64,000 bases of DNA from Phycisphaerales bacterium (GTDB lineage: Bacteria; Planctomycetota; Phycisphaerae; Phycisphaerales; UBA1924). Below are positions 1 through 64,000 of this stretch, piece after piece; positions within the stretch are counted from its first letter, which is position 1; every line of letters starts with the position of its first letter. The stretch lies in contig JAJDDD010000016.1 of NCBI GenBank assembly GCA_029260495.1, forward strand, positions 124,001 to 188,000, written 5' to 3'. Both the position numbers and the translations under genes were made by a program. The notes under the pieces were generated by a model. That model was not told the DNA's origin. It was given only the letters and a program-made list of their open reading frames with translations, and searched no databases.

Positions 1-1479
1 TTGCTCGAAGACCTTGAGGGTGAGGGCGGCGCGATCAAGCTCTCGAAGCGCAAGGCTGACCGCATTATTAGTTGGAATCGGATCGTCGAGACGGCGCGCG
101 AGGGCGACATTATTGAGGGCATTGCGACGCGGAAGATCAAGGGCGGCTTACTGGTCGATATCGGTGTGCCGGTCTTCCTGCCTGCTTCGCAGGTGGATAT
201 TCGTCGGCCTAGCGATATTGGTGAATATATCGGGCGCAGCGTGCGGGCTGAGATCCTCAAAATTGATGAGCAGCGGCGCAATATCGTTATTTCCCGGCGC
301 AAGCTCATTGAGACTGAGCGCGAGCAAGCGAAGTCCTCTTTGCTCGAGCGCATCAATGAGGGTGATACGGTCACGGGCACGGTCAAGAACATTGCTGACT
401 TCGGCGCCTTCGTCGATCTCGGCGGACTGGACGGGTTGCTGCACATCACGGACATGTCCTGGAGCCGGATTAACCATCCCTCTGAGATGCTCAGGATTGA
501 TGACAAGATTGAGGTGATGATCCTCAATATTGATCGCGACAAAGAGAAGATCGCGCTTGGGCTCAAGCAGAAGGAGGCTTCCCCGTGGGAGTCCATCAAA
601 GACAAGTTCCCGGTCGGATGCAGGATCAAGGGCGAGGTGGTCAACATCATGTCCTACGGCGCGTTCGTGCGGCTTGATGACGGCATCGAGGGGCTCGTGC
701 ATATCTCGGAGATGAGCTGGACGCGGCGCATTAACCATCCGTCTGAGCTACTCAACGCTGGGGATGAGGTTGATGTTGTCGTTCTTGATATCGATCAGAA
801 CAAGCATGAAATCTCATTGGGCATGAAGCAGACTGAGGTCAACCCTTGGGAGTTGGTCTCGGAGAAGTATCCGACGGGGACGATGATCGAGGGCGCTGTG
901 CGCAATCTTGCGAACTATGGCGCGTTCATCGAGATCGAGCCTGGCATTGACGGGCTTCTGCACGTTTCTGATATTTCGTGGACCAAAAAAGTTGCGCACC
1001 CGAATGAGATATTCAAGAAGGGTGACAATATCACCTGCGTTGTTCTTGATGTCGATCGGGACAAGCAGCGCATCAGTCTTGGTCACAAGCAGCTCACCGA
1101 GGATCCGTGGGAGTCGGCGATTCCCGGCGCGTACCAGCCTGGCATGGTTGTACGAGGGAAGGTGACCAAGATCACGAACTTCGGTGTCTTCGTCGAGCTC
1201 GAAGACGATCTGGAAGGCCTGCTCCACATCTCCGAGCTCGCGGACCACAAGGTCGAAAACCCGCAGGATGTCGTCAAGGCTGGCGAAGAGCTGGATGTGA
1301 AGATCCTTCGTGTGGACACTTCTGATCGGAAGATCGGGCTGTCGCTCAAGCGGGCTCAGTGGGGAGCCGCGGATGAGGCTCGGGCTGAGCGCGAGGAGGG
1401 CCGGATTGATTCTGCCGGTCCCGCAAAGGGAGGCATGGACGATCACGGCGCGATGGGTACGGACAAGATCGAGCTTTGA
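1..1479 (+). CDS. rpsA: 30S ribosomal protein S1 (5'-truncated by window edge)
   Basis: Ribosomal protein S1 binds mRNA on the 30S subunit and helps initiation on weakly structured leaders. The reading frame is open from base 1, so the true start lies outside the window. Five S1 (OB-fold) repeats are visible, at about residues 35-103, 120-190, 205-276, 292-362 and 379-448 of the visible part. Each later repeat carries the F-G-A-F-V and G-L-(L/V)-H-(I/V)-S signatures. The first visible repeat has the degenerate look of S1 domain 2, so about one N-terminal domain is missing. A charged tail follows the last repeat. A strong terminator lies 44 bases after the stop, so this is the last gene of its transcript. 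Identification is secure. Confidence 0.96.
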   Translation: MLEDLEGEGGAIKLSKRKADRIISWNRIVETAREGDIIEGIATRKIKGGLLVDIGVPVFLPASQVDIRRPSDIGEYIGRSVRAEILKIDEQRRNIVISRRKLIETEREQAKSSLLERINEGDTVTGTVKNIADFGAFVDLGGLDGLLHITDMSWSRINHPSEMLRIDDKIEVMILNIDRDKEKIALGLKQKEASPWESIKDKFPVGCRIKGEVVNIMSYGAFVRLDDGIEGLVHISEMSWTRRINHPSELLNAGDEVDVVVLDIDQNKHEISLGMKQTEVNPWELVSEKYPTGTMIEGAVRNLANYGAFIEIEPGIDGLLHVSDISWTKKVAHPNEIFKKGDNITCVVLDVDRDKQRISLGHKQLTEDPWESAIPGAYQPGMVVRGKVTKITNFGVFVELEDDLEGLLHISELADHKVENPQDVVKAGEELDVKILRVDTSDRKIGLSLKRAQWGAADEARAEREEGRIDSAGPAKGGMDDHGAMGTDKIEL

Positions 1480-1522
1480 GCGTGGTCTGACCGGTTCCAG
1501 CAAGCCGACTCTACAATCTCAC

Positions 1523-1554
1523 AAGCCCAGTCATTCACATGGCTGGGCTTTTTT
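1523..1554 (+). terminator. Rho-independent terminator of rpsA
   Basis: The 8-bp inverted repeat AAGCCCAG / CTGGGCTT (1523-1530 and 1543-1550) encloses a 12-base loop. Its 3' arm runs directly into six T residues (1549-1554). It starts 44 bases after the rpsA stop codon. Confidence 0.9.
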
Positions 1555-1900
1555 CGTAGGCTGAGATGTTGAAGAAGGAGGCTCTGTGTCGAACCTCTTG
1601 CAGTGGCATAAGAATCTGATTGCAGATGTTTAGCAGAGAACAAGGAAGGTCAACATCGTCAGAATCGCCATCCGGCGGCGCTGCTCGGTGAGTTCAAAGA
1701 CCAACATGCTTGTCTTAATCGCGTGGGTCATCCTGGCTGGACGCCTCCGTCAGATCTTTGCTGTTGCGCCGCTGCATGCTGCGCAGAAAAGGGGTCAAAT
1801 GCGTTGCTCTTTAGATATACACCAGGATAAAGCTGAAGCGAATACAAAAAATCATGGTTTGGGTCGATTACAGATGGTTTTTTTTCGGCTCTTTGATGTG

Positions 1901-3763
1901 ATGCGAGATTTTTTCGGACGTGGTCTGCTCATTGCGACTATTAGTGCGTGTATTGTAGTTGGGCTGGCGCCGAGCGCCGGGGCGTCGAAGCCGCCGGATG
2001 TTTTTGCTTCTCTGGTTGCGTACCGGACGCTCGAGGGCTGGGTGCGCGCCTGGGAGGAGCCTGAGGAGGCGCAAGCGATTGATCCCGCAGGAACGGGGGG
2101 CGCGAGCGTCACGCTGCGCTTGTCGGGGCGCGTGATCGGGCGGGGGTCGAGCTTTGCAGGCGATGACACCGCGGAACTCGGGACAATGATCTGGCGCGCG
2201 ACGCGAGAGGCGATGGAGCAGGCGTCAGAGCGGAGTCCGATCGAACGCGACGCAACGCGCGATGAGCAACTTAAGCAACAGGCGCCGCGCGTGACGATAG
2301 ATCTTGAAGTGGCAAATGAGCTTGTTCCGCTGCCGATCGCCACGCTGCCCGTTGTGTTGAGTGAACTCTCGCCGGGGTATCACGGCGTCGCGGCGCGTGT
2401 GGGTAAGCGTGTCAGCGGTGTATTTCCTGGTGTGTATCTGGCAGCGAATCGCACGCCAGCTCAAGCGCTTGCTGCATCATTGGCGGAGCTTGATCTTCCA
2501 GCGGTTACGGTGGGTGATCCCCGGCTTTCGCTTTCCCAGCTTCGTATGGATTCGGGTGTGGTGCTGTATTCATTTACGACGCAGCGCATCGCCCAGCCTG
2601 CGGCAGAGTTGGCGCCGGTTTTTCTTTATCGTGGATCGCGGCTCGTCACACTCGACGAGGTAAAGCCTTCTTCACTTCACAACGCAGCGATGCGCATCGC
2701 GAGGCATATTGAGTCGCATCACCTGGGACGCGACGCGGCGCATGGTTTGTACGGCACATACAAGCCGTGGCTCAATAGCCCGGAGGGTGTGGCAGGGCCG
2801 TTTGAGCAGGCGCTCGCAGCATTCGCGCTGGCGCGATACGCGATATCGCTGGCGGCGGATAACGCAGTTCGAGAGCCGGTGTATGTTCTTGCTCGCAGCA
2901 TTGCGCATGACCTTTCTATCATTGACGCTCAAGAAACTTCGCCAGCGAGTTCCCCGCGGGCTGCTGCGGCGTTTATTGTAGCGCATGCTGAGCTTCTTAA
3001 CGATCCCAACATGAAAGAGCAGGGGCTGGGGCAACCGGTCGCTGCGCTTGCAGCACAATGCAAGGCGGTGGTTGCCGAGCATGCCCAACGTGCGCTCGAA
3101 GCGAATGAGGCACTCAATGATCCCGCGTTGGCGTTTGTTGCATACGCGCTCTCACGTGACACGATTGATGGAGTTGAATCACAGGAGCTTGCGCGGCGTC
3201 TGGTTCGGCGGCTCTTCCGCGATACGCCGGCTGCCGCCCTGCCTGCGATGACGCCATGGCTTGGATGGGCGGAGCTTGAACTCCTTGAAGAGAATGCAGC
3301 GAGTATTCCGTCCGGCGCCGGCTTGCGTGAGTTGCGCCAGCTTGTCTGGGATCATCAGCTTGGGAATGCCGACGTGGGCGAAGACGGACTGGATTTGGTG
3401 GGCGGGATCGTTTTTACGCGCGGGCGTATTCGTCTTCCCGATTGGCAGACTATTCGGCCGGTAGCGCTGCTCGCGACCATGCTTGCAGATGATCGACTTA
3501 CATCGCCGGCTGAGACCCCCGCGGAGGTAGCGAGGCTTTCTGCATCGTTGCGATTTGTACTGCAGCTGATGGTTCCGCGCGAGGCGGGGTTTCTGTTTCT
3601 CGATGAGCGTCGGGCGATCGGCGGCGTGGCGCTCAGTTCGTGGGATCAGAGGCTGACGCTTGAAGCCTCCGCGATGGGGCTGCTCACGCTGACCGAGGCG
3701 ATCGAGGCGTTCGACTCGGCTGGCGAGCGCCTTCGTCGCGAGAGGCCGGTCGAGGAGCAGTGA
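1901..3763 (+). CDS. Large secreted protein of unknown function
   Basis: I do not recognise a family. From the ATG at 1901 the protein is 620 residues. It begins with a good signal peptide: a short charged n-region (MRDFFGRG), a hydrophobic core and an A-x-A cleavage site near residue 28. The frame is open further upstream (ATG 1874, GTG 1688), but the sequence before about 1890 is AT-rich and unlike the gene. I prefer 1901; 1874 is possible. The mature part is rich in Ala, Leu and Arg and looks mostly helical, and no catalytic motif stands out. The middle (about residues 260-330) has evenly spaced helices with G-L-Y-G and P-W-L-N-S-P-E, somewhat like alpha/alpha-toroid proteins, which is a weak guess. 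The next gene, also secreted, lies 205 bases downstream on the same strand. Confidence 0.7.
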   Translation: MRDFFGRGLLIATISACIVVGLAPSAGASKPPDVFASLVAYRTLEGWVRAWEEPEEAQAIDPAGTGGASVTLRLSGRVIGRGSSFAGDDTAELGTMIWRATREAMEQASERSPIERDATRDEQLKQQAPRVTIDLEVANELVPLPIATLPVVLSELSPGYHGVAARVGKRVSGVFPGVYLAANRTPAQALAASLAELDLPAVTVGDPRLSLSQLRMDSGVVLYSFTTQRIAQPAAELAPVFLYRGSRLVTLDEVKPSSLHNAAMRIARHIESHHLGRDAAHGLYGTYKPWLNSPEGVAGPFEQALAAFALARYAISLAADNAVREPVYVLARSIAHDLSIIDAQETSPASSPRAAAAFIVAHAELLNDPNMKEQGLGQPVAALAAQCKAVVAEHAQRALEANEALNDPALAFVAYALSRDTIDGVESQELARRLVRRLFRDTPAAALPAMTPWLGWAELELLEENAASIPSGAGLRELRQLVWDHQLGNADVGEDGLDLVGGIVFTRGRIRLPDWQTIRPVALLATMLADDRLTSPAETPAEVARLSASLRFVLQLMVPREAGFLFLDERRAIGGVALSSWDQRLTLEASAMGLLTLTEAIEAFDSAGERLRRERPVEEQ

Positions 3764-3968
3764 GGCGTTATTCGTTTTGAGGCGCAAAAACCCTCGGGAT
3801 ATCCCCGGGCGCGCCATCTCGCGGAACCGGGCCATTGGTTTCCGCGAATCAGACTTATAAGCGGGCGTCAGGAGTCGTCCGCTCAACTTCAGTGGGATTT
3901 TTCGCCGATTCTTCTCTGAGCGGCGTACTATGCGTGGTTGACTCTCCCCTTTTTCTTGAGGCGAAACA

Positions 3969-4880
3969 ATGAAAACTTCAGTCAGGGTGTTCACGGTTGC
4001 GGGCCTTCTTTGGGCTGGGTTTGCGGTGACGGCGTCTGACGCATACGCACAGCGGGAGGGAGCCGGCGCTGCGCCGCTGCATCAGAGGCATTTTGTTGAC
4101 CCGCGGGCTCAGACGCTCGGGCGCTTGATGAAGCCCATCTCCATAGAGCTTCAAGATGCGCGCCTTGAAGACGCTTTGGACTTCATCGCAGAAGTGTCCG
4201 GCGCCCAGATCAGCTATCGCTGGGCGGATGCTGCGGTTGTTGATGGGATGGATCGTGAGCAACTCGTCACGATCAAGGTTGATAATGTTTCACTGCTCGC
4301 ATTGCTCGAGCGCATTATTGATAAAGCAGAGCTCGATGAGTTCACGCAAAACGGCTGGCAGCTCACGCCAACGGGTGAGCTTCAGGTGGGGCCGAAGAGT
4401 TGGTTGAATCGCTTTCCACGTCTTGAGATGTATGACATCAATGACCTGCTCTACGAGATACCCAGTTTCACCAATGCGCCGGAGCTGGACCTTGATAGCG
4501 TTCTGAATCAGGGGCAGGGCGGCGGCGGATCGGGGAGCATCTTCGATGAGGAAGATGACGATGAGTCGGATCGCAAAACGCGCCGGGAGAAGGTGACGGA
4601 CATCATCACACTTATTCAGACCATCGTTGAGCCTGATGAATGGGTGGACAACGGCGGCGACGCCGCGACGATTCGTGAGTACAACGGTTCGCTCATTATC
4701 CGCGCCCCGGATTACATTCATCGCGAGATCGATGGGTATCCGTTCTGGCCGCAGGACATTCGGCAAATCAGCGCCGGGCGTCGGTATTACTCAGGCACGG
4801 TCGTCGTGCAGAACTCTTCAGAGATTCCAGGCGGTGGGCAGAACCCGAGCGTGACAGCGACCACCGGCGGCGGGCCGTAA
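3969..4880 (+). CDS. Secreted protein with an STN-like (secretin/TonB short N-terminal) module
   Basis: 303 residues. An N-terminal signal peptide ends in D-A-Y-A-Q near residue 28. GAGG lies 7 bases before the ATG, which supports the start. Residues about 55-115 read I-x-L-x-(D/N)-x-x-L-E-D-A-L-D-F-I followed by V-T-I-K-V-D-N-V-S-L-L-A-L-L. This resembles the STN / secretin N0 fold that precedes the pore in secretins and TonB receptors. No secretin beta-barrel follows. Instead there is an acidic, Gly-rich linker (about 175-200) and a second alpha/beta segment with I-R-E-Y-N-G-S-L-I-I, as in N1-type repeats. It may be a periplasmic adaptor or a remnant of a secretin. The domain call is by eye and the function is not known. 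Confidence 0.65.
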   Translation: MKTSVRVFTVAGLLWAGFAVTASDAYAQREGAGAAPLHQRHFVDPRAQTLGRLMKPISIELQDARLEDALDFIAEVSGAQISYRWADAAVVDGMDREQLVTIKVDNVSLLALLERIIDKAELDEFTQNGWQLTPTGELQVGPKSWLNRFPRLEMYDINDLLYEIPSFTNAPELDLDSVLNQGQGGGGSGSIFDEEDDDESDRKTRREKVTDIITLIQTIVEPDEWVDNGGDAATIREYNGSLIIRAPDYIHREIDGYPFWPQDIRQISAGRRYYSGTVVVQNSSEIPGGGQNPSVTATTGGGP

Positions 4881-4910
4881 GTTCTGCGGGCAATTAAATT
4901 CCGCTTTGCG

Positions 4911-6575
4911 TTAGTTGGTCTGAGCCGGCTCGCGTTTTTCGATAGGGGCGTCAATCAACCAGCGTGGCAACCCCTCGCCGGTGATGTTGAAGACAGCGAT
5001 CAGTTCGCCGGTGTCATCGAAAATCTCAAGTCGTCCGCCTGAAAGTCCAACAGAGTCAGGGACGAGCGGCTCCAGTTCACGGTCTTCGTCATCGACAACG
5101 GAGCTGAGCGATTTAACGCGCACGTCCACGCGCTGCATTTCACGGAGCAACCGCTCGCGCGTCAGTTGCATCCTGCGAAGCTCTGCGATGCGAAGCGCTT
5201 CTTCTCCATCATCTTCGCCAACGGGAATCCAATCTCCCTCCGTCAGGCGAAGGCGTAACGCGTGGACCGCGGCGGAAAGCTGCTTGTCATTCAACGCTGC
5301 AAGGACATCGTCCGGGGATTCGGATATCGGCGCCTGGTCGGCTCGGCCTTCATTGTGGATGACTTCGCGCTCCCGGCGGATGGTGAGCATCGCGTTGTAT
5401 TCATCGTTCGTCATGGGCACATAGAAACCTTCGGTGGGATCGACACCCCATTCCGATGAGTCATCCTCGCGATGAATCACCTTGCCTGATGGGCCGTAAT
5501 AACGCTGCTCGGTGATTTTGAGTTGTCCCTGACCGGAGGGGAGCGGCACGACCGCCTGCACAGAGCCTTTGCCGAAACTGCGCGTGCCGAGCACGGTGGC
5601 GCGGCCGTTATCACGCAGCGCGCCGGAGACGACTTCGCTGGCCGAGGCGCTTTGTCGGTTGAGAATGATGATGAGCGGCAGATCGGGCGCCATTGTTTGC
5701 GGCGTGGCGTAGATGTGATCTTCAGCGATCGCTCGGCCTTTGGTGGAGACAATCAAGCCGCTGTCAAGGAATCGATCCGCCATCTCCGCAGCGGTGTTAA
5801 GCAGGCCACCGGGGTTGAAGCGCAGATCGAGGATGACTCCACGGACGTCCTCATCGAGTAGCTGGCTGAGCGCTGCGTCAAACTCAGCTGTCGTTCCGCC
5901 GGTGAACTGCGAGACGCGGACGTAGCCGATTTTGGTTTCAGGATCAATCATGTAGTTCCACTGATCGACATTGGCGCGCTGGAATCCGTGGACTGTGCGC
6001 GTAACGATTTGCTCGCGGACGATGACGACGTCGAATTGATCTTCGCCGCGCTCGACGGTGACAGAGACGGGTTCGCCAGGCTTGCCTGTGAGCTTCGCGA
6101 TCGATTGATTAATGCTGACGCCAGCCGTCGATTCGCCCTCAATCGCGACGATGCGATCGCCGGGGATAATGCCAGCGAAGAAAGCGGGCGAGCCTTCCAA
6201 CGGACTGACGATGGTGAGCCAGTCATCCTCCATGCGCACAGAGGCGCCGATGCCGATGTATTCACCGCGAAGCTGCTTGTCGAACTCGGCGAGATCTTCG
6301 GCAGAGACATATTCGGTATAGCGATCACCGAGAGCTTCGATCATGCCGTTGATCGCAGCTTGTTGAATCGCCCGCATGTCGGGATCGGTGACGAAGCGGG
6401 CGTTAATCTCCGAATACACGTCGATAATCGGATCGAAGAGCGCGTAGATATCGTCCGGCGCCGTTTGGGCGTGGGCGGCGGTTGTTCCGGGGATTCCCGG
6501 GGCAATGAGCGCGCCGATCAGGATGACGACTGGTGAGAGGAAGAGCGCCAGGCGGGGAAACGAGCGGTTGGTCAT
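4911..6575 (-). CDS. S41 carboxy-terminal processing peptidase (CtpA/Prc family)
   Basis: A periplasmic serine protease of the CTP family, which trims or degrades exported proteins from their C-termini. The ATG at 6575 has GGAGG 8 bases upstream; an in-frame start at 6620 lacks this. The protein is 554 residues. Residues 1-36 form a signal peptide or anchor ending A-H-A-Q. A PDZ domain lies at about 105-190, with A-F-F-A-G-I-I-P-G-D. The S41 core follows with G-Y-V-R-V, L-R-F-N-P-G-G (about 251), the nucleophile stretch SASASE (309-314) and the partner Lys336 in F-G-K-G. About 150 extra residues after the core are family-variable. It stands alone, convergent with the upstream secreted gene. 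Confidence 0.92.
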   Translation of the reverse strand: MTNRSFPRLALFLSPVVILIGALIAPGIPGTTAAHAQTAPDDIYALFDPIIDVYSEINARFVTDPDMRAIQQAAINGMIEALGDRYTEYVSAEDLAEFDKQLRGEYIGIGASVRMEDDWLTIVSPLEGSPAFFAGIIPGDRIVAIEGESTAGVSINQSIAKLTGKPGEPVSVTVERGEDQFDVVIVREQIVTRTVHGFQRANVDQWNYMIDPETKIGYVRVSQFTGGTTAEFDAALSQLLDEDVRGVILDLRFNPGGLLNTAAEMADRFLDSGLIVSTKGRAIAEDHIYATPQTMAPDLPLIIILNRQSASASEVVSGALRDNGRATVLGTRSFGKGSVQAVVPLPSGQGQLKITEQRYYGPSGKVIHREDDSSEWGVDPTEGFYVPMTNDEYNAMLTIRREREVIHNEGRADQAPISESPDDVLAALNDKQLSAAVHALRLRLTEGDWIPVGEDDGEEALRIAELRRMQLTRERLLREMQRVDVRVKSLSSVVDDEDRELEPLVPDSVGLSGGRLEIFDDTGELIAVFNITGEGLPRWLIDAPIEKREPAQTN

Positions 6576-6647
6576 TGGAACGACCTCCAGTGGTCGGAAA
6601 AAGATATTGATTCGCACCATGCTATACCGTCGGCGCGGACCGATGAT

Positions 6648-7505
6648 TCACGGAGATGGCTGGACGCCGATCAGTGTTCGAACTTCCCACAGCTCGGGGA
6701 AGAACACATGATCGAGAGCTCGGCGGAGAAAGGACACTCCTGACGAGCCCCCTGTGCCTGTCTTGTGCCCGATGATCCGTTCGACGGTCTTCATATGCCG
6801 GAAGCGCCAGAGTTGAAAATGCTCCTCCACATCAACGAGTTTTTCGCACATTTCGTAAGCGTCCCAGTGCTCGTCCGGTGAGTCGTAGATGATTTTGATT
6901 GCGCTGAGAACGCCCGGATCGGGCTCGCTTCGAGAGACCGTCCAGTCCCGTTCCGCGATTCCCTCGGGAATTGGCAGGCCTCGGCGGGACAATGACCGCA
7001 GGAACTCGTCATAAATGCTCGGCGCTTCAAGCGTCTCCTTGAGTCGCTTGTGAACAATTGGATCGTGCTCATGCACCTTGAGCGTTGATTGGTCTTTATT
7101 TCCAAGCAGAAACTCGATCTCCCGATACTGCACGGATTGAAACCCGCTGGCGTTTCCGAGCACGCCCCGAAACTGCGCGTATTCAGTTGGAGTGAGCGTT
7201 TGCAACACGGACCATTGGTTGAAGAGTTGGCCCTGGATGTGTTTTACCCGAGCGAGAATCTTGAAGACCGGATCGAGTTGGTCGCGTTTGATGAATGCAA
7301 TCGCAGCGCGCAGCTCATGGATGACAAGCTTCATCCACAACTCCGAAGTCTGATGCTGAATGATGAAGAGCATCTCATCGTGGTGCTCGGGGTCGGAGAG
7401 GGGGCGCTGCGCAGCGAGCAACTGATCGAGGGAAAGGTACCCGGCGTAGCTCATGCGGTCGGAGAAGTTGGTTCGGATGCCGGGCTCAAGGCCGCGTTCG
7501 CTCAT
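6648..7505 (-). CDS. kynA: Tryptophan 2,3-dioxygenase
   Basis: A heme enzyme that opens the indole ring of L-tryptophan to N-formylkynurenine, the first step of the kynurenine route. The ATG at 7505 has GGAG 5 bases upstream, giving 285 residues, the usual length. Family signatures are Y-x-x-Y-L-x-L-D-x-L-L-x-A-Q-x-P near the N-terminus, [17 protein letters not shown], the SGFQS-x-Q-Y-R substrate loop, and the C-terminal [13 protein letters not shown]-x-G-T-G-G-S-S-G region that carries the heme ligand. No other kynurenine-pathway gene is in the window. Confidence 0.95.
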
Positions 7506-7620
7506 GGCTGCTCCAGAGTTGAGGATCGCCAACGCAGCGGCGCTGGTCATCCACGATTATGGCGCACAGGCGGCGCAACGTCAGCCGGGGCCAAGCATAT
7601 TTTGACCTGGAAATGGAAAT

Positions 7621-8304
7621 CTAGGCGCTGACGTCCTTCTTGACGGCTGCAGGTATCAAGCCCGCACGAATCGCGAGCATCGCCAACTCCGCCCGGTTGT
7701 TGACGGCGATCTTGCGGTAGATCGAGTCGCGGTGCCCTTCGATTGTCTTTTCAGAACGTCCCAGCTTCTCGGCGATCTGCTTGATCGTCATTCCAGAGCC
7801 CAGCAGCACCAGCACCTCCCGCTCCCGCTTGGAGAGCTTGTCGAGCCGGCCCCAGGAGACGGACTTCAACTCAGTCCGCTCACATTCCTGCTGGGGGATG
7901 TCTGCTTCGTCCGGAGTCGCTGCGATTGGATTGCCCACGATCAGCACGCGGGAGCCGTCGATCGCCCGGACGATGAACTCAAAGGCCTGCCCGTCGCGTA
8001 AATCACGGAACTGGAGGCCCTTGCCTGATTCACGGGTCGTTCGGAAGACCGACTCAAGCTCACGGAGACGGTCTCCCTGGTAGAGATCGTGCGGGAGGGC
8101 CCCGAGGACCCGCGCACGCGGCCTGCCGTGGGCCCTTGCGAACGCAGCATTGGCCCATTCAACATCCCCGCTCGGGCCGAGGATCGCGACGAGAGCGTTG
8201 ACGGCGTCGAGACACCGGGCAACATCTCGGGCCGAGACCTGCGGCTGAATGGACGGGGGCGCGACCTGCGCGCTCTCTGGTCGATCAATAGTCGATATGG
8301 TCAT
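7621..8304 (-). CDS. PAS-domain LuxR-family transcriptional regulator
   Basis: 227 residues. A PAS-like sensor segment covers about 30-125 (V-E-W-A-N-A-A-F-A-R, then a V-I-V-G-N-P end strand). After a linker comes a GerE/LuxR helix-turn-helix at about 154-215, with L-S-K-R-E-R-E-V-L and T-I-K-Q-I-A-E-K-L-G-R-S-E-K-T-I-E-G-H. No receiver domain is present, so it is not a classical response regulator. The PAS domain presumably senses a ligand or redox state, which is inference. It lies between tryptophan dioxygenase and a SpoIID-like gene with gaps over 100 bases, so its targets cannot be read from context. Confidence 0.85.
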   Translation of the reverse strand: MTISTIDRPESAQVAPPSIQPQVSARDVARCLDAVNALVAILGPSGDVEWANAAFARAHGRPRARVLGALPHDLYQGDRLRELESVFRTTRESGKGLQFRDLRDGQAFEFIVRAIDGSRVLIVGNPIAATPDEADIPQQECERTELKSVSWGRLDKLSKREREVLVLLGSGMTIKQIAEKLGRSEKTIEGHRDSIYRKIAVNNRAELAMLAIRAGLIPAAVKKDVSA

Positions 8305-8446
8305 TGCCTGGCTCCCTCAGCAATGCTAGGAGGGCAGGGACCGCAGGGCGCGGGGAGCGGTTGGTTCTCTCCGGGCTTCGCCCTTGGGTCTCTCACCCCC
8401 GGATGATGTAGACGATTCTACGCACCGGACGGACGTGGGGATCCCT

Positions 8447-9829
8447 TCAACTCCCGGATCGGGAAGACCCATAGTTCCGGCTGAGTTGAACACCTGGATA
8501 ATACAGGTCCAATATCTCTTCTGCGCGGAGACCCTGCCTGGCGAGTCCTTCGGCGCCGAACTGGCACATTCCGACTCCGTGGCCGAATCCCCGGCCCTTG
8601 ATGACAGCCGCCCCGCCACGGATCGAGACCTCGACATCACCCGAATTAATGCGCTGAGAGCGATGTGGGGAGGGAAGCCCGGGCGCCTGATAGTTGCATG
8701 CAAGTCGCAACTGCTCTGCAGAAAGCCGCCAGGCACGTCCGCCGGCGTCCGTGACTGAATACCGCGTCGGGCGGCCGACGCCGTTGCGTTCGATCACAGT
8801 GATCGCCCGGATGGATTGAATTTCTGAGACTCGATGACCCTGTGATTTGCCAAAAGCAGAGAAGCGGCGGACAAGCTCATGCGTTGGTCGACGGACCTCC
8901 CAGCGGTGCAACGGACTGAACGAACAGGCGCAGGTGCGTTCCTGTTCCTGAAGCGGGGATGCGAGATTGAACTCAAAGCCCTTTCCGGTGGGCCAGGTGT
9001 GCCGGGCGGCGGCTGGGCGGTCCCCACACGTGCTTGAGTAATAGGTTCGCAGGAGCGATGAGCCATCAAGGGCGACGATGCCCCGCGTCTTTGTGACCGC
9101 TTGGAGCGCATGGGGGTTGGTCGTCGCGCCGACATACGCCTGATCTCGTGTGGTCGATTCGACATCGAAAAATGACCCGCGACCGCGCCTGCGGGCTCGC
9201 TCATGGAGGGCATAGGACCGAGCAGCGATCGCTTGCGCTTCAAACGTCGCGTCAGACCAGTTCGGGTACAGCTCCTTCGCGATCACGCCTGGGACATATG
9301 ACTCGATGCTGACGATCTCGATCACGTCAAAGCGGTTGCGAGCGATCTCACCCGTCGGGCGCAACGAAAGCGAGCCGGGGTGTTCTGCTCCATTGATGGT
9401 GAGCGAACCAACGCCTATTGGTTTGATCTCAACCTCATCACTTCGGGCGAACTCGTGCAGTGCGCCGGCGCCGTCCGTCATTCGGAAGGCGTAGTCACCG
9501 AGCTTCACTTCTATTGGCCCCTGGAGAATCTGGAGTTCTCGGATAGAGGCGATCGGCGTGACGAGAAACTCTCGCGGGCCATCAAGCGAGATATTGTTGG
9601 TGCGCTGCATGATGCGCACGCGAAGCTGCGGTTCGAGCGCATTGGCTTCATATCCAGCCGGGGTAAAGGCAGCTGTGTCGCCGCCGCGTCCGCCGGTTAT
9701 CGCTTGCCCTGAGCGCATAGCGCGTTGGCAAGAGGGTGTGGAAAAGGCAAGGATGGCCAAGGCTGCGAGCACAGCGAGCGCCAGAAGCAATCGGGATCGC
9801 GCAGTGGGGGGATGCATCAGGCCGTCCAT
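8447..9829 (-). CDS. SpoIID/LytB-domain cell-wall protein
   Basis: 460 residues. An N-terminal hydrophobic stretch (about 14-30), followed by a Cys, could be a signal anchor or lipoprotein signal. The SpoIID/LytB domain covers about 170-455: Y-V-P-G-V-I-A-K-E, W-x-x-A-x-x-E-A-Q-A-I-A-A-R-S-Y-A, and the C-terminal G-R-G-F-G-H-G-V-G-M-C-Q-F-G-A signature with a terminal L-x-x-Y-Y-P-G-V. Known members cleave peptidoglycan glycan strands (SpoIID) or enhance amidase activity (LytB). Its presence fits a peptidoglycan-containing planctomycete. An alternative start lies 12 bases inside. Confidence 0.9.
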   Translation of the reverse strand: MDGLMHPPTARSRLLLALAVLAALAILAFSTPSCQRAMRSGQAITGGRGGDTAAFTPAGYEANALEPQLRVRIMQRTNNISLDGPREFLVTPIASIRELQILQGPIEVKLGDYAFRMTDGAGALHEFARSDEVEIKPIGVGSLTINGAEHPGSLSLRPTGEIARNRFDVIEIVSIESYVPGVIAKELYPNWSDATFEAQAIAARSYALHERARRRGRGSFFDVESTTRDQAYVGATTNPHALQAVTKTRGIVALDGSSLLRTYYSSTCGDRPAAARHTWPTGKGFEFNLASPLQEQERTCACSFSPLHRWEVRRPTHELVRRFSAFGKSQGHRVSEIQSIRAITVIERNGVGRPTRYSVTDAGGRAWRLSAEQLRLACNYQAPGLPSPHRSQRINSGDVEVSIRGGAAVIKGRGFGHGVGMCQFGAEGLARQGLRAEEILDLYYPGVQLSRNYGSSRSGS

Positions 9830-9924
9830 GACCCTTTCACCCGTAGGTTGGCAGCATCAATGCGCCGGCGCACCAACGCCGGCTCCTCGTCTTCACTATC
9901 GGCCCGATTCTCCCGCGCCACCTG

Positions 9925-10914
9925 TCAGAAGTCGAGCGTGCGAAGCCCGAGTCCGTGCTCAATCAGCTTTTCACGAATTTCCACGAGAGAGGTCTGGCCG
10001 AAGTTCTTGACGCCCATGAGCTCCGCTTCGGTGCGGGAAGCCAGTTCTCCAATCGTGCGGATGTTGAGCATCTGCAAGGCTTTACGCGCTCGAACGGTAA
10101 GATTCAGGTCTGAAACAGGCTTATTCAGCGAGGCTTCGCTGTTGCTCTTGCGGGCAGCATCGTAGACATCCCGTCGAATCTGCCGCTGTTGTTCCTCGAC
10201 GCGCTGGCCGAGCCTGAGCCCCTTGGCAGTGAGCATCTCCTTGATCTCATCGAGAGAGGTCTCCCCGAAGTTCTTGTAGGCGAGGAGTTCTGCTTCGGAG
10301 ACCCGCAGGAGGTCGCCCAGCGAGCGGATATTCATTTTCTTCAAGCAGTTGCGAGCCCGGACGGAAAGCTCAAAGTCCGTGACCGGCGTGTCCAGCATCG
10401 CGTTGCGCTTGGCGAGATCACGATCATGCTCTTCGTCATAAAACATCTCGCGTGACGCGAGAACGTCTTTCATATAGAGCCGGGCCCGCAGGTGATTCGG
10501 GCTGGTGTCGAGCACCTGCCGAAGGCATTTCTCAGCTTGGGCAAAAGCGCCCTGATCCTCGTACAGCACCGCGAGATTAATGATCGCATTGATCGGCGCC
10601 GGCTGAAGCTGAGCGCAGCGCTCATAGAGCGCGAGGGCCTCGTCATCCTCGCCAACGTGATCGAGCACGAATGCGAGATTAAAAAGCGAGTCGGCGTTGT
10701 TTGGGGCTGCTGCGACGGCTCGCCGGCATTCGGCGACGGCGGTCGCATCATCACCCTGGTTGAAGGCCTCGCGGCCAGCGCGAACATGTTTCAACGCAGC
10801 TTGCGAATCCCCCCGTTGCGTTTCATCCGCGCCGATAAGGATGTCCATCGGATCTTGAGACATCAAGCCCTGTTCTCCGCTTTGTGTTATGTGTGGCGCC
10901 TCGGCATCAGCCAT
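9925..10914 (-). CDS. TPR protein with two tandem RNA polymerase alpha-CTD domains
   Basis: 329 residues from the ATG at 10914. About 40-150 are tetratricopeptide repeats (A-L-x-L-Y-E-R-C, A-x-A-E-K-C-L-R). About 176-236 and 264-326 are two separate copies of the RNA polymerase alpha C-terminal domain: D-F-E-L-S-V-R-A-R-N-C-L ... N-F-G-E-T-S-L-D-E-I and D-L-N-L-T-V-R-A-R-K-A-L ... N-F-G-Q-T-S-L-V-E-I. The E. coli alpha residues R265 and S299, used for UP-element DNA contact, have counterparts in both copies; the N268 counterpart is Asn189 in the first and Lys279 in the second. There is no alpha N-terminal assembly domain, so this is not RpoA. It probably binds DNA or RNA polymerase and joins it to a TPR partner. 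The role is inference. Confidence 0.88.
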   Translation of the reverse strand: MADAEAPHITQSGEQGLMSQDPMDILIGADETQRGDSQAALKHVRAGREAFNQGDDATAVAECRRAVAAAPNNADSLFNLAFVLDHVGEDDEALALYERCAQLQPAPINAIINLAVLYEDQGAFAQAEKCLRQVLDTSPNHLRARLYMKDVLASREMFYDEEHDRDLAKRNAMLDTPVTDFELSVRARNCLKKMNIRSLGDLLRVSEAELLAYKNFGETSLDEIKEMLTAKGLRLGQRVEEQQRQIRRDVYDAARKSNSEASLNKPVSDLNLTVRARKALQMLNIRTIGELASRTEAELMGVKNFGQTSLVEIREKLIEHGLGLRTLDF

Positions 10915-11002
10915 CAGGAGCAGCTCTGGTCGAATCCAGCAGTATAGCACAGACGATTCTGCGGCTCAAACTACCTTCGCGGGGAGGCAGGCGGGCGCCG
11001 GC

Positions 11003-11674
11003 TTAGTCGCTGGAGATTTGCTCATCGCCGCTGAAGATGTCCTCGAGGCATTCAGTCCACGATCGACCTTGTTTCCAGCGTGGCCAGGCGATGTACAGCC
11101 GCCACCAGGCGTAAGGCCCGATCAGCACCGCAGCGACGATCCACCACCAGAAATGCTTGCCGAGAATGAAGGCCAGGATGACGCTGCTCACGCCAACGAC
11201 GGAAAGAACTCCAAAGAGGAAGACCTCGCCACCGATAGGCCAGCCGAATATTCCGCGCTGGTAGATCCGCCGATACTCGGTGTGAAGATCGGTCTGCTCA
11301 GCGATGGTTTCGTGATGGGCAAGATGGTCGAGATGCTCATCGAGGACGACGTCCTGCACAGTGTCATCGAGAGACTTCCCGGCCGTCATGGTTTCATCAT
11401 GCAACTCTGGGCATCGCATTTTTGACCCGCACTTGCAGCGCATGGTCTTTCCGGAAATTTCCTGGCGCCAGCGGTACTTCCGCCCACACGAATAGCATTG
11501 GAAGGAATCCTGAATAGGATTTCCCCCCTGGGCAGGTGCGGAGTCGATCCGGACGACCCGCGAGGTCGATGTGCGTCGAGAACCCATTGGTGTGGGACTA
11601 CCCCAATCGTCGGCCGTGGACGGTACATACTGAGCGAGCCCGTTTTGCCGCGTTTCGGGACTCGCCTCCAACAT
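11003..11674 (-). CDS. Zinc-ribbon membrane protein of unknown function
   Basis: 223 residues. After a polar N-terminus there is a zinc-ribbon pattern C-Y-S-C (60, 63) then C-K-C (80, 82), with another Cys at 88. A charged segment rich in His and Asp follows, then two closely spaced transmembrane helices (about 151-171 and 175-195; the second rich in Trp) and a short tail. Such small ribbon-plus-membrane proteins are common among planctomycete hypotheticals. It may belong with the TPR/alpha-CTD gene 88 bases downstream on the same strand. A TATACT hexamer lies at 11689-11694 on this strand, only about 8 bases upstream of the start once a normal TSS distance is allowed. The function is unknown. 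Confidence 0.7.
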   Translation of the reverse strand: MLEASPETRQNGLAQYVPSTADDWGSPTPMGSRRTSTSRVVRIDSAPAQGGNPIQDSFQCYSCGRKYRWRQEISGKTMRCKCGSKMRCPELHDETMTAGKSLDDTVQDVVLDEHLDHLAHHETIAEQTDLHTEYRRIYQRGIFGWPIGGEVFLFGVLSVVGVSSVILAFILGKHFWWWIVAAVLIGPYAWWRLYIAWPRWKQGRSWTECLEDIFSGDEQISSD

Positions 11675-11807
11675 TTCGACCGCTTGACAGTATAACCTAC
11701 GACTTTTGTACTGCTAGATTTCAGCGTGTCCATTTTTGGACTTATTAGTGACAAAATGCACTTCTCGGACGACACCGACGGTCTCCGATGCACGGATGAG
11801 CTGACCA

Positions 11808-12806
11808 ATGACTACTCACGCGTTCACAACTTCTCTTTGCGTCATGATGAGCCTGCTCATCGCAACGGCTCCAGCGCGGGGTGCGGAAGAAGAAAAAGCT
11901 CCAATTGTTGGCCCGGTGGCGCCCAGCAAACTCATGCTTGATCTTGCTGACCGACTTGTCGGGACGTATGAGGCAGGCGAGCGGACGCTTCATATCGCAG
12001 AGCTTCGGACGGTTGATCTTCCTCCATCGTTTTATGTGGAGGTGACTCTCAAACAGCGTCCACTGGAGCCGATCTGGGCGCAAATCTGGTCTGTGCGTGA
12101 GCATTCAGATGACGCGGGCATGGAGCTTTTTGTCAACGAGTTTCCGAGGGGGCTTCCGCTGCGAAACACTTACATTGGAATGTGGGCAGCGCCTGAGTAC
12201 CTGCCACGTTTGTCGTCAGCTTTTCTCTCGCCAGTCGGCAGGTTGAATGTCAACATCGATCACGCGACGGGCGATGTCACGTTTGCCTCCACCGGGACGA
12301 TGTCGACGTTTCACGCTGGAGCGTGGACGGCGGAGTATGAGTTCGTGCTTATGGGAGACCAACTGCTGTGGACCGTTGTGGGCTACAACGTCGATGGCGA
12401 GACGGTGTGGGGCGATTCGGAGCAGGCGATCGAGTTCATCAAAACTGGGCCCCTGCCGACTCCTGAGATTACCAGTGATCAACTGGTCATCATCAGGCTT
12501 CGAGAGGGTGAAGGAATTCCCGTCGAGGCTCCCGACAGTGTGGCGGTGCATACAACGGGCTATCTCATGAATGGGATCCCGTTTCGATCCACTCGCGCTC
12601 CGGGCATGATGATTGATTCAACCGCGATTCCATCGGATCGCTACCCCCGCGGATGGACGCTTGGAATTCTGGGTATGAAAAAGGGTGGTGTTCGCCGGCT
12701 GATTGTCCCGCCGCACCTTGGCGCCGGCAGCGAGGGTCGAGGGCCGATTCCCCCCAACTCGCCGCTCATCTACGACATCGAACTGATCGCTGTGAAGGAC
12801 AACTGA
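11808..12806 (+). CDS. Secreted CpcT/CpeT-like protein fused to an FKBP-type peptidyl-prolyl isomerase
   Basis: 332 residues. A signal peptide ends near A-R-G-A (residue 26). The first part (about 40-200) has L-A-D-R-L-V-G-T-Y and a pattern of beta strands resembling the CpcT/CpeT lipocalin-like fold; this is a tentative match. The last 105 residues are a clear FKBP domain: S-V-A-V-H-T-T-G-Y-L-M-N-G, G-W-T-L-G-I-L-G-M-K-K-G-G, R-R-L-I-V-P-P-H-L-G, I-P-P-N-S-P-L-I-Y-D-I-E-L. FKBPs catalyse cis-trans isomerisation of peptidyl-prolyl bonds, here outside the cytoplasm. A tRNA-Leu follows on the opposite strand. Confidence 0.85.
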   Translation: MTTHAFTTSLCVMMSLLIATAPARGAEEEKAPIVGPVAPSKLMLDLADRLVGTYEAGERTLHIAELRTVDLPPSFYVEVTLKQRPLEPIWAQIWSVREHSDDAGMELFVNEFPRGLPLRNTYIGMWAAPEYLPRLSSAFLSPVGRLNVNIDHATGDVTFASTGTMSTFHAGAWTAEYEFVLMGDQLLWTVVGYNVDGETVWGDSEQAIEFIKTGPLPTPEITSDQLVIIRLREGEGIPVEAPDSVAVHTTGYLMNGIPFRSTRAPGMMIDSTAIPSDRYPRGWTLGILGMKKGGVRRLIVPPHLGAGSEGRGPIPPNSPLIYDIELIAVKDN

Positions 12807-12846
12807 TCACCGCTGTGTGGCGCGATGGGGCCAAGCTCAGGAAAAA

Positions 12847-12930
12847 TACCGGAGGAGGGACTTGAACCCTCACGCCCTTACGGGCAACGGATTTTGAATC
12901 CGTCGCGTCTGCCAATTCCGCCACTCCGGC
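12847..12930 (-). tRNA. tRNA-Leu (anticodon CAA)
   Basis: 84 nt on the minus strand. The acceptor arm GCCGGAG pairs with CTCCGGT (one G-U), followed by discriminator A. The anticodon stem ACGGA/TCCGT encloses loop TTCAAAA, with anticodon CAA reading UUG. There is a long class II variable arm and a T-arm with GGTTCAAGTCC. The 3' CCA is not encoded. Confidence 0.95.
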
Positions 12931-13175
12931 TTTGCGGTCGAGTCAGAGTGTAGAACATGACCCCGTGGCTTGCGACAGGGCCTGGATCGCAGAGGCCTGG
13001 TCCGAGAATGGCGGGGCCGGAATCCACGTTCGGGTGATCCCCAGTTTCGTAAGAGGGTGAAGATTTGGCCCTCTGGGGGTGTTATCCTCAACGGTGAAGC
13101 CCGAGTCGTAGACGCGGCGGCGATGGCAGGCTGGACAGCAGACCAGTGACTTCTTGCTGATTGGAGAATCATCCG

Positions 13176-14972
13176 ATGCGCGCACGCTTTACTTTCGGGG
13201 CCCTTTCGATCGTCGCGATCTCCGCCTTATCGATTGCCCATGAGCAGCCCGGGCTGGGTGAGACCGATCCCGTCGGACCGGGGCAGGAATCACCCGATGT
13301 CTATCCGCGCGCCAATATCGAGTTTCTGAGCCGTGTCAGCGCAGCGGAGTTTGGCGCGAGCGCGATGCGCGGCAACGACTGCTGGGGCTATGTCTCACCT
13401 TCGGGGCGCGAGTACGCCCTGATGGGACTGGACACCGCGACGGGCATTGTCGACATCACCGACCCGATCAACCCCAACATTATCACAACCATCCCCCATG
13501 CGCCGAGCACCTGGAGCGATATCAAGACGTATCAGAACTACGCCTACGTCGTCAACGAATCGGGCGGCGGCATGCAGGTGATCGATCTCTCGCAAGTCGA
13601 TGCTGGCGTAGCGACTTTGTTGAGTTCCTTCACCGATGCCGGACTCGCCACCGCTCACAATCTTACAATTAATGAAGAAAGCGGGTTCGCCTATCTCACG
13701 GGCGCGAACGGACCCGCCAACGGACTGGTCGTGTTGAGTTTGTTTGATCCAGAGCAGCCGCAGCTCGCTGGGACGTACTCGGATGCGTATGTGCATGACG
13801 CTCAAGTGGTCACGATCCCGGATGGGCCGTTCTCGCGTGAGATTGCATTCTGCTTTGCCGGTGGCGTGGGGATTGATGTTGTCGATGTGACGATCAAGAG
13901 CAACATTCACAGGCTGACTCGTGTCACCTATCCCGGGCTCAGCTACTCGCATCAGGGCTGGTATGACGCCGCTTCGCAGATGCTCTATGTCAATGATGAG
14001 CTGGATGAGCTCGGAGGGTTTACAGCAACGACGCTCACGCGCGTGTTTGATGTCTCTGATTTATCCAACGTTCAGCCTGCAGGATCATTCACGACAGGGC
14101 TTCCCGCGATCGACCATAACTTGTATGTGCACAACGGATTCGTGTTTGAAGCGAATTATAAATCCGGTTTGTGGATTTTCGACGCCAATCATGATCCAGC
14201 AAATCCCTTGCCAACCGGTGTTTTCGATACGCAGCCGAGTGACAACTCAGCCGGCTTTTCCGGCGCCTGGAGTGTCTATCCCTATCTGCCCAGCGGGACT
14301 GTGCTCGTCAGTGATATCGAACGCGGGCTCTTCGTGCTCGATGCGACAGCAGCTCTTCAAGGCATTCCTGAAATTGGCTTCGGCTTCCCCGAAGGGTTGC
14401 CCTCCCAGGTTGATTCAGGTGATATGACGTTGCGAGTTTCGCTGGAGGGACACTTTGGAGCCGAGATTGATCCGACATCAGGGTGGCTCGTGTACCGGGC
14501 GGAGGCGCCGCACACGCGCAGCTCCGCGCGACATGATGATGGAGGTCATGACAGCGATCATAACGGCGATCCAACTGGCGGCGGCGATCACAATCACGGT
14601 GACTTCCTGACAGCGCCTCTCATTCATCTCGGCGGCAACCAATACGAAGCAGTGCTTCCGCCCCAACCTTGCGGCGCCAATGTGCATTATTATTTTCAGG
14701 CCGCCACCACAGAAGACGCGATCGTCACTGAACCACTAAGCGCACCAGGCACTACCTACGAACTCACTGTCAATCCCAAATTCGCAGACCTGACCGGCGA
14801 CGGGCTGACAAATGGCTTTGATCTCGCCGCGACGCTTGGCGCGTGGGGCGACTGCCCGTTTGCGCCGGCGGAGTGTGTCGCGGACATCAATGGTGATCGC
14901 GTGGTGAACGCCTTCGATCTCGCAGCCCTTCTCGGAGCATGGGGTGAGTGCATAGGCGGGTCGATCGAGTAG
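13176..14972 (+). CDS. Secreted LVIVD-repeat (choice-of-anchor B) protein with dockerin-like C-terminus
   Basis: 598 residues from the ATG at 13176, which has GGAGA about 9 bases upstream; a TTG at 13161 is less likely. The signal peptide ends near S-I-A-H-E. The body is a beta-propeller-like series of LVIVD-type repeats (I-V-D-I-T-D-P-I-N-P, M-Q-V-I-D-L-S, L-V-V-L-S-L-F-D-P, L-W-I-F-D-A-N), as in choice-of-anchor B proteins. A His/Asp-rich loop near residue 460 could bind metal. The last about 55 residues are two dockerin-like Ca-binding repeats: D-L-T-G-D-G-L-T-N-G-F-D-L-A and D-I-N-G-D-R-V-V-N-A-F-D-L-A, each ending L-G-A-W-G. Function is not known; the tail is probably a surface or sorting module. 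Confidence 0.85.
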   Translation: MRARFTFGALSIVAISALSIAHEQPGLGETDPVGPGQESPDVYPRANIEFLSRVSAAEFGASAMRGNDCWGYVSPSGREYALMGLDTATGIVDITDPINPNIITTIPHAPSTWSDIKTYQNYAYVVNESGGGMQVIDLSQVDAGVATLLSSFTDAGLATAHNLTINEESGFAYLTGANGPANGLVVLSLFDPEQPQLAGTYSDAYVHDAQVVTIPDGPFSREIAFCFAGGVGIDVVDVTIKSNIHRLTRVTYPGLSYSHQGWYDAASQMLYVNDELDELGGFTATTLTRVFDVSDLSNVQPAGSFTTGLPAIDHNLYVHNGFVFEANYKSGLWIFDANHDPANPLPTGVFDTQPSDNSAGFSGAWSVYPYLPSGTVLVSDIERGLFVLDATAALQGIPEIGFGFPEGLPSQVDSGDMTLRVSLEGHFGAEIDPTSGWLVYRAEAPHTRSSARHDDGGHDSDHNGDPTGGGDHNHGDFLTAPLIHLGGNQYEAVLPPQPCGANVHYYFQAATTEDAIVTEPLSAPGTTYELTVNPKFADLTGDGLTNGFDLAATLGAWGDCPFAPAECVADINGDRVVNAFDLAALLGAWGECIGGSIE

Positions 14973-15117
14973 AGATATGCAGATCCAGCCGTCACCGTCC
15001 GCCGCATCGCATATTTTGTTGAGTTTCTCCGTGCTCCGACGTGGATACCGCCACCGTGGTAAGCTGCGTGGTCCGCGCATGATTGTTGTTGCGGGGAGAG
15101 TTTAAGGAGAAATTGCG

Positions 15118-16299
15118 ATGTCTAGCTTGCGCGTCAAGACGCTCGACGGCTTGGAGCTTCCCAATCCCTTCGTCATCGGCTCGGGTCCACCTGGCACCAA
15201 TGCCAATGTCATTAACAAGGCATTTGAGGAAGGCTGGGGCGCTGTCATCGCGAAGACAGTGAGTCTCGACGCCTCCAAGGTCATCAACGTCGCGCCACGC
15301 TACGCGCGCGCTCGCACGCCCGACCGCACCGTATACGGCTGGCAAAATATCGAGCTCATTTCGGATCGCGATTTCTCAGTCTGGGAAAAAGAGTTTAAGG
15401 ATGTGAAGAATGCGTATCCCGACGGCGTGCTCATCGCCTCCATCATGGAAGAGTGCAGCAAGGATCGCTGGGTGGAGCTGGTCGAGCGGTGTGAGGCATG
15501 CGGTGTCGATGCTTTCGAACTGAACTTTTCCTGTCCGCACGGCCTGCCCGAGCGCAAGATGGGCGCCGCAATGGGACAGGATCCTGAAATCCTCGAAGAG
15601 GTTTGCGGTTGGGTAATGGGGGCTGCAAAGGTTCCCGTCTGGGCCAAGATGACGCCGAACATCACGCACATTGTCGATCCCGCGCGGGCGGCGCTCCGGG
15701 CTGGATGCACGGGAATCGCGGCAATCAACACCATCCTCTGTGTGATGGGTGTGAATCTTGAGACGCTGCGCCCTGAACCGACGGTTGAGGGCTACACGGT
15801 GCCCGGCGGGTATTCCTGCAAGGCGGTGCGCCCGATCGCGCTGCGCATGGTTATGGAGATCGCCACGATGATGTACGGCGGCAACAGCGGGCAGCCTGTC
15901 CAAAAAGACGGCACGACTGCAATCGCTGGCGAGTATCCGCAACGCACGATCTCGGGAATCGGCGGCGTCGAAACCGGCGACGATGCTGCCCAGTTCATTC
16001 TGCTTGGCGCTGAAACCGTGCAGGTGTGCACCGGCGTCATGATTCATGGCTACAAGCTGATCCACGAACTCAACGCCGGTCTCGAAGCCTTTATGGAGAA
16101 GCACAACTTTTCCAGCATCGAAGACTTTCGCGGCAAAAGCCTTGAATACTTCACAACCCACGCTGAGCTTGTGCGTCTTCAGGCTGACGCAAAAGCTGCA
16201 GCAAAAGCCGCCAAGGCGGGCATGGTGACCAAGGACGAAGGCTGGGAAGGCGAAAAGTTTGTGGAGCAGACAGACAAGCTTGTGGCAAATCAGGAATGA
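15118..16299 (+). CDS. preA: Dihydropyrimidine dehydrogenase subunit PreA, without the C-terminal ferredoxin domain
   Basis: A flavin enzyme that reduces uracil or thymine to the dihydro form, the first step of reductive pyrimidine catabolism. AAGGAG lies 8 bases before the ATG. 393 residues form one FMN-binding TIM barrel of the DHOD/DPD class: P-F-V-I-G-S-G-P-P, the active-site region N-F-S-C-P-H-G-L-P-E-R-K-M-G, W-A-K-M-T-P-N-I-T, and I-S-G-I-G-G-V-E-T. Usual bacterial PreA proteins end in a two-cluster 4Fe-4S domain. Here the C-terminus is an Ala/Lys-rich tail with no Cys. No preT partner is in the window. It converges on the dihydropyrimidinase gene, 42 bases away. Confidence 0.88.
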   Translation: MSSLRVKTLDGLELPNPFVIGSGPPGTNANVINKAFEEGWGAVIAKTVSLDASKVINVAPRYARARTPDRTVYGWQNIELISDRDFSVWEKEFKDVKNAYPDGVLIASIMEECSKDRWVELVERCEACGVDAFELNFSCPHGLPERKMGAAMGQDPEILEEVCGWVMGAAKVPVWAKMTPNITHIVDPARAALRAGCTGIAAINTILCVMGVNLETLRPEPTVEGYTVPGGYSCKAVRPIALRMVMEIATMMYGGNSGQPVQKDGTTAIAGEYPQRTISGIGGVETGDDAAQFILLGAETVQVCTGVMIHGYKLIHELNAGLEAFMEKHNFSSIEDFRGKSLEYFTTHAELVRLQADAKAAAKAAKAGMVTKDEGWEGEKFVEQTDKLVANQE

Positions 16300-16341
16300 T
16301 GCAAACTGCTCTGTTGGCTCGTATCTGACTGTATTGAATCG

Positions 16342-17742
16342 CTAAAAATGAGTCGCTTTTCGGTCCACGAGTTGTCCGCGACCCAGCGAGCCTACAAACC
16401 GACCGTCTCGCGCCTGCACTTCGCCGCGCACGGTGACGACATTCGGCATTCCAAAGACTTCCCAACCCTCGAATGCGCAGTAATCAAGATTGGAAAGACT
16501 TGTCTCGACAGTAAGCGTCCGCTGCGCAACAGGATCGAAGATCACCAGGTCTGCGTCGGACCCAACGCGAACCGTCCCTTTGCGCGGATACATACCAAAG
16601 AGTTTGGCCGCCTGGGTCGAGCACGCATCAACAAAGGTGTGAAGATCAATGCGTCCTTTGCGCACGCCGTGAGTGTAGATCAGGCTCACGCGCTCCTGCA
16701 GCGCCGGACAACCATTGGGAATCTTTGTGAAATCATTGCGCCCCATGCTCTTTTGATCGTGAAACTTAAAGGGCGCATGATCCGTGCCGATGGTTGAGAT
16801 TGCGCGAGATCGCAGGCCATTCCAGAGGGTTTCCTGATGCCGCTTTTCTCGCAGAGGCGGCGACATGACGTATTTAGCGCCCTCAAAGTCGGGCCGTTCT
16901 GCGTAAGTCTTGTCAAGCACAAGATGCGGCGCCACCGCTTCGACCCAGACATTGACGCCGCGATGCCTTGCTTCAACCGCTGCACGAACAGCTTCATCAC
17001 AGGAGGTGTGCACACAGTACACATGAGCCCCCGTCAACTCTGCGAAGGCGCAAAGGTGATGCACTCCCTCAGCCTCGACAGTTGTCGGGCGCGAAGGCTC
17101 GTGCCACTCCGGACCGGTCTTGCCTTGGGCGATGAGCTGCGCTTGCATGGAAGCGATCGCCTCGGCGTTCTCGCAGTGGGCAGTCACCATGACGCCCAGC
17201 TCTTTGGCCATTGTCATAAGCGCAAAGAGATTCTCATCGGAGATATTGAACGCGCCCTTGTACGCGAGAAAGACCTTGAAAGACTTAATTCCTTCCTCTT
17301 CAGCGATTTGTCGCAGTTGCCGTTGCGCAAGCTCATCAAAGCGAACAACAGCCATGTGAAATGTATAGTCCACCGCAGCCAGGCCTTCGGCAAGACTGCG
17401 CCATTCGGTGAATGCCGCCGCAGGCTCGTCATCGGGACCGGGACAGATCATTTCGATAAGCGTAGTCGTGCCCCCCGCCAGCGCCGCCTTGCTCGCGGAT
17501 TCATAGTCATCGCAGGCGTTCGTTCCCATGAACGGCAGGTTGATATGCACATGCGGATCAATGAAGCCGGGAAAAACAAGCTTGCCTGAAGCGTCGATCA
17601 CTTCAAGATTGCCGGCGTCTGTCAGCGAACTCGAATCAATAGTGGGCTCGATCCGCGTGATCGTTTCATGAGCGCAGTAGATATCCGCGCAGTAGTCATC
17701 ATCTGCTGTAACAATCCGACCATTCTTGATGAGCAGGGACAT
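16342..17742 (-). CDS. Dihydropyrimidinase (D-hydantoinase family)
   Basis: Hydrolyses dihydrouracil or dihydrothymine to N-carbamoyl-beta-alanine or its methyl derivative; a cytoplasmic zinc amidohydrolase. GAGG lies 7 bases before the ATG. 466 residues, a normal length. Motifs: metal-binding D-P-H-V-H (about 63), the carbamylated lysine region S-F-K-V-F-L-A-Y-K-G, T-A-H-C-E-N-A and H-T-S-C-D, and the metal Asp in G-T-D-H-A-P-F. It is the last gene of a six-gene minus-strand operon and starts 60 bases after the aminotransferase stop. Confidence 0.94.
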   Translation of the reverse strand: MSLLIKNGRIVTADDDYCADIYCAHETITRIEPTIDSSSLTDAGNLEVIDASGKLVFPGFIDPHVHINLPFMGTNACDDYESASKAALAGGTTTLIEMICPGPDDEPAAAFTEWRSLAEGLAAVDYTFHMAVVRFDELAQRQLRQIAEEEGIKSFKVFLAYKGAFNISDENLFALMTMAKELGVMVTAHCENAEAIASMQAQLIAQGKTGPEWHEPSRPTTVEAEGVHHLCAFAELTGAHVYCVHTSCDEAVRAAVEARHRGVNVWVEAVAPHLVLDKTYAERPDFEGAKYVMSPPLREKRHQETLWNGLRSRAISTIGTDHAPFKFHDQKSMGRNDFTKIPNGCPALQERVSLIYTHGVRKGRIDLHTFVDACSTQAAKLFGMYPRKGTVRVGSDADLVIFDPVAQRTLTVETSLSNLDYCAFEGWEVFGMPNVVTVRGEVQARDGRFVGSLGRGQLVDRKATHF

Positions 17743-17802
17743 GAATATGCCTCATTCTTTTCTTTCGCTTCCAGGTTCTCTCTGACGGCTGTTGGGAAAA
17801 TC

Positions 17803-19170
17803 CTAATCGGAACCGATTTCCGTCAGTGCAATGTCAAGTACATCACACATAAAATCACAATCAGCCTCCGTCAGGCACATCGGCGGCTTGATCCGCAGAA
17901 CATTTCCATACAGCCCGCCCTTGCCGATGATCAACCCCAGCTCCTTGCAGCGCTCCATCACGTCGGCCGCCTGTTTGGACGCGGGGTCTTTCGTTGATCG
18001 GCTCGTCACCAACTCCATGCCGAGCATCAGCCCGCGGCCGCGGACATCGCCGACAATTTCATGCCGATCTTTCATACCTTCGAGCTTTTTCTTCAGGTGA
18101 CCGCCGACGGTCTTGGCTCGCTGTTGAATATTCTCGTCAAGGATTACGCTGAGCGTCGCCAGCCCTTGTGCGCACGAAACTGGATTGCCGCCAAACGTAT
18201 TGAAGTGAATCCCTTGGGTGAGAACCTGTGCGATTTCAGGGCGCGTCACAATCGCCCCCAGCGGGCAGCCGTTACCCATCCCCTTCGCCATCGTCACGAT
18301 GTCCGGCGTCACGCCGTGATTCTGGAATCCCCAGAAGTTCTCTCCTGTGCGCCCAAACCCGGTTTGCACTTCATCTGCTATGCACAATCCGCCAGCGCCT
18401 CGTGCAATTTCATACACCTGCTGAAGATACCCCGCTGGCGCCTCAACTGTGCCGCCGACGCCCTGGATCGGCTCCGCGATAAACGCCGCAATATTCCCGC
18501 TTGTCGAGTGGCGAATCACATCCGCGACATCTTCCGCGTACTTGGCGCCCGCGTTGGAATCGTCGTAGCCATACGGCCCGCGGAAACAGTCCGGATTGCG
18601 CGCATGATGCACGCCAAACCCCTGCGGAACATTGTATTTCCAGTTTGAGTGGGCTGTAAGCCCCATCGCGGTGGGGGACATGCCATGATATGCGTTGCGC
18701 AGTGCGATGATGTCGTAGCACTTCGTGTACGCGCGAGAAAGAAGCATCGCCAGATCATTGGCATCCGATCCTGAGTTGACGAAATACACGTTCGTCAGAT
18801 TCATCTCAGGCGGAAATGTTGAGACGAGCTTTTTGGCAAACTCCGCCATCGTCGGATGCAGATAAATGGTCGTGGTGTGTTGGAGGCGCTCATTTTGCGC
18901 ACGCACTGCGTCGATCACCCTTGGATGACAATGCCCCACCGAAACCGTGACGATGCCGGCGAACCCATCCAGGTATCGCCGCCCGGTTTCATCGAAGAGG
19001 TATTGCATTTGCCCGTCAACGATCATGAGTGGATCGCGGTAGTAGGTCACGATGGGCATGTAATACTGCTTGCGCATCGCGATGACTTCCGCCTTGCTCG
19101 GCCCCGTGTAGGGCGGCGGTGTGTAGTCAAAGTCGGGAAGTGTGGGCAGGGATGTTGCTGCCTGTGACAT
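17803..19170 (-). CDS. Class III PLP aminotransferase, probably beta-alanine/beta-aminoisobutyrate:pyruvate (AGXT2-like)
   Basis: 455 residues from the ATG at 19170, which has AGGAGG 6 bases upstream; an in-frame upstream extension lacks this. Class III features: [46 protein letters not shown], and the PLP lysine in [10 protein letters not shown]. The overall pattern fits the AGXT2 / 3-amino-2-methylpropionate:pyruvate transaminase branch. In this operon it should convert beta-alanine or beta-aminoisobutyrate to malonate or methylmalonate semialdehyde. Family is certain; substrate is inferred from context. Confidence 0.9.
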
Positions 19171-19183
19171 AGATGGCCTCCTC

Positions 19184-20017
19184 TTACGCGGGCGAGCGAC
19201 GCGTTTCGTGCGCTGCCTCGACGATGTGTTGTATTCTTGCAGGGTCCGGCTCGTTTGCCCAGTGCCCCTCGCGTTTGATATATGAACCAATGATGAGCGC
19301 ATCAGCGTGCTCAAAGAGCTTGGGGACTTGCTCCGGCGTCACGCCCGACCCAACGATCACCGGAAGCTTCGTCGCGCCAGCCGCAGCTTGAACATGCTCG
19401 GGCGCTGTCGCAGCCCCGGTTGCTGTTCCCGTCACAATCACGCCGTCAGCTCCGAAGAACTCAGCGGCGCGGGCGGTTTCTGCGAGGTCAACGTCAGCGG
19501 TCATCGCGTGGGCGCTGTGCTTCTTCTTGATGTCCGCAAGAATGCGCACATGCTCGGCGCCGATCATCTTCCGATACCGAAGCAGCGAGCCCGCATCCGC
19601 TTCCGCAAAGAGCCCTTCATCCGCGACCGACGCGAAAACAAACCCCTCAGCGCGAATGAAATCCGCTCCGGAAGCCTGCGCCGCCGCGAGCGCTTCGCAG
19701 TTTGCTCCAGCGAGAATCTGGAGCCCGAGCGGTTTGTGGATCTCGCTGCGCACGGCTCTCACAATTGCGGTCATGCACGCGACGATCTCGGGCCCGACGC
19801 GCCGACGCAGGTACGGCGCATCGTGCATGTTCTCCAGAATAACCGCGTCAAACCCTGATTCAGCAAGCAGTTGGGCCTCGGAGACTGCCTGCTCGATAAT
19901 GCGTTCTATTGGGTCAGTATGACGAGGCGTTCCAGACAGGGCGCCGACATGGACCATGCCTATGAGCGCTTTATCAACGCCAAACAGTGTGCGAGTCTGT
20001 GCGCAGGTACGTGTCAT
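19184..20017 (-). CDS. BtpA/SgcQ-family TIM-barrel protein
   Basis: 277 residues. G-M-V-H-V-G-A-L-S-G-T-P near the start, A-V-I-L-E-N-M-H-D-A-P-Y, G-L-Q-I-L-A-G-A-N, A-D-I-K-K-K-H-S-A-H and V-I-V-G-S-G-V-T-P-E-Q identify the BtpA/SgcQ family, which has a TIM-barrel layout. BtpA was named for an effect on photosystem I in cyanobacteria, but the family occurs widely, and SgcQ sits in a sugar operon. Here the start codon overlaps the permease stop (ATGA) and the stop lies 13 bases before the aminotransferase, so it is translationally embedded in the pyrimidine operon. Its reaction is unknown; a ribose or nucleoside side reaction is possible. Confidence 0.88.
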   Translation of the reverse strand: MTRTCAQTRTLFGVDKALIGMVHVGALSGTPRHTDPIERIIEQAVSEAQLLAESGFDAVILENMHDAPYLRRRVGPEIVACMTAIVRAVRSEIHKPLGLQILAGANCEALAAAQASGADFIRAEGFVFASVADEGLFAEADAGSLLRYRKMIGAEHVRILADIKKKHSAHAMTADVDLAETARAAEFFGADGVIVTGTATGAATAPEHVQAAAGATKLPVIVGSGVTPEQVPKLFEHADALIIGSYIKREGHWANEPDPARIQHIVEAAHETRRSPA

Positions 20018-21558
20018 TTGTGCGCACCAGCAGCGGCGCTGCGCTCGCGGGAGTCATGGGGATCACCCGCGCCGATATCCCCAGCTTCGGGAATCAATGT
20101 GCTGGGTATAACGATGCCTCGCTCTTCATCTGAACCGGGAATCAGATTGTCGAGCAGCACTCCGAGGAGGGCAGCGACCGCCATTCCGTTCGAGCCGATC
20201 GCGTTGATCACGCCGCGCAGGTTCTCCGGCAGTGCTGCGAGCAGAGGCTCAGCAGTTGGTTTGTACGAGGCGAGCACCTGGCCCGGGGTCACGATGTTTG
20301 CTGCTTCACCGATCGCGCTGAAATACGCCGGAACACTTAAGCCCATAAACAAGCTGAACCCCGCGATAAAAAGGTTTCGATCTGAGGAAAGGTCCGCCTT
20401 TGCGAGTTGCTGCACACCAACTGCTGCGATTAACCCAAAGAGCGCGCAGTACAGCCCGCCAACCACCGGCCCGGGAATCGCCGCTGCAAAGGCGCCGAAC
20501 TTTCCAAAAACACCAAGGAGTATCAAAATAACACTTGCAATCTGCACCACATAGCGCGAGCCAACCTTGCTGAGTCCGATGAGGCCCACGTTCTCCGAAT
20601 ATGACGTGGAGCTGAACCCGCCGAGCACGCCGGTGATCGCGCATCCGACGCCCTCAAACCCAATGCCGCGAGAAATCTGTTTCGGCGTGGGATCGCCCCC
20701 GCCCGCCATGTAAGAGCACGCGTGATAATCGCCGAACGATTCAATCATGGAGGCGAGATATCCAGCCAGCACCGCGATGATGAACGCGGGATCAAACAGA
20801 GGCGTCCCCCAAGGGAAGAAGATCTCACTCGGATTGAGTCGCACCCACTGGCTCGATGCGATGGGCTGAAGATTTACAAAAGCTGGATGCCCTTCGGTAA
20901 AGACGCCAATCGCGGGAATTGAGAGAATCCAACAGAGCGTCACCACCACGACGATCGCAGTGATGATTGGAAATATCTGAAAGAACCGAGATCTGCGCGA
21001 GAGCGCCAGCGAAAACAAAATGACGAGAAAAATAGTCAGCCCGGCGATGGGCCAGTGCGTGCCTGCTTTGGGAGCGCCATGCTGAAACAAAGCCAGGCCG
21101 ATCAACATGATGACGGGACCGATCACTACGGGGCTCAGCGCGCGTCTTAGCCAGCCGATCAATCCCGTGAACCCGATCAACATTTCGATCGCAGCGCCCG
21201 CGATGATGGCGCCCGCGATGTATCGCATAATCGTTGGCCCATCGTCGCCAGCATCTGCTCGTGTGCTGATGACGAAGAAAAACGCTGCAAGAAAACTGAA
21301 CGAAACTCCCTGAATGATGGGAAGCCGCGAGCCAATCGTTGCCTGCAGCGCCGTCGCGACACCGCTACACAGCATGACCGAAGAAATGAGCGTCGCGACT
21401 TGACCGTCCGTCATGCCCATCGCCGGTCCGAGTAGGAGCGGGACGGAGACGGTGGCGCCGAACATGGTGAGCGTGTGCTGGAGCGCGAGCAAGATCGCCT
21501 TGCCGATCGGCGGCTTGTCATCAAGCCCGTAAATGACGCCTGACTTCACATTCTGCAT
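20014..21558 (-). CDS. NCS2-family nucleobase permease (uracil/xanthine type)
   Basis: A membrane importer of uracil or xanthine with protons or sodium. 514 residues with roughly 12-14 hydrophobic segments. NCS2 signs: an early A-L-Q-H-T-L-T-M-F-G-A-T-V-S-V-P, R-L-P-I-I-Q-G-V-S-F-S-F, G-P-V-I-M-L-I-G-L-A-L-F, and E-S-F-G-D-Y-H-A-C in the central half-helix region that lines the substrate site. The operon context (pyrimidine breakdown) favours uracil or thymine as substrate over purines, which is inference. It overlaps the BtpA-like gene by 4 bases and follows beta-ureidopropionase by 37. Confidence 0.92.
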   Translation of the reverse strand: MQNVKSGVIYGLDDKPPIGKAILLALQHTLTMFGATVSVPLLLGPAMGMTDGQVATLISSVMLCSGVATALQATIGSRLPIIQGVSFSFLAAFFFVISTRADAGDDGPTIMRYIAGAIIAGAAIEMLIGFTGLIGWLRRALSPVVIGPVIMLIGLALFQHGAPKAGTHWPIAGLTIFLVILFSLALSRRSRFFQIFPIITAIVVVVTLCWILSIPAIGVFTEGHPAFVNLQPIASSQWVRLNPSEIFFPWGTPLFDPAFIIAVLAGYLASMIESFGDYHACSYMAGGGDPTPKQISRGIGFEGVGCAITGVLGGFSSTSYSENVGLIGLSKVGSRYVVQIASVILILLGVFGKFGAFAAAIPGPVVGGLYCALFGLIAAVGVQQLAKADLSSDRNLFIAGFSLFMGLSVPAYFSAIGEAANIVTPGQVLASYKPTAEPLLAALPENLRGVINAIGSNGMAVAALLGVLLDNLIPGSDEERGIVIPSTLIPEAGDIGAGDPHDSRERSAAAGAHK

Positions 21559-21595
21559 CGGGGCTGCATTCTCCTGATCGAAAATCGAGCAGTTC

Positions 21596-22486
21596 TCAAG
21601 TCGCCGGCATGACCACGGTCGTCGCAGCGATCTTTTCGTAGGACTCCGGCCGACGATCCCGATAGAACTGCCAGGTGTTGCGCACTTCCTGAATCATGTC
21701 GAGGTCCAGGTCGGCGACGAGCACCTCATCCTCGGTTCGCGACGCCTCAGCGATCAGTTGTCCGCGCGGGTCGCAGAAGTAGCTCGATCCATAGAACTCG
21801 CCGATATTCCAGGGTGACTCCGTCCCAACGCGATTGATAGCGCCGATGAAGTATTGGTTCGCAACCGCGTGCGCCGGCTGCTCGAGCTTCCACAGATACT
21901 CGCTCAACCCCGCGACAGTCGCGGATGGATTGAAAACGATCTCCGCGCCGTTAAGCCCCAGCTCGCGCGCGCCTTCCGGGAAATGCCGGTCATAGCAGAT
22001 ATAGACGCCGATCTTCCCGAACGTCGTTTGGAATACCGGATACCCAAGATTGCCGGGCTTGAAGTAGAACTTCTCCCAGAAGCCGGGATGGCAGTGGGGG
22101 ATGTGGTGTTTGCGGTACGTGCCCAGATACTGCCCACGCTCGTCGATGACAGCGGCAGAGTTGTAAAGAACGCCGGACATCTCCATTTCATAGATCGGCA
22201 CAACCATGACCATCTCATGTTTGCGCGCCAGATCCTGCATTAGGCGGACTGTTGGTCCATCGGGTATCGACTCGGCGGTTTCATACCAGCGCGTGTCCTG
22301 TTCGGCGCAGAAGTAAGGGCCATAGAAAATTTCCTGCAAACAGCACACGTTGGCGCCCTTGTCCGCAGCCTGACCGATCAGCCCGACGTGTTTTTCGATC
22401 ATCGCCCGCTTGATCTTCTCAACAGGTGAATCCGCCGGCTCGGGATTCGAAGCCTGGATGAGCGCGGCCCGTGTGATTCTCGGCAT
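21596..22486 (-). CDS. Beta-ureidopropionase (N-carbamoyl-beta-alanine amidohydrolase), nitrilase superfamily
   Basis: Releases CO2 and ammonia from N-carbamoyl-beta-alanine, giving beta-alanine; step three of the reductive pyrimidine route. 296 residues with the nitrilase triad: Glu in C-L-Q-E-I-F-Y-G-P-Y, Lys in Y-R-K-H-H-I-P, and Cys in Y-I-C-Y-D-R-H-F-P-E. The stretch I-V-F-N-P-S-A-T-V-A-G-L-S-E with A-I-N-R-V-G-T-E and Y-G-S-S-Y matches beta-ureidopropionase rather than generic nitrilases. Second gene of the operon, 67 bases after mmsA. Confidence 0.93.
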   Translation of the reverse strand: MPRITRAALIQASNPEPADSPVEKIKRAMIEKHVGLIGQAADKGANVCCLQEIFYGPYFCAEQDTRWYETAESIPDGPTVRLMQDLARKHEMVMVVPIYEMEMSGVLYNSAAVIDERGQYLGTYRKHHIPHCHPGFWEKFYFKPGNLGYPVFQTTFGKIGVYICYDRHFPEGARELGLNGAEIVFNPSATVAGLSEYLWKLEQPAHAVANQYFIGAINRVGTESPWNIGEFYGSSYFCDPRGQLIAEASRTEDEVLVADLDLDMIQEVRNTWQFYRDRRPESYEKIAATTVVMPAT

Positions 22487-22553
22487 GTATCACCTCATCA
22501 ATATTCAATTGAGCCCACGCGGGCTCGTAGAGCTTCCACTTGTCTTCTGAACT

Positions 22554-24041
22554 TCACATCCAGCGAGTGACGGTGATCTTGTATTCTGTATAGAACCGGA
22601 CCGAATCCTCGCCATTTGCATGGAGCGAGCCGAAGAACGAATCCTTCCACCCTGCAAACGGGAAGACCGCCATTGGCGCCGGCACACCAACATTGATGCC
22701 CACCATGCCCACGTCAGTGTGCATCTTGAATCGCCGGGCGTTGTACCCACTGCTCGTGAAGATCACCGCCATGTTTCCATATTGCGAACGATTCACAGCG
22801 GCAATCGCCGCATCCAGTGTCGGCTCGCGCATCACGGAAAGCACAGGTCCGAAGATTTCCTCCGTGCAGATGCGCATTGCGCTGGTCACGTTGTCAAAGA
22901 TCGTCGGTCCGACAAAGCAGCCCTGCGCCGGCATTTCATGGGCGCGACCGTCCAGCGCAAGGTCGGCGCCGTCTTCAACGCCAGCTTCGATGAACCCCAG
23001 CACTCGCTGCTTGCTCGCTTCATCGATGAGCGGCCCCATGTCCACCTGCGGATCATCACCGGCGCGCACCTTGATCTCTTTCGCCTTTTCCACAAGCGCC
23101 GGAACCAACCAGTCCGCTGCGTCACCCACCGCGATCAGCACCGAGCCCGCCAGACATCGTTGCCCGGTGTTGCCGAAACAAGAGCCCAGCATACCGTCAA
23201 TTGCGGCTTCGCGGTTGGCGTCGGGCATGACGATCATGCAGTTTTTGGCGCCGGCCATGCACTGGGCCCGTTTGCCCGCCGCGGTCGCAGTGGAGTAGAT
23301 GTGCTTCGCGACTTTCGTCGAGCCAACAAAGGAGACGGCGCGCACGTCGTCATGCGTAATCAGATGATCGACAACCTTCGGCCCGCCTTGCACCAGATTG
23401 AGAACGCCCGCCGGGAGCCCTGCTTCATGGGCCAACTCGACCTCGCGGATCGTGCTCCCCGGATCTTTTTCCGATGGCTTCAAGACAAAGGTGTTCCCGC
23501 ATGCAATCGCCATGGGCCACATCCACATCGGCACCATGACAGGGAAGTTGAATGGCGTAATCCCGACACACACGCCCAGGGGCACGCGATCCGCTGATGA
23601 ATCAATCCCGACGCCGCCCTCATCATCTGTTCTGCAAAACGAACTGGAGACTGCGATCTGAGGCAGAGAGCTCCCCATCATGAGGGCAGGCGCAGCGCAT
23701 GCAAACTCGATGCAATCGATCCCGCGTCGCACATCGCCGCGCGCCTCCGGCGATGTTTTGCCGTGCTCGCGCACAATCATCTGCGCGAGTTCTTCGAAGT
23801 TTTTTTCCAAGATTTCTTTGTAGCGAAAGAAGAACTGGCATCGTTCCCCGACGGGTGTCGCTGCCCAGGCTGGGAATGCTTCTCGCGCCGCTGCTACCGC
23901 AGCCTCGGCTGCCCGCGTGTCATCCAGCCGAACCGTGCCGACCGTTTCTCCCGTCGCCGGATTTGTCACGACGGCCGCCTCGCCGCCCGCCTCGCCCACG
24001 CGGCGCCCGCCGATGAAGTTTTCCAGGATCAAGTTGCTCAT
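22554..24041 (-). CDS. mmsA: (Methyl)malonate-semialdehyde dehydrogenase, CoA-acylating
   Basis: Oxidises malonate or methylmalonate semialdehyde with NAD and CoA to acetyl-CoA or propionyl-CoA and CO2. 495 residues from the ATG at 24041, which has GAGGAG 10 bases upstream; the 65-residue in-frame extension is Arg-rich and non-coding in character. ALDH features: E-H-G-K-T, T-P-F-N-F-P-V-M-V-P, F-V-G-S-T-K-V, and the nucleophile Cys in G-N-T-G-Q-R-C-L-A-G-S. The early F-I-G-G-R and G-N-T-F-V-L-K-P-S-E-K patterns fit MMSDH. It is the first gene of the six-gene operon and provides its final catabolic step. Confidence 0.94.
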   Translation of the reverse strand: MSNLILENFIGGRRVGEAGGEAAVVTNPATGETVGTVRLDDTRAAEAAVAAAREAFPAWAATPVGERCQFFFRYKEILEKNFEELAQMIVREHGKTSPEARGDVRRGIDCIEFACAAPALMMGSSLPQIAVSSSFCRTDDEGGVGIDSSADRVPLGVCVGITPFNFPVMVPMWMWPMAIACGNTFVLKPSEKDPGSTIREVELAHEAGLPAGVLNLVQGGPKVVDHLITHDDVRAVSFVGSTKVAKHIYSTATAAGKRAQCMAGAKNCMIVMPDANREAAIDGMLGSCFGNTGQRCLAGSVLIAVGDAADWLVPALVEKAKEIKVRAGDDPQVDMGPLIDEASKQRVLGFIEAGVEDGADLALDGRAHEMPAQGCFVGPTIFDNVTSAMRICTEEIFGPVLSVMREPTLDAAIAAVNRSQYGNMAVIFTSSGYNARRFKMHTDVGMVGINVGVPAPMAVFPFAGWKDSFFGSLHANGEDSVRFYTEYKITVTRWM

Positions 24042-24258
24042 GTGTGGTCCACTCCTCTTGGCTGCCGGACGGGACGGTTCTTTACCTGAAAGGCCGTTCG
24101 GGCGAAACGACCCATTGTAGCGATCACGCGCTCGCGAGCGATATTCCGAGCCTCTGGCGCGGTCACGCTGGTCGCGCCAGGGTGGGCGCCCCAATGGTCG
24201 GTTCTCGGGCGTGCTTTTCACTGGACCGGGCCGCAAACCCGTCTACTCTGTGGGTGAG

Positions 24259-25752
24259 ATGAGAGAAACACCACGCCTCACCGGAGCGCTGGCATTCGCT
24301 GCTGGCATATGGATGGTCTGCCAGCCGGCGGCGGCAGACGTGACGCCCGATCGAGTCCTCCTTCTGTACAACTCCCAGAACGCGGAATCCCAGGCTGTCC
24401 GCGATCTCTACATCGCAGCTCACCCCGGCGTGCTGGAGTTCGATCTCAACGACACGGCGCTCGGGACGGGGAACATCTCGCGCGCCGTCTACGAGAGCCA
24501 GATTCGGGCTCCGCTGCTCACATTTCTCAATGACGGCGCGGCGCCCATTCCGACCTCCCAGCAGGTGATCGCGATCGCCACCACGCGCGGCCTGCCTGCG
24601 CGCATAGCTGGTACTCCTGGCTTAGAATTTTCAATCACTTCCGATTTCGCCAGCTTCGAGTGCGAGCTCTCCCTCGTTCAGCAGGATCTCTCCCTTCCCG
24701 GCGAGGCCGGCGAGGCATTCGACTTTCGCTATTCCAGCCTCATCGACAATCCCTACCACGGCTCTGTCGGCGTGCCCATCGACTCCTTCTCCCGCGCGCA
24801 GATCGAAACTGTGCGCACAGATGCGAACTTTGATGTCATCCAGAACGCGGGATGGAGCATTGATGATCTCACACCGGGTGATTTCTATCTTGTTTGCCGG
24901 CTGGACGCCGCTCCTGATCCTGTCGCGCGCGGCGCCAACACCGCAATCGACAACATCGCCGCCCTGATCTCGCGTTCGCAAAATCTTACGCTTACGCCCT
25001 GCAAGACGCAGGTGCTGCTCGATGAATACTCCTGCACCGATCAACTTGATGATGACGGGCTCGGCGCCCTGCTTCCTGCCCGCGATGACTACGATCAGAC
25101 CGTCGCAGTTCTCACTCCGGCAGGCTTCAGCAGTATCCTCCACGATGAGACATCCGAGTTCTTTGAGCAGTTTGAGCTGCCCGATCAGACCTCGCCGCTC
25201 GCAGTCATCGGAACGTATGGCGAGAATCACCGTATAAGCGGAATGTGCGGTGAAAGCCCGCCAGGCGCCGGTGTATACATTTCCACTTACACCCATGTGC
25301 ATCCCGCTGGGGTTTTTCTCTCCATCGAGTCGTTCAACGGCAACAGCATTATCAACGGCGCCATCCGTGGAAATCAGGGTCAGGCGCTTGATTTTATTGC
25401 AGCCGGGGGTTCATTCACAATCGCCACCGTCGCTGAGCCTTTCACGGTCGGCGTCGCGAGTCTTGAATATCTCACTGAGAATCTCTATCTCAATCACATG
25501 ACCTACGCCGAAGCAGCCTACGCCGCCGTCCCCTTCCTGAGTTGGCAAAGCACTCCCGTGGGCGATCCGTTGGCAAAGGTCGGGGTTGTTGGAGTGACGC
25601 CGTCGGATCTGAATGGCGACGGCGTGGTTTCCTCGTTCGATCTCGCCCTGCTTTTGGGCGCGTGGGGCACGGACGACTGCGCCGCAGACCTTAATGGCGA
25701 TGGGATCGTCGGCGCCGTTGACTTTGCGATATTGCTTGGCTCATGGGGCTGA
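24259..25752 (+). CDS. Secreted TIGR03790-type protein with dockerin-like C-terminus
   Basis: 497 residues from the ATG at 24259. The signal peptide ends near Q-P-A-A-A-D. The body opens with R-V-L-L-L-Y-N-S-Q-N-A-E-S and later has V-I-A-I-A-T-T-R-G-L-P and a D-F-A-S-F-E-C-E-L block. This resembles the TIGR03790 family, secreted proteins of unknown function that look peptidase-like (clan CD-like strand order); that resemblance is tentative. The C-terminus carries two dockerin-like repeats, D-L-N-G-D-G-V-V-S-S-F-D-L-A-L-L and D-L-N-G-D-G-I-V-G-A-V-D-F-A-I-L, the protein ending exactly at L-G-S-W-G. It diverges from mmsA across about 220 bases. Confidence 0.8.
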   Translation: MRETPRLTGALAFAAGIWMVCQPAAADVTPDRVLLLYNSQNAESQAVRDLYIAAHPGVLEFDLNDTALGTGNISRAVYESQIRAPLLTFLNDGAAPIPTSQQVIAIATTRGLPARIAGTPGLEFSITSDFASFECELSLVQQDLSLPGEAGEAFDFRYSSLIDNPYHGSVGVPIDSFSRAQIETVRTDANFDVIQNAGWSIDDLTPGDFYLVCRLDAAPDPVARGANTAIDNIAALISRSQNLTLTPCKTQVLLDEYSCTDQLDDDGLGALLPARDDYDQTVAVLTPAGFSSILHDETSEFFEQFELPDQTSPLAVIGTYGENHRISGMCGESPPGAGVYISTYTHVHPAGVFLSIESFNGNSIINGAIRGNQGQALDFIAAGGSFTIATVAEPFTVGVASLEYLTENLYLNHMTYAEAAYAAVPFLSWQSTPVGDPLAKVGVVGVTPSDLNGDGVVSSFDLALLLGAWGTDDCAADLNGDGIVGAVDFAILLGSWG

Positions 25753-25800
25753 AGGCTGCGCGCTACGAACGTGGCGTGTGTGCAATCGGGGATTTTTGAT

Positions 25801-26454
25801 TTACTTCCGTCTTCGTGCGAGAACCAGCGCAAGTCCAATCAATGGCAAAGCAGATCCGGGCGCCGGAATAAACTGGATTCGGTCCACGCCGACTTCACCT
25901 GTAATCAAATCCGGCCCCATAGCAACAGGGGCAAAGGGTGCTGGATCGTGGCGGATTAGCATCCGATCAGCGCTTGACAGCGCGTCTGTGAATGTCAGTC
26001 CAGCGTCGCCGCCGGCGATTTGCGTCCAGAGCGACTTATCGGTGAGATCGACCGTGAACTCGCTCCATTCCGCCGTCGGCGCAAAGCCTTCGTTGAAGAG
26101 CCAGAGATTGGTGCGCCTTCCGATCGCAAGGTGCACATCCAGCTCTTGATCCCCCTCGATGTCAGCGAGCCAGAGCTTGATTGTTGTGACACCGGCTGCG
26201 ATGTAGTCGCCGGCATATTCGATCCCGCGATTCCGCGAGCCCAAGAAGGCGTCTTCTTCTGTCGCGATGCGCAGGAAACCATCGCCGGCGCCACCGACGC
26301 CGCCTGTCACCGGGCTTGAAACGAACGCCCCGCCGCCCCAGCCTCGGTTTGTTCCATCTGTGAAGTCCTCTGTGAAGGGCGAGCTCACCGCCAACGCCGG
26401 TGCGCACAACAACGACATCGCCGCAACTCCGGCTCCAGCAATACATGATGACAT
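25801..26454 (-). CDS. Secreted protein with PEP-CTERM-like sorting tail
   Basis: 217 residues from the ATG at 26454; an ATG at 26475 adds seven residues. The signal peptide ends near A-L-A-V-S. The body is beta-rich and Gly-rich without a recognised enzyme motif (possibly a jelly-roll). The last about 22 residues are P-A-P-G-S, a hydrophobic helix, then A-R-R-R-K. This is the tripartite pattern of PEP-CTERM-type tails cut by exosortase, with PAPGS in place of PEP. No exosortase gene is in the window. Function unknown; export and C-terminal sorting are likely. Confidence 0.75.
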   Translation of the reverse strand: MSSCIAGAGVAAMSLLCAPALAVSSPFTEDFTDGTNRGWGGGAFVSSPVTGGVGGAGDGFLRIATEEDAFLGSRNRGIEYAGDYIAAGVTTIKLWLADIEGDQELDVHLAIGRRTNLWLFNEGFAPTAEWSEFTVDLTDKSLWTQIAGGDAGLTFTDALSSADRMLIRHDPAPFAPVAMGPDLITGEVGVDRIQFIPAPGSALPLIGLALVLARRRK

Positions 26455-26565
26455 CGAATAGTTCCTATTTCCCAAGTGACTTCCAATTTCCCTGAAAACG
26501 CGGCAGGCAGCGCAAGCCCACGCGACAATGCAACAGCGAGTTTACGTCGATGAATATATCCTCGC

Positions 26566-26598
26566 AATAAAAAAGCCGGCGTCCGAAGAGCCGGCTTT
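26566..26598 (-). terminator. Rho-independent terminator of the rpsB-tsf transcript
   Basis: On the minus strand a 9-bp stem, AAAGCCGGC / GCCGGCTTT (26590-26598 with 26572-26580), encloses a 9-base loop. It is followed by a run of T residues (A residues 26566-26574 on the plus strand). It lies about 40 bases beyond the tsf stop. Confidence 0.88.
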
Positions 26599-26635
26599 GA
26601 ACATATGTCACAATGGTGAAGATATCGACGCGAAG

Positions 26636-27454
26636 TCAGCCGGTTTCCCCGATTTGCCAGCGCAGAAACGCTGTGATCGTCGCGTCATTCGGGAACAACT
26701 CCTTGATCTTCTTATCCGGATCCTTCACGAAGGGCTGCTCCAGGAGCGCCACTTCCTCGAAGAACTTTCGCATTTTTCCGTTGACCATCATCTCAGCGAT
26801 CTCAGCGTTCTTGCCCGATTCAAGCGCCTGCTCCATCGCAAACCGGCGCTCTTTCTCGATCACATCCGCTGGAACATCATCAGCTGAGACTCCAAGGGGC
26901 CGCGGATGCGCCGCAGTGATGTGCATGCACACATTTCGCAGCAAATCCTGACTGACAGATCCCTCAGCCTGAATCAGCACACCGGTTTTTCCATCGTGAT
27001 GGATATAGGTGCCGAACATCGTCGACCCTTCGCCGGTCAGTTTGTGGGCCCGCGCGATGGAGGCATTTTCCCCCGTCTTGATCCGAACCTCATCGACAAT
27101 CGCGTTCATCGCGTCCGTCGGCGTCACATCGCCCGCGTTGGCGTCGAGCGCGAGTTCAGCGACCTTGTTGGCAGCGTTGGCGAACTGTTCGTTTTTCGCG
27201 GTGAAATCTGTTTCAGTGCGCACTTCAACGATCGTCGCCTCGCGCCCATCCTTATGCACCGCGATCACGATTCGACCTTCGCCGGCGGCGCGGTCGGTGC
27301 GCTTATCCATTTTCCCTTTGAGTTTCTTGCGCAGGTAGTCTTCGGCTGCGGTGACGTCACCTGACGTTTCCGCGAGCGCCTGCTTGCAATCCATCATTCC
27401 GAGGCCCGTTGAGGCGCGAAGCGCCATCACGTCCTTGGCGCTAATTTCCGCCAT
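26636..27454 (-). CDS. tsf: Translation elongation factor Ts
   Basis: The guanine-nucleotide exchange factor for EF-Tu. 272 residues. An N-terminal UBA-like domain carries L-R-A-S-T-G-L-G-M-M-D-C-K-Q-A-L, followed by A-E-D-Y-L-R-K-K-L. The core has T-D-F-T-A-K-N-E-Q-F. The I-A-R-A-H and A-A-x-P-R-P-L segments of the dimerisation domains follow. It lies 57 bases after rpsB in the standard order, and a terminator follows. Confidence 0.96.
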   Translation of the reverse strand: MAEISAKDVMALRASTGLGMMDCKQALAETSGDVTAAEDYLRKKLKGKMDKRTDRAAGEGRIVIAVHKDGREATIVEVRTETDFTAKNEQFANAANKVAELALDANAGDVTPTDAMNAIVDEVRIKTGENASIARAHKLTGEGSTMFGTYIHHDGKTGVLIQAEGSVSQDLLRNVCMHITAAHPRPLGVSADDVPADVIEKERRFAMEQALESGKNAEIAEMMVNGKMRKFFEEVALLEQPFVKDPDKKIKELFPNDATITAFLRWQIGETG

Positions 27455-27511
27455 GGCTGATCAATCTCCGATGTCTCGGCGGCCGCGCTCTCGCGCCAGC
27501 CGCAACCAAAG

Positions 27512-28378
27512 TTATTCGCCTGCGGTCTCCGTTGTCGCCGTTGCGACCGGAGTGCCCGTCTCACTCTCGCCTGGCTCCACCTCCGCCGCGATCGGCGTGG
27601 CGTCGTCAGCCCGATACTGCGCCCGTGTGCTGCGTCGAGGCGTCGAAGCCTGGAGAGCTGCCTCAGCAGCGTCGCCTTCGCCATCCTTCGACGGCCGCAT
27701 CTGCTTGCCATCCACGATCGCTGCACACAACTCACGAACAATCACATCGATCGCCCGCATTGAATCATCATTGCCTGGAATCGGAATATCCGCGAGCGCC
27801 GGGTCGCCGTCCGTATCGATCAGACAGATCGTCGGGATGCCGAGCTTGTGCGCCTCGCGAAGAGCGTTCAGCTCACGCCGGACGTCGATCACCACGATCA
27901 CGCCAGGCATTTTATTCATATTCCGGATGCCTTCGAGGTTGCGCTTGATTTTGCGCATCTCTCTGCGAAGGCGGCTCTCCATCTTCTTGGAGTAGCTCTG
28001 GAAGTTATCCGCTTCCTCGATCGCTTCGAGCTCTTCGAGTCTTTTCAGACGAGAGCGAATTGTTCGGAAGTTTGTCAGCGTGCCGCCCAGCCAACGCTCG
28101 ATGACGTAGTGCATCTTGACATCGGTGACGCGCTGCTCCAGCACAGTCTTCGCCTGTCGCTTGGTGCCGACGAAGCAGACATCTTTTCCTTCAGCCACCG
28201 TTTTAGAGATGAACTTCTTCGCGAGAAGCAATCCCTTTACGGTTTCCTTGATGTCGATGATGTGAATGGAGTTGCGTTTGCCGTAGATGAACCGCTCCAT
28301 CTTCGGATTCCAGCTTGAAGCGTGCTGCCCGAAGTGAATGCCGGTTTCAATCAGGTCTTCAACAAGTGAGTTTGCCAT
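27512..28378 (-). CDS. rpsB: 30S ribosomal protein S2
   Basis: 288 residues from the ATG at 28378 (M-A-N-S-L-V). Family signs: E-T-G-I-H-F-G-Q-H-A-S-S-W-N-P-K-M, Y-I-Y-G-K-R-type F-I-Y-G-K-R-N-S-I-H-I-I-D-I-K-E-T, W-L-G-G-T-L-T-N-F-R-T-I, I-D-V-R-R-E-L-N-A-L-R-E-A, and D-x-D-G-D-P. About 50 residues of Ala/Thr/Glu-rich tail extend past the usual end. A promoter-like sequence about 265 bases upstream implies a long leader. No clear Shine-Dalgarno sequence is visible. Confidence 0.96.
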   Translation of the reverse strand: MANSLVEDLIETGIHFGQHASSWNPKMERFIYGKRNSIHIIDIKETVKGLLLAKKFISKTVAEGKDVCFVGTKRQAKTVLEQRVTDVKMHYVIERWLGGTLTNFRTIRSRLKRLEELEAIEEADNFQSYSKKMESRLRREMRKIKRNLEGIRNMNKMPGVIVVIDVRRELNALREAHKLGIPTICLIDTDGDPALADIPIPGNDDSMRAIDVIVRELCAAIVDGKQMRPSKDGEGDAAEAALQASTPRRSTRAQYRADDATPIAAEVEPGESETGTPVATATTETAGE

Positions 28379-28642
28379 CGGAGGATCGCCGTGCTTGCAG
28401 CAAAGCCGCGGACCGATGAATCGGGAGGGGATCATGGTCAGGCGAAAAGCCGAGAAAGCTTCCCACCCCACCAAGCCTCATCGAAACCGCAGGGGCTTGC
28501 TTGGGGGTGAACCTCAGGAGCGCCTCGTCCTCGGGGCGCCCTTCAGCTCGTCTTCTTGCAAAAATCCAACATGCGCCAGCGACACGAACCCACCGCCGCT
28601 TCCGCCTGGCGCTTTCAGCCATCCGATCTTGGCCGAAGTCCA
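28379..28642 (-). promoter_or_regulatory. Long 5' leader of rpsB
   Basis: Between the rpsB start and the promoter-like hexamers at 28643-28670 lie about 260 bases with no convincing gene. Reading frames here are short and lack family features. In other bacteria rpsB leaders are autoregulated by S2; whether this one is cannot be told from sequence alone. I see several GC-rich short inverted repeats but no U-tract attenuator. Confidence 0.4.
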
Positions 28643-28670
28643 AGTGTATCACACCCCCACGCTCAGGCAA
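28643..28670 (-). promoter_or_regulatory. Sigma-70-type promoter for rpsB-tsf
   Basis: On the minus strand TTGCCT (28665-28670) is followed by 16 bases and TACACT (28643-28648). The -10 is preceded by TGA, an extended -10. Transcription should begin near 28636. It is the best promoter match upstream of rpsB. Confidence 0.6.
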
Positions 28671-28842
28671 GCCGGACTGTCCATCCCGCCGCCCTGGCCC
28701 TCCAAATAGTCCGTCGGACCCTGTCTCCGAGGAGGGGTCAGAAGGAGGACTGATCAGACGGATCAGCCAGTCACGCCTCACATCTCGATTGGCTGAGGGC
28801 CATCCCGGGCACGCATCGCCCCCGGCGCCAAGCCCGCCCGCA

Positions 28843-28871
28843 TTGCCGCCGAACCCCGCACCGCTTAGACT
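28843..28871 (+). promoter_or_regulatory. Sigma-70-type promoter for tRNA-Pro
   Basis: TTGCCG (28843-28848), 17-base spacer, TAGACT (28866-28871). The predicted start is about 9 bases before the mature tRNA-Pro. Confidence 0.6.
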
Positions 28872-28886
28872 CGCGGACGAATAAGG

Positions 28887-28961
28887 CGGGGCGTAGCGCA
28901 GTTTGGTTAGCGCACTTGACTGGGGGTCAAGAGGTCGCTGGTTCGAATCCAGTCGCCCCGA
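28887..28961 (+). tRNA. tRNA-Pro (anticodon GGG)
   Basis: 75 nt. Acceptor CGGGGCG pairs with CGCCCCG, discriminator A. The anticodon stem CTTGA/TCAAG encloses loop CTGGGGG, with anticodon GGG. T-arm GGTTCGAATCC. CCA is not encoded. Its 3' end is repeated at 29755-29771. Confidence 0.95.
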
Positions 28962-28964
28962 TTC
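28948..28964 (+). repeat. Left att-like repeat inside the 3' end of tRNA-Pro
   Basis: The 17 bases TCCAGTCGCCCCGATTC span the tRNA T-arm end, the acceptor 3' strand and three bases beyond it. They match 29755-29771 at 16 of 17 positions in the same orientation. This is the usual place for integrase attachment sites. Confidence 0.5.
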
Positions 28965-28981
28965 AATGGGCCCGAAAGCCC

Positions 28982-29560
28982 ATGAGGAACGACACCGAGA
29001 TTGGCTGTGCTCCGCAGATGATTCGTTTCACTGCAACACTCTTCCGGCCGAAAGCAACCGACGGCGCGAAAGCCGTCACTTGGACCTTTCTGGCTCTGCC
29101 GAAGAAAGCCAGTGCGAAGCTCCCCTCGCGGGGCTTGGTGTCGGTTGAAGGCGCATTCAACGGCCAGGCCTTTCAAGCCACCCTGCAGCCGGACGGCCAG
29201 GGAGGTCACTGGCTTAAGGTTGACCGAAAGCTGCGTGAAGGCGCGGGCACGGCGGCAGGCGATATCGTGACGGTGGATATCGCGCCCGTGACCGTGGAGC
29301 CGGAACCCACGGTACCGACAGATCTACGCAAAGCCCTCGCCGCCACTCCGAAGGCCAAGGCAGTGTGGTCGGACATCACGCCCCTCGCACGCCGAGATTG
29401 GATCCAATGGATCACCTCCGGCAAGCGGGTCGAGACGCGGACGCTGCGGATCGACAAGGCTTGCGACATGCTTGCCAAAGGGAAGCGACGCCCATGCTGC
29501 TTCGATCGGTCCGGGATGTATGACAAGAGCCTCAGTTGCCCCGTGGCCGATGAGGGGTAG
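28982..29560 (+). CDS. DUF1905 plus YdeI/OmpD-associated (OmdA) domain protein
   Basis: 192 residues from the ATG at 28982; ATG 29018 is an alternative. The first part (F-T-A-T-L-F to V-D-I-A-P) is a DUF1905 beta-barrel-like domain. The second part, with P-x-D-L-R-K-A-L, W-x-x-I-T-P-L-A-R-R-D-W-I-Q-W-I and C-D-M-L-A-K-G-K-R-R-P-C-C, is the YdeI/OmdA domain. The family is sometimes labelled bacteriocin protection, but its biochemical role is unclear. It begins 20 bases after tRNA-Pro and is followed by an att-like copy of that tRNA's 3' end, so it may have arrived by integration. Confidence 0.8.
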   Translation: MRNDTEIGCAPQMIRFTATLFRPKATDGAKAVTWTFLALPKKASAKLPSRGLVSVEGAFNGQAFQATLQPDGQGGHWLKVDRKLREGAGTAAGDIVTVDIAPVTVEPEPTVPTDLRKALAATPKAKAVWSDITPLARRDWIQWITSGKRVETRTLRIDKACDMLAKGKRRPCCFDRSGMYDKSLSCPVADEG

Positions 29561-29959
29561 AACCACACCGTGTGATGAAGAGGGAAACCATGCGGCAAAG
29601 CGGGCATACGGCGGAAGCGATGACACACTGCATCGGCGCTTGATGATTTTTTCCACTTCCTCCGAATCATCCGTTTGAGAACGGCCGACTAGCCCACAAC
29701 CGGCGCACTACCGGTTCCCAACGCCCAACGTCTTCCAAAAAAGTTCAACTTGTGTCCTGTCGCCCCGATTCGACAAATCAAGGCGCAGAGGTAGTTAAAA
29801 AAAGCTTCCTGACTGCCCCGCTCTCCAACTCTTATCAAGAGCGAGCGCCACGTTCGCAAGACCTGCCCCCGCTGGATCAAAGTAGGGGCGCACCGGCGCA
29901 TCCTGCGCCCGGCACGCCCGACGATGAGTTGTATTCATAGTTTGATGCTGGCGCGCCAA
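29561..29959. other. Intergenic stretch with no supported gene
   Basis: About 400 bases between the YdeI-like gene and the NTF2-like gene. Short reading frames on both strands have no recognisable features. The only structure seen is the 17-base copy of the tRNA-Pro 3' end at 29755-29771. Confidence 0.6.
29755..29771 (+). repeat. Right att-like repeat (copy of tRNA-Pro 3' end)
   Basis: TCCTGTCGCCCCGATTC differs from 28948-28964 by one base. It lies 807 bases downstream in direct orientation. There is no integrase between the copies, so this would be a scar or minimal remnant. Confidence 0.5.
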
Positions 29960-30316
29960 TCAGCTTGTGTAGTAGCGCTCGCTCACGACTTTGCCATTCT
30001 TCCAGACGCGGCGGAGGATCTCGTTCCAGAGGATCGGGCCGTCCGGGCCTTCCATGTCAAAGGTCCATTCGTTCAGTGACACATTTCCACCCACAGCCGC
30101 GCTGTGCAGTGTGGCGCCGTTGAAGCTCTTTAGAGTTGCGAAGAACGCCGACAAGTGCTTGTGCTGGGCATTGCGACCGACACGCGGCTCGGCATTGCCC
30201 TCCTGGAAGATGCAATCTTCGTCATAAAATTCCACCAAGGCTTCAAGAATCTTGCCCACTTTGGTCATTTCGTTCAGTTCAGTGTTGAGTGCGCTGATGT
30301 CAGTCTGGGTCTGCAT
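29960..30316 (-). CDS. SnoaL-like / NTF2-fold protein
   Basis: 118 residues from the ATG at 30316, which has AAAGGA about 8 bases upstream. The pattern fits the SnoaL-like NTF2 superfamily: an N-terminal helix, F-Y-D-E-D-C-I-F-Q-E-G, a second helix with L-S-A-F-F-A-T-L-K, then strands W-T-F-D-M-E and I-L-R-R-V-W-K-N-G-K-V-V-S-E-R-Y-Y. These small cone-shaped proteins are often isomerases or ligand binders. No partner is encoded next to it; the substrate is unknown. Confidence 0.8.
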   Translation of the reverse strand: MQTQTDISALNTELNEMTKVGKILEALVEFYDEDCIFQEGNAEPRVGRNAQHKHLSAFFATLKSFNGATLHSAAVGGNVSLNEWTFDMEGPDGPILWNEILRRVWKNGKVVSERYYTS

Positions 30317-30558
30317 GTGTTGGTTCCTTTCTATTTTGATCCAACGTTTTTCTTTGTTCGTCGCGTCTCGCATCAACGAGACGATGCTGCCCATATGACG
30401 CGCACAAGAGGCCACGTCTTACGTCGTGGGATATAAAAAATTAAGAAATCTTGACCGGGTGATGCATTATGGTCATCCGCTCCCTCAGCGCGGACGCAAC
30501 TCCGCAGCCTGACATGCGCGAACTATCATAGCTATTCGTTATTGGGTGGGCATCCCGG

Positions 30559-30792
30559 CTATTCTGGCGCAAGCGCGCGAACAAGCGCCTGGTATTCTTC
30601 CAGGCATTCCGGACATACCTTGAGATGTTGTGCGACTGCATCAAGCTCAGGCGGCAGCGTCTTACTGGCCTCGGCGATCTCCAAATAGGCCGACACACAG
30701 CTAAGAACTGCTTCGCAGTCAATTTCTTCCGCCGCTGTCTCGGCGAGCTGCTCAGCGAGGATCACAAGTTGTTCGCGAGTCGGTTCCATCAC
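30559..30792 (-). CDS. Small zinc-finger anti-sigma candidate (zf-HC2 type)
   Basis: 77 residues. The pattern C26-...-H56-x3-C60-x2-C63, with the motif A-Q-H-L-K-V-C-P-E-C, matches the zf-HC2 fold of zinc-binding anti-sigma factors. There is no transmembrane helix and no sensor domain, so it would be a soluble regulator. Its start overlaps the stop of the ECF sigma gene (ATGA, 30789-30792), the classic sigma/anti-sigma arrangement. Role inferred from fold and context. Confidence 0.8.
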   Translation of the reverse strand: MMEPTREQLVILAEQLAETAAEEIDCEAVLSCVSAYLEIAEASKTLPPELDAVAQHLKVCPECLEEYQALVRALAPE

Positions 30793-31448
30793 CTGTTAGA
30801 CGCCTCATGCAGGATTGACCTTACGTCCGGTTCTGAGAAACCATTTTCTTGCAGCGACGCTCTGAGCCGGAGTCGGGCATCGTGGTGGAGCTTGTACAGG
30901 GCGTTGGGGTTGGTGTTGAGTTGTTCCGCCAAGACGTCAGTCGGCATGCCGGCAAGCTCCCCGAGCACCGCAGCACGCTGGCGAGGAGTCAGATCACGGG
31001 CGATCGCCTCGCGCAGAGCGCCCAGTAGGTCAGTCCGGCATGTCGAAGCCATCTGCCCCGTTGGGGAGGTGTGCTTGGAGGGCAGCTGGGCAGAACTGGA
31101 GAGACCCAGATCCTCGAGTGATCGCACTCCCCAGCGCCGCCGCCGAAGCGCTGTGTACACCACACGGATGGCGATCGCCATCGCCCATGTCGTGAAACGG
31201 CTGTCGCCGCGAAATCCGTCGAGCTTTGTCGTGATGCGAAGCATCGCTTCCTGCGTAAGGTCTTCCAGTGTGGCGTCATCAAGGTCCGCCTGCTTCGCGA
31301 AGGCTCGTCCGAGGCCACGCCTGATGTAGAGTCTCAACTCCTCTTGCGCCTCTAAATTGTCTGGACGGTTGTGTCGCAGATGAGCGACCCAATCCTCATT
31401 GGTTCGACGACCGTCGCCAGCCATTGCATGGGCGCTTGCGCAGCTCAT
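30789..31448 (-). CDS. ECF-type RNA polymerase sigma factor
   Basis: 219 residues. Region 2: L-E-D-L-T-Q-E-A-M-L-R-I, F-R-G-D-S-R-F-T-T-W-A-M-A-I-A. Region 4: L-T-P-R-Q-R-A-A-V-L-G-E and a helix-turn-helix with T-D-V-L-A-E-Q-L-N-T-N-P-N-A-L-Y-K-L. A linker of about 50 residues separates them. The start could be ATG 31448 or ATG 31424; neither has a clear Shine-Dalgarno sequence. It overlaps the zinc-finger gene, its likely inhibitor. Confidence 0.88.
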   Translation of the reverse strand: MSCASAHAMAGDGRRTNEDWVAHLRHNRPDNLEAQEELRLYIRRGLGRAFAKQADLDDATLEDLTQEAMLRITTKLDGFRGDSRFTTWAMAIAIRVVYTALRRRRWGVRSLEDLGLSSSAQLPSKHTSPTGQMASTCRTDLLGALREAIARDLTPRQRAAVLGELAGMPTDVLAEQLNTNPNALYKLHHDARLRLRASLQENGFSEPDVRSILHEASNR

Positions 31449-31579
31449 CCACCAATCCTACTCAGTGTTTGATCTGGACGAAACTAAGTGGTTCCCTACG
31501 AGCTTGCATGTGAAGAGCCTTGCGGCAGGGGAATCTCCGTTTGATCCGTATCGCAACAATCAATCGCGTGCTGAAACGC

Positions 31580-33607
31580 TTATGCCGGGCTTGGCATGAC
31601 CCCGGTTTCCGGCCCGCGGTCGTCGCGCGGCGCCGACTTGGCCGGTGGAGCTGCGGGCGCCTTTTTGCTTTTGGCTGCTTCTGCAGCGAGAAGATCGCTC
31701 ACAGTCGGCTTGTCGAGTTCTTCGCCGCGCATGAGTTTTTGCACTTCGTCGGCGCTCAGCGTTTCGTGTTTCAGAAGCGCCTGGGCGACGGCTTCGATTT
31801 TTTCCCAGTTGTCGCGGAGGACCGATTCAGCCTCAGTGTACGCTTCATCTGCAAAGCGTTTGATTTCTTCGTCAATGATGTGCGCAGTTTCGTCAGAGTA
31901 TTCACGCTCGGGGACGTAGCCATCATTGTCGTCACGGCCGGCGTAGCGCACGAAGCCGAGTTTGTCGCTCATACCCCATTCCAGCACCATCGTGCGGCCG
32001 ATCTGCGTCACCTGGGCGATGTCGGCTGAAGCCCCGGAGGAAACCTCCCCGGTCTTGATTTGTTCAGCAATGCGTCCGCCGCACGCGACGCGCATCATGG
32101 ACTTGAGCCACTTCAAACCGAACCCATAGCGATCCTTTTCCGGGAGGGACATCGAAGCCCCGCCATACTCGCCGCGCGGAATAATGGTGACCTTGTGCAG
32201 CGGGTCCGTGTTCGGAAGAAGAACCTGCAGGACAGCGTGCCCAGCTTCGTGGTACGCGGTCGCGACGCGCTCCTCCTCTTCGACAACGCGGCTCTTGCGC
32301 TGGCGCCCGAACTTGATCTTATCGCGTGCTTCCTCAAGATCTTCGTGCTCGACGAAGTCTTTATCTGCCATGGTCGCGATGATGGCCGATTCATTAATGA
32401 TCGCAGCGAGGTCGGCGCCGGAAAACATGGGTGTGCCGCGCGCGACCTTTTCGAGATCAACATCAGGGCCGAGCTTCACCTTCTTCGCATGCACGCGCAG
32501 AATTTCCATGCGCCCCTTGACGTCCGGGAGCGGGACAGTCACCTGGCGATCGAAACGACCCGGGCGAATGAGCGCAGGATCAAGCACATCCGGGCGATTG
32601 GTCGCAGCAATGACGATGATCTGATCGGAAGTCTCAAAGCCGTCCATCTCGACGAGAATTGCATTGAGCGTTTGCTCGCGCTCGTCATGACCGCCTGTCG
32701 TAAAGCCGCCCGAGCGACGGCGCCCGACAGCGTCAATTTCATCGAGAAAGATAATGCAGGGAGAGTTTTCCTTGGCCTGCTTGAAGAGATCACGAACGCG
32801 GCTGGCGCCAACGCCCACAAACATCTCAACGAAGTCAGACCCCGAGATAGAAAAGAAGGGAACGTCCGCCTCGCCAGCGATCGCTTTGGCGAGCAGAGTC
32901 TTGCCGCATCCGGGAGGGCCGCCGAGCAAAACGCCGCGAGGGATTCGTCCGCCGAGCTTGGTGAACTTCTTGGGATTCTTCAGGAATGCGATAATTTCCT
33001 GAAGCTCCTCCTTGGCTTCATCGACGCCGGCGACGTCGGAAAACGTGATGCCGGTGGTCGACTTCGCCATCAAGCGGTGTCGCGAGCGGCCGAAGTTTCC
33101 GAGCATGCCTCCGCCCGCGGACATACCACGCAAACCGCGCAGGATGAATATCCAAACGACAATGACGACGATGATCAAAAGTGTGTAGGGATGGAGGATG
33201 TAGCGCCACAGCGGGGGAGACGCTTCGTCGTGTAGGGCGCCATCGGTGAGTTTGTCGAGCTTGGAGATGTAGAACTCGTTGTGGGCGGGCGTGATCTTAA
33301 GCCGGACGATCGTTTCAGGGCCGTCAACGCCGGCGATGCGCGTCGCGATGATCGCGTCCTGCTTGAGGACGATGGAATCGGGCTTGAGATCGCCGTTGTT
33401 GTACAGCGCTTCAAACTCAGCCCAGTTGTCGAGCTTGACGCCGTTGGCGCCGACCTGGCTGAAGACGAGTGCGAGGGCGCCAATGAGGATGAAGACGATG
33501 AGCCAGCCAAACATCCCGCGATTGGGAGTGCGCGCAGGTGCGGAGGCGCCATCACCGGTCTTGGGGGAGCGTTCAGGAGATTGCGGGTCTTGGGGCTGGT
33601 CGGACAT
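31580..33607 (-). CDS. ftsH: ATP-dependent zinc metalloprotease FtsH
   Basis: A membrane-bound AAA protease that degrades damaged membrane proteins and unstable regulators. 675 residues. A 30-residue polar N-terminus precedes TM1 (about 32-50); a periplasmic segment lies between it and TM2 (about 139-157). Walker A G-P-P-G-C-G-K-T (230-237), Walker B I-I-F-L-D-E-I-D (285-292), second region of homology A-T-N-R-P-D and R-P-G-R-F-D-R, and zinc site H-E-A-G-H (453-457). A Pro/Ala/Lys-rich tail follows the protease. It appears to be transcribed alone. Confidence 0.97.
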
Positions 33608-33768
33608 GAAGAATCCTGGGAATCAATATAGAAAGGGACTTGGTGGTCAGTTGCTCAAGATCGGCTCGTTGGCGGTGTGAAGTAAGAGGGCGAGCGAAGG
33701 CAGGAAGCAAGTAGAGGATAGGCGGGTGGATGGCAGGCTGTGGGCCAGCCGTGCTGAGAGCCGGGAAC

Positions 33769-34299
33769 TCACCATTCCGAGCGAAGCTCCGCGACGATCG
33801 CCCGCGCGAGATCCTCGATGGTGCCCTGCTCAGCAACCTCAATCCGCTCGCCGACGCCGAGCGCGGGAATAAAAGCGCCGGCGCCTGTAAAGCGTCTGCG
33901 GGCGACGAGCGTCTGCCCGGTGCGGTTGTCCGTCCAGGTGAAATCGACGGTGAGTTGCATGGCGAGTTCCTGAACCAGGCCCGAGTCGTCGTTGGTGGAG
34001 AGATCGCGCAAACGGGTGTCGCGCACAACCCCCGAGAGGGCGGTGTGGGCCCGGTCAGCCGGGGCGACGATCCATGGCGTCGAGCGATTGATCTCCTTTG
34101 CGATTGCTTCAGTCAGCCGGACTCCGACGGCGCGATGGAACGTTTCATTATCGAAAACAGGAACGGAGACGGTGCGGATGCTCTCGTTGTAGGGAGAAGC
34201 GAAGGAGTAGCCCTGATTTGGGCTCGACGCGCAGCCTGTTGGCATCGCCGCAGTAAAGGAAAGGGCAGCAAACAGAGTGACGGCGGCGGGGCGGATCAT
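33769..34299 (-). CDS. LptE-like outer-membrane lipoprotein
   Basis: 176 residues. An N-terminal hydrophobic signal ends P-T-G-C-A-S, with Cys23 as the likely lipidated residue. The body has V-S-V-P-V-F-D-N-E-T-F-H, V-x-L-T-E-A-I-A-K-E-I, a beta strand L-S-G-V-V, and a C-terminal helix I-V-A-E-L-R-S. This is the layout of LptE/RlpB-type proteins, which work with LptD in lipopolysaccharide insertion. Its start overlaps the stop of the BamD-like gene by 4 bases (ATGA), so the two are co-translated. Family call is moderately sure. Confidence 0.75.
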   Translation of the reverse strand: MIRPAAVTLFAALSFTAAMPTGCASSPNQGYSFASPYNESIRTVSVPVFDNETFHRAVGVRLTEAIAKEINRSTPWIVAPADRAHTALSGVVRDTRLRDLSTNDDSGLVQELAMQLTVDFTWTDNRTGQTLVARRRFTGAGAFIPALGVGERIEVAEQGTIEDLARAIVAELRSEW

Positions 34300-35363
34300 T
34301 GCTCAACAGCCTCACTAGTTGAATCAGCATCGGTGTCTGCTTCTGAAACAGGTTGAGCCGCAGCCGTTTCTGGGGTCGCTGGGAGATCGGCGCTGTCAGC
34401 CGCAAGCCAGCCATTCTGGGTGAGAATGTCGATCGCGCGCGCAGCCGCTTGCGTGGTGGGATGCTGCCGAACAAGGCGGCGAAGCGTCAGCCGCGCACTG
34501 GGCCCGTCGCCACGGTCGAGATACCAAAGGGCAGCTTCGAGTTTTTCGGCGCCGAGAGCTTCCTTGATTTGTTCACTCCACTCCTGCATTTCAAGTCGTT
34601 GTGCGTCCGCAGGATAGGCTCGCTCGAATCCGGAGATTTGCTCGCGGGCGTTCAGAAGTGATGAAGCGTCATACTCCGGGCCGTGATAAAGGCCGATATT
34701 TGCGAAGATGCGACCCGCGAAGGCTTTGGATTGATTCGAGCCCCCTGGGAAGTTGAGAAGGTAGAGGTCGTAGCCGATGCGCGCCATCGGCATGTCGCGG
34801 TGATCGAAGTAGTAGTCAGCAAGCTCGATCGCGGCTTGTTCGGCCAAGGCGCTTCCAGGCATGCGTTCCTGCGCACGGATCAAAAGCTCGATGCCCTCGT
34901 CACGAGCGCTGAAAAGGCGCAGGCCGAATAATTTTTTGCGCATCCCGCCAAGATAAAGACGGGCGATATCCATCTCGCGCTCAACCGAAAGAGGAAACTC
35001 CTCGCTCTGAGCAAACTGGCGTGCGATCGCCTCATAGTCATACAGAGCTTTGAACTCTTCGCCGAGGGCAACACGGGCGTCGCCGCGAGCAAGCAGGGCA
35101 GCAGATACCCAGGGATTATTGGTGGAGGCGTTGCGCTCGAGCCACGGTGTCAGGATGGCGGCGGCTTGGCCCGGACGGTCGTCAGCCAGATACGCGCGGG
35201 CCTTGGCGATCAGCGCTTCGTCGGAGCCGGGCTCGGGGGCCTGCGTCTGGACCCAGCCCGCTTCCGGGTCCAGTTCGTATTCGGTGGACTGGGCGTCAGC
35301 AGGCGCCAGTGCGAAGAGTGCCATCAGCGAAAGTGTTGTGGGCCAGGCGTCCATGCGTGCCAA
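34296..35363 (-). CDS. BamD-like tetratricopeptide repeat protein
   Basis: 355 residues. A short signal-like N-terminus ends A-D-A-Q-S. TPR-like helices run from about 50 to 310: A-K-A-R-A-Y-L-A-D-D-R-P-G-Q-A-A, Y-D-Y-E-A-I-A-R-Q-F, A-I-E-L-A-D-Y-Y-F-D, and G-Y-D-L-Y-L-L-N-F-P. This pattern resembles BamD/YfiO outer-membrane assembly factors. There is no lipobox Cys, unlike classical BamD. The tail is Ala/Asp/Glu-rich. Overlap with the LptE-like gene supports an envelope role. Confidence 0.72.
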   Translation of the reverse strand: MARMDAWPTTLSLMALFALAPADAQSTEYELDPEAGWVQTQAPEPGSDEALIAKARAYLADDRPGQAAAILTPWLERNASTNNPWVSAALLARGDARVALGEEFKALYDYEAIARQFAQSEEFPLSVEREMDIARLYLGGMRKKLFGLRLFSARDEGIELLIRAQERMPGSALAEQAAIELADYYFDHRDMPMARIGYDLYLLNFPGGSNQSKAFAGRIFANIGLYHGPEYDASSLLNAREQISGFERAYPADAQRLEMQEWSEQIKEALGAEKLEAALWYLDRGDGPSARLTLRRLVRQHPTTQAAARAIDILTQNGWLAADSADLPATPETAAAQPVSEADTDADSTSEAVEQ

Positions 35364-35433
35364 CAGGATACCGTTGTGACGGCGTGGAGGGCGAGAAGGC
35401 CGCCACCCCGGGGCGTTCGCTCGGGTGATTCCT

Positions 35434-37113
35434 ATGATGTCCAGCGCGATGGCGACGAACCCAGCTCAATCCGATTTGGAGTTTCACGCGAGGCACGGGG
35501 ACCAGGTGGTCCGATTGGATCTGGCCGGAAAGACACGGGTTTCGATCGGGCGCCGATCGGATAACGATCTGGAGCTGCCCGGTGATGAACGCGTGTCCCG
35601 GCTGCACGCAAAGGCCCGGCTCTCCGCTGGAAGGTGGCTTCTCTCGGACCCGGGAAGTAAGCACGGGACATGGCTCAACGGAATTCGGTTGTCGCCAGAG
35701 CGTGAGGCCCCGCTGCGCCCCGGCGATGTCATCGTCATCTCGCCGTGGACGGTGCAGGTGACGGATCCGAATAGTCACGAGACGGCTTCGGTGCTGCTTT
35801 CGAAACTGACTGAGGATTCAACGGACGGGACCGTGGTCTCGCGCGTGGCGCCGGAGAAGGAGCAATCGCTGGCGCAGCGCAGGCTCCAGTTGCTGCTCGA
35901 TTGCGCCTTAGCGATTCATGCAGCCTCAGACGAGGCCGAGCTGGCCGAGCGATTGGTTGAGGCAGCGGGGAAGGGATCGGGGTTTGCAAACGCCGCGGTG
36001 ATTCGTCAGGTCGGTGAAGCGGGGGATGTGGAAGTCCTCGCTCATCGAGGCGATATGGTGGACGAGCGTGGGAACTTGCAGGCGAGCGGAACGCTGATTG
36101 AGCGCGCGTCGGCGGGCGAGCCTGTGCGCCTGACCCGACAGACCATGCCGACCGAGCAGGCGGTCAGCGTCATGCAACTTTCGATTGATGAAGCGTTGTG
36201 CGTGCCGATGATGTTTGGACAGAGTGTCGGGGCGTTCCTTTATCTCGACAATCGCGGCGGGAGCGCGAGGAACGCGGTCGCTCCGGATGCTGCCTCATTT
36301 GCAACGGGCGTCGCGCGCATCGGCGCGATGGCGATGGAGAGCTTGCGCCGGCTGGATATGGCCGTGCGCTATGCAGAGCTGGATGCCGAGTTGAGCGCGG
36401 GCGCTGAGGCCCAGCGATGGATCATGCCGCGCGGCGCCGTGGCGCTTGGCGCGATGAAGTGCGTGGGATGCAGCCGGCCGGGACGGCAGTTGGGCGGCGA
36501 TTTCTTCGACATACTGCAGCTTGATAATCGACGCCTGGCAGTGGCGCTGGGAGATGTTTCCGGCAAGGGGGCGCCTGCGAGCGTGCTGATGACTGCGGCC
36601 CAGGGCTATCTGCATGCTGCGTTGAGATCACATGGAGATGCGGGGCGGGCTGTGACAGACCTGAACCGGTTTATTGGGCCTCGCAAACCTGAGAATAAGT
36701 TTCTGACACTCTGGCTCGGTGTGTTTGATATCGAAGCGGGTGAACTGCGGTATGTGGACGCTGGTCATGGGCACGCCGTTTTGCGCGAGTCCGTTGGAAG
36801 CATCGAGCAATTGCGCGAAGGCGACGGTATTCTTGTGGGCGTCGATGCGAAGTTTGAATATCAGGCCGTCAAGAAGCAGCTCACGCCGGGCGCCCTGGCG
36901 GTGATTGTCAGCGATGGTCTGGTCGAGCAGCCCGGAGCGCCGGGCGGGACCGATGTCTTGAATCAGTTCGGGATGGAGGGTCTTGAAGGTCAGCTTCTCG
37001 AACCCGCCGCCGACCTGAACCAGTTTATCGAGGACATTTTCAACGCCGTGGAGGGGCACGCGGGAACGCCAGCGCTCGCCGACGACGCGACCGCAGTTGT
37101 TGTGCGGTGCTGA
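35434..37113 (+). CDS. FHA-GAF-SpoIIE (PP2C-type) serine phosphatase
   Basis: 559 residues from the ATG at 35434; GTG 35425 and ATG 35449 are possible. Domains in order: FHA (about 15-100, with I-G-R-R-S-D-N-D-L, S-R-L-H-A, G-S-K-H-G-T-W-L-N-G), which binds phosphothreonine; a GAF domain (about 150-310); and a SpoIIE/PP2C domain (about 340-555) with G-G-D-F-F-D, G-D-V-S-G-K-G-A-P-A, D-A-G-H and a final D-D-A-T. Such enzymes usually dephosphorylate an anti-sigma antagonist in partner-switching systems. No STAS or anti-sigma kinase gene is adjacent. Confidence 0.92.
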   Translation: MMSSAMATNPAQSDLEFHARHGDQVVRLDLAGKTRVSIGRRSDNDLELPGDERVSRLHAKARLSAGRWLLSDPGSKHGTWLNGIRLSPEREAPLRPGDVIVISPWTVQVTDPNSHETASVLLSKLTEDSTDGTVVSRVAPEKEQSLAQRRLQLLLDCALAIHAASDEAELAERLVEAAGKGSGFANAAVIRQVGEAGDVEVLAHRGDMVDERGNLQASGTLIERASAGEPVRLTRQTMPTEQAVSVMQLSIDEALCVPMMFGQSVGAFLYLDNRGGSARNAVAPDAASFATGVARIGAMAMESLRRLDMAVRYAELDAELSAGAEAQRWIMPRGAVALGAMKCVGCSRPGRQLGGDFFDILQLDNRRLAVALGDVSGKGAPASVLMTAAQGYLHAALRSHGDAGRAVTDLNRFIGPRKPENKFLTLWLGVFDIEAGELRYVDAGHGHAVLRESVGSIEQLREGDGILVGVDAKFEYQAVKKQLTPGALAVIVSDGLVEQPGAPGGTDVLNQFGMEGLEGQLLEPAADLNQFIEDIFNAVEGHAGTPALADDATAVVVRC

Positions 37114-37137
37114 GGTTGCGAACAAGGAGACGTGCGC

Positions 37138-37173
37138 AAAAAAGCGCCGCCGAACTGGGTGTTCCGGCGGCGC
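37138..37173 (-). terminator. Rho-independent terminator of the beta-propeller cytochrome gene
   Basis: On the minus strand the 9-bp stem GCGCCGCCG / CGGCGGCGC (37165-37173 with 37144-37152) encloses a 12-base loop. Six T residues follow (A residues 37138-37143 on the plus strand). It lies 84 bases after the 37258 stop. Confidence 0.9.
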
Positions 37174-37257
37174 CTTGCGGTGACGAAGGGAATAGTTTCC
37201 GAGCTTCATCACGCTGCGATGTTTCGCGACGCTCAAGGAGACGTCACGTTGCGGCCG

Positions 37258-40200
37258 TTATTGGCAAGCCCCCCAGGAGCCGAGGACATTCGCCAGATCA
37301 CCTGAACCGACACTGCCGGAGTTATCAAGGTCGAACTGGCTCAGCGTTGTCCCCCACGTTCCAAGCAGGAGCGCCATGTCAGCGCTTCCGACGAAGTTGT
37401 CGCCGTTGAAGTCCGCGTGCTTGCGCGCAAGCTGTGGAGCATCGTCAAGGCCGTCACTCAGGCAGTCATTGTCCTGGTCGATGCCGATGCGTCGCCCGGA
37501 CCCCGGCGGCACAGCTGACCACGTCAGACGATTGCCCGCCGCCACAAGGTCCACGAGGTCCTGGTGGGAAACGATCGTGCCAAGGTCTGAGCGGTAGAGC
37601 GTCGCCGGGTCGTTCGCAATGAGCCACCAGCCGCGCTGCGAATCGCCCACCAAACCCTTGACGACAACATCATTCCGACTCGGAACGAGCGCAGATTGCT
37701 GCAGCATCAAGTTGATGGTGGCCCAATCAGTTTCAGGTGCAGGAACGGGCTGCCCGAAGATCTGCTGCTGCGTGCCAGCCTGCTGGCCCGGCGCCGGCTG
37801 CATCTGCAATGTGTCCGTCGCAAGCACCTGCGCCCCAACGATCGGCATGACGTTGTTATTGATCGAAAGAATGTAGGCGGCCCCTTCATCCTGCTGCAGC
37901 GGACCGAAACCGAAAAAGAAGCTGAGGAACTCGTGCATGGAAGAAGGCTTGTCCTCTGCTTCATCACGGCCGTCGTGCACCATGCCAAACCCCGTGTACT
38001 TATCCAGGTGGAATTTTGCGCGCAGATCGCGGAAGTGCGGAACCATCTGAAGCTGCGCGAAGAGGCCGTTCAGATTGAAGGCCGAATCCCCGGTGATGGT
38101 GTTGCATTCATCCTCGACAGTGAGAGCGCCATCATGGGAAAGCTCATGGCACCGATCGCAGCTATTGATGACCAGCGCTCGACCATTTATCGCATTGACG
38201 TCCTTCTGCGTGTTGTCGCGATTGCGGTGAGGGTTCGGCGGATAGGCGATCGTCATAATAAAGTCGGCGTAGCGGTCCATGTCCGCCGGATCGAGTTGAT
38301 CGCCGCCAAGCAGATCCTCGAAAGCGCCGTTGAAATCCTGGAACTGTGGCTTGTCGCCGCGCCAATGGAATGGATCATGGCGATCAAGACCCTGCAAAGA
38401 CTGTGTCACCATCGGCCCCTTCACAGGATGGTTGATCCCATTGCCGTCCAGGCACGGGTTGCCGAAGAGATCAATGACGATGTGCGGCTTGTCATTAACA
38501 GTTGTCTTTGTGTGGTTCCCAAGATCCCACGCCAGGCCGTCAAGCGTGGAGTCAATATGGCACGTTGCGCAGCTCGCGCGGTTGAGATTGGAAAACTCAG
38601 TGCTGTAGAGAAAGTTTCGGCCTTCAGTTATGACCGCCGGCTCGGGATTGAAAAGGGAGAATGTCTCCACCTCCGTCAGGCTGTTGCGATCGAATGCATT
38701 GACAACTGAAACAGTCATCGCGGTCCGGTCAACGGTGTAGACGCGCGAGGTAATCGGGTCGTAGGCCAGCCCGCGCGGGCCCTTGCCAACATCAACCCGA
38801 TCAAGAACCGCGCCGGTGACGCCGTCGAGCGAAGCGAGTTTGTTCGAGCCGTGACCCAGCGCGAAGGCGTGGTTGCCAGAAGGTGTGAAAATGATGGCCG
38901 ACGGATTCGAGATCGCGTCAGCGTGGGCGTCAGGGTTGAAGACAGATGGATCGTCAAAGTTCAGGATGCCTTCGTTGAGATCGCGATTGTCGAGTGTTGG
39001 AGTTACGGAGTTGATATTGCGGATGATCGTGAGTTCATGATCAATGAAAACGCCCTGATGGTTTGGCTCAAGTCGCGTCACATTGTTGGCGTCAATGGAA
39101 AGAACGAAGAGATCACCAGTGACCGGGTTCCGCGCCATCGCGGGAAGAGTCGTGCCGACATTGGAGACAATCTTCTGAGAAACCATCGCAGCAGGGGAGG
39201 AGACATCCACAACCTCGATATCATGATCGAGTGTGTCCTTCACGTCATTGATCGTGTCGGTGAACGTATCAAAGGCGTTGACATGTGTTGGGTTTTCAAG
39301 TTCCCACTGAGCCAGCGCGACGGGGTCAGGATTGCCCGCGCCGTCCGAGATGACATTGATAATGTCACCCCAGGGATTGTTGGTGGTCACACCTGCATCT
39401 GGCACGATGCGCATGACGAAAGGAGCCGGTGTTTCGGGGACAGCCGATGGGTCGGGCCATTCGCCGAGTCCGCCGGCGCCGCCCGCGGTAAAGATCGGCG
39501 CCGTCAGACTTAAGAACTGCCCGATCACCAGATCAGGAAACGAAGTGTTGGTCGTGCCGGCGCCGGGATCGTCAGGGTCGATCAGCAACTCAAAAATGAC
39601 AGGCTGGCCCGCGACGTAGGTGTTGTTTCCAGAAAGAAGTGAGGCGACCGCGATGGTGTCGGTCGTCGGGTCATACGTTGCAGCCCGGCCGCCGTGCATA
39701 TCGAGGATGTGTGTGCCGACAATATTGTGTGTGGTGGTGTTGACCGCAACGAGGCCGGACTTCTCATCGATCGCATCGCCCTCACCCGCAAGCGGTGGCC
39801 CTTCGCAGACAACGAACGCGTGACTGCCGGCGGCATTGAAGAGAATCACCCCCGGCTCGTCGCCCACGTCGATAATGTCAGCGGTCTCCCCGGAGTTCAG
39901 ATCGATGACAGTGATGTTGTCGGACAGGCGATTGGAAACCCAGAGTTCGTTGTCGCTGCGCAGCGCAAGCGCGACCGGGTCGAGCCCCACAGGAAACTCG
40001 CGTGTGATTCCGAGTCGGACCCCGGTCGTGTCGATTTCCACAACGCGGTTGTTCGGTGTATTGGTGACGTAGAGCTTCGAGCCGTCGCTGGAGAGGACGG
40101 CGGGAACAATGAGCGGGCTTTCAAAGTTGACGAAAGCGCCGGATTCCAGCGGCGCATCATGCGGATCATCAGGATCGGGAAATGGGTCTGGCCCTGTGGC

Positions 40201-40401
40201 GCCTCGCTGGAACGGCAGGCCCATTTCAAGAATATCCTCGATGGTGGGATGCCCGGGGTTGACTTGGGTTCGCTGTGCAGATTCGATGCGCACGAGCTGA
40301 TCGTTTGACTGGACATCAGTCGAAAGTCCGGCAGCAAAAACCAGAGCTGCGGTCGTCGTGACGCCAACGACACTGAGTGTGGCTTGGGTCGCATATTTCA
40401 T
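37258..40401 (-). CDS. Secreted YVTN beta-propeller protein with c-type heme sites and dockerin-like C-terminus
   Basis: 1047 residues. AGGAG lies 9 bases before the ATG; a signal peptide spans about 1-25. YVTN/SMP-30-like propeller repeats dominate the first half (K-L-Y-V-T-N-T-P-N-N, E-L-W-V-S-N-R-L-S-D-N, H-A-F-V-V-C). Two C-x-x-C-H heme c sites follow: C-A-T-C-H and, further on, C-D-R-C-H. This suggests a periplasmic or surface electron-transfer protein, possibly peroxidase-like. The last about 50 residues are two dockerin-like repeats (D-F-N-G-D-N-F-V ... L-L-G-T-W-G; D-L-D-N-S-G-S-V ... V-L-G-S-W-G). A clear terminator follows. Confidence 0.85.
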   Translation of the reverse strand: MKYATQATLSVVGVTTTAALVFAAGLSTDVQSNDQLVRIESAQRTQVNPGHPTIEDILEMGLPFQRGATGPDPFPDPDDPHDAPLESGAFVNFESPLIVPAVLSSDGSKLYVTNTPNNRVVEIDTTGVRLGITREFPVGLDPVALALRSDNELWVSNRLSDNITVIDLNSGETADIIDVGDEPGVILFNAAGSHAFVVCEGPPLAGEGDAIDEKSGLVAVNTTTHNIVGTHILDMHGGRAATYDPTTDTIAVASLLSGNNTYVAGQPVIFELLIDPDDPGAGTTNTSFPDLVIGQFLSLTAPIFTAGGAGGLGEWPDPSAVPETPAPFVMRIVPDAGVTTNNPWGDIINVISDGAGNPDPVALAQWELENPTHVNAFDTFTDTINDVKDTLDHDIEVVDVSSPAAMVSQKIVSNVGTTLPAMARNPVTGDLFVLSIDANNVTRLEPNHQGVFIDHELTIIRNINSVTPTLDNRDLNEGILNFDDPSVFNPDAHADAISNPSAIIFTPSGNHAFALGHGSNKLASLDGVTGAVLDRVDVGKGPRGLAYDPITSRVYTVDRTAMTVSVVNAFDRNSLTEVETFSLFNPEPAVITEGRNFLYSTEFSNLNRASCATCHIDSTLDGLAWDLGNHTKTTVNDKPHIVIDLFGNPCLDGNGINHPVKGPMVTQSLQGLDRHDPFHWRGDKPQFQDFNGAFEDLLGGDQLDPADMDRYADFIMTIAYPPNPHRNRDNTQKDVNAINGRALVINSCDRCHELSHDGALTVEDECNTITGDSAFNLNGLFAQLQMVPHFRDLRAKFHLDKYTGFGMVHDGRDEAEDKPSSMHEFLSFFFGFGPLQQDEGAAYILSINNNVMPIVGAQVLATDTLQMQPAPGQQAGTQQQIFGQPVPAPETDWATINLMLQQSALVPSRNDVVVKGLVGDSQRGWWLIANDPATLYRSDLGTIVSHQDLVDLVAAGNRLTWSAVPPGSGRRIGIDQDNDCLSDGLDDAPQLARKHADFNGDNFVGSADMALLLGTWGTTLSQFDLDNSGSVGSGDLANVLGSWGACQ

Positions 40402-40713
40402 GAAAGCGTTCTCCTATCAGCGCACATGGCCCATGCGCGCGTAATAGATGGAAATGCAAGGACGGCGCCATGGGCGCAACTCATGAAAAAATGCACTTGA
40501 CATTGCGAGAGGGCATGTTTTGTGAGAGTGACTCATGCGCAGGTGGCGGGAGTATTAGCCGGCCGAGTTCGGAAAGGCACGCCCGGGCCGCGCTGGCAAG
40601 TGGTGAAAACTTTCACCAACCCCGTTATCGGTCGACATGTGTTTGGAAATGGGCCTGGTTTTGGGTTGTAGAGCCGGGTTGGGCGTGGGTAGAGTGTGAG
40701 TTGATCTTTCTAA
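40402..40713. other. Intergenic region between divergent genes
   Basis: About 310 bases between the propeller cytochrome (minus) and the prepilin-like gene (plus). Reading frames here lack family features. A TTGACA hexamer near 40498 has no well-placed -10. I can assign no gene. Confidence 0.5.
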
Positions 40714-41562
40714 GTGGAGTGGAGGAGATTGGGGCAAGGACCAGGCATTCCGAATCGGAAGCTCAAGAACTGGCGCCAGCGCGCTGGTGATCCACAGGTG
40801 GACGCCCAGCGAGGATTTACGCTTCTTGAACTGCTGATCACGATCGGCATCATCGCTGTGCTGCTGTCGCTGATGTTGCCCGTGGTCAGCGGGGCGATGC
40901 GGTCAGCCCGGAGCTTTAAGTGCAAAATGTCGCTTCGCACTGTGGCCTTTGATTTCTCTCTTTATGGCGACCCGGAGTTGCATGGCGATCGCGGCCGAGA
41001 CGATCGGCTCGGGGATCGGTTCACGCTGTCAGCTTTCATCGACAGTCAATATGGGGCGGCGGACTTTTGGCGCCACGGCGATGAACCGGAGTTGCCCTCG
41101 CAGTGGCCACGATTGATGGATAATGGAACAGACCCAATGCGCTGCGCCGAAGTGAAGGGGGATGTGGTGCTTCGCCCGCGCACGCCTTGCGTAGATGGCG
41201 CGCTGCAAACGCCGCAGAACGTGTCATACACATTCAACATGCGCTTGGCCTACACGATAATCCAGATCCGTGAATCAGAGCGTCTTTTCCCAGGGAAGCT
41301 CGACATGGACACTCTGGCGCAGTCGAACGTGCCTTTGGCATGGGATGTCGACGGCGCCGAAGCCTCCAGGCGGGAGTCCGTGCCGGTATTGTCAGCGCCC
41401 ACACTCAAGGATTCAGGGCCCTTTGCCAATGATCGGTATTGGTTCCCATCCATGCGCCACAGCAAGACGCTCAACGTGGCGTTTGTTGATGGACACGTTG
41501 ATTCGTCGCCGACGCCTGCAGAGGAGTCGGGCTGGCGATGGGACTACCAGGCGATGCGGTAG
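40714..41562 (+). CDS. Type II/IV prepilin-like protein with H-x9-DG C-terminal motif
   Basis: About 282 residues from a GTG at 40714; the exact start is uncertain (TTG 40729 or GTG 40798 are possible). The leader R-G-F-T-L-L-E-L-L-I-T-I-G-I-I-A-V is the type IV prepilin cleavage site and hydrophobic helix. The C-terminal block M-R-H-S-K-T-L-N-V-A-F-V-D-G-H-V-D is the H-x9-DG motif of the DUF1559 prepilins, which are numerous in planctomycetes. Such pseudopilins are processed by PilD and assembled by a T2SS or T4P machine. The next gene, a histidine kinase, starts 10 bases later. Confidence 0.85.
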   Translation: MEWRRLGQGPGIPNRKLKNWRQRAGDPQVDAQRGFTLLELLITIGIIAVLLSLMLPVVSGAMRSARSFKCKMSLRTVAFDFSLYGDPELHGDRGRDDRLGDRFTLSAFIDSQYGAADFWRHGDEPELPSQWPRLMDNGTDPMRCAEVKGDVVLRPRTPCVDGALQTPQNVSYTFNMRLAYTIIQIRESERLFPGKLDMDTLAQSNVPLAWDVDGAEASRRESVPVLSAPTLKDSGPFANDRYWFPSMRHSKTLNVAFVDGHVDSSPTPAEESGWRWDYQAMR

Positions 41563-41571
41563 TCTCTCCGG

Positions 41572-42999
41572 ATGTCGCTTCAGCAAAAATTCGCAGTGCT
41601 CTTTTGCCTGCTGGGTCTGACAATCGTCGTGAGTCTCGGGACGGCGATGTGGTCGTTCCGGCTGTTGCAGCGCGAGGTTTCCGAGCCATTAGCAAGCATT
41701 CCCGTGCTTCTCGGGGATTTGGAAGCCGTTCGCCGGGGAATGGAGCTCGCAGAGAGTGGCGACGCAGACGCGCTCACCGAGGCCCGTGAAGCGCTGGCGC
41801 GGATTGAACAAAGCCCATGGTCGCGATTTTTCGGAGGCGCACAGGCGGTGCGCATATTGGATGACACACTGGATCGCGGGCGTGATCCCGCTGTGGGCGA
41901 CCACGAGCGCAGCGAAGCGTTCGATACCGGGCGGCGCATTGTGGCCCGCATGCAGCAGAGCGTCTACGGGAGCGCCGAACTGGCGCTGGCGCATTCAGCG
42001 GATATCCGCGCACAGCTGCTGTTGGTGTTGGGGTTGGCGCTCTTGAGCGCGCTTCTGCTGTGCGCACTGGGCGCCCTGCTGATTCGACGCTGGGTTCTTA
42101 AACCTGTCGGAGAGCTGCGCACAGCGACGGCCCGTATCGCTGCCGGCGATTTTTCACACCGAACCCCGGTCGCGGGAAGCGATGAGCTTGCCCAGCTTTC
42201 TGCCGAGGTCAATCAGATGGCGGGGATGGTTTCAGCGATGCAGGAGGAGCGCATTCAGCGTGAAAGGCTGGCGGCGATCGGGGAGGTCGTGCGCAGGCTT
42301 GCGCACAACCTGCGGAACCCGCTCTCAGGCATCCGCTCGCTGGCGGAGCTTTCGCGTGATGAACTTGATGAGGCGAGTGAGCTCCGCGAGAACCAGGATC
42401 GAATTGTGGGGACGGTGGATCGGTTCGAGCGCTGGCTGACGGAGCTGCTTGAGGCGACGTCGCCTTTGGCGATTGTGCCCGGGGAGCATGAGGTGGGGGG
42501 GTGGCTTGAGGGCTTGATCGCTGCGCACACGCCGGCGGCAGAGTCAAGGGATGTGCGCATCACAGTGGACACTGGGGCGGCGCCCACCCGGGCCCGGTTT
42601 GACAGAAGGCATCTGGAACAGGCGGTGGTGGCAATATTGACCAATGCCATCGAGGCTTCGCCACGGGGCGGGATTGTGGCTGTGGGCGCGAAAGAGGGTG
42701 AAGATGGGCGATTCTGGGAGCTTCAAATCGCAGATGAGGGGACTGGGGTGTCGGAAGAGTTGACCGGCAAGATCTTCGCGGCACACTTCACAACGAAGGC
42801 GGAAGGAACCGGCATCGGTCTTGCAGTTGCTCAGCAGGTCGTTCGCGGGCACGGGGGGGCCTTGAGTGTCCGGATTGGCGATGGGCAGGTTTCTGGCGCC
42901 GATTCGGAGGTTAAAGGTGGCCGCGGAGCGACATTTGTGATTCGATTACCGGTGGAGGCACGCGGGGACGAGACTCCCGAGTCCGACCCGGACGTGTAA
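41572..42999 (+). CDS. NtrB-like sensor histidine kinase
   Basis: 475 residues. Two transmembrane helices (about 5-25 and 147-170) flank a periplasmic sensor of about 120 residues. A HAMP domain follows (about 172-225), then a HisKA segment with the phosphoacceptor His245 in R-L-A-H-N-L-R-N-P-L-S-G-I, and a HATPase domain with N-A-I-E-A (N box), D-E-G-T-G-V (G1) and G-T-G-I-G-L-A-V (G2). The H-box style and the sigma-54 partner just downstream put it in the NtrB/AtoS-like group. The stimulus is unknown. Confidence 0.93.
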   Translation: MSLQQKFAVLFCLLGLTIVVSLGTAMWSFRLLQREVSEPLASIPVLLGDLEAVRRGMELAESGDADALTEAREALARIEQSPWSRFFGGAQAVRILDDTLDRGRDPAVGDHERSEAFDTGRRIVARMQQSVYGSAELALAHSADIRAQLLLVLGLALLSALLLCALGALLIRRWVLKPVGELRTATARIAAGDFSHRTPVAGSDELAQLSAEVNQMAGMVSAMQEERIQRERLAAIGEVVRRLAHNLRNPLSGIRSLAELSRDELDEASELRENQDRIVGTVDRFERWLTELLEATSPLAIVPGEHEVGGWLEGLIAAHTPAAESRDVRITVDTGAAPTRARFDRRHLEQAVVAILTNAIEASPRGGIVAVGAKEGEDGRFWELQIADEGTGVSEELTGKIFAAHFTTKAEGTGIGLAVAQQVVRGHGGALSVRIGDGQVSGADSEVKGGRGATFVIRLPVEARGDETPESDPDV

Positions 43000-43016
43000 A
43001 TGAGGATGGAGGCGCC

Positions 43017-44495
43017 GTGGCGCAAATACTCGTCATTGAGGATGAAGAAAACCTGCGGCTATCGATCGGTCGGCGCCTGGGCAAGGCTGGGCACGAGGTG
43101 GCCGAGGCTTCGGACGCTGCCGGAGCGTGGCAGCGGACGCGCGAGGTCGATATTGACCTGGTGCTTACGGATATTAATTTGGGTGGGGGCGAAACGGGGG
43201 TTGAACTGCTCAAGAGGCTGCGAGCAGATGGGTTTGAGGGCGTGATCATTGTGATGACGGCGTACGGCACCGTGGAGAACGCGGTGCAGGCGATGCGCGA
43301 CGGGGCGGATGATTACCTTCAGAAGCCAATAAGTCTTGAAGAGTTGACGTTACAGGCGGAGAGGTGGCTTGAGCAGCGGCGCGCTGCGAAGCGGCTGAGG
43401 CTTTACGAACGATTACAGCGCACAGAGGCTGCGACGCAGGGAATTGTGGGCAAAAGCGAGGCATGGACGGCTGCGATGGAAGTGGCGGAGCGGCTGGCAC
43501 AGTTACCGATTCCCAATGGGGCGCCGACGGATGGTCTGCTGGGCGGCGCGGCGCTTCCTTCAATTTTGTTGCTCGGGGAGACGGGTGTTGGCAAGGGCGT
43601 GCTGGCGCGGCACATTCATCAGCGCGCGACGTCGGGAGGGGATGAAAGTTCCGAAACTGAGTCGCCGTTCGTGCATGTGAACTGCTCGGCGCTGCCCGCG
43701 ACGCTGGTGGAGAGTGAACTCTTTGGACACGAAAAGGGCGCGTTTACGGATGCGAAGGCGGCGCGGGCGGGTCTTTTTGAGATGGCTGAGGGGGGCACGA
43801 TATTTTTGGATGAAATCGGGGAGATGCCAACGGATCTGCAAGCGAAGCTTCTTCTCGTTGTGGAACAGGGTTCATACCGGCGCGTGGGGGGCTCGAAGGA
43901 GCGGCGGGTTCGGGCGAGGCTGATCGTTGCAACGAATCAAGATCTGGAAAAACGATGTCAGGATGGCGGATTCCGGCGAGATCTCTACTACCGGCTGAAT
44001 GCGTTTACGATCTCAATTCCGCCGCTTCGGGAGCGCGGAGCGGATGTGGACCTGCTGGCGGACGCGATGCTCGAGCGATTCTCGAAACAGTTTGGGCGGG
44101 GCGAGACGAGTTTGTCAGCTTTGGCGCGAGCAGCAGTTCATAAGCATGATTGGCCGGGAAATGTACGCGAGTTGGCCAACGCCATTCAGCGCGCGGTGAT
44201 GCTGACAGATGACGCTGAGATCGGGGCGAATGATCTTGGCTTGAGCGCACGGGCCACGCGGCTGATGGTGGAAACTGCGAGCAATGGCGATGTAAATGGT
44301 CTTGTCTTTGACTTCGAACGCGGGATTCATTGCGCAGACGCTGTTGAGAAGGCATTGATTCAGCAGGCGCTGGAGCACGCGAAGGGCAACGTCTCCAAGG
44401 CGGCGAAGCTCATCGGTATGAACCGGAGCAGCTTCCGGTACAGATTGGAGCGGAGCGGGTTGATTGATTTTGCACAGGAGATTGCAAATCGATGA
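43017..44495 (+). CDS. NtrC-family sigma-54-dependent response regulator
   Basis: 492 residues. The GTG start at 43017 has GGAGG 5 bases upstream. Receiver domain with Asp52 in L-V-L-T-D-I-N and Lys103 in L-Q-K-P. AAA+ domain with Walker A G-E-T-G-V-G-K-G (187-194), the sigma-54 contact loop as G-A-F-T-D-A (241-246) rather than G-A-F-T-G-A, and [10 protein letters not shown] Fis-type helix-turn-helix ends the protein ([16 protein letters not shown]). It follows its kinase by 17 bases and overlaps the next gene by 4. Confidence 0.95.
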
Positions 44496-46081
44496 GATAC
44501 GCGCGCGGAAGACAGTCTACAGCGGGCGCGATGCTTTGGTGTGTATTTGCGTCGGCGGCAACAGGCTCTGGCGGAGCAGCAGTGGCGCCGACGGAGGGAC
44601 CGAACGGGAATGAAGTGACAAACGTCAACGCGCGGGTGGTGGTGAACAACGTCGCGATGTGGACGGACGCCGTCGGCGACGCGATGGTGCGGCGGACGGA
44701 CGTGGTTCAGGCTGGAGACATGGAAAACTTTGATGCGCAGGTGATCGATCTGCGGCAAGTGACGGTGGCTGGGTGGCTGCCCGACGATCCGGTTGGGAAC
44801 CCATACGTTGGCGCGGTGGTGGCGCCGAATGCGGCGCACTTGTTGCGTCTACAAATAGTGTTTGATGGTCTGGTAAACCCTCCGGGGACGATCGGCCTTG
44901 GCGGGCGGCCGTTTGAGCCGTTTCGATATGGGCCTCGGCCGGTGTATGGATTCATCGAAATCGACATTGACGGGAAGATCAACACCGGCGGCACGCTGGA
45001 GTCTGCAGCGACGTTGACATATTTGGCGAATGTAGCGCGTTTTGGCGGGCGCCCGAATGCGGCCATCCGCGATCGAGTCGCGCTGAAGTTTGCGAACTAT
45101 GACAATGACATCAGCACGCCGCCGCAATATGAGCGATCGGGGATCGAATGGGTGTTGACGTTCTGCGGATGCTCGGACATCTCGATTGTGAGCGGGGATA
45201 TTGAGGGCGACTCGGCATTCAACGCTGGAGAGACGTGGATCATGCAGAGCCGCTTCTTTCAGCGCACGACCGGATTTAAGGATGTCAGCGCATCGAATGG
45301 GAGCAATCCGGGTTTGTATGACCCGATGGTGAATCTGCGCTTCGCGCATAATGACGTGACGGACACGACGACGGTGACATTGGTGTATCCGCTCGATCAG
45401 GTCGGCGCTGGGATGCTTGCCGGCGCCCCGGCTGAGCCCTTGAACGGCGACATTCTCGATCAGCACAGCATCGAGGAAGGCATGCAGGATGTGATTGATT
45501 TCCTGGGAGTCTTGCCCGCGCCGGGGCAGACGTTTCTGATCGCGGATGGCTGGGCGGGAGCGACGATCGGCAATTTTCTTGATCCAACATGCTGGAATCT
45601 GACAGCGATTGTGGGCACAACCTATTCAATGGCCGTCACATCGCTGTATGTGTACACCGACGTGGGATTTACGGAAACCAGAGGCGACCTGAACGGTGAT
45701 GGCGCTGCGAATCAGGTGGACGCGGGCATTTTTGACACTTCGCTTTTATCGCTGGATGGCGGACCTGACGATTTCGACGGGATGACCAACGGCGAAGTGG
45801 TCATTGCATCGCATGCCCGAAACTTTTCGATGCTGGATACGGATGGAGATGGGTTTATTAATGTGCTGGATCGAGATTTGATCGATCCACCGCCCCCGCC
45901 GGTCTTTGGTGATCTGAATGGTGATGGCGTGGTGGGCGCTGTCGATTTGGCGATCCTGCTTGGCGGGTGGGGAGGCGCGCCGGACGCACAGGGTGATTTG
46001 AATGAGGATGGTGTCGTGGGAGCGCTGGACTTGGCGCTGATGCTGGGAGCGTGGGGGAATGGATCAATGATGACGCCGTAA
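44492..46081 (+). CDS. Secreted protein with dockerin-like C-terminus, co-encoded with the two-component system
   Basis: 529 residues. Its start overlaps the stop of the NtrC-like gene (ATGA). The N-terminus is Arg-rich followed by a hydrophobic stretch ending G-G-A-A-V-A-P, a plausible signal peptide. The body is beta-rich with Y-G-F-I-E-I-D-I-D-G and no known catalytic motif. A Ca-binding-like D-L-N-G-D-G-A-A-N-Q-V-D lies at about 400, and D-T-D-G-D-G-F-I further on. The C-terminus has two tandem repeats, D-L-N-G-D-G-V-V-G-A-V-D-L-A-I-L-L-G-G-W-G and a near copy. Possibly the output or sensor of the neighbouring system; function unknown. Confidence 0.78.
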   Translation: MRYARGRQSTAGAMLWCVFASAATGSGGAAVAPTEGPNGNEVTNVNARVVVNNVAMWTDAVGDAMVRRTDVVQAGDMENFDAQVIDLRQVTVAGWLPDDPVGNPYVGAVVAPNAAHLLRLQIVFDGLVNPPGTIGLGGRPFEPFRYGPRPVYGFIEIDIDGKINTGGTLESAATLTYLANVARFGGRPNAAIRDRVALKFANYDNDISTPPQYERSGIEWVLTFCGCSDISIVSGDIEGDSAFNAGETWIMQSRFFQRTTGFKDVSASNGSNPGLYDPMVNLRFAHNDVTDTTTVTLVYPLDQVGAGMLAGAPAEPLNGDILDQHSIEEGMQDVIDFLGVLPAPGQTFLIADGWAGATIGNFLDPTCWNLTAIVGTTYSMAVTSLYVYTDVGFTETRGDLNGDGAANQVDAGIFDTSLLSLDGGPDDFDGMTNGEVVIASHARNFSMLDTDGDGFINVLDRDLIDPPPPPVFGDLNGDGVVGAVDLAILLGGWGGAPDAQGDLNEDGVVGALDLALMLGAWGNGSMMTP

Positions 46082-46093
46082 TGAGTGGTCGCG

Positions 46094-46657
46094 TCAGGCT
46101 TCGACAGATTCAAGGATGAGATGCAGGATGACGAGGTGGGCTTCCTGGATGTGGGCGGTGTCGTCGGCGTTCACGATGAGAGGGTGATCGCAGAGGGGGG
46201 CGCAGGGGCCGCCGGTTTTGCCGAGCAGGCCGACTGTTGTGGCGCCGCGAGCCCGGGCTGCTTCGAGTGCGAGGACGAGGTTGGGGCTCTTCCCGCTGGT
46301 GGAGAAGACGACGAGAATGTCTTCGGGCGTCGCGAGGGCTTCGATCTGGCGTTTGAAGACGTGCTCGAAGCCGAAGTCGTTGGCGATGCAGGTGAGGGTG
46401 GTGGGATCGGCATTGAGGCAGGTGGCGGCGAGTGGGTGACGGGGTTTGCAATATTTGCCGAGCAGTTCTTCAGCGAGGTGAAGGGCCTGCGCCGCGGAGC
46501 CCCCGTTGCCACAGGTGAGGATTTTGCCGCCAAACTGAAGAGCGGATATGCATGCGTGGGTGATGGACTGGATCTGCTCGGCCTGGTCCGCGAGGGCGGC
46601 GATGGTGCGGCTGGATTGGGCGATGCGGGCGAGGATGGATTCGGGAGCGCTGGGCAT
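46094..46657 (-). CDS. gmhA: Sedoheptulose-7-phosphate isomerase
   Basis: Converts sedoheptulose 7-phosphate to glycero-manno-heptose 7-phosphate, the first step of ADP-heptose synthesis for LPS core or other glycans. 187 residues, the usual length, with one SIS domain: C-G-N-G-G-S-A-A-Q-A-L-H-L-A-E-E-L and V-F-S-T-S-G-K-S-P-N-L. The C-terminal helix with H-I-Q-E-A-H-L-V-I-L-H supplies the active-site His. It stands alone, convergent with the dockerin-tagged gene 12 bases away. Confidence 0.93.
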   Translation of the reverse strand: MPSAPESILARIAQSSRTIAALADQAEQIQSITHACISALQFGGKILTCGNGGSAAQALHLAEELLGKYCKPRHPLAATCLNADPTTLTCIANDFGFEHVFKRQIEALATPEDILVVFSTSGKSPNLVLALEAARARGATTVGLLGKTGGPCAPLCDHPLIVNADDTAHIQEAHLVILHLILESVEA

Positions 46658-46808
46658 GGCCCTCAGTGTGGCGTTGGATGCGGTTGAACGCCACTGGCGG
46701 CGGCTTTAAGGGCGGGGAAGTTCAGCATGCGCCGACGGAGCGGAGGTTGTTCGCTAGACTTGTCGGCCGCGCTGTCGCGCGGGTGAAAGACGAGAAGATG
46801 AGGAAGAC

Positions 46809-46881
46809 GGGGGCGTAGCTCAGTTGGCAGAGCATCGGCCTTTTAAGCCGCTGGTCGTGGGTTCGAGTCCCACCGCCCTCA
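46809..46881 (+). tRNA. tRNA-Lys (anticodon TTT)
   Basis: 73 nt. Acceptor GGGGGCG / CGCCCTC (one G-U), discriminator A; D-arm AGCTCAGTTGGCAGAGC. The anticodon loop CTTTTAA gives anticodon TTT; the first anticodon-stem pair is T-C mismatched. T-arm GGGTTCGAGTCCC. CCA is not encoded. Confidence 0.95.
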
Positions 46882-46920
46882 TTTGAATAGCAGGAATTGT
46901 AAAGGAAAGGACAGGGAGGG

Positions 46921-49900
46921 ATGAGCGCGCAGTCAGGGATGCGGGTCATGCACGCGAGTTGGTCCCGGGGCGCCCTTTGGGTGTGGGGGGAGGATGCGTC
47001 GGGGTATGACGCTGCGCCAGCTGCCACGTCGGGGGATGAAGGTGGAGGGCTAGAAACAGGTGATGCAGCGGGGCATCCGTTTGCGATGGGGTGCGATGAT
47101 CTTGAAAAAATTGTTCGTGAGTTGCGTCTTGGGGAATTGATTGCGGGGGATGGGGAGCTGAGTTTGGCGCTGCCATCGACGCCGGCTGGCCCGACGCCGA
47201 GTCCGCATTTGGCGCATGCGCTGGGGCATTCTTGGCACGATGTCGATAGGGCGGGTGATTCGGAGTTGCGCGCGTGGAGCGCGCCGGCGATTGAGTTTGA
47301 CGCTGAGGCGGCGCCCTTTGTTCTTGACGCCTTGGAAGAGCGGCTGGGCGACAGCCTGTCAGCAGATGATGAGAACGGCGCTGGCGGATCGCAGGCAGCC
47401 GTCGGTGTGTCGATTCAGTTCTTTGCGGCGGCGGGTCGGTTTGCGCGATCGTTGATTGCAGGACAGCGAGTCATGCCCATGCTTGTGCAGCGCAGTGAAG
47501 GGCCGCTGGAGGGCGCTTGGCATGCGTGGCTGAGCGATGAGCGGACGTCGGAGCGGTTGGGAGTTTTGCTCAGCGCCATGCCGGGCGCTGCCCGCGCGGT
47601 GAACGACGATCACGGGCATCAGCCGTGGGCGATTCTGGAGGATTTTCTTCAGCGAGTGACGGATGCGTTGTGCCGACGGGCATTGATTGATGATGAGATG
47701 GTTAATGCGATCGAGGGGCGCGATGCGGGCGACGATTCACATGTGGCGTGGCTGACGGGGCTTCTGGGTGGTGGGCGCGAGGCGCTGGCGCCGGCTCCTG
47801 ATCGGGCGCGGATGCAGCAGCGTGTGCGACAATGGGTCGGCCGACTAGATGAGCGCGGGGCGGATGTGGAGTGGCGCTTGCGACTCTGGCTTGAAGAGCC
47901 GCTCATTCTGCCGGATGACAAAAGCGATGGTGTCGGCGCGGCGTGGGAACTGCGGTTTCAGCTTGAATCAGTTGAAGATGAAGAGACGGTAATCGATGCG
48001 GCGGAGGTGTGGTCGCTTCCCTCGGATGCAGCGACGGTGGATGGACGGCGGCTTTCTTCGCCGGGTGAGTTGTTGTTGGCGGAGCTTGGGCGGGCGTCTC
48101 GCTTGTTTGCGCCGCTCGAACGCGCACTCGATGAATCTGAGCCGACGGCGCTTTCACTGACAACGGCGCAGGCGCATCAGTTCTTGAGCGAGGTTCGGCC
48201 GCTCCTCATGGAGCAGGGAGTCGGTGTGCGAATTCCTGCGTGGTGGGGATCGCAGGAGGCGCGGGTAGGCTTGCGACTTGAGATAGAGTCGGAAGAGACG
48301 GCGCCGGACGGATCCAGCGGTTCATCCGAGGCATCGGAGGGATCATTCGGGCTCAGCGCGTTGGTGGATTACCGATGGCGAATTGCAGTTGGAGAAATAT
48401 CGCTGACGTTGGCGGAGTTTGAGGAACTGGCAGCGTCGAAGCATCCGCTCCTGCGATTGAAAGGGCGTTGGGTTGAAGTTCGACAGGAGGACCTGGCGGC
48501 GGCTTCTCGGTTTGTGCGCGAGACACCGGGCGGGAAGATGCATCTGAGTGAAGCGCTGCGGATTGCCTACGGAGCAGCTGAAGACAGCGCGGCGGCGCCG
48601 ATCGTCGGGCTGAGCGCTACGGGGTGGGTCTCAAAGATTCTTGGCGGCGATGGCGAAGAGCACAAGTTTGAGATGATTGGGCAACCGGATGACTTTGTTG
48701 GCTCATTGCGGCCTTATCAGGTCAAGGGGCTGTCATGGATGGCGTTCCTGGATCGGCTTGGGCTTGGGTTGTGTCTGGCAGATGACATGGGGCTTGGGAA
48801 GACGATTCAGCTTTTGGCGCTGATGCTGCACGAGCGCGAACGGGCGAAGGAAGGGGTGGCGCTGGGTCCGACGCTTCTGGTCGCGCCGACGTCTGTGGTG
48901 AGCAACTGGCGTCGTGAGTCGGCTCGTTTTGCGCCTTCACTCAAAGTGGTTGTGCATCACGGGATTGAGCGGCTGGCGGGCGATGCAATGGTGAAGCAGG
49001 CCGAAGAGAGCGATCTCGTTGTGACGACCTACGCGATTGTCCATCGTGACCGGGACGATATGTCGCGCGTCAGTTGGCGGCGTGTTGTGCTGGATGAGGC
49101 GCAGAACATCAAGAACCCTGCGGCGAAGCAGACGAAGTCACTGCGCGCGCTGACGGCGACTCGGCGCGTGGCGCTGACGGGCACGCCGGTTGAGAATCGG
49201 CTCAGCGAGTTGTGGTCGATCATGGACTTCTGCAATCCGGGACACTTGGGCAAGCTTGGTGAGTTCAAGAGGCGATTTGCGGCGCCGATTGAGCGTCGGC
49301 ATGACAAGCAAAAAGGCAAGCAGCTTCGCGCGTTGGTGCGTCCTTTTGTGTTGCGCCGGCTCAAGAGCGACCCTGCAATTGCTGCGGATCTTCCAGAGAA
49401 GATTGAAACGAAGGAGCTGTGCCCGCTGACGCCGGAGCAGGCGTCGATGTATGAAGAGACCGTGCGCAGCATGTTGGAAGACGTGGATCGGGTTGATGGA
49501 ATGCAGCGTCGTGGTGTGGTGCTGGCGACGCTGATTCGGCTGAAACAGATTTGCAATCATCCGGACAATGTAGCGCGCGATAGTGGGAAGCTGGGAGATG
49601 AGCCGGCGATCGCGTCGCGGTCGGGGAAGTGTCAGCGTTTGCTTGAAATGCTTGAAGAGGTGACCGCTGCGGGCGGGCAAGCGCTTGTGTTTACGCAGTT
49701 TCGGCGGATGGGGAGGTTGCTTTCGTCGATGATTATGCATGACCTGGACACGGAGGCGCTGTTCCTTCATGGAGGGACGCCCGCGAAGAGTCGAGAGCAA
49801 CTTGTGGATCGGTTTCAGCGCGGAGACGGCTCTTCGCCGATTTTTATCCTTTCGCTGAAGGCTGGCGGACTCGGCATGAACCTCACCGCGGCGAATCATG

Positions 49901-50175
49901 TGTTTCACTTTGATCGATGGTGGAACCCGGCGGTTGAGAATCAGGCGACAGACCGGGCTCATCGGATCGGGCAAACGCGGACGGTGCATGTGCATAAGTT
50001 CATGGTGCTGGGGACGCTTGAAGAGCGCATTGATCAGATGATCGAACAGAAAATGGAACTTGCGGATTCGATCATTTCGAGCGGTGAGCGTTGGCTTACT
50101 GAGCTTTCAACGGATCAACTGCGCGATATGTTGACGTTGCGAACTGATTCAGTTCTGGAAGAGGAGCGCGTATGA
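46921..50175 (+). CDS. SNF2-family helicase/ATPase
   Basis: 1084 residues. The first about 590 are a variable region ending in a SNF2-associated domain (bacterial SNF2 N-terminal type). The motor follows: L-A-D-D-M-G-L-G-K-T-I-Q (Walker A, about 619-630), L-V-A-P-T-S-V-V-S-N-W, L-D-E-A-Q-N-I-K-N (DEAQ box, about 725), L-T-G-T-P-V-E-N, and the second RecA lobe with F-T-Q-F, F-L-H-G-G-T and T-D-R-A-H-R-I-G-Q. SNF2 motors translocate on double-stranded DNA to remodel protein-DNA complexes. It overlaps the SWIM-finger gene by 4 bases. GGGAGGG directly precedes the ATG; ATG 46939 is an alternative. Confidence 0.93.
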   Translation: MSAQSGMRVMHASWSRGALWVWGEDASGYDAAPAATSGDEGGGLETGDAAGHPFAMGCDDLEKIVRELRLGELIAGDGELSLALPSTPAGPTPSPHLAHALGHSWHDVDRAGDSELRAWSAPAIEFDAEAAPFVLDALEERLGDSLSADDENGAGGSQAAVGVSIQFFAAAGRFARSLIAGQRVMPMLVQRSEGPLEGAWHAWLSDERTSERLGVLLSAMPGAARAVNDDHGHQPWAILEDFLQRVTDALCRRALIDDEMVNAIEGRDAGDDSHVAWLTGLLGGGREALAPAPDRARMQQRVRQWVGRLDERGADVEWRLRLWLEEPLILPDDKSDGVGAAWELRFQLESVEDEETVIDAAEVWSLPSDAATVDGRRLSSPGELLLAELGRASRLFAPLERALDESEPTALSLTTAQAHQFLSEVRPLLMEQGVGVRIPAWWGSQEARVGLRLEIESEETAPDGSSGSSEASEGSFGLSALVDYRWRIAVGEISLTLAEFEELAASKHPLLRLKGRWVEVRQEDLAAASRFVRETPGGKMHLSEALRIAYGAAEDSAAAPIVGLSATGWVSKILGGDGEEHKFEMIGQPDDFVGSLRPYQVKGLSWMAFLDRLGLGLCLADDMGLGKTIQLLALMLHERERAKEGVALGPTLLVAPTSVVSNWRRESARFAPSLKVVVHHGIERLAGDAMVKQAEESDLVVTTYAIVHRDRDDMSRVSWRRVVLDEAQNIKNPAAKQTKSLRALTATRRVALTGTPVENRLSELWSIMDFCNPGHLGKLGEFKRRFAAPIERRHDKQKGKQLRALVRPFVLRRLKSDPAIAADLPEKIETKELCPLTPEQASMYEETVRSMLEDVDRVDGMQRRGVVLATLIRLKQICNHPDNVARDSGKLGDEPAIASRSGKCQRLLEMLEEVTAAGGQALVFTQFRRMGRLLSSMIMHDLDTEALFLHGGTPAKSREQLVDRFQRGDGSSPIFILSLKAGGLGMNLTAANHVFHFDRWWNPAVENQATDRAHRIGQTRTVHVHKFMVLGTLEERIDQMIEQKMELADSIISSGERWLTELSTDQLRDMLTLRTDSVLEEERV

Positions 50176-51143
50176 ATCGGGGGCGTCATAGCAGTTTTAC
50201 GACAAGATTCCCGCAGCGGGACACGGAAAAACCACGAACGGTGCGCGGGGGCGTGAAGCTGCGCGGGAAGGACGCACCGAAAATTGAGGGTTGGGTTGGG
50301 CAGCGATGGCTGCGATTATTTGAGAACGCAGCTGCGGCCGAGGCGTTGCTCGGCGGTCTTGACTACTCAAAGCGCGGGCAGACGCGGTCAATCGTATTTG
50401 AGCCGGGCATGATGCTGGCGAAGGTGCAGGGGCGGGCGCCGCGCGCGTATGAAGTTGTCATAAAGATTCCCACGTTTTCACACGAGGTGTGGGAGCAGGG
50501 GATGGCGGCGATGACAGAGCAGGCGATTTATGCAGCCAAACTCTTGGCCGGGGAGATGCCGCGAAATATTGAGGATCTATTTGCGCCGTTGGGAGTGCGG
50601 CTTTTTCCAGCTGAAGCTGACGATGTGGAAGTATCGTGTTCCTGTAAGGAGGATGGGCCCTGGTGCAAGCATGTGTGCTGCTTGGGATATCTGGCAGGTG
50701 AAATACTTGATGCAGAGCCGTTTGAGATTTTCTCATTGCGCGGGATGGCGATTGGGGATGTTTCCGAGCGACTCCGACAGCGTCGCGCGGTGGCGGCGTC
50801 GGCGGGTGGGGCGGCGCCTGCATATACCCAGCGTCCCTTGCCGGATGAAGCCCTGAACGCTCCGGCGCTGGAGTTGTGCCTGGACGAGTTTTGGTCGGCT
50901 GGGAAGGGGCTTGACGAGCTTGAAACCTTGATCGAGCCCCCGGTGGTGTCACATCCGCTCTTGCGAAGGCTGGGGCCCTCGCCCTTTGAGAATGCGAAGT
51001 TTCCCTTGGTGGGGCTGCTGGCGACGTGCTATGACACCATGAGCAAGTGGGTGATCGAGCGGTCAGCCGGGGAAGGGGCGGATTCAGACGAGGGGGATGT
51101 AGAGGCTGAGGATTTTGATGGCGAAGGGGCGCCTCGTCTGTGA
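50172..51143 (+). CDS. SWIM zinc-finger protein, partner of the SNF2 helicase
   Basis: 323 residues. The SWIM motif C-x-C-x(n)-C-x-H is seen as C156-S-C158 ... C165-K-H167. SWIM fingers are DNA or protein binding modules. The early part (G-W-V-G-Q-R-W-L, A-R-G-Q-style turns, V-F-E-P-G) matches SWIM proteins that are usually encoded next to SNF2 helicases, as in the Bacillus subtilis ywqA-ywqB pair. The gene overlaps the helicase by ATGA. The acidic C-terminus (E-G-A-D-S-D-E-G-D) is poorly ordered. The pair probably acts in DNA repair or remodelling, which is inference. Confidence 0.88.
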   Translation: MNRGRHSSFTTRFPQRDTEKPRTVRGGVKLRGKDAPKIEGWVGQRWLRLFENAAAAEALLGGLDYSKRGQTRSIVFEPGMMLAKVQGRAPRAYEVVIKIPTFSHEVWEQGMAAMTEQAIYAAKLLAGEMPRNIEDLFAPLGVRLFPAEADDVEVSCSCKEDGPWCKHVCCLGYLAGEILDAEPFEIFSLRGMAIGDVSERLRQRRAVAASAGGAAPAYTQRPLPDEALNAPALELCLDEFWSAGKGLDELETLIEPPVVSHPLLRRLGPSPFENAKFPLVGLLATCYDTMSKWVIERSAGEGADSDEGDVEAEDFDGEGAPRL

Positions 51144-51156
51144 CAGAGGCGGCGGA

Positions 51157-51185
51157 TTGAAGGCGCCGGCGAGTCGGCGTACACT
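51157..51185 (+). promoter_or_regulatory. Sigma-70-type promoter before the candidate structured RNA
   Basis: TTGAAG (51157-51162), exactly 17 bases, then TACACT (51180-51185). The predicted start is near 51192, a few bases before the outer stem of the candidate RNA. No protein gene begins within 350 bases downstream. Confidence 0.6.
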
Positions 51186-51191
51186 TTGGGC

Positions 51192-51285
51192 CTTGCTCTC
51201 CCAATGGTGGAGCCGGCCGTGACGTGTAAGGCGCGGCCACGGGTTCTTCTGTCGCGGCAGATGGAGGATCCTGCTCCGGGAGAGG
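51192..51285 (+). ncRNA. Candidate structured small RNA
   Basis: The 301-base gap between the SWIM gene and tRNA-Gln holds no supported gene. Within it, CTCTCCC (51196-51202) pairs perfectly with GGGAGAG (51278-51284), and GGAGC (51209-51213) pairs with GCTCC (51273-51277), leaving a 6-base bulge on the 5' side only. Inside, GGCCGTG (215-221) pairs with CGCGGCC (232-238) around a 10-base loop, and a small CTG/CAG hairpin follows. A good promoter lies just upstream. The sequence does not show SRP, tmRNA, RNase P or 6S signatures. The 3' end is unknown; no U-tract is seen, so it might run into tRNA-Gln. Confidence 0.4.
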
Positions 51286-51444
51286 GCGCCGCGGACTCGC
51301 CTCAGACGAGCTTCCCGATGTGGAGGTTGGTCAGATCCAGCGTTTGCCGCGTGTGTGGTTGAACGTTGGTCCAGAGCCGTTGTGAAGTGGCTCGCTATTC
51401 ATCGGAGGCGATGTACTCAGATTTATTCGCGCAAAACGCCCGAA

Positions 51445-51517
51445 TGGCCCGTGGTGCAATCGGTAGCACGTCTGGTTTTGATCCAGAAGGTTCTAGGTTC
51501 GAGTCCTAGCGGGCCAG
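51445..51517 (+). tRNA. tRNA-Gln (anticodon TTG)
   Basis: 73 nt. Acceptor TGGCCCG / CGGGCCA, discriminator G. Anticodon stem TCTGG/CCAGA with loop TTTTGAT, anticodon TTG. T-arm TAGGTTCGAGTCCTA. CCA is not encoded. The glmU-like gene starts 67 bases later on the same strand. Confidence 0.95.
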
Positions 51518-51584
51518 CTTTTTGTTTGGCTTGGGCAGCTGAAGAGTGGAGCGCGGGAGTTTCTGAGCAATCGAAGTGATTGGG

Positions 51585-52352
51585 ATGTCAAAGCCATTAG
51601 CCGCCATCATTCTTGCTGCGGGCAAGGGCACGCGGATGAAGAGCGATCTGCCGAAGGTTGCGCATGAGGTCGCTGGTGCGCCGATGGTGCGCTGGGTGGT
51701 CGCTGCGTGTCGGCAGGCGGGGTGCGAGCAAATCTCGCTGGTGGTTGGTCATCGGCAGGAGATCGTGCGGGAGATTTTTTCTGACGATGCGGATGACATC
51801 ATTTTCATCGAGCAGACTGAGCAACTCGGGACGGGGCATGCGGTCATGTGCGCCAAGAGCGCACTGGCGGATTATGTCGGAGATGTCCTGGTGCTGTGCG
51901 GCGATGGTCCATTGATTCGCGGCGCCACGATTGGGCGCCTTGTCGAGCGACATCAGAGATCGGAAGCGATTTGTACTATGGCGACCGCGACGGTCGAGAA
52001 CGCAGCCGGGTACGGGCGTGTTCTGCGCGATCAGGCAGGCGTTTTTGTCGGCATTGTCGAAGAGAAAAACGCGACACCCGAGCAGCGGGAGATTCGTGAG
52101 ATCAATCCGAGTTATTACTGCTTTGAACGGGAGGCGCTCTTTGGCGCGCTTGAGCGTGTCGGGAAGGATGCGATTTCAGGCGAATACTATGTCACAGAGG
52201 CGCCGACGATTTTGCTTCAGGATGGCGCCGGCGTAGATGTTGTAGACATTGTGCCTGAGGATGAAGTGCATTCGATCAACACAGTCGAGCAGCTCGAGCA
52301 AGTCGCACAGATTCTTCTCGCGCGTGCGAATCAACATGAGGTGGGCGCCTGA
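51585..52352 (+). CDS. UDP-GlcNAc pyrophosphorylase-type nucleotidyltransferase (GlmU N-terminal domain only)
   Basis: 255 residues from the ATG at 51585; an upstream GTG at 51576 is possible. The signature L-A-A-G-K-G-T-R-M-K-S-D-L-P-K-V, followed by Q-L-G-T-G-H-A-V, L-C-G-D-G-P-L and G-Y-G-R-V, is that of the GlmU uridyltransferase domain, which makes UDP-GlcNAc from UTP and GlcNAc-1-phosphate. The C-terminal left-handed beta-helix acetyltransferase of bifunctional GlmU is absent. The acetyltransferase step must come from elsewhere. The gene overlaps prs by one base (TGATG). Confidence 0.88.
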   Translation: MSKPLAAIILAAGKGTRMKSDLPKVAHEVAGAPMVRWVVAACRQAGCEQISLVVGHRQEIVREIFSDDADDIIFIEQTEQLGTGHAVMCAKSALADYVGDVLVLCGDGPLIRGATIGRLVERHQRSEAICTMATATVENAAGYGRVLRDQAGVFVGIVEEKNATPEQREIREINPSYYCFEREALFGALERVGKDAISGEYYVTEAPTILLQDGAGVDVVDIVPEDEVHSINTVEQLEQVAQILLARANQHEVGA

Positions 52353-53335
52353 TGGCTGCGAGCGACGCTGACACATTGAAGATTTTCACCGGACAGGGCA
52401 GTCGGGAGTTGGCGCAGCGGGTTTGCGACCATCTTGAGTTGCCTCTCGGGCATGGGGATACCGAAGTGTTCCCGGACGGCGAGCTATTGGTGAAGGTGGA
52501 ACAGGACGTGCGCGGACGCGATTGCTACATCATGCTTTCGACGTCGAAGCCGGTGAATGACAATCTGATGGAGTTGTTGATTTACTGTGATTGCTTGCGG
52601 CGGGCGTCGGCGGCGCGGGTGGCGGTAGTGATTCCGTACTTCGGCTACGGGAGGCAGGATCGGAAAGACGTCGGGCGGACGCCGATCACCGCGAAACTGG
52701 TCGCGAACCTGATCACCGAGGCGGGGGCGGATCGGGTGCTCGCCCTGGACCTGCACGCGGCGCAGATTCAGGGGTTCTTTGATATTCCGGTGGACCATCT
52801 TTCTGCGGCGCCGGTCTTTTATCAGTATTTCAGCGAGCGGCGCGAAGAGCTTGGCGATCTGGTGGTGGCGAGTCCGGATGTCGGGAATGTGAAGGTCGCG
52901 AATATGTACGCTGACCTTCTGGGCGGCGAGCTAGCGATTGTCGAGAAGCGACGACTTTCGGGAAGTCAGGTGGACACCGTGAATCTTGTCGGCGATGTGC
53001 GCAACCGCACAGTGCTGATGATGGATGACATGATCTCGACTGGCGGGACAGTGTGTTCTGCGGCGGAGCTGGTGATGGATCGGGGAGCGAAGGAAGTGAT
53101 CGTCGGCGCGACGCACGCTGTGTTGGTTGGGCCAGCGATTGAACGGCTGGCTGCAAGCCCGATTCGAAAGATCGTATTTACAAACACGATTCCCCTGGGC
53201 GATCGACTGACGCCAATTCAGGATCGCGTTGTGGAGCTATGTGTTGGCAAGCTGCTCGGCGATGCGATTCACCGGATTCATCACAACCTCTCCGTGAGCG
53301 AGTTGTTCGCTTTCGCGAAGCAGACAAAGAGATAA
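52352..53335 (+). CDS. prs: Ribose-phosphate pyrophosphokinase
   Basis: Makes PRPP from ribose 5-phosphate and ATP for nucleotide, His and Trp synthesis. 327 residues. Signatures: G-D-T-E-V-F-P-D-G-E, Y-F-G-Y-G-R-Q-D-R-K, D-L-H-A-A-Q-I-Q-G-F-F, S-P-D-V-G-N-V-K, V-E-K-R-R, and the PRPP loop D-D-M-I-S-T-G-G-T. The neighbouring genes (UDP-sugar synthesis, then L25 and pth) reproduce the common bacterial order glmU-prs-rplY-pth. Confidence 0.96.
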   Translation: MAASDADTLKIFTGQGSRELAQRVCDHLELPLGHGDTEVFPDGELLVKVEQDVRGRDCYIMLSTSKPVNDNLMELLIYCDCLRRASAARVAVVIPYFGYGRQDRKDVGRTPITAKLVANLITEAGADRVLALDLHAAQIQGFFDIPVDHLSAAPVFYQYFSERREELGDLVVASPDVGNVKVANMYADLLGGELAIVEKRRLSGSQVDTVNLVGDVRNRTVLMMDDMISTGGTVCSAAELVMDRGAKEVIVGATHAVLVGPAIERLAASPIRKIVFTNTIPLGDRLTPIQDRVVELCVGKLLGDAIHRIHHNLSVSELFAFAKQTKR

Positions 53336-53390
53336 TTCCAAAAGAGAATCTAAGAAATAGTTCAACGAAGCACCTGGAGGCATGATTGAG

Positions 53391-54056
53391 ATGGCGACTG
53401 AGACACATGTTTTACGAAGCACGAAACGCGACCGACTTGGAACGCGATATGCACGTCGAGTGCGCGAGGCCGGGGGCCTTCCGGGCGTGGTGTACGGGCA
53501 CGGGCAAGCGCCGGTGCATGTAGCGATCGAAGCCAAGGATGCATTGCTGCATATCAACGCGGGCGAGAAGGTGTTCTCGCTGAAGATGGACAGCGACGCT
53601 GACGAAACGGTGCTGCTCAAGGATGTGCAGTTTGATTACCTGGGCACGAATATCATCCATGTTGATCTGGCGCGAGTTGACCTGAACGAGATGGTTGAGG
53701 TGCAGGCGCATGTGCGGCTTGTGGGCGAGTCGGACGCCATGAAGGAGGCGGGCGCTATTTTGCTGCACCCGACCAACTCAATCGAGATTCGATGCCGCGT
53801 GACGGACATTCCCGAGCATATTGAACTTGACATCTCTGAGCTTGAGATCGGGCACTCTCTTCATGCGAGCGATTTGAAACTTCCGAGTGGATTTGAGCTT
53901 GCCTCAGATCCCGATGACGTGCTTGCGAACATTGTGATCAAGCAGGAGGTCGAGGAGCCGGCCGAGGGCGCCGAGGTCGTTGGTGAAGGCGAAGGGCCCG
54001 AGGTCATTACCGAGAAGAAGGATGAGTCTGATTCTGAGGGTGAGAAGAAGGAGTGA
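53391..54056 (+). CDS. rplY: 50S ribosomal protein L25 (CTC/TL5 type)
   Basis: 221 residues from the ATG at 53391; GGAGG lies 10 bases upstream, and the ATG at 53382 is too close to it. The N-terminal 5S rRNA-binding domain has R-L-G-T-R-Y-A-R-R-V-R-E-A-G-G-L-P-G-V-V-Y-G-H, and the second, CTC-type domain has H-V-D-L-A-R-V-D-L-N-E and I-E-I-R-C-R-V-T-D-I-P. The last about 40 residues are strongly acidic. The stop overlaps the pth start (GTGA). Confidence 0.94.
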   Translation: MATETHVLRSTKRDRLGTRYARRVREAGGLPGVVYGHGQAPVHVAIEAKDALLHINAGEKVFSLKMDSDADETVLLKDVQFDYLGTNIIHVDLARVDLNEMVEVQAHVRLVGESDAMKEAGAILLHPTNSIEIRCRVTDIPEHIELDISELEIGHSLHASDLKLPSGFELASDPDDVLANIVIKQEVEEPAEGAEVVGEGEGPEVITEKKDESDSEGEKKE

Positions 54057-54766
54057 AGTTGATCGTCGGTCTGGGCAATCCTGGTCTGGAGTATGTGCGC
54101 ACGCGACACAACGCGGGTTTTCTCGCGGTGGATTGTCTGGCGCGTCGACATGCGGCGGGAGCCGTCCCGCGAGGGCGGTTCCACGCGCTGACGGTGGATG
54201 TGACGATCGGCAGCGAAAAATGCATGTTGGTGAAGCCCACAACGTACATGAACCGATCCGGGCAGGCTGTCGCCGAAGCGTTGCGGTTTTATAAGCTGGA
54301 CCCGGTTGATGATCTGCTGGTGTTGGTTGACGACGTGGCGCTTCCGGTTGGGAGCGTGCGTATTCGGAAGCAGGGCTCAGCGGGTGGGCACAACGGGCTC
54401 ATTGATATCGAGCGGCTGCTTGGAACAGATGAGTACGCGCGGTGCCGGATCGGGATAGATGGGCCAGGACGGATTCCTCAGAAGGATTACGTGCTCGGAC
54501 GGTTTACGGATGAGCAGCAGGAAGCAGTGGAAGCTGCAGTTGAGAAGTCTGCGGATGCTGCTGAGGTGTGGGTGAATCAGGGCGTGACAACCGCGATGAA
54601 TACGTTCAATGTTCGGCCGCCGAAACCCAAGCAGGAGCGGAAGCCGACTGAGACGGCAAACCCTGCGACGATCAAGATTGAAGAAAACGACAGTAAAATG
54701 GAAGACAATGATCGCAGCGTCTGCGAGAAGGACGCTGAGCTAAGAAAAGGTGATGAATCGCTATGA
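54053..54766 (+). CDS. pth: Peptidyl-tRNA hydrolase with C-terminal extension
   Basis: Recycles peptidyl-tRNA released by stalled ribosomes. 237 residues from a GTG start overlapping rplY. Catalytic and binding motifs: G-L-G-N-P-G-L-E-Y, the active-site His in T-R-H-N-A-G-F, K-P-T-T-Y-M-N-R-S-G, D-D-V-A-L-P-V-G, and G-S-A-G-G-H-N-G-L. The enzyme core ends near residue 190; about 47 more residues, rich in Lys, Glu and Asp, have no family counterpart that I know. The stop overlaps rpsF (ATGA). Confidence 0.94.
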   Translation: MKLIVGLGNPGLEYVRTRHNAGFLAVDCLARRHAAGAVPRGRFHALTVDVTIGSEKCMLVKPTTYMNRSGQAVAEALRFYKLDPVDDLLVLVDDVALPVGSVRIRKQGSAGGHNGLIDIERLLGTDEYARCRIGIDGPGRIPQKDYVLGRFTDEQQEAVEAAVEKSADAAEVWVNQGVTTAMNTFNVRPPKPKQERKPTETANPATIKIEENDSKMEDNDRSVCEKDAELRKGDESL

Positions 54767-55185
54767 GTGAAGTACGAGAAAACGTGTATGAAGCGCTGTT
54801 TTTGTTCCCGCAATCCGCCACCAGCGACATGCAGGGTGTGATTGATCACATTGGCGAAATTTTTCGTCGAGCAGAGGCCGAGACATTGGCGCTCAAGAAG
54901 TGGGACGAGCGTCGGATGGCGTATGAGATCAAGAAACACAAGCGCGGGCTCTATATTCTGGGGTATATCAAGTGCGACCGGTCGAAGCTGGTGAGCATTG
55001 AGCGTGACTGCAATCTTTCAGAGCGAATTCTGCGCACGATGGTGACGCGGGCTGATCATCTCACGCTCGAGGAAATTCAGGCTCTGGACGAGCGGCAGTC
55101 TCTTCAGGATGAAGCGAATCTCAAGGCGAGCGAAAAAAAGGAAGAAGCCAGCCCGGCTGAGCCTGTCGCCGCCAGCGCTGAGTGA
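54763..55185 (+). CDS. rpsF: 30S ribosomal protein S6
   Basis: 140 residues. Family pattern: N-V-Y-E-A-L-F-L-F-P near the start, W-D-E-R-R-M-A-Y-E-I-K-K-H-K-R-G-L-Y, and L-S-E-R-I-L-R-T-M-V-T-R. A low-complexity tail (K-K-E-E-A-S-P-A-E) follows the domain. Overlaps pth by 4 bases and is followed by ssb after 74 bases. Confidence 0.95.
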   Translation: MSEVRENVYEALFLFPQSATSDMQGVIDHIGEIFRRAEAETLALKKWDERRMAYEIKKHKRGLYILGYIKCDRSKLVSIERDCNLSERILRTMVTRADHLTLEEIQALDERQSLQDEANLKASEKKEEASPAEPVAASAE

Positions 55186-55259
55186 TTTTGAGGCGTTCAG
55201 TAGGGCGAAGATCGCCTTGTGATGTTTGAAACGGTATTTCTCTCCGCTGAAAAGGGTGA

Positions 55260-55706
55260 ATGATGGCAGGCAGCTACAACAAAGTGCTCTTGATGGGCAA
55301 TCTGACTCGTGATGTGGAAATGCGGCCAGCAGGCAGTTCGACGGTGGCGAACATTGGGCTGGCGGTGAACCGGAAGTTTCGCACCAACGACGGACAGGAT
55401 CGGGAGGAGGTTCTCTTTGTCGATTGTGAAGCCTGGGGACGAACCGCGGAGACGATGAGCAAATACCTCTGCAAGGGGCGACCGGTGTTCATTGAAGGGC
55501 GACTCAAGCTCGACACCTGGCAGGACAAGACATCGGGCGAGAACCGGTCGAAGCTGCGCGTCGTGGTTGAGAACTTCCAGTTTGTCGACAGTCGCAGTGA
55601 TGGCGGCGGCGGAGACTCCGGTGGGGGAGCAACGCGATCTGCGGCGGTAAGCTCTGGTGGGGGCCAGAGTTATGAGCCGATCAGTGAAGATGACATACCG
55701 TTTTGA
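55260..55706 (+). CDS. ssb: Single-stranded DNA-binding protein
   Basis: 148 residues. One OB-fold (about 1-110): Y-N-K-V-L-L-M-G-N-L-T-R-D-V-E, V-N-R-K-F, F-V-D-C-E-A-W-G, Y-L-C-K-G-R-P-V-F-I-E-G-R-L. A Gly/Ser-rich linker leads to the acidic C-terminal tip E-D-D-I-P-F, which recruits replication and repair partners. A second ATG lies one codon later. Confidence 0.96.
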   Translation: MMAGSYNKVLLMGNLTRDVEMRPAGSSTVANIGLAVNRKFRTNDGQDREEVLFVDCEAWGRTAETMSKYLCKGRPVFIEGRLKLDTWQDKTSGENRSKLRVVVENFQFVDSRSDGGGGDSGGGATRSAAVSSGGGQSYEPISEDDIPF

Positions 55707-55819
55707 ACGTGATTGAATACAAATGTTTCTGTGATGTAAGAAGTAGATACCCCCGTTGGGGCGCGGTGGCGCTCCTGAACTTTCGCGATGAAGCGAGATA
55801 AGAAAGGACAGCGGACATT

Positions 55820-56419
55820 ATGGCGAAGACTGTTGAACTGTTGTTGACGGACAATGTCGAAAACCTCGGCATTGTTGGTGATATTGTGAATGTGAAGCTT
55901 GGCTATGCGCGCAACTTTCTGCTGCCGCGCGGGCTTGGCGCGAAGCCGACAGAGGATTTAAAGCAGGCGCTCGCAGAAAAGCGCGCGGTGGCTGAACGAC
56001 AGATGCGCGAGTTGCGGTCTCAACGAGAGACGATGATTGACAAGCTGGCTGAGCACGAGGTGACTCTGGAGCGGTCATGCAACGATCAGGGGCTCCTCTA
56101 TGGTTCGGTGACCCAGCGGGACATTGCTGATGCGCTTGTGGCTGATGGATTCAATGTGCGCGCGCGCGACGTGCGTCTTGGGCAGACAATCAAGCGCATC
56201 GACAGCTATCAGGTGTTGGTCAAGCTGGACGCAGACCTCGAGGCGGACATGAAAGTGTGGGTAGTGGCGGACCGGCAGATCGACATGGATGAGCGCGAAG
56301 AGATGGAGTTTGACAATGAAGGAAACTTGATCGAGAAGGAGTCGAAGCCAGCGACTCAACAGGATGAGCAGTCTGGTGACGACGCCGCGGAAGCATCTGC
56401 GGAGCCGGCGCAAGCGTAA
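55820..56419 (+). CDS. rplI: 50S ribosomal protein L9
   Basis: 199 residues. The N-terminal domain has E-L-L-L-T-D-N-V-E-N-L-G and V-K-L-G-Y-A-R-N-F-L-L-P-R-G; a long central helix and the C-terminal domain (L-Y-G-S-V-T-Q-R-D-I-A) follow. About 40 acidic, Ala- and Glu-rich residues extend past the usual end. rpsR is normally found just before rplI but is absent here; the 113-base gap after ssb encodes nothing. A strong terminator follows. Confidence 0.95.
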   Translation: MAKTVELLLTDNVENLGIVGDIVNVKLGYARNFLLPRGLGAKPTEDLKQALAEKRAVAERQMRELRSQRETMIDKLAEHEVTLERSCNDQGLLYGSVTQRDIADALVADGFNVRARDVRLGQTIKRIDSYQVLVKLDADLEADMKVWVVADRQIDMDEREEMEFDNEGNLIEKESKPATQQDEQSGDDAAEASAEPAQA

Positions 56420-56462
56420 GCGGACCGAGGCTTCATGTCGTGTTCACGCCGACTAAATTAGA

Positions 56463-56497
56463 ACGGATGAGAGGGCCGAACCTCTCATCTGTTTTTT
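56463..56497 (+). terminator. Rho-independent terminator of the glmU-prs-rplY-pth-rpsF-ssb-rplI run
   Basis: A 12-bp stem (56463-56474 with 56481-56492, one G-T pair) encloses a 6-base loop, followed by TTTTTT (56492-56497). It lies 43 bases after the rplI stop. Confidence 0.93.
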
Positions 56498-56635
56498 ATG
56501 CGCAGCTTTGATTCTTGCTTTGAATCGTTGCGCCATGTTCGCGATTCACCCTTTGGGAAAAACTATCTATCGATTCGTTTGACTCACCGAGGGAAATGGG
56601 TGATATGTTTGAAAATGCGGGGAGGGGAAAACGTC

Positions 56636-57031
56636 GTGCAACAAAATATCAAGACAGTCGGCGACGGCGCATTCGAGCAGGTTATCGCAGGGGCGAGCCC
56701 TGAAATACAAGAACTAGCCTTCGCAGCCCGAGATCTCATCGTCGCCGTCATGCCCGGCGTCACGGAAGTCGCATGGGTCAGGCAGCAGACAGTTGGCTAC
56801 GGCGTCGGGCCGAAGAAAATGTCTGAGCATTTTTGCTACATCGCGCCACATGGCGGACACGTCAACCTTGGCTTCTTCTACGGCGCAGATCTTGACGATC
56901 CGGAGAGTCTGCTCGAAGGAAGCGGCAAACTGCTTCGTCACCTGAAACTCAAGTCAATACAGGATGTCACGCAACCCGCAATCCGAAGCCTCGTGGAGCA
57001 GGCGAGTGGGTATCTGCCGAAACTCAAGTAG
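56636..57031 (+). CDS. DUF1801-type small protein
   Basis: About 131 residues from the GTG at 56636, which has GGAGG 10 bases upstream; ATG 56615 is an alternative. The pattern E-I-Q-E-L-A-F-A-A-R-D-L-I, W-V-R-Q-Q-T-V-G-Y-G, F-C-Y-I-A-P-H-G-G-H-V-N-L-G-F-F and a C-terminal helical part with L-R-H-L-K-L-K fits the DUF1801 (YdhG-like) fold, related to frataxin-like structures. Function unknown. It is separated from rplI by a strong terminator. Confidence 0.75.
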   Translation: MQQNIKTVGDGAFEQVIAGASPEIQELAFAARDLIVAVMPGVTEVAWVRQQTVGYGVGPKKMSEHFCYIAPHGGHVNLGFFYGADLDDPESLLEGSGKLLRHLKLKSIQDVTQPAIRSLVEQASGYLPKLK

Positions 57032-57040
57032 CCGTCAAGG

Positions 57041-58822
57041 CTAAAAAGTTCTCATGACGAGCGGTGTGTCAAGCGTGGTGATGACCTTGTTGCCAATCGC
57101 GAACTCGACAACGCTAACGCCGGCGGTGACATCGAAGATGAGTGTCAGTTTCTGATCGGTGCGTGTGCGGCTGAGGTTTGGCACCTCACGCAGGGCTCGC
57201 ACAGGCTGATCGGGCGTAACGCGAATATCGACGGTGTCGCTTTCTTCGTAGATCCAGCCGATCGCCTGATAGCGTTGGCCCAGGTTGTCGATCAGTGTGG
57301 GGGCGCCGGCGACATCCTGCGCCATTTGCACAGACTTGCCGAAAAGGGAAAAAGCGCTCTCCAGGCCAACATCGACGAGAACGGTCTTAACGCCAGGGCG
57401 TTGAGCTAACGATGCGACACGAAACTTGCTCGATATATTGCGTTGCGTCAGTGAAGAGCGGCTGAACTTATGGTGTCCGCCGGAGATCTCGTTCTCTTCG
57501 TTGACTTCAAGATTGCCCTTCGACTGACGATGGAAGGCGATGGGGATGGCATTGCTCTGGCGTATTGCGGACCTCGGACCTCCTGCTGTGGGAGTCGTTC
57601 CTGATGCGCTGGTTGTGGAGGTTCGGTCAAGTCCCGTGTTGGGACCGGTTGGTCCCGAGGCGCTCTCCGCGTTAATGAGCGCGAGCGAGCGAATCGCTTC
57701 GTCGCGAGCTTGAGGCGTGAATCCGTCAGCAGGAGCAACGGAGATCGGCGGGATCGAAGCGCTTGGCACACGGACATTTTTCACGAGAACATCGGTGACT
57801 GTCGCGCCCGCAGGAATGGGAAACTCAAAACCCATGGTTGTTTGGGAAGCGCCACCGACGGAGGCGACGAACACCCCCTGGCCATCAAAGCGGAAGCGTC
57901 CATATTGCAGCGCATCGCCGGCGGTCTGCGTGATGACAGCGATGGCGTGGGCGCCAAATGGTTGACGAGAGGCGTCCACGCCAACGACGCGGATTTGCCC
58001 GGGCCCCATCACGACCTGGCCGCTCTTCTCGCGTGCTCCAGCATTGAGTTTGAGCACGACACCGAACAGTTCGGTCGCGCCAGGTGAGAGAGCCTCGCCG
58101 GAGATATCAAATACCCGCTGGGGGCCGAGCAGGTCGCCGCTCTGCCGATCGACCGTGAACGAATCATTGAAGAGATCGCTACCGGCGACGGTGTATTGAC
58201 CGATCACGTCAAAGTCAGCCCGTTTGTACGCAGTGCGGCTGTTGTCATTGAAGGTTTGCCGAAGAGCGGCCGCTTGCAGATGCACATCGGGTTGGCGCTC
58301 AGCAAGAGGGGAGCCGGTTGAAAGGGAGGCGACGCTCAGCCATTCGTAGACGCGAACCGTAAGCATGTCGGCCGGGAGCCAGAGCTTGTCCTTTCGTGCG
58401 ATATATCCCTGCGAGGCTGTCTCGACGGCCTGATAACCGAGGATGGCAGGCTCAACGCGCATGAAGCCGGCGCCGAGGACGAGTATGCCAACACTGATGA
58501 CGCCGGTAGCGGCGCCGAATAGGCCGCCGCCGACGAAGTTAGAGGTGTCGTCAAGTTCGATATTAGCGATGATGACCTTGTCAGTGATGAGTCGAAGGAC
58601 GAAGAGGGAAGCGAGGAAGGGGAGAATCAGGCCCAGCGTCCACGCGCCATCTTCCCAGAGGCCAAGGAGAAGTTTGTTGGTGACAAACTCCCAGACGCCG
58701 AAGGCAATCGCGCCGGCGACGAGCGTGCAAACAAACTGGATAAGCGCGGAAAAAAGCCCCTTCGCAGTCCACATGTATGCGATGAGCAGGATGGCGGCGA
58801 TAACGACGATGTTGAGGATCAT
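57041..58822 (-). CDS. CvpA-like membrane protein with a large extracytoplasmic domain
   Basis: 593 residues. The first about 130 form four transmembrane helices in the CvpA layout: an N-terminal helix, A-K-G-L-F-S-A-L, F-G-V-W-E-F, and G-G-G-L-F-G-A-A-T-G. About 460 polar residues follow, predicted to be outside the membrane, with beta-rich sequence, a Ser/Thr/Gly-rich linker near 395-420, and no known catalytic motif. CvpA proteins are needed for colicin V export and envelope stability in enterobacteria, but their role is unclear. It follows the GspE-like gene by 28 bases on the same strand and may be co-transcribed with it. Confidence 0.75.
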   Translation of the reverse strand: MILNIVVIAAILLIAYMWTAKGLFSALIQFVCTLVAGAIAFGVWEFVTNKLLLGLWEDGAWTLGLILPFLASLFVLRLITDKVIIANIELDDTSNFVGGGLFGAATGVISVGILVLGAGFMRVEPAILGYQAVETASQGYIARKDKLWLPADMLTVRVYEWLSVASLSTGSPLAERQPDVHLQAAALRQTFNDNSRTAYKRADFDVIGQYTVAGSDLFNDSFTVDRQSGDLLGPQRVFDISGEALSPGATELFGVVLKLNAGAREKSGQVVMGPGQIRVVGVDASRQPFGAHAIAVITQTAGDALQYGRFRFDGQGVFVASVGGASQTTMGFEFPIPAGATVTDVLVKNVRVPSASIPPISVAPADGFTPQARDEAIRSLALINAESASGPTGPNTGLDRTSTTSASGTTPTAGGPRSAIRQSNAIPIAFHRQSKGNLEVNEENEISGGHHKFSRSSLTQRNISSKFRVASLAQRPGVKTVLVDVGLESAFSLFGKSVQMAQDVAGAPTLIDNLGQRYQAIGWIYEESDTVDIRVTPDQPVRALREVPNLSRTRTDQKLTLIFDVTAGVSVVEFAIGNKVITTLDTPLVMRTF

Positions 58823-58850
58823 CAGCAGACTCCTCGGCGCTGGTGTTTAT

Positions 58851-60605
58851 TCATGACGTGGCCGCAGCCTTATCTTTTTTCTTCGGGGGAGATGTGACGC
58901 GTGCAACTTCTTCAACGCTGGTGAGACCCCGGACCGCTTTCTGCACAGAAGCCTCTTGAATGGAAGGTAATCGTTTCTTGCGGAGCGCCGATCGCAGGCC
59001 GGCGAGATCACCCGCGCGAATCGCGGCTCGGGCGTCATCGTCAATGACGAAGATTTCGAAGACGCCTTCCTGGCCGAAGAAGCCAGCCCCTTTACAGACC
59101 GGACAGACCTCGGGCTTGTTCTTGATGAGCACTTGTCCACCTTTTTTATAGAGATGGCTCACCTTGCCCGCAGGCACGCCGAGCTTCTTAAGCAGCTCAG
59201 GCGAAGGTGCGTATTCGACTCGGCAGTTCAAGCAAAGCTTGCGCACGAGACGCTGAGCGATCACTCCATGCAGCGATGTGGCGGCCTTCTCCAAATCGCC
59301 AACCGCTTTGAGGTAGGTCTGCACAGCGACGAGCGCGTTTTCAGCCCGCAGGCCGACATAGGTGCGCGTTCGCTCATGATCCGCTTGCGAGATTTCGATC
59401 GCGGTGGTCGCATCCGGAAGTTCCGCGACGGCGACGACATCAGGATCGCGGCGGAGGATTGAGCGGACTGTGGTGCTGTACTCTGCGTCGGCGAAAGGAT
59501 CAAACACGTTCTGGCGGACGCCCTCAATCGGGGCAGCGGGTTCCGTTTCGATGGACTGGACGTTGGAGGTGTACGGATCCGCAGCCCGCAACAGCGCGTA
59601 GAGCGTGGCCGTGCGACCGTTCATCGGAGGGGCAGCGACGAGAACAACGCCCTGGCTTTCTTGGATGATCGATTTCAGTTCACCCATCTGGGAATCAAGC
59701 ACACCGAGTTCATCAATATTGAAATGAACCTGCTCAGCGGGGTCAAAGAGGATCGTCAGATTGACCCCCTTGGAGCCGCCCGCGGTGGTGATGCGCAGCG
59801 TGCGGCGCCCGCCTGCCTGCTCAAGGCCGAGATCAGCACGAAGTTTTCGGCGACGGTCCGCGATATCAAGCCCGGAAGCGCCCTTGAAGAAGTCGATGAT
59901 CGCCAGCGCCTGATCCGACGGGAGCGGATCAAGCATTTGACGGACGCCATCAACCATAAGACCCATGGCGTACTTGCCGTTATCACCAGCAGGTGCGATG
60001 TCGATGCGTGAAGCGCGGGCGTCGACCGCTTCACGAAGGACAGTTTCGGCGGCGACGCGGATCTGGTATTCAGCGCTTTCGCGCGGCGGGACAGCCACGA
60101 GGCCGGCCGGCCCGCGGAACTCAAGCGAGACACTCCTCTGTAGCTTTTCCTTTTGGCGATCTGCGCGAGCCTGCTTTATATTATCGAGGTCGAACGACCA
60201 CTTCTGGCCCGCCGGGACTCGGCTGTCAGTGTTGCGTTTGAGGGCGTAGAGGACAAGGTCAGCGCCAAGGATGCCCAAGAACGCCGGCGCTGCAATCCAG
60301 AAGCTCGGCAGAAGCAAGCCGGTAGCAATGGCGCCGACAGCGAACACAACGTGGATGAGGTTCCACTTGCGGCGGCCGAGATAGAAACGCGCAGCGTCCT
60401 TGTCGTAGATCGTCGCGACGACCCAGGCCCATCCGACAAAGCCCGCAAACAGCACAAGAGGTTTCCACCACGAAACCAGGACGAGCGATTCCCCGCCGGC
60501 GTTGGAAGAAAAGCCGCCTCCCGCTCCTGCGCCACCGCCTCCACCTCCGCGCAGCTGCGCCAAAGAGAGGAGTGGGTCCAAGGTGGAAACGAGCGTGTCG
60601 ATCAT
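58851..60605 (-). CDS. GspE/PilB-like protein with membrane N-terminus and degenerate ATPase motifs
   Basis: 584 residues. A Gly-rich N-terminus precedes three hydrophobic helices (about 41-65, 83-100 and 103-122), unusual for this family. The N1E-like domain has A-S-R-I-D-I-A-P (198-205) and G-L-M-V-D-G-V-R. The P-loop position reads A-A-P-P-M-N-G-R-T (324-332): the catalytic Lys is Arg331 and the first Gly is lost. Walker B is R-R-D-P-D-V-V-A-V-A-E-L-P-D (385-398) in place of V-G-E-I-R-D. The tetra-Cys zinc site survives (C458, C461, C501, C504). ATP hydrolysis is therefore doubtful. It lies between pilT and the CvpA-like gene. Confidence 0.85.
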   Translation of the reverse strand: MIDTLVSTLDPLLSLAQLRGGGGGGAGAGGGFSSNAGGESLVLVSWWKPLVLFAGFVGWAWVVATIYDKDAARFYLGRRKWNLIHVVFAVGAIATGLLLPSFWIAAPAFLGILGADLVLYALKRNTDSRVPAGQKWSFDLDNIKQARADRQKEKLQRSVSLEFRGPAGLVAVPPRESAEYQIRVAAETVLREAVDARASRIDIAPAGDNGKYAMGLMVDGVRQMLDPLPSDQALAIIDFFKGASGLDIADRRRKLRADLGLEQAGGRRTLRITTAGGSKGVNLTILFDPAEQVHFNIDELGVLDSQMGELKSIIQESQGVVLVAAPPMNGRTATLYALLRAADPYTSNVQSIETEPAAPIEGVRQNVFDPFADAEYSTTVRSILRRDPDVVAVAELPDATTAIEISQADHERTRTYVGLRAENALVAVQTYLKAVGDLEKAATSLHGVIAQRLVRKLCLNCRVEYAPSPELLKKLGVPAGKVSHLYKKGGQVLIKNKPEVCPVCKGAGFFGQEGVFEIFVIDDDARAAIRAGDLAGLRSALRKKRLPSIQEASVQKAVRGLTSVEEVARVTSPPKKKDKAAATS

Positions 60606-60725
60606 CGTGGTCGGCCTGCAAAGTGCGATTTGGTTGTCAGCCCGCTTAGCGCGGACTCCACCTTCTCGCGAGTAAGTGCGAAACGCCGCACGGAGCGCTC
60701 TCCGAGGGCAGAGTCCTGGAGAAAA

Positions 60726-61886
60726 TCAGCCGATTCCCTTCAGCCTCATCTGGAGCTCGTCGGGGTTGGGAGTCGCCTCCATCGCGACGCGTGTGTGAAT
60801 GTATTCCTCTTCGACGAGCTTCACAAGTGAGCCGTTAAAGTCAATCATGCCCGCCTGCTGGGCCTCAGTGGAGTTGATGACCTGATGCAACTCGCCTTCG
60901 CGGCCTTCGAGGATGTACTTTCTGCAGGCCGGTGTGTTAATAAGAATTTCCAAAGCCGGGATTCGCGGGATGTTCTCATGCAGCGTCGGCATGAGCTTCT
61001 GGTAGACAATCGCGCGCATCTGATACGCCAGGATCTTTCGCACCTGCTCTCGCTCTTCCGGCGGGAAGAGGTCGTAGATGCGCTGGAACGTCTGCGGAGC
61101 TGAGGACGCATGGATAGTGCCGAAAACGAGGTGACCCGTCTCTGCGGCATGAAGCGCAGCTTCAAAGGTTTCAGCGTCGCGCATTTCACCGACGAGCACA
61201 ATGTCAGGATTCTCGCGCACCAAAGCACGGAGCGCGAGCTTAAAGTCCAGACAATCAATGCCAATCTCGCGTTGATTGATGGTGGCTTTCTTATCCTCAA
61301 AGATGTATTCAATGGGGTCTTCAATCGTGATGATGTGAACGGGCTTGCGCTCATTGATGTAGTTAATCATCGACGCAATCGTTGTTGACTTACCCGAGCC
61401 TGTCACGCCTGCGAGTAGTACGATTCCTTGCGGCTGCAAGGCGATTTCAGCCATGATTTCAGGAAGGTACAGGTCCTCAAAACGCTTGACATCGCTCGTG
61501 ATGAGTCGGGCAGCGACGGAGAGCTTGCCCCGCGCCTGGAAGAGATTGACACGGAAACGATGCCCCTCGTCATAGTCGTAGGCGAAATCGACAGAGCCAT
61601 TTCTGTGCAGATCACCCCACTGCTCTTCATTAAGGATGTGCTTGGCGATATCGACGAACTCAGCGAAGGGGATCGCGTCCGTATCCAGTTGCTTGAGCGC
61701 GCCGCGCAGGCGAATAACGGGTGGTTTGCCTGTCTTCAGCAACAGGTCCGAGGCGCCGAACTTGATCGTCGCCTTAAGGAAGTTTCCGAAGCGCGTCTTG
61801 TGCGGGTCATGCTTCTGATCGGGATCGAGCGTGACATGCTGTTGAATGGGCGTCACGTTGGCGCCAGTGTCCAGTGTGCTGCTCAT
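60726..61886 (-). CDS. pilT: Twitching motility / retraction ATPase PilT
   Basis: 386 residues from the ATG at 61886, which has GGAGAG about 9 bases upstream; the 43-residue in-frame extension is not needed. Walker A G-V-T-G-S-G-K-S (160-167), the Asp box I-T-I-E-D-P-I-E-Y, Walker B D-I-V-L-V-G-E-M-R-D and the His box T-G-H-L-V-F-G-T-I-H are all intact. An A-I-V-Y-Q-K-L follows. PilT powers pilus retraction. It sits 120 bases upstream of the degenerate GspE-like gene on the same strand. Confidence 0.94.
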   Translation of the reverse strand: MSSTLDTGANVTPIQQHVTLDPDQKHDPHKTRFGNFLKATIKFGASDLLLKTGKPPVIRLRGALKQLDTDAIPFAEFVDIAKHILNEEQWGDLHRNGSVDFAYDYDEGHRFRVNLFQARGKLSVAARLITSDVKRFEDLYLPEIMAEIALQPQGIVLLAGVTGSGKSTTIASMINYINERKPVHIITIEDPIEYIFEDKKATINQREIGIDCLDFKLALRALVRENPDIVLVGEMRDAETFEAALHAAETGHLVFGTIHASSAPQTFQRIYDLFPPEEREQVRKILAYQMRAIVYQKLMPTLHENIPRIPALEILINTPACRKYILEGREGELHQVINSTEAQQAGMIDFNGSLVKLVEEEYIHTRVAMEATPNPDELQMRLKGIG

Positions 61887-62167
61887 GGGGTTTGTCTCTC
61901 CAACTGCCGGGTTCAGGGACGCAGCAGTAAATGTAAGGCTGATGTAGGGGTAGCTGAGGTCCGTATGGTTCGACCCGAGGGTACGCACCGACGCCCATTG
62001 GTGTTGCTTCACCAACCCGTGACAGGCGTTCTTTCTTGCCCGGCGAGGATGAAAGGTCCAAGTTTACCCGAATAAGGCAAGCGGTCGCGCTACAAGTTGG
62101 ATGATGAGGTCCGCCGGGTTTATCACGTCACGCGACCGCGGCCAAGCGTCGATGGTGGGCGTGGAGG

Positions 62168-62902
62168 ATGCTCAGCGTGATTGCCCCCGTTGGAGCCAAC
62201 TCAGGGACGAATTTTCTACTCGCTCAGCTCAGCGGGAGCGCCGTCGGTGCGCAGGCAGTACGGAGCATCGCTGCCCCCACGAAAGCTGGGGCAGACTCCC
62301 TCCGGCCCGAAGAGATCGACACCCTCCATCCGGCGGATCGCTCCTATGACGCCGAAGCAGGTGGGCGCTCTCTCCGAGGCGGAGCCGAGCCGGTCGTTTC
62401 GACCGCCTTTCAGCGCAATGCAGACGGTGACGAAGCAAGCTTCTCAAGCCGGGCTGATGACCTCACGCAGGAGGAGCGCCAGCAGGTTGAAAAACTTCGT
62501 CTGCGTGATTCAGAGGTGCGCCAGCATGAAGCGGCCCACAAGGCGGCAGCAGGGGGGCTCGCGGTCGGCGGGCCCAGCTTTGAGTACCAGGCAGGACCGG
62601 ACGGCAAACGCTATGCAGTTGGCGGGCATGTTCAGGTAGACACATCACCCGGCGCGACGCCCGAGGAGACACTCCAGAAAGCTCAGCAAATCCAGCGGGC
62701 TGCGCTGGCGCCTGGGGATCCATCTTCCGCAGATCGAGCGGTCGCAGCCAAGGCGGCGCGCATGGCGGCGGACGCCCAGCAGGAGCTCGCCAGTTCTCAC
62801 AAGAACAGCCAAGACGAACGCGGATCTCAAGGCGTCGATGAGCCCAAGCCCGAAGAGACGCCGGCTGTCAACGCATCGATTGGAATCGATCTCTTCGCAT
62901 AG
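62168..62902 (+). CDS. SprA-related putative metalloprotease
   Basis: 244 residues. The region about 95-225 has the SprA-related / CatD-like signature: D-S-E-V-R-Q-H-E-A-A-H-K-A-A, with the HEAAH motif at 120-124, then F-E-Y-Q-A-G-P-D-G-K-R-Y-A-V-G-G, V-D-T-S-P-G-A-T-P-E-E-T, and A-A-L-A-P-G-D-P-S. The first 95 residues are low-complexity and the tail ends I-G-I-D-L-F-A. HExxH suggests zinc peptidase activity, which is not proven for the family. It begins with TTG, GTG or ATG uncertainty; the ATG at 62168 gives this length. Confidence 0.82.
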   Translation: MLSVIAPVGANSGTNFLLAQLSGSAVGAQAVRSIAAPTKAGADSLRPEEIDTLHPADRSYDAEAGGRSLRGGAEPVVSTAFQRNADGDEASFSSRADDLTQEERQQVEKLRLRDSEVRQHEAAHKAAAGGLAVGGPSFEYQAGPDGKRYAVGGHVQVDTSPGATPEETLQKAQQIQRAALAPGDPSSADRAVAAKAARMAADAQQELASSHKNSQDERGSQGVDEPKPEETPAVNASIGIDLFA

Positions 62903-62905
62903 ACA

Positions 62906-62931
62906 TAAAAACAGGACGGGATTAAATCCCG
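62906..62931 (-). terminator. Weak terminator for the SppA gene
   Basis: CGGGAT TTA ATCCCG on the minus strand (62931-62917) is a 6-bp hairpin with a 3-base loop. A short T-rich stretch follows after a few bases. It lies between two convergent genes. The stem is short and the T tract is displaced, so this is only a possibility. Confidence 0.35.
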
Positions 62932-62995
62932 CCCCACTTTGCGTATCTATCAAGATGTCAGCGAAATCGCCCAATCGATCATTCGCTGGATTCAC

Positions 62996-64000
62996 TCAAC
63001 GAAAAATCAACGCTCGCGGCGATGCCAGAAGCACCGGCTCATTACGAAGATGAAGCAGCGCGTTCATCGAATCGCGCAGGCCTGGCCAGGCCCGCGGGCC
63101 GACAAGTTCGCGCAACAATCCCGCGCCCTCGGTAATGATGGCGCTGTGGCTGTTGTCGAGACCCGGCGCGCGAACCGTTCCTGGGATCATGGACTCAAAA
63201 ATCTCCGCCAGACTCTTCGGCGGGGGAAAGTTGACGACGTCATAGGCGCCCTTCGCGAGATTGAGTTCACGCGCGAGGTCATTAATCGCGGTGTCGATGC
63301 CGCCAATTTTGTCGGCCATATTCATCGCGATCGCTTTGTCACCGGAGAAGAGACGTCCCTCAGCGGTCTGCGAGATATCAATGTCAGGGCGACCTGCCTT
63401 GACTCGAGCGACGAACTGTTCATACGTCTCAGCCATGCGCTCACGCACGAGCCCGCGCTGCTCGGGCGTCCAAGGAATGAGTGTGCTCGCGAGGCTCGCC
63501 ATGGGTCCGCGTCCACGGGGAATGACATTGATATTGAGTTTTTCGTACGCCCCTCCAAGGACATACTTGCCGCCGACGACACCGATGGAGCCCACGATGC
63601 TCGAAGGGTTGACATAGATGCGGTCGCCGGAGACAGCAATGTAATAACCGCCCGACGCCGCCATCGAGCCGACAGAAATCCAAACTGGCTTCTTTTTCGC
63701 TACGCGATTCACGCCAAGCCAGATGGATTCACTCGCGATAGCGCTTCCGCCGGGCGAGTCAATGCGAACGATGAGTCCCCTTATCTTCGGCTCATGTTCA
63801 ATGTCCGCCAGCGCTTCGCGCATCGTCAAACTTCCAACAGAGCCCGAGCCTCCGAGAATTCCACCTTCAGTGGATTCACCATCGATGATCGCGCCATTGA
63901 CGTGAAGCACCGCGATGGAGTTTCTGCGCACCGCATTGTCCGGCTCCTCCATGAGCATCTGGAAGATGGCAAATGGGTTCGACATCTCCATGAGTGAGCC
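62996..64000 (-). CDS. sppA: Signal peptide peptidase SppA (5'-truncated by window edge)
   Basis: A membrane-associated serine peptidase (S49) that digests released signal peptides. The frame is open to the last base on the minus strand, so the N-terminus lies outside; a Met at 63991 is not necessarily the start. Visible parts: V-L-H-V-N-G-A-I, R-G-L-I-V-R-I-D-S-P-G-G, the nucleophile region G-S-M-A-A-S-G-G-Y-Y-I-A, Y-V-N-P-S-S-I-V-G-S-I-G-V, and the Lys general-base candidate in Y-E-K-L-N-I. No transmembrane anchor is seen in the visible part. Confidence 0.9.
   Translation of the reverse strand, partial: GSLMEMSNPFAIFQMLMEEPDNAVRRNSIAVLHVNGAIIDGESTEGGILGGSGSVGSLTMREALADIEHEPKIRGLIVRIDSPGGSAIASESIWLGVNRVAKKKPVWISVGSMAASGGYYIAVSGDRIYVNPSSIVGSIGVVGGKYVLGGAYEKLNINVIPRGRGPMASLASTLIPWTPEQRGLVRERMAETYEQFVARVKAGRPDIDISQTAEGRLFSGDKAIAMNMADKIGGIDTAINDLARELNLAKGAYDVVNFPPPKSLAEIFESMIPGTVRAPGLDNSHSAIITEGAGLLRELVGPRAWPGLRDSMNALLHLRNEPVLLASPRALIFR

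Follow-up and report, generated by a model that had tools for sequence, protein, structure and literature searches.

A 64,000-nucleotide stretch of Phycisphaerales DNA (here called the window, meaning the stretch at its full length) carries what appears to be a member of a structured RNA family absent from Rfam 15, approximately 220 nt long and located between its own promoter motif and the gene for tRNA-Gln(UUG). Comparison with relatives indicates that this RNA is kept in the same place across many genera and several orders of one bacterial class, probably Phycisphaerae to judge from the names of the matched loci, which belong to Phycisphaerales, Phycisphaeraceae, Tepidisphaera and some other Planctomycetes. 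An earlier note on this DNA had suggested that a structured RNA with its own promoter lies upstream of tRNA-Gln at 51157-51285, a proposal that covariation and a conserved promoter motif now support; this interval holds the promoter and the 5' domain of a longer RNA. The 3' end, which the note set at 51285, lies further on, at about 51411, 33 nt 5' of the tRNA-Gln(UUG) start at 51445. As judged from a fold of 51192-51415 and from model matches and covariation in relatives, the whole RNA would comprise two domains and occupy 51192-51411 on the + strand, as do all the features described below. Nor is the region downstream free of genes for 350 bases, as had been stated: tRNA-Gln starts 160 bases beyond 51285 and a GlmU-like gene about 300 bases beyond it.

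Because the 129-nt stretch 51157-51285 alone folds no better than its own shuffles (z -1.36; 21/200 shuffles as good), a single sequence proves little here. The minimum free energy (MFE) fold of 51192-51415, in which both domains are present, has a z of -2.43, with 2/200 shuffles as good. The reality of the RNA rests on comparison among relatives, not on a single fold. An alignment of 18 sequences from the window's order, the window copy among them (A1), gave the structure, which consists of helices P1b, P2, P4, an optional P3 and a pseudoknot. In this alignment 88.7% of cells are paired compared to 81.5% in shuffled alignments, and there are 17 double-change pairs compared to 8.4; slid controls reach 34-48%. 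A larger alignment of 42 order sequences (A3) has 88.1% of cells paired versus 70.0% shuffled and 181 double-change cells versus 53.6, with no shuffle as high. It was made from the 48 rows of A2 by leaving out six that were doubtful, truncated or badly aligned (L024, L046, L049, L050, L053, L064).

Two further alignments cover the class. The first, A4, is a plain MAFFT alignment of 16 class sequences, none from the order, with the structure written by hand; 85.6% of its cells are paired versus 70.3% shuffled, with 95 double-change cells versus 35.0. Eight of the 24 class cores were left out of it for unusual lengths (L100, L134, L137, L143, L150, L155, L159, L161). The second, A5, consists of 36 class model matches realigned from 37 sources (L155 was missed) and gives 89.8% versus 68.6%, with 231 double-change cells versus 74.2. 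A1, A3 and A5 are biased in favour of the structure, their sequences having been hand-chosen or model-fitted. On every measure, in all alignments, at most 1/500 shuffles equalled the observed value. When the order and the remaining class orders are aligned separately, 86-90% of cells are paired, compared to 31-55% in slid controls. Covariance analysis was the check that the earlier note had named for its candidate, and conservation and compensatory changes were indeed found in both the order and the class alignments. These changes, far above shuffles and slid controls, refute the reading in which there is no RNA at all and the helices are a chance fold or part of a coding sequence. The poor fold of the 129-nt stretch alone speaks for that reading, to which we give practically no credence.

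By sequence comparison, the first ~100 nt form a three-way junction, closed by P1 and carrying the P2 and P4 hairpins, and the P4 loop forms a pseudoknot with a strand lying 3' of this junction. The outer helix, P1a (CUCUCCC 51196-51202 / GGGAGAG 51278-51284), is present in the fold, and its class homologue comprises 8 pairs, of which 7 show two-sided changes in the 36-sequence alignment; it is general in the class alignment, and within the order it was seen by eye in some copies only (the window genome G000, G009, G031). In the 42-sequence order alignment, P1b (GGAGC 51209-51213 / GCUCC 51273-51277), which closes the junction, is paired in 98.1% of cells with double changes in 4/5 pairs; P2 (51215-51221 / 51232-51238) is paired in 95.1%, with double changes in 5/7; and P4 (51241-51272), with the apical loop GCGGCA at 51254-51259, is paired in 79.4%, with double changes in 10/12. 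Many relatives carry the optional element P3 as an extra apical helix on P2. In the class realignment there is a G-U at one P4 pair in 33/36 sequences and at one P1b pair in 28/36, and such frequent G-U fits only an RNA made from the + strand. The two stacked helices of the earlier note are thus recovered as P1a and P1b, but they enclose two hairpins and not the single one described.

Covariation and partner swaps both point to the pseudoknot between the P4 loop (GCGGC 51254-51258) and GCCGC 51288-51292. The loop is GCGGC in most copies, and within the order the pseudoknot is paired in 95.5% of cells in the 18-sequence alignment but is nearly invariant; G048, by eye, has GGCGC facing GCGCC. 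Its homologue in the class has double changes in 5/6 pairs and 92.1% of cells paired, with examples such as UCACGG/CCGUGA, UCGCAG/CUGCGA and UAGCGGC/GCCGCUA. The fit between a P4 loop and its pseudoknot partner is also better within a sequence than after partners are exchanged (mean 6.13 vs 5.17 +- 0.10, 0/5000).

Beyond the pseudoknot, copies of the window's family appear to have a second domain. A long-range helix, P7, would close it by pairing the strand that comes next with a GGAGG-like element upstream of the tRNA; the window's P7 is UCGCCUC 51297-51303 with GAGGCGA 51405-51411, as given by partner swap and the MFE fold. The test relied on is the partner swap, where own partners score 15.4 and swapped ones 13.5 +- 0.38 (0/5000) among the 47 of 81 order sequences with GGAG, related sequences that are not independent of each other. 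Scored as the longest helix against per-sequence shuffles, P7 was matched by 8 to 100 of 100 shuffles, which is not convincing alone. The GGAGG before tRNA-Gln was at one point considered as a Shine-Dalgarno site; we dropped this reading, since inspection by eye reveals no start codon behind it and the element is the 3' strand of P7. Within the second domain the fold places a hairpin, P6, at 51337-51369, containing a second CCGCG at 51347-51351, a possible competitor of GCCGC 51288-51292 for pairing with the P4 loop. By eye, no covariation between this second CCGCG and the loop is seen within the order.

To find copies in relatives we used GlmU-like proteins to fetch the syntenic stretch, with a match in 59/61 genomes. 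Stretches upstream of GlmU were taken from 57/59 of these, leaving out G016 (contig end) and G028 (weak), and in 56/57 of them tRNA-Gln(UUG) lies just 5' of glmU. All-against-all comparison revealed a conserved stretch within 450 nt upstream of tRNA-Gln. In a DNA search with the 301-nt region, all the matches listed apart from the window itself were weak and mostly chance-like; those in G015, G010 and G050 stood out, being upstream of glmU. A model built from A1 (R1) and searched locally matches 42/58 order loci at E <=0.01 and 53/58 at E <=1.1, and all 53 of these matches lie on the same strand as tRNA-Gln, 44-304 nt before it.

We built two further models, R2 from the 42 order sequences and R3 from the 16 class sequences. 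In whole-genome searches R2 matches 61/151 order genomes at E <=0.001, with one copy each; this is a lower bound set by strict filters, as several genomes without a match prove to carry the RNA when searched locally (e.g., G006, G014, G033). R2 also matches 21/34 named loci at E <=0.001. R3 matches 36/120 class genomes, again with one copy each, comprising 36/101 outside the order and 0/19 within it; this too is a lower bound, and in whole-genome mode R3 misses the order. Among the genomes with no match at the strict whole-genome threshold (90/151 in the order, 84/120 in the class), some have the RNA when searched locally and others may not. Used locally, R3 finds 6/58 order loci at the right place, with E from 0.047 to 1.8. 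Its match to the window copy, at 51193-51297 (E 0.11), has a weak score and a telling place; the same local search gives a few chance matches of like score (position 24087 of the window, L038). Across the phylum, R2 matches 4/246 genomes, all in the order, with 8 other order members there unmatched, and R3 matches 2/294, both in the class, with other class members there unmatched. Neither model recovers every copy at the settings used, so the phylum searches do not establish that the RNA is absent outside the class. In the other class orders the gene arrangement tRNA-Gln-glmU is kept in many genomes, and by eye a cognate RNA with a different consensus precedes tRNA-Gln in 24/30 stretches.

The genomic neighbourhood is close to constant. 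In the window, tRNA-Gln (UUG) at 51445-51518, the direct neighbour in relatives too, is followed at 51591-54766 by the rest of a presumed operon whose Pfam matches are a GlmU-like NTP transferase, Prs, L25/TL5 and peptidyl-tRNA hydrolase. tRNA-Gln(UUG) lies immediately 3' of the RNA, in the same orientation, in 61/61 order matches and 34/36 class matches. The distance is 49-260 nt in the order matches fetched anew (40/40, same strand) and 51-264 nt in the remaining 21; it is 47-317 nt at 30 class loci, and four more class matches (G414, G422, G456, G460) also have tRNA-Gln directly downstream. The two exceptions, G444 (E 4.2e-4) and G433 (E 5.5e-4), are the weakest class matches; there the RNA is followed by a protein gene, IlvD/Edd by Pfam in G433 and ilvD-like by eye in G444, with tRNA-Gln ~2 kb away. 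Both have a TTGACA-N17-TATACT or TATAGT motif before the RNA, which still heads the cluster. No match examined places the RNA away from the cluster (61/61 in the order and 36/36 in the class, two of them with ilvD between). The two class loci at which an ilvD-like gene separates the RNA from tRNA-Gln are L235 and L236, and in L164 the end of an ilvD-like frame lies, by eye, directly 5' of tRNA-Gln. Of the loci with a weak glmU or none that were inspected by eye, 10/10 have a Prs-like frame after tRNA-Gln.

The promoter reported by the earlier note is present at 51157-51185, where TTGAAG (51157-51162) and TACACT (51180-51185) are separated by 17 nt in a sigma70-like arrangement; transcription would be expected to start near 51192. 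This site has 8/12 consensus bases, and a 9-of-12 scan lists none there. Conservation was assessed in 101 upstream stretches with a placeable core start, made up of 37 from a first set, 40 new ones and 24 from the class; 11 uncertain stretches were left out of the first set by name, plus others without an anchor. A sigma70-like site of >=9/12 occurs in 55/101 of these stretches compared to 1.6% of mononucleotide shuffles, and one of >=8/12 in 78/101 compared to 8.5%; the latter end 2-38 nt before the modelled RNA core. At the level of a sequence motif, the RNA therefore appears to have a promoter of its own.

No conserved terminator follows the RNA core in the same stretches (terminator-like sites in 5/101, 1.3 expected), and the interval from tRNA-Gln to glmU contains no promoter-like site (9/12) in any of 56 genomes, against 0.7 expected. 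Together these results argue that RNA-tRNA-Gln-(glmU)-prs-rplY-pth is probably transcribed as one unit, with the RNA as its 5' end. U-runs occur <=25 nt after tRNA-Gln in 10/56 genomes (1.6 expected), the window among them, which points to a possible partial stop at which a share of transcripts might end.

We compared the locus and 20 class loci with Rfam 15 (4227 models); tRNA alone scored above the cut-offs, the other matches being far below them. The literature covered, namely titles, the beginnings of abstracts and passages of PMC2864571 and PMC8567305, contains no report of the RNA in those parts, with a 2017 set of 224 candidate RNAs outside this comparison. By new we mean the RNA family; its mechanism may yet turn out to be a familiar one, and an earlier description may exist in the literature.

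The earlier note saw no likeness to SRP, tmRNA, RNase P or 6S RNA, and this holds: the first three are elsewhere in the window's genome, and 6S is elsewhere in 13 relatives. RNase P RNA, tmRNA and bacterial small SRP RNA have their own copies above cut-off in G000, at C6, C3 and C4, respectively, which counts against the RNA being one of these. In favour of a diverged 6S RNA, 6S RNA (RF00013) has no match at the locus or elsewhere in the window's genome; 6S is likewise a single-copy structured RNA of ~200 nt. Yet 13 class genomes carry both RNAs at different places, eight with 6S above cut-off (G225, G408, G416, G420, G432, G448, G449, G460) and five with it below (G422, G429, G433, G451, G455), which refutes the idea for those relatives. 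The architecture differs too: 6S is one long hairpin, with no three-way junction and pseudoknot, whereas the present RNA is branched and pseudoknotted. We therefore regard a diverged 6S or other classical RNA as very improbable. Overall, 6S matches were found in 36/81 class genomes at E <=0.001, 23 of them above the Rfam cut-off.

It is an evenly balanced judgement, and the reading that we prefer, that the RNA acts mainly in cis, as the leader of the tRNA-Gln-(glmU)-prs-rplY-pth operon. Beyond the structure, the promoter motif and the place, we infer every step of it. The leader would fold while leaving RNA polymerase and would set how much transcription passes the long untranslated stretch into tRNA-Gln and the downstream genes, perhaps by keeping Rho away, or in response to a ligand or protein; the tRNA would then be released by RNase P, with the RNA left behind. 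What argues for action in cis is that a promoter-proximal, pseudoknotted RNA is kept at the head of one operon class-wide. On the other side, with a tRNA separating the RNA from the protein genes, processing would detach the leader from the mRNA, and no conserved expression platform (terminator or anti-terminator) is apparent from the sequence. The lack of a terminator, with the tRNA in between, disfavours a classical attenuator. The operon can also do without the RNA: in G045 (L069) a promoter lies right before tRNA-Gln without the RNA (by eye; no R1 match), and in L132, L136 and L156, from one family, there is only a short hairpin between promoter and tRNA-Gln.

The main rival is a trans-acting or protein-binding house-keeping RNA that shares the tRNA-Gln transcript only to obtain its 3' cut from RNase P and is then free, a reading we find plausible although its chances fall short of even. 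It would account for a compact, pseudoknotted RNA with one copy per matched genome and no conserved terminator of its own, whose domain 2, in the window, stops ~33 nt short of the tRNA; it sits less easily with an RNA that is never away from the cluster in the matches examined. The ilvD cases cut both ways. They reveal that ilvD can separate the RNA from the tRNA without loss of the RNA, yet the RNA still leads the cluster there, and RNase P acting at tRNA-Gln could not trim it.

Ribosomal-protein leaders are a known kind of RNA, and the operon includes, by Pfam, an L25 gene (rplY), which might suggest an autogenous leader bound by ribosomal protein L25/TL5; with tRNA-Gln, glmU and prs intervening, and no such leader family found here in Rfam 15, we think this improbable. 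We entertain only tentatively, and with more doubt than belief, a broader idea, that the RNA separating the promoter from the tRNA gene is a class-wide regulator, responsive to a ligand, to a protein or to the state of the polymerase, and controls tRNA-Gln with prs, rplY and pth in cis. We know of no leader RNAs of such a kind before a tRNA gene, and if this were true the supply of a tRNA would be set by an RNA device in cis. More generally, a cis role would mean a leader RNA governing a tRNA, and a trans role a house-keeping RNA of the class; with the structure described at the level of base pairs and a fixed genomic neighbour, the function is directly testable.

The RNA shares features with several known regulatory RNAs. 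Like riboswitches and other 5' leaders, the RNA is promoter-proximal and compact, has a loop-to-3' pseudoknot and is kept with one operon; the conserved structured domain and the place at the operon head are both found, within a transcript that is predicted. Unlike them, it has no Rfam match, it is followed first by a tRNA gene, and the intrinsic terminators of a riboswitch expression platform are not conserved in the 101 stretches. The cis-acting antitermination RNAs put and EAR, compared here through Rfam, are similar in being promoter-proximal structured RNAs that head an operon with a long untranslated stretch; for the present RNA, in contrast, an action on polymerase is a proposal. The main domain is followed by a CCGCG-rich element that, by eye, resembles the T-box sequence of T-box leaders. 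These differ from the present RNA, which lacks a constant aminoacyl-tRNA synthetase neighbour and a conserved terminator, and the T-box reading of the element was dropped in view of the lack of any Rfam T-box match in the stretches scanned.

On the other side of the promoter, the gene upstream of the RNA in the window (50172-51143) has no Pfam match, looks SWIM-like by eye and adjoins an SNF2 helicase; in other genomes, e.g., G020, a different gene, again judged by eye, stands in this position.

Follow-up and report, generated by a model that had tools for sequence, protein, structure and literature searches.

What does a protein of the GspE/PilB motor family do when its ATP site has degenerated, its N terminus enters the membrane and its neighbors are pilT and a cvpA-like gene? 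Three genes in the window (the whole 64,000-nucleotide stretch of DNA that was analysed) raise this question. A preliminary description of the sequence had read them as an intact pilT, a membrane-embedded and probably inactive GspE/PilB relative, and a CvpA-like protein with an outer domain. The features are as follows.

60726–61886, minus strand: pilT (386 aa; TIGR01420 match, Walker A intact)
58851–60605, minus strand: GspE-like gene, encoding a membrane-anchored GspE/PilB-type probable pseudo-ATPase (584 aa; Pfam T2SSE match)
60231–60467, minus strand: three predicted N-terminal membrane helices of the GspE-like protein (residues ~47–125; hydropathy and AF2)
59595–59636, minus strand: degenerate P-loop APPMNGRTATLY of the GspE-like protein (residues ~324–337; alignment with 8 intact paralogs and 60 orthologs)
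59094–59234, minus strand: tetra-Cys zinc module C458/C461/C501/C504 of the GspE-like protein (ortholog conservation)
57041–58822, minus strand: CvpA-like gene (593 aa; Colicin_V match in orthologs, TM segments)

The genes run on the minus strand in the order pilT, GspE-like and cvpA-like, with gaps of 120 bp and then of 28 bp, the latter as first described. Promoter and terminator scans gave no more sites than shuffled sequence. Searches for defense systems returned weak, generic ATPase matches for PilT and none for the GspE-like and CvpA-like proteins. An SprA-related (PF12118) gene (62168–62902, plus strand) lies divergent from pilT and is adjoined by an S49 peptidase gene (62996–63991, minus strand). 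Elsewhere in the window, a GlmU-like nucleotidyltransferase of only 258 aa (51576–52352, plus strand) matches the Pfam NTP-transferase domain; the C-terminal hexapeptide acetyltransferase was not found in it.

Profile and structure-model comparisons place the GspE-like protein in the GspE/PilB family by homology, with a predicted PilB/GspE core fold. It matches PF00437/T2SSE from residue 183 (E=3e-42; 144.9 bits against a gathering score of 24.9), and it stays under the curated cut-offs for both GspE (TIGR02533, 175.8 bits against 630) and PilB (TIGR02538, 145.6 bits against 676). An AF2 model whose input was restricted to the window protein and related loci has a core with pLDDT ~85, and Foldseek pairs this core with the structures of PilF, PilB and GspE (5oiu being the best match, E ~1e-32; TM over the target reaches 0.87). 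The two-C-terminal-domain core fold, the tetra-Cys motif and Arg455 are shared with GspE/PilB ATPases (PF00437) such as Geobacter PilB, Thermus PilF and Vibrio EpsE/GspE. The N-terminal region differs, because those proteins have soluble domains where the GspE-like protein has three predicted membrane helices (~47–67, 83–98 and 100–125, from hydropathy and from AF2, whose confidence is low here). No Pfam domain above cut-off was found in residues 1–180. The membrane-embedded character proposed at the outset is upheld and extends to the whole class of the window.

The ATP site can be read against Geobacter PilB, from which the residue roles are taken (PMC5424180) and whose numbering appears to coincide with that of the GspE-like protein. 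In PilB, the Asp-box Glu binds Mg, Glu395 is catalytic, and Arg455 makes an inter-subunit contact (PMC5424180). The P-loop APPMNGRTATLY reads APPMNGRT, whereas the eight ordinary GspE/PilB proteins that the genome encodes elsewhere are intact and all have GPTGSGK[ST]. Lys331, Arg286, Glu357, Gly394, Thr411, His413 and His420 are lost, with Arg286 replaced by Leu, the Asp-box Glu357 by Ala and the Walker B Gly394 by Ala. Compared with the GspE/PilB ATPases, the protein has lost the Walker A Lys, the His box, the Asp-box Glu and the Arg fingers. Gly330, Thr332, Glu353, Arg271, Glu395, Arg455 and the tetra-Cys motif are kept. These alignments bear out the replacement of the P-loop Lys by Arg and the survival of the zinc tetra-Cys (C458/C461/C501/C504), both noted in the preliminary description; its claim of an altered Walker B is right only in part, because Gly394 is indeed Ala but the catalytic Glu395 is present in the window protein.

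This condition is common to the class. The Walker A Lys is absent in 88/88 orthologs of the window's class, namely 60 class loci, 3 more, the window, and a further 24 chosen as the most divergent or as earlier scored missing. A full-length match to the family profile occurs in 283 of 298 class genomes (223/231 of the best genomes), nearly always as a single copy; six of the 15 genomes below threshold give truncated matches, and in at least two of these six the match starts at the first bases of a contig. The protein is under purifying selection (against the nearest relative, dN is 0.30 and dS, which is saturated, is 1.5). Judged by its residues, the GspE-like protein of this class is a pseudo-ATPase, probably inactive, as had been suspected for the window protein.

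Relatives outside the class indicate how this state arose. Elsewhere in the phylum, full-length matches that include the membrane region were found in 23 genomes (families f50, 16; f57, 3; f91, 2; f71, 1; f100, 1). None of the catalytic residues is missing from the 14 loci examined in f50, f57 and f71, and the Walker A Lys is lost in three loci of f91 and f100 (L201, L203 and L204). The intact anchored proteins of f50, f57 and f71 share with the window protein the membrane region, a CvpA-type neighbor and, in part, a pilT neighbor; they differ in their complete active site and in a short CvpA protein (~190–250 aa). In the best tree, all anchored proteins lie to the same side of a modestly supported branch (82/71), the proteins of the window's class form one clade (100/100), and those of f91 and f100 group with f50 (89/66), so that two losses of the Lys are counted (best tree, 2 changes). 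The loss in f91 and f100 is thus possibly independent of that in the window's class; a single loss in one clade is not rejected (p-AU 0.305). Because in other families this anchored protein still has its full ATPase site, the sequences indicate at least one conversion, perhaps two, of a working anchored motor into a pseudo-ATPase, which argues for an old change of function rather than decay. A narrow sample of 28 genomes of Verrucomicrobia, Kiritimatiellae, Omnitrophota and similar groups gave only ordinary PilB matches missing the membrane region.

Among 81 loci of the anchored protein, the gene immediately downstream is cvpA in 78 and the gene immediately upstream is pilT in 66; 63 loci have both. 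Synteny, proposed earlier as a check, is therefore broad, and a chance neighborhood is ruled out by the 81 loci; no other gene family was found to recur in most of them. The PilT is intact, as first described: it exceeds the TIGR01420 cut-off (E=1e-120; 403 bits against 319), its Walker A reads GVTGSGKST, and the Walker A Lys is kept in 69/69 linked PilTs.

The CvpA-like protein has four N-terminal TM segments (residues 1 to ~120), a domain probably shared with the CvpA/Colicin V production family (PF02674), followed by a C-terminal part of ~460 aa; such an extra part, of ~220–480 aa, sets the proteins of the window's class apart from that family. The window protein itself matches Colicin_V weakly (E=0.058; 13.8 bits against a gathering score of 29.3), 46/49 of its orthologs match at E<0.1 (best 6e-11), and the short CvpA partners in two loci (L194 and L198) exceed the PF02674 cut-off. 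No relative of a solved structure was found for the C-terminal ~460 residues, and a single-sequence AF2 model of the protein has a pLDDT of 37. The size of the proposed outer domain is thus as described; its placement outside the cytoplasm is weakly suggested by charge.

The reading that best fits these observations, to which a probability of roughly 0.5 can be given, is that an inert membrane-anchored ring serves PilT as a docking site and links it to the CvpA-like protein. The middle protein would descend from a working membrane-anchored GspE/PilB-type ATPase and, as a pseudo-ATPase in the window's class, would still form a ring, as is suggested by the retention of Arg455 and of the zinc module; zinc binding is needed for the function of EpsE (PMC5061722). 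The ring would be held at the inner membrane by its own helices, in place of recruitment of the GspL/PilM type, and would be unable to burn ATP. Cytoplasmic PilT would dock on it and supply motion, and either the docking or the motion would be passed on to the CvpA-like membrane partner. A precedent is the PilT/PilU retraction pair, in which PilU needs PilT but not PilT ATPase activity and the motor partner is required even when catalytically dead (PMC13142100). In both cases, two motor-family proteins are encoded together, and the PilT/PilU pair shows that a dead partner can still be needed; here, the putatively dead partner is PilB-type and membrane-integral, and its predicted inactivity is natural and class-wide. 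Of the role first suggested, a scaffold or dominant partner of a pilus or secretion motor, the scaffold or adaptor is partly supported, the dominant partner stays conjectural, and the trio could be tied to no particular pilus or secretion system.

A less likely alternative is that the trio serves a conventional type IV pilus or type II system whose genes lie elsewhere in the genome; the pseudo-ATPase would park or stabilize this second PilT at a PilC/GspF platform and so tune retraction. In its favor, PilC/GspF genes occur in five contig regions of the genome, which also has five secretin matches and three PilM-like genes; PilT is known to partner platforms of the PilC/GspF type. However, none of these PilC/GspF, secretin or PilM-like genes is near the trio, which with the lack of any other recurrent neighbor confirms that this is not a standard pilus operon; this also sets the trio apart from the GspE/PilB ATPases compared above, no PilC/GspF, pilin or secretin gene being nearby here (the profile search covered PilC/GspF, secretins and PilM). 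Moreover, the trio PilT is of a different subtype: a quick tree separates the PilTs of trio loci from the T4P-linked PilTs that this genome also encodes (SH-aLRT 96). A second, long-branched PilT-like protein of this genome (contig C9, 613015–613884; L214) falls with the trio-type PilTs. Taken together, the sequence comparisons favor the trio as an old module of the phylum, distinct from this genome's type IV pilus genes.

The module may have a second live motor in many genomes of the class, a PilB-type ATPase with an FHA domain. In the genome of the window, such a protein is encoded on contig C5 (~57241–58836; L209:9236–11008); its N terminus carries the FHA domain, its Walker motifs are intact, and no PilC/GspF gene is near it. 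In two loci (L163 and L164), pilT and the pseudo-ATPase gene are separated by a relative of this protein, and in two genomes with a displaced pilT (G002 and G130), the match positions put such a relative right next to that pilT. Judged by score, 33/49 class genomes have one (25 of the 33 with the FHA part matched) versus 1/31 others. As a universal replacement motor it is ruled out, being found in only 33/49 class genomes.

A more speculative extension, also judged improbable, is a PilT-powered trans-envelope machine confined to these bacteria and without a pilin of its own, in which PilT would drive the dead, membrane-integral GspE-type ring and, through it, would move the CvpA-like protein's C-terminal part; planctomycete uptake would be one example. 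Planctomycetes have pili-like fibers at crater-shaped complexes, and the fibers bind dextran (PMC5394234); nothing in the present data links the trio to these fibers or craters.

The GspE-like and CvpA-like proteins might instead form an envelope pair of their own, with the pilT linkage historical or regulatory. Since pilT adjacency is looser than cvpA adjacency (66 against 78 loci), the core unit could be these two proteins, with PilT secondary. The distribution of the PilT subtype, however, makes this distinctly doubtful. Its profile scores 547–618 bits in 15/15 genomes with the anchored protein, among them 12/12 tested genomes in which pilT lies away from, or not directly beside, the anchored gene, and scores >500 bits occur in only 4/17 tested genomes without the anchored protein (Fisher test ignoring relatedness, p=7e-6; 6e-5 without the profile genomes). 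The link to PilT therefore looks functional even where adjacency has been lost.

It is more improbable still that the GspE-like protein binds or hydrolyzes nucleotide through a deviant site that uses the P-loop Arg and the retained Glu395. Among 64 class orthologs, Gly330 is invariant, as are Arg455 and Cys501 (each tetra-Cys residue is kept in 61–64), Thr/Ser332 and Glu353 remain conserved, and Arg occupies the Lys331 position in 27. The position of Glu395 holds Glu in 28 and Asp in 16; because the catalytic Glu survives in those 28, loss of all nucleotide binding is not certain. Against this reading, residues other than Arg at the Lys position include Leu, Val, Gly and Ser, and Arg286, Glu357 and the two His-box His residues are either lost or not conserved; the 64 orthologs show unconstrained variation at the Arg fingers, the His box and the Asp box. 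Finally, local decay or a sequencing error has a negligible chance and is ruled out by the 88/88 orthologs that share the loss in open full-length frames, none with an intact Walker A Lys at this locus, and by a dN well below dS.

In the open-access literature searched, neither an inactive or membrane-integral member of the GspE/PilB family nor the trio module was found described. A gene that is near-core across the whole class here encodes a protein that, to judge from its sequence, is both inactive and membrane-integral, while close relatives keep a complete active site. This makes the family a natural experiment in how a pilus-type motor becomes a scaffold. The trio also offers a specific candidate machine, accessible to gene deletion, in bacteria whose envelope structures and uptake of macromolecules call for explanation.
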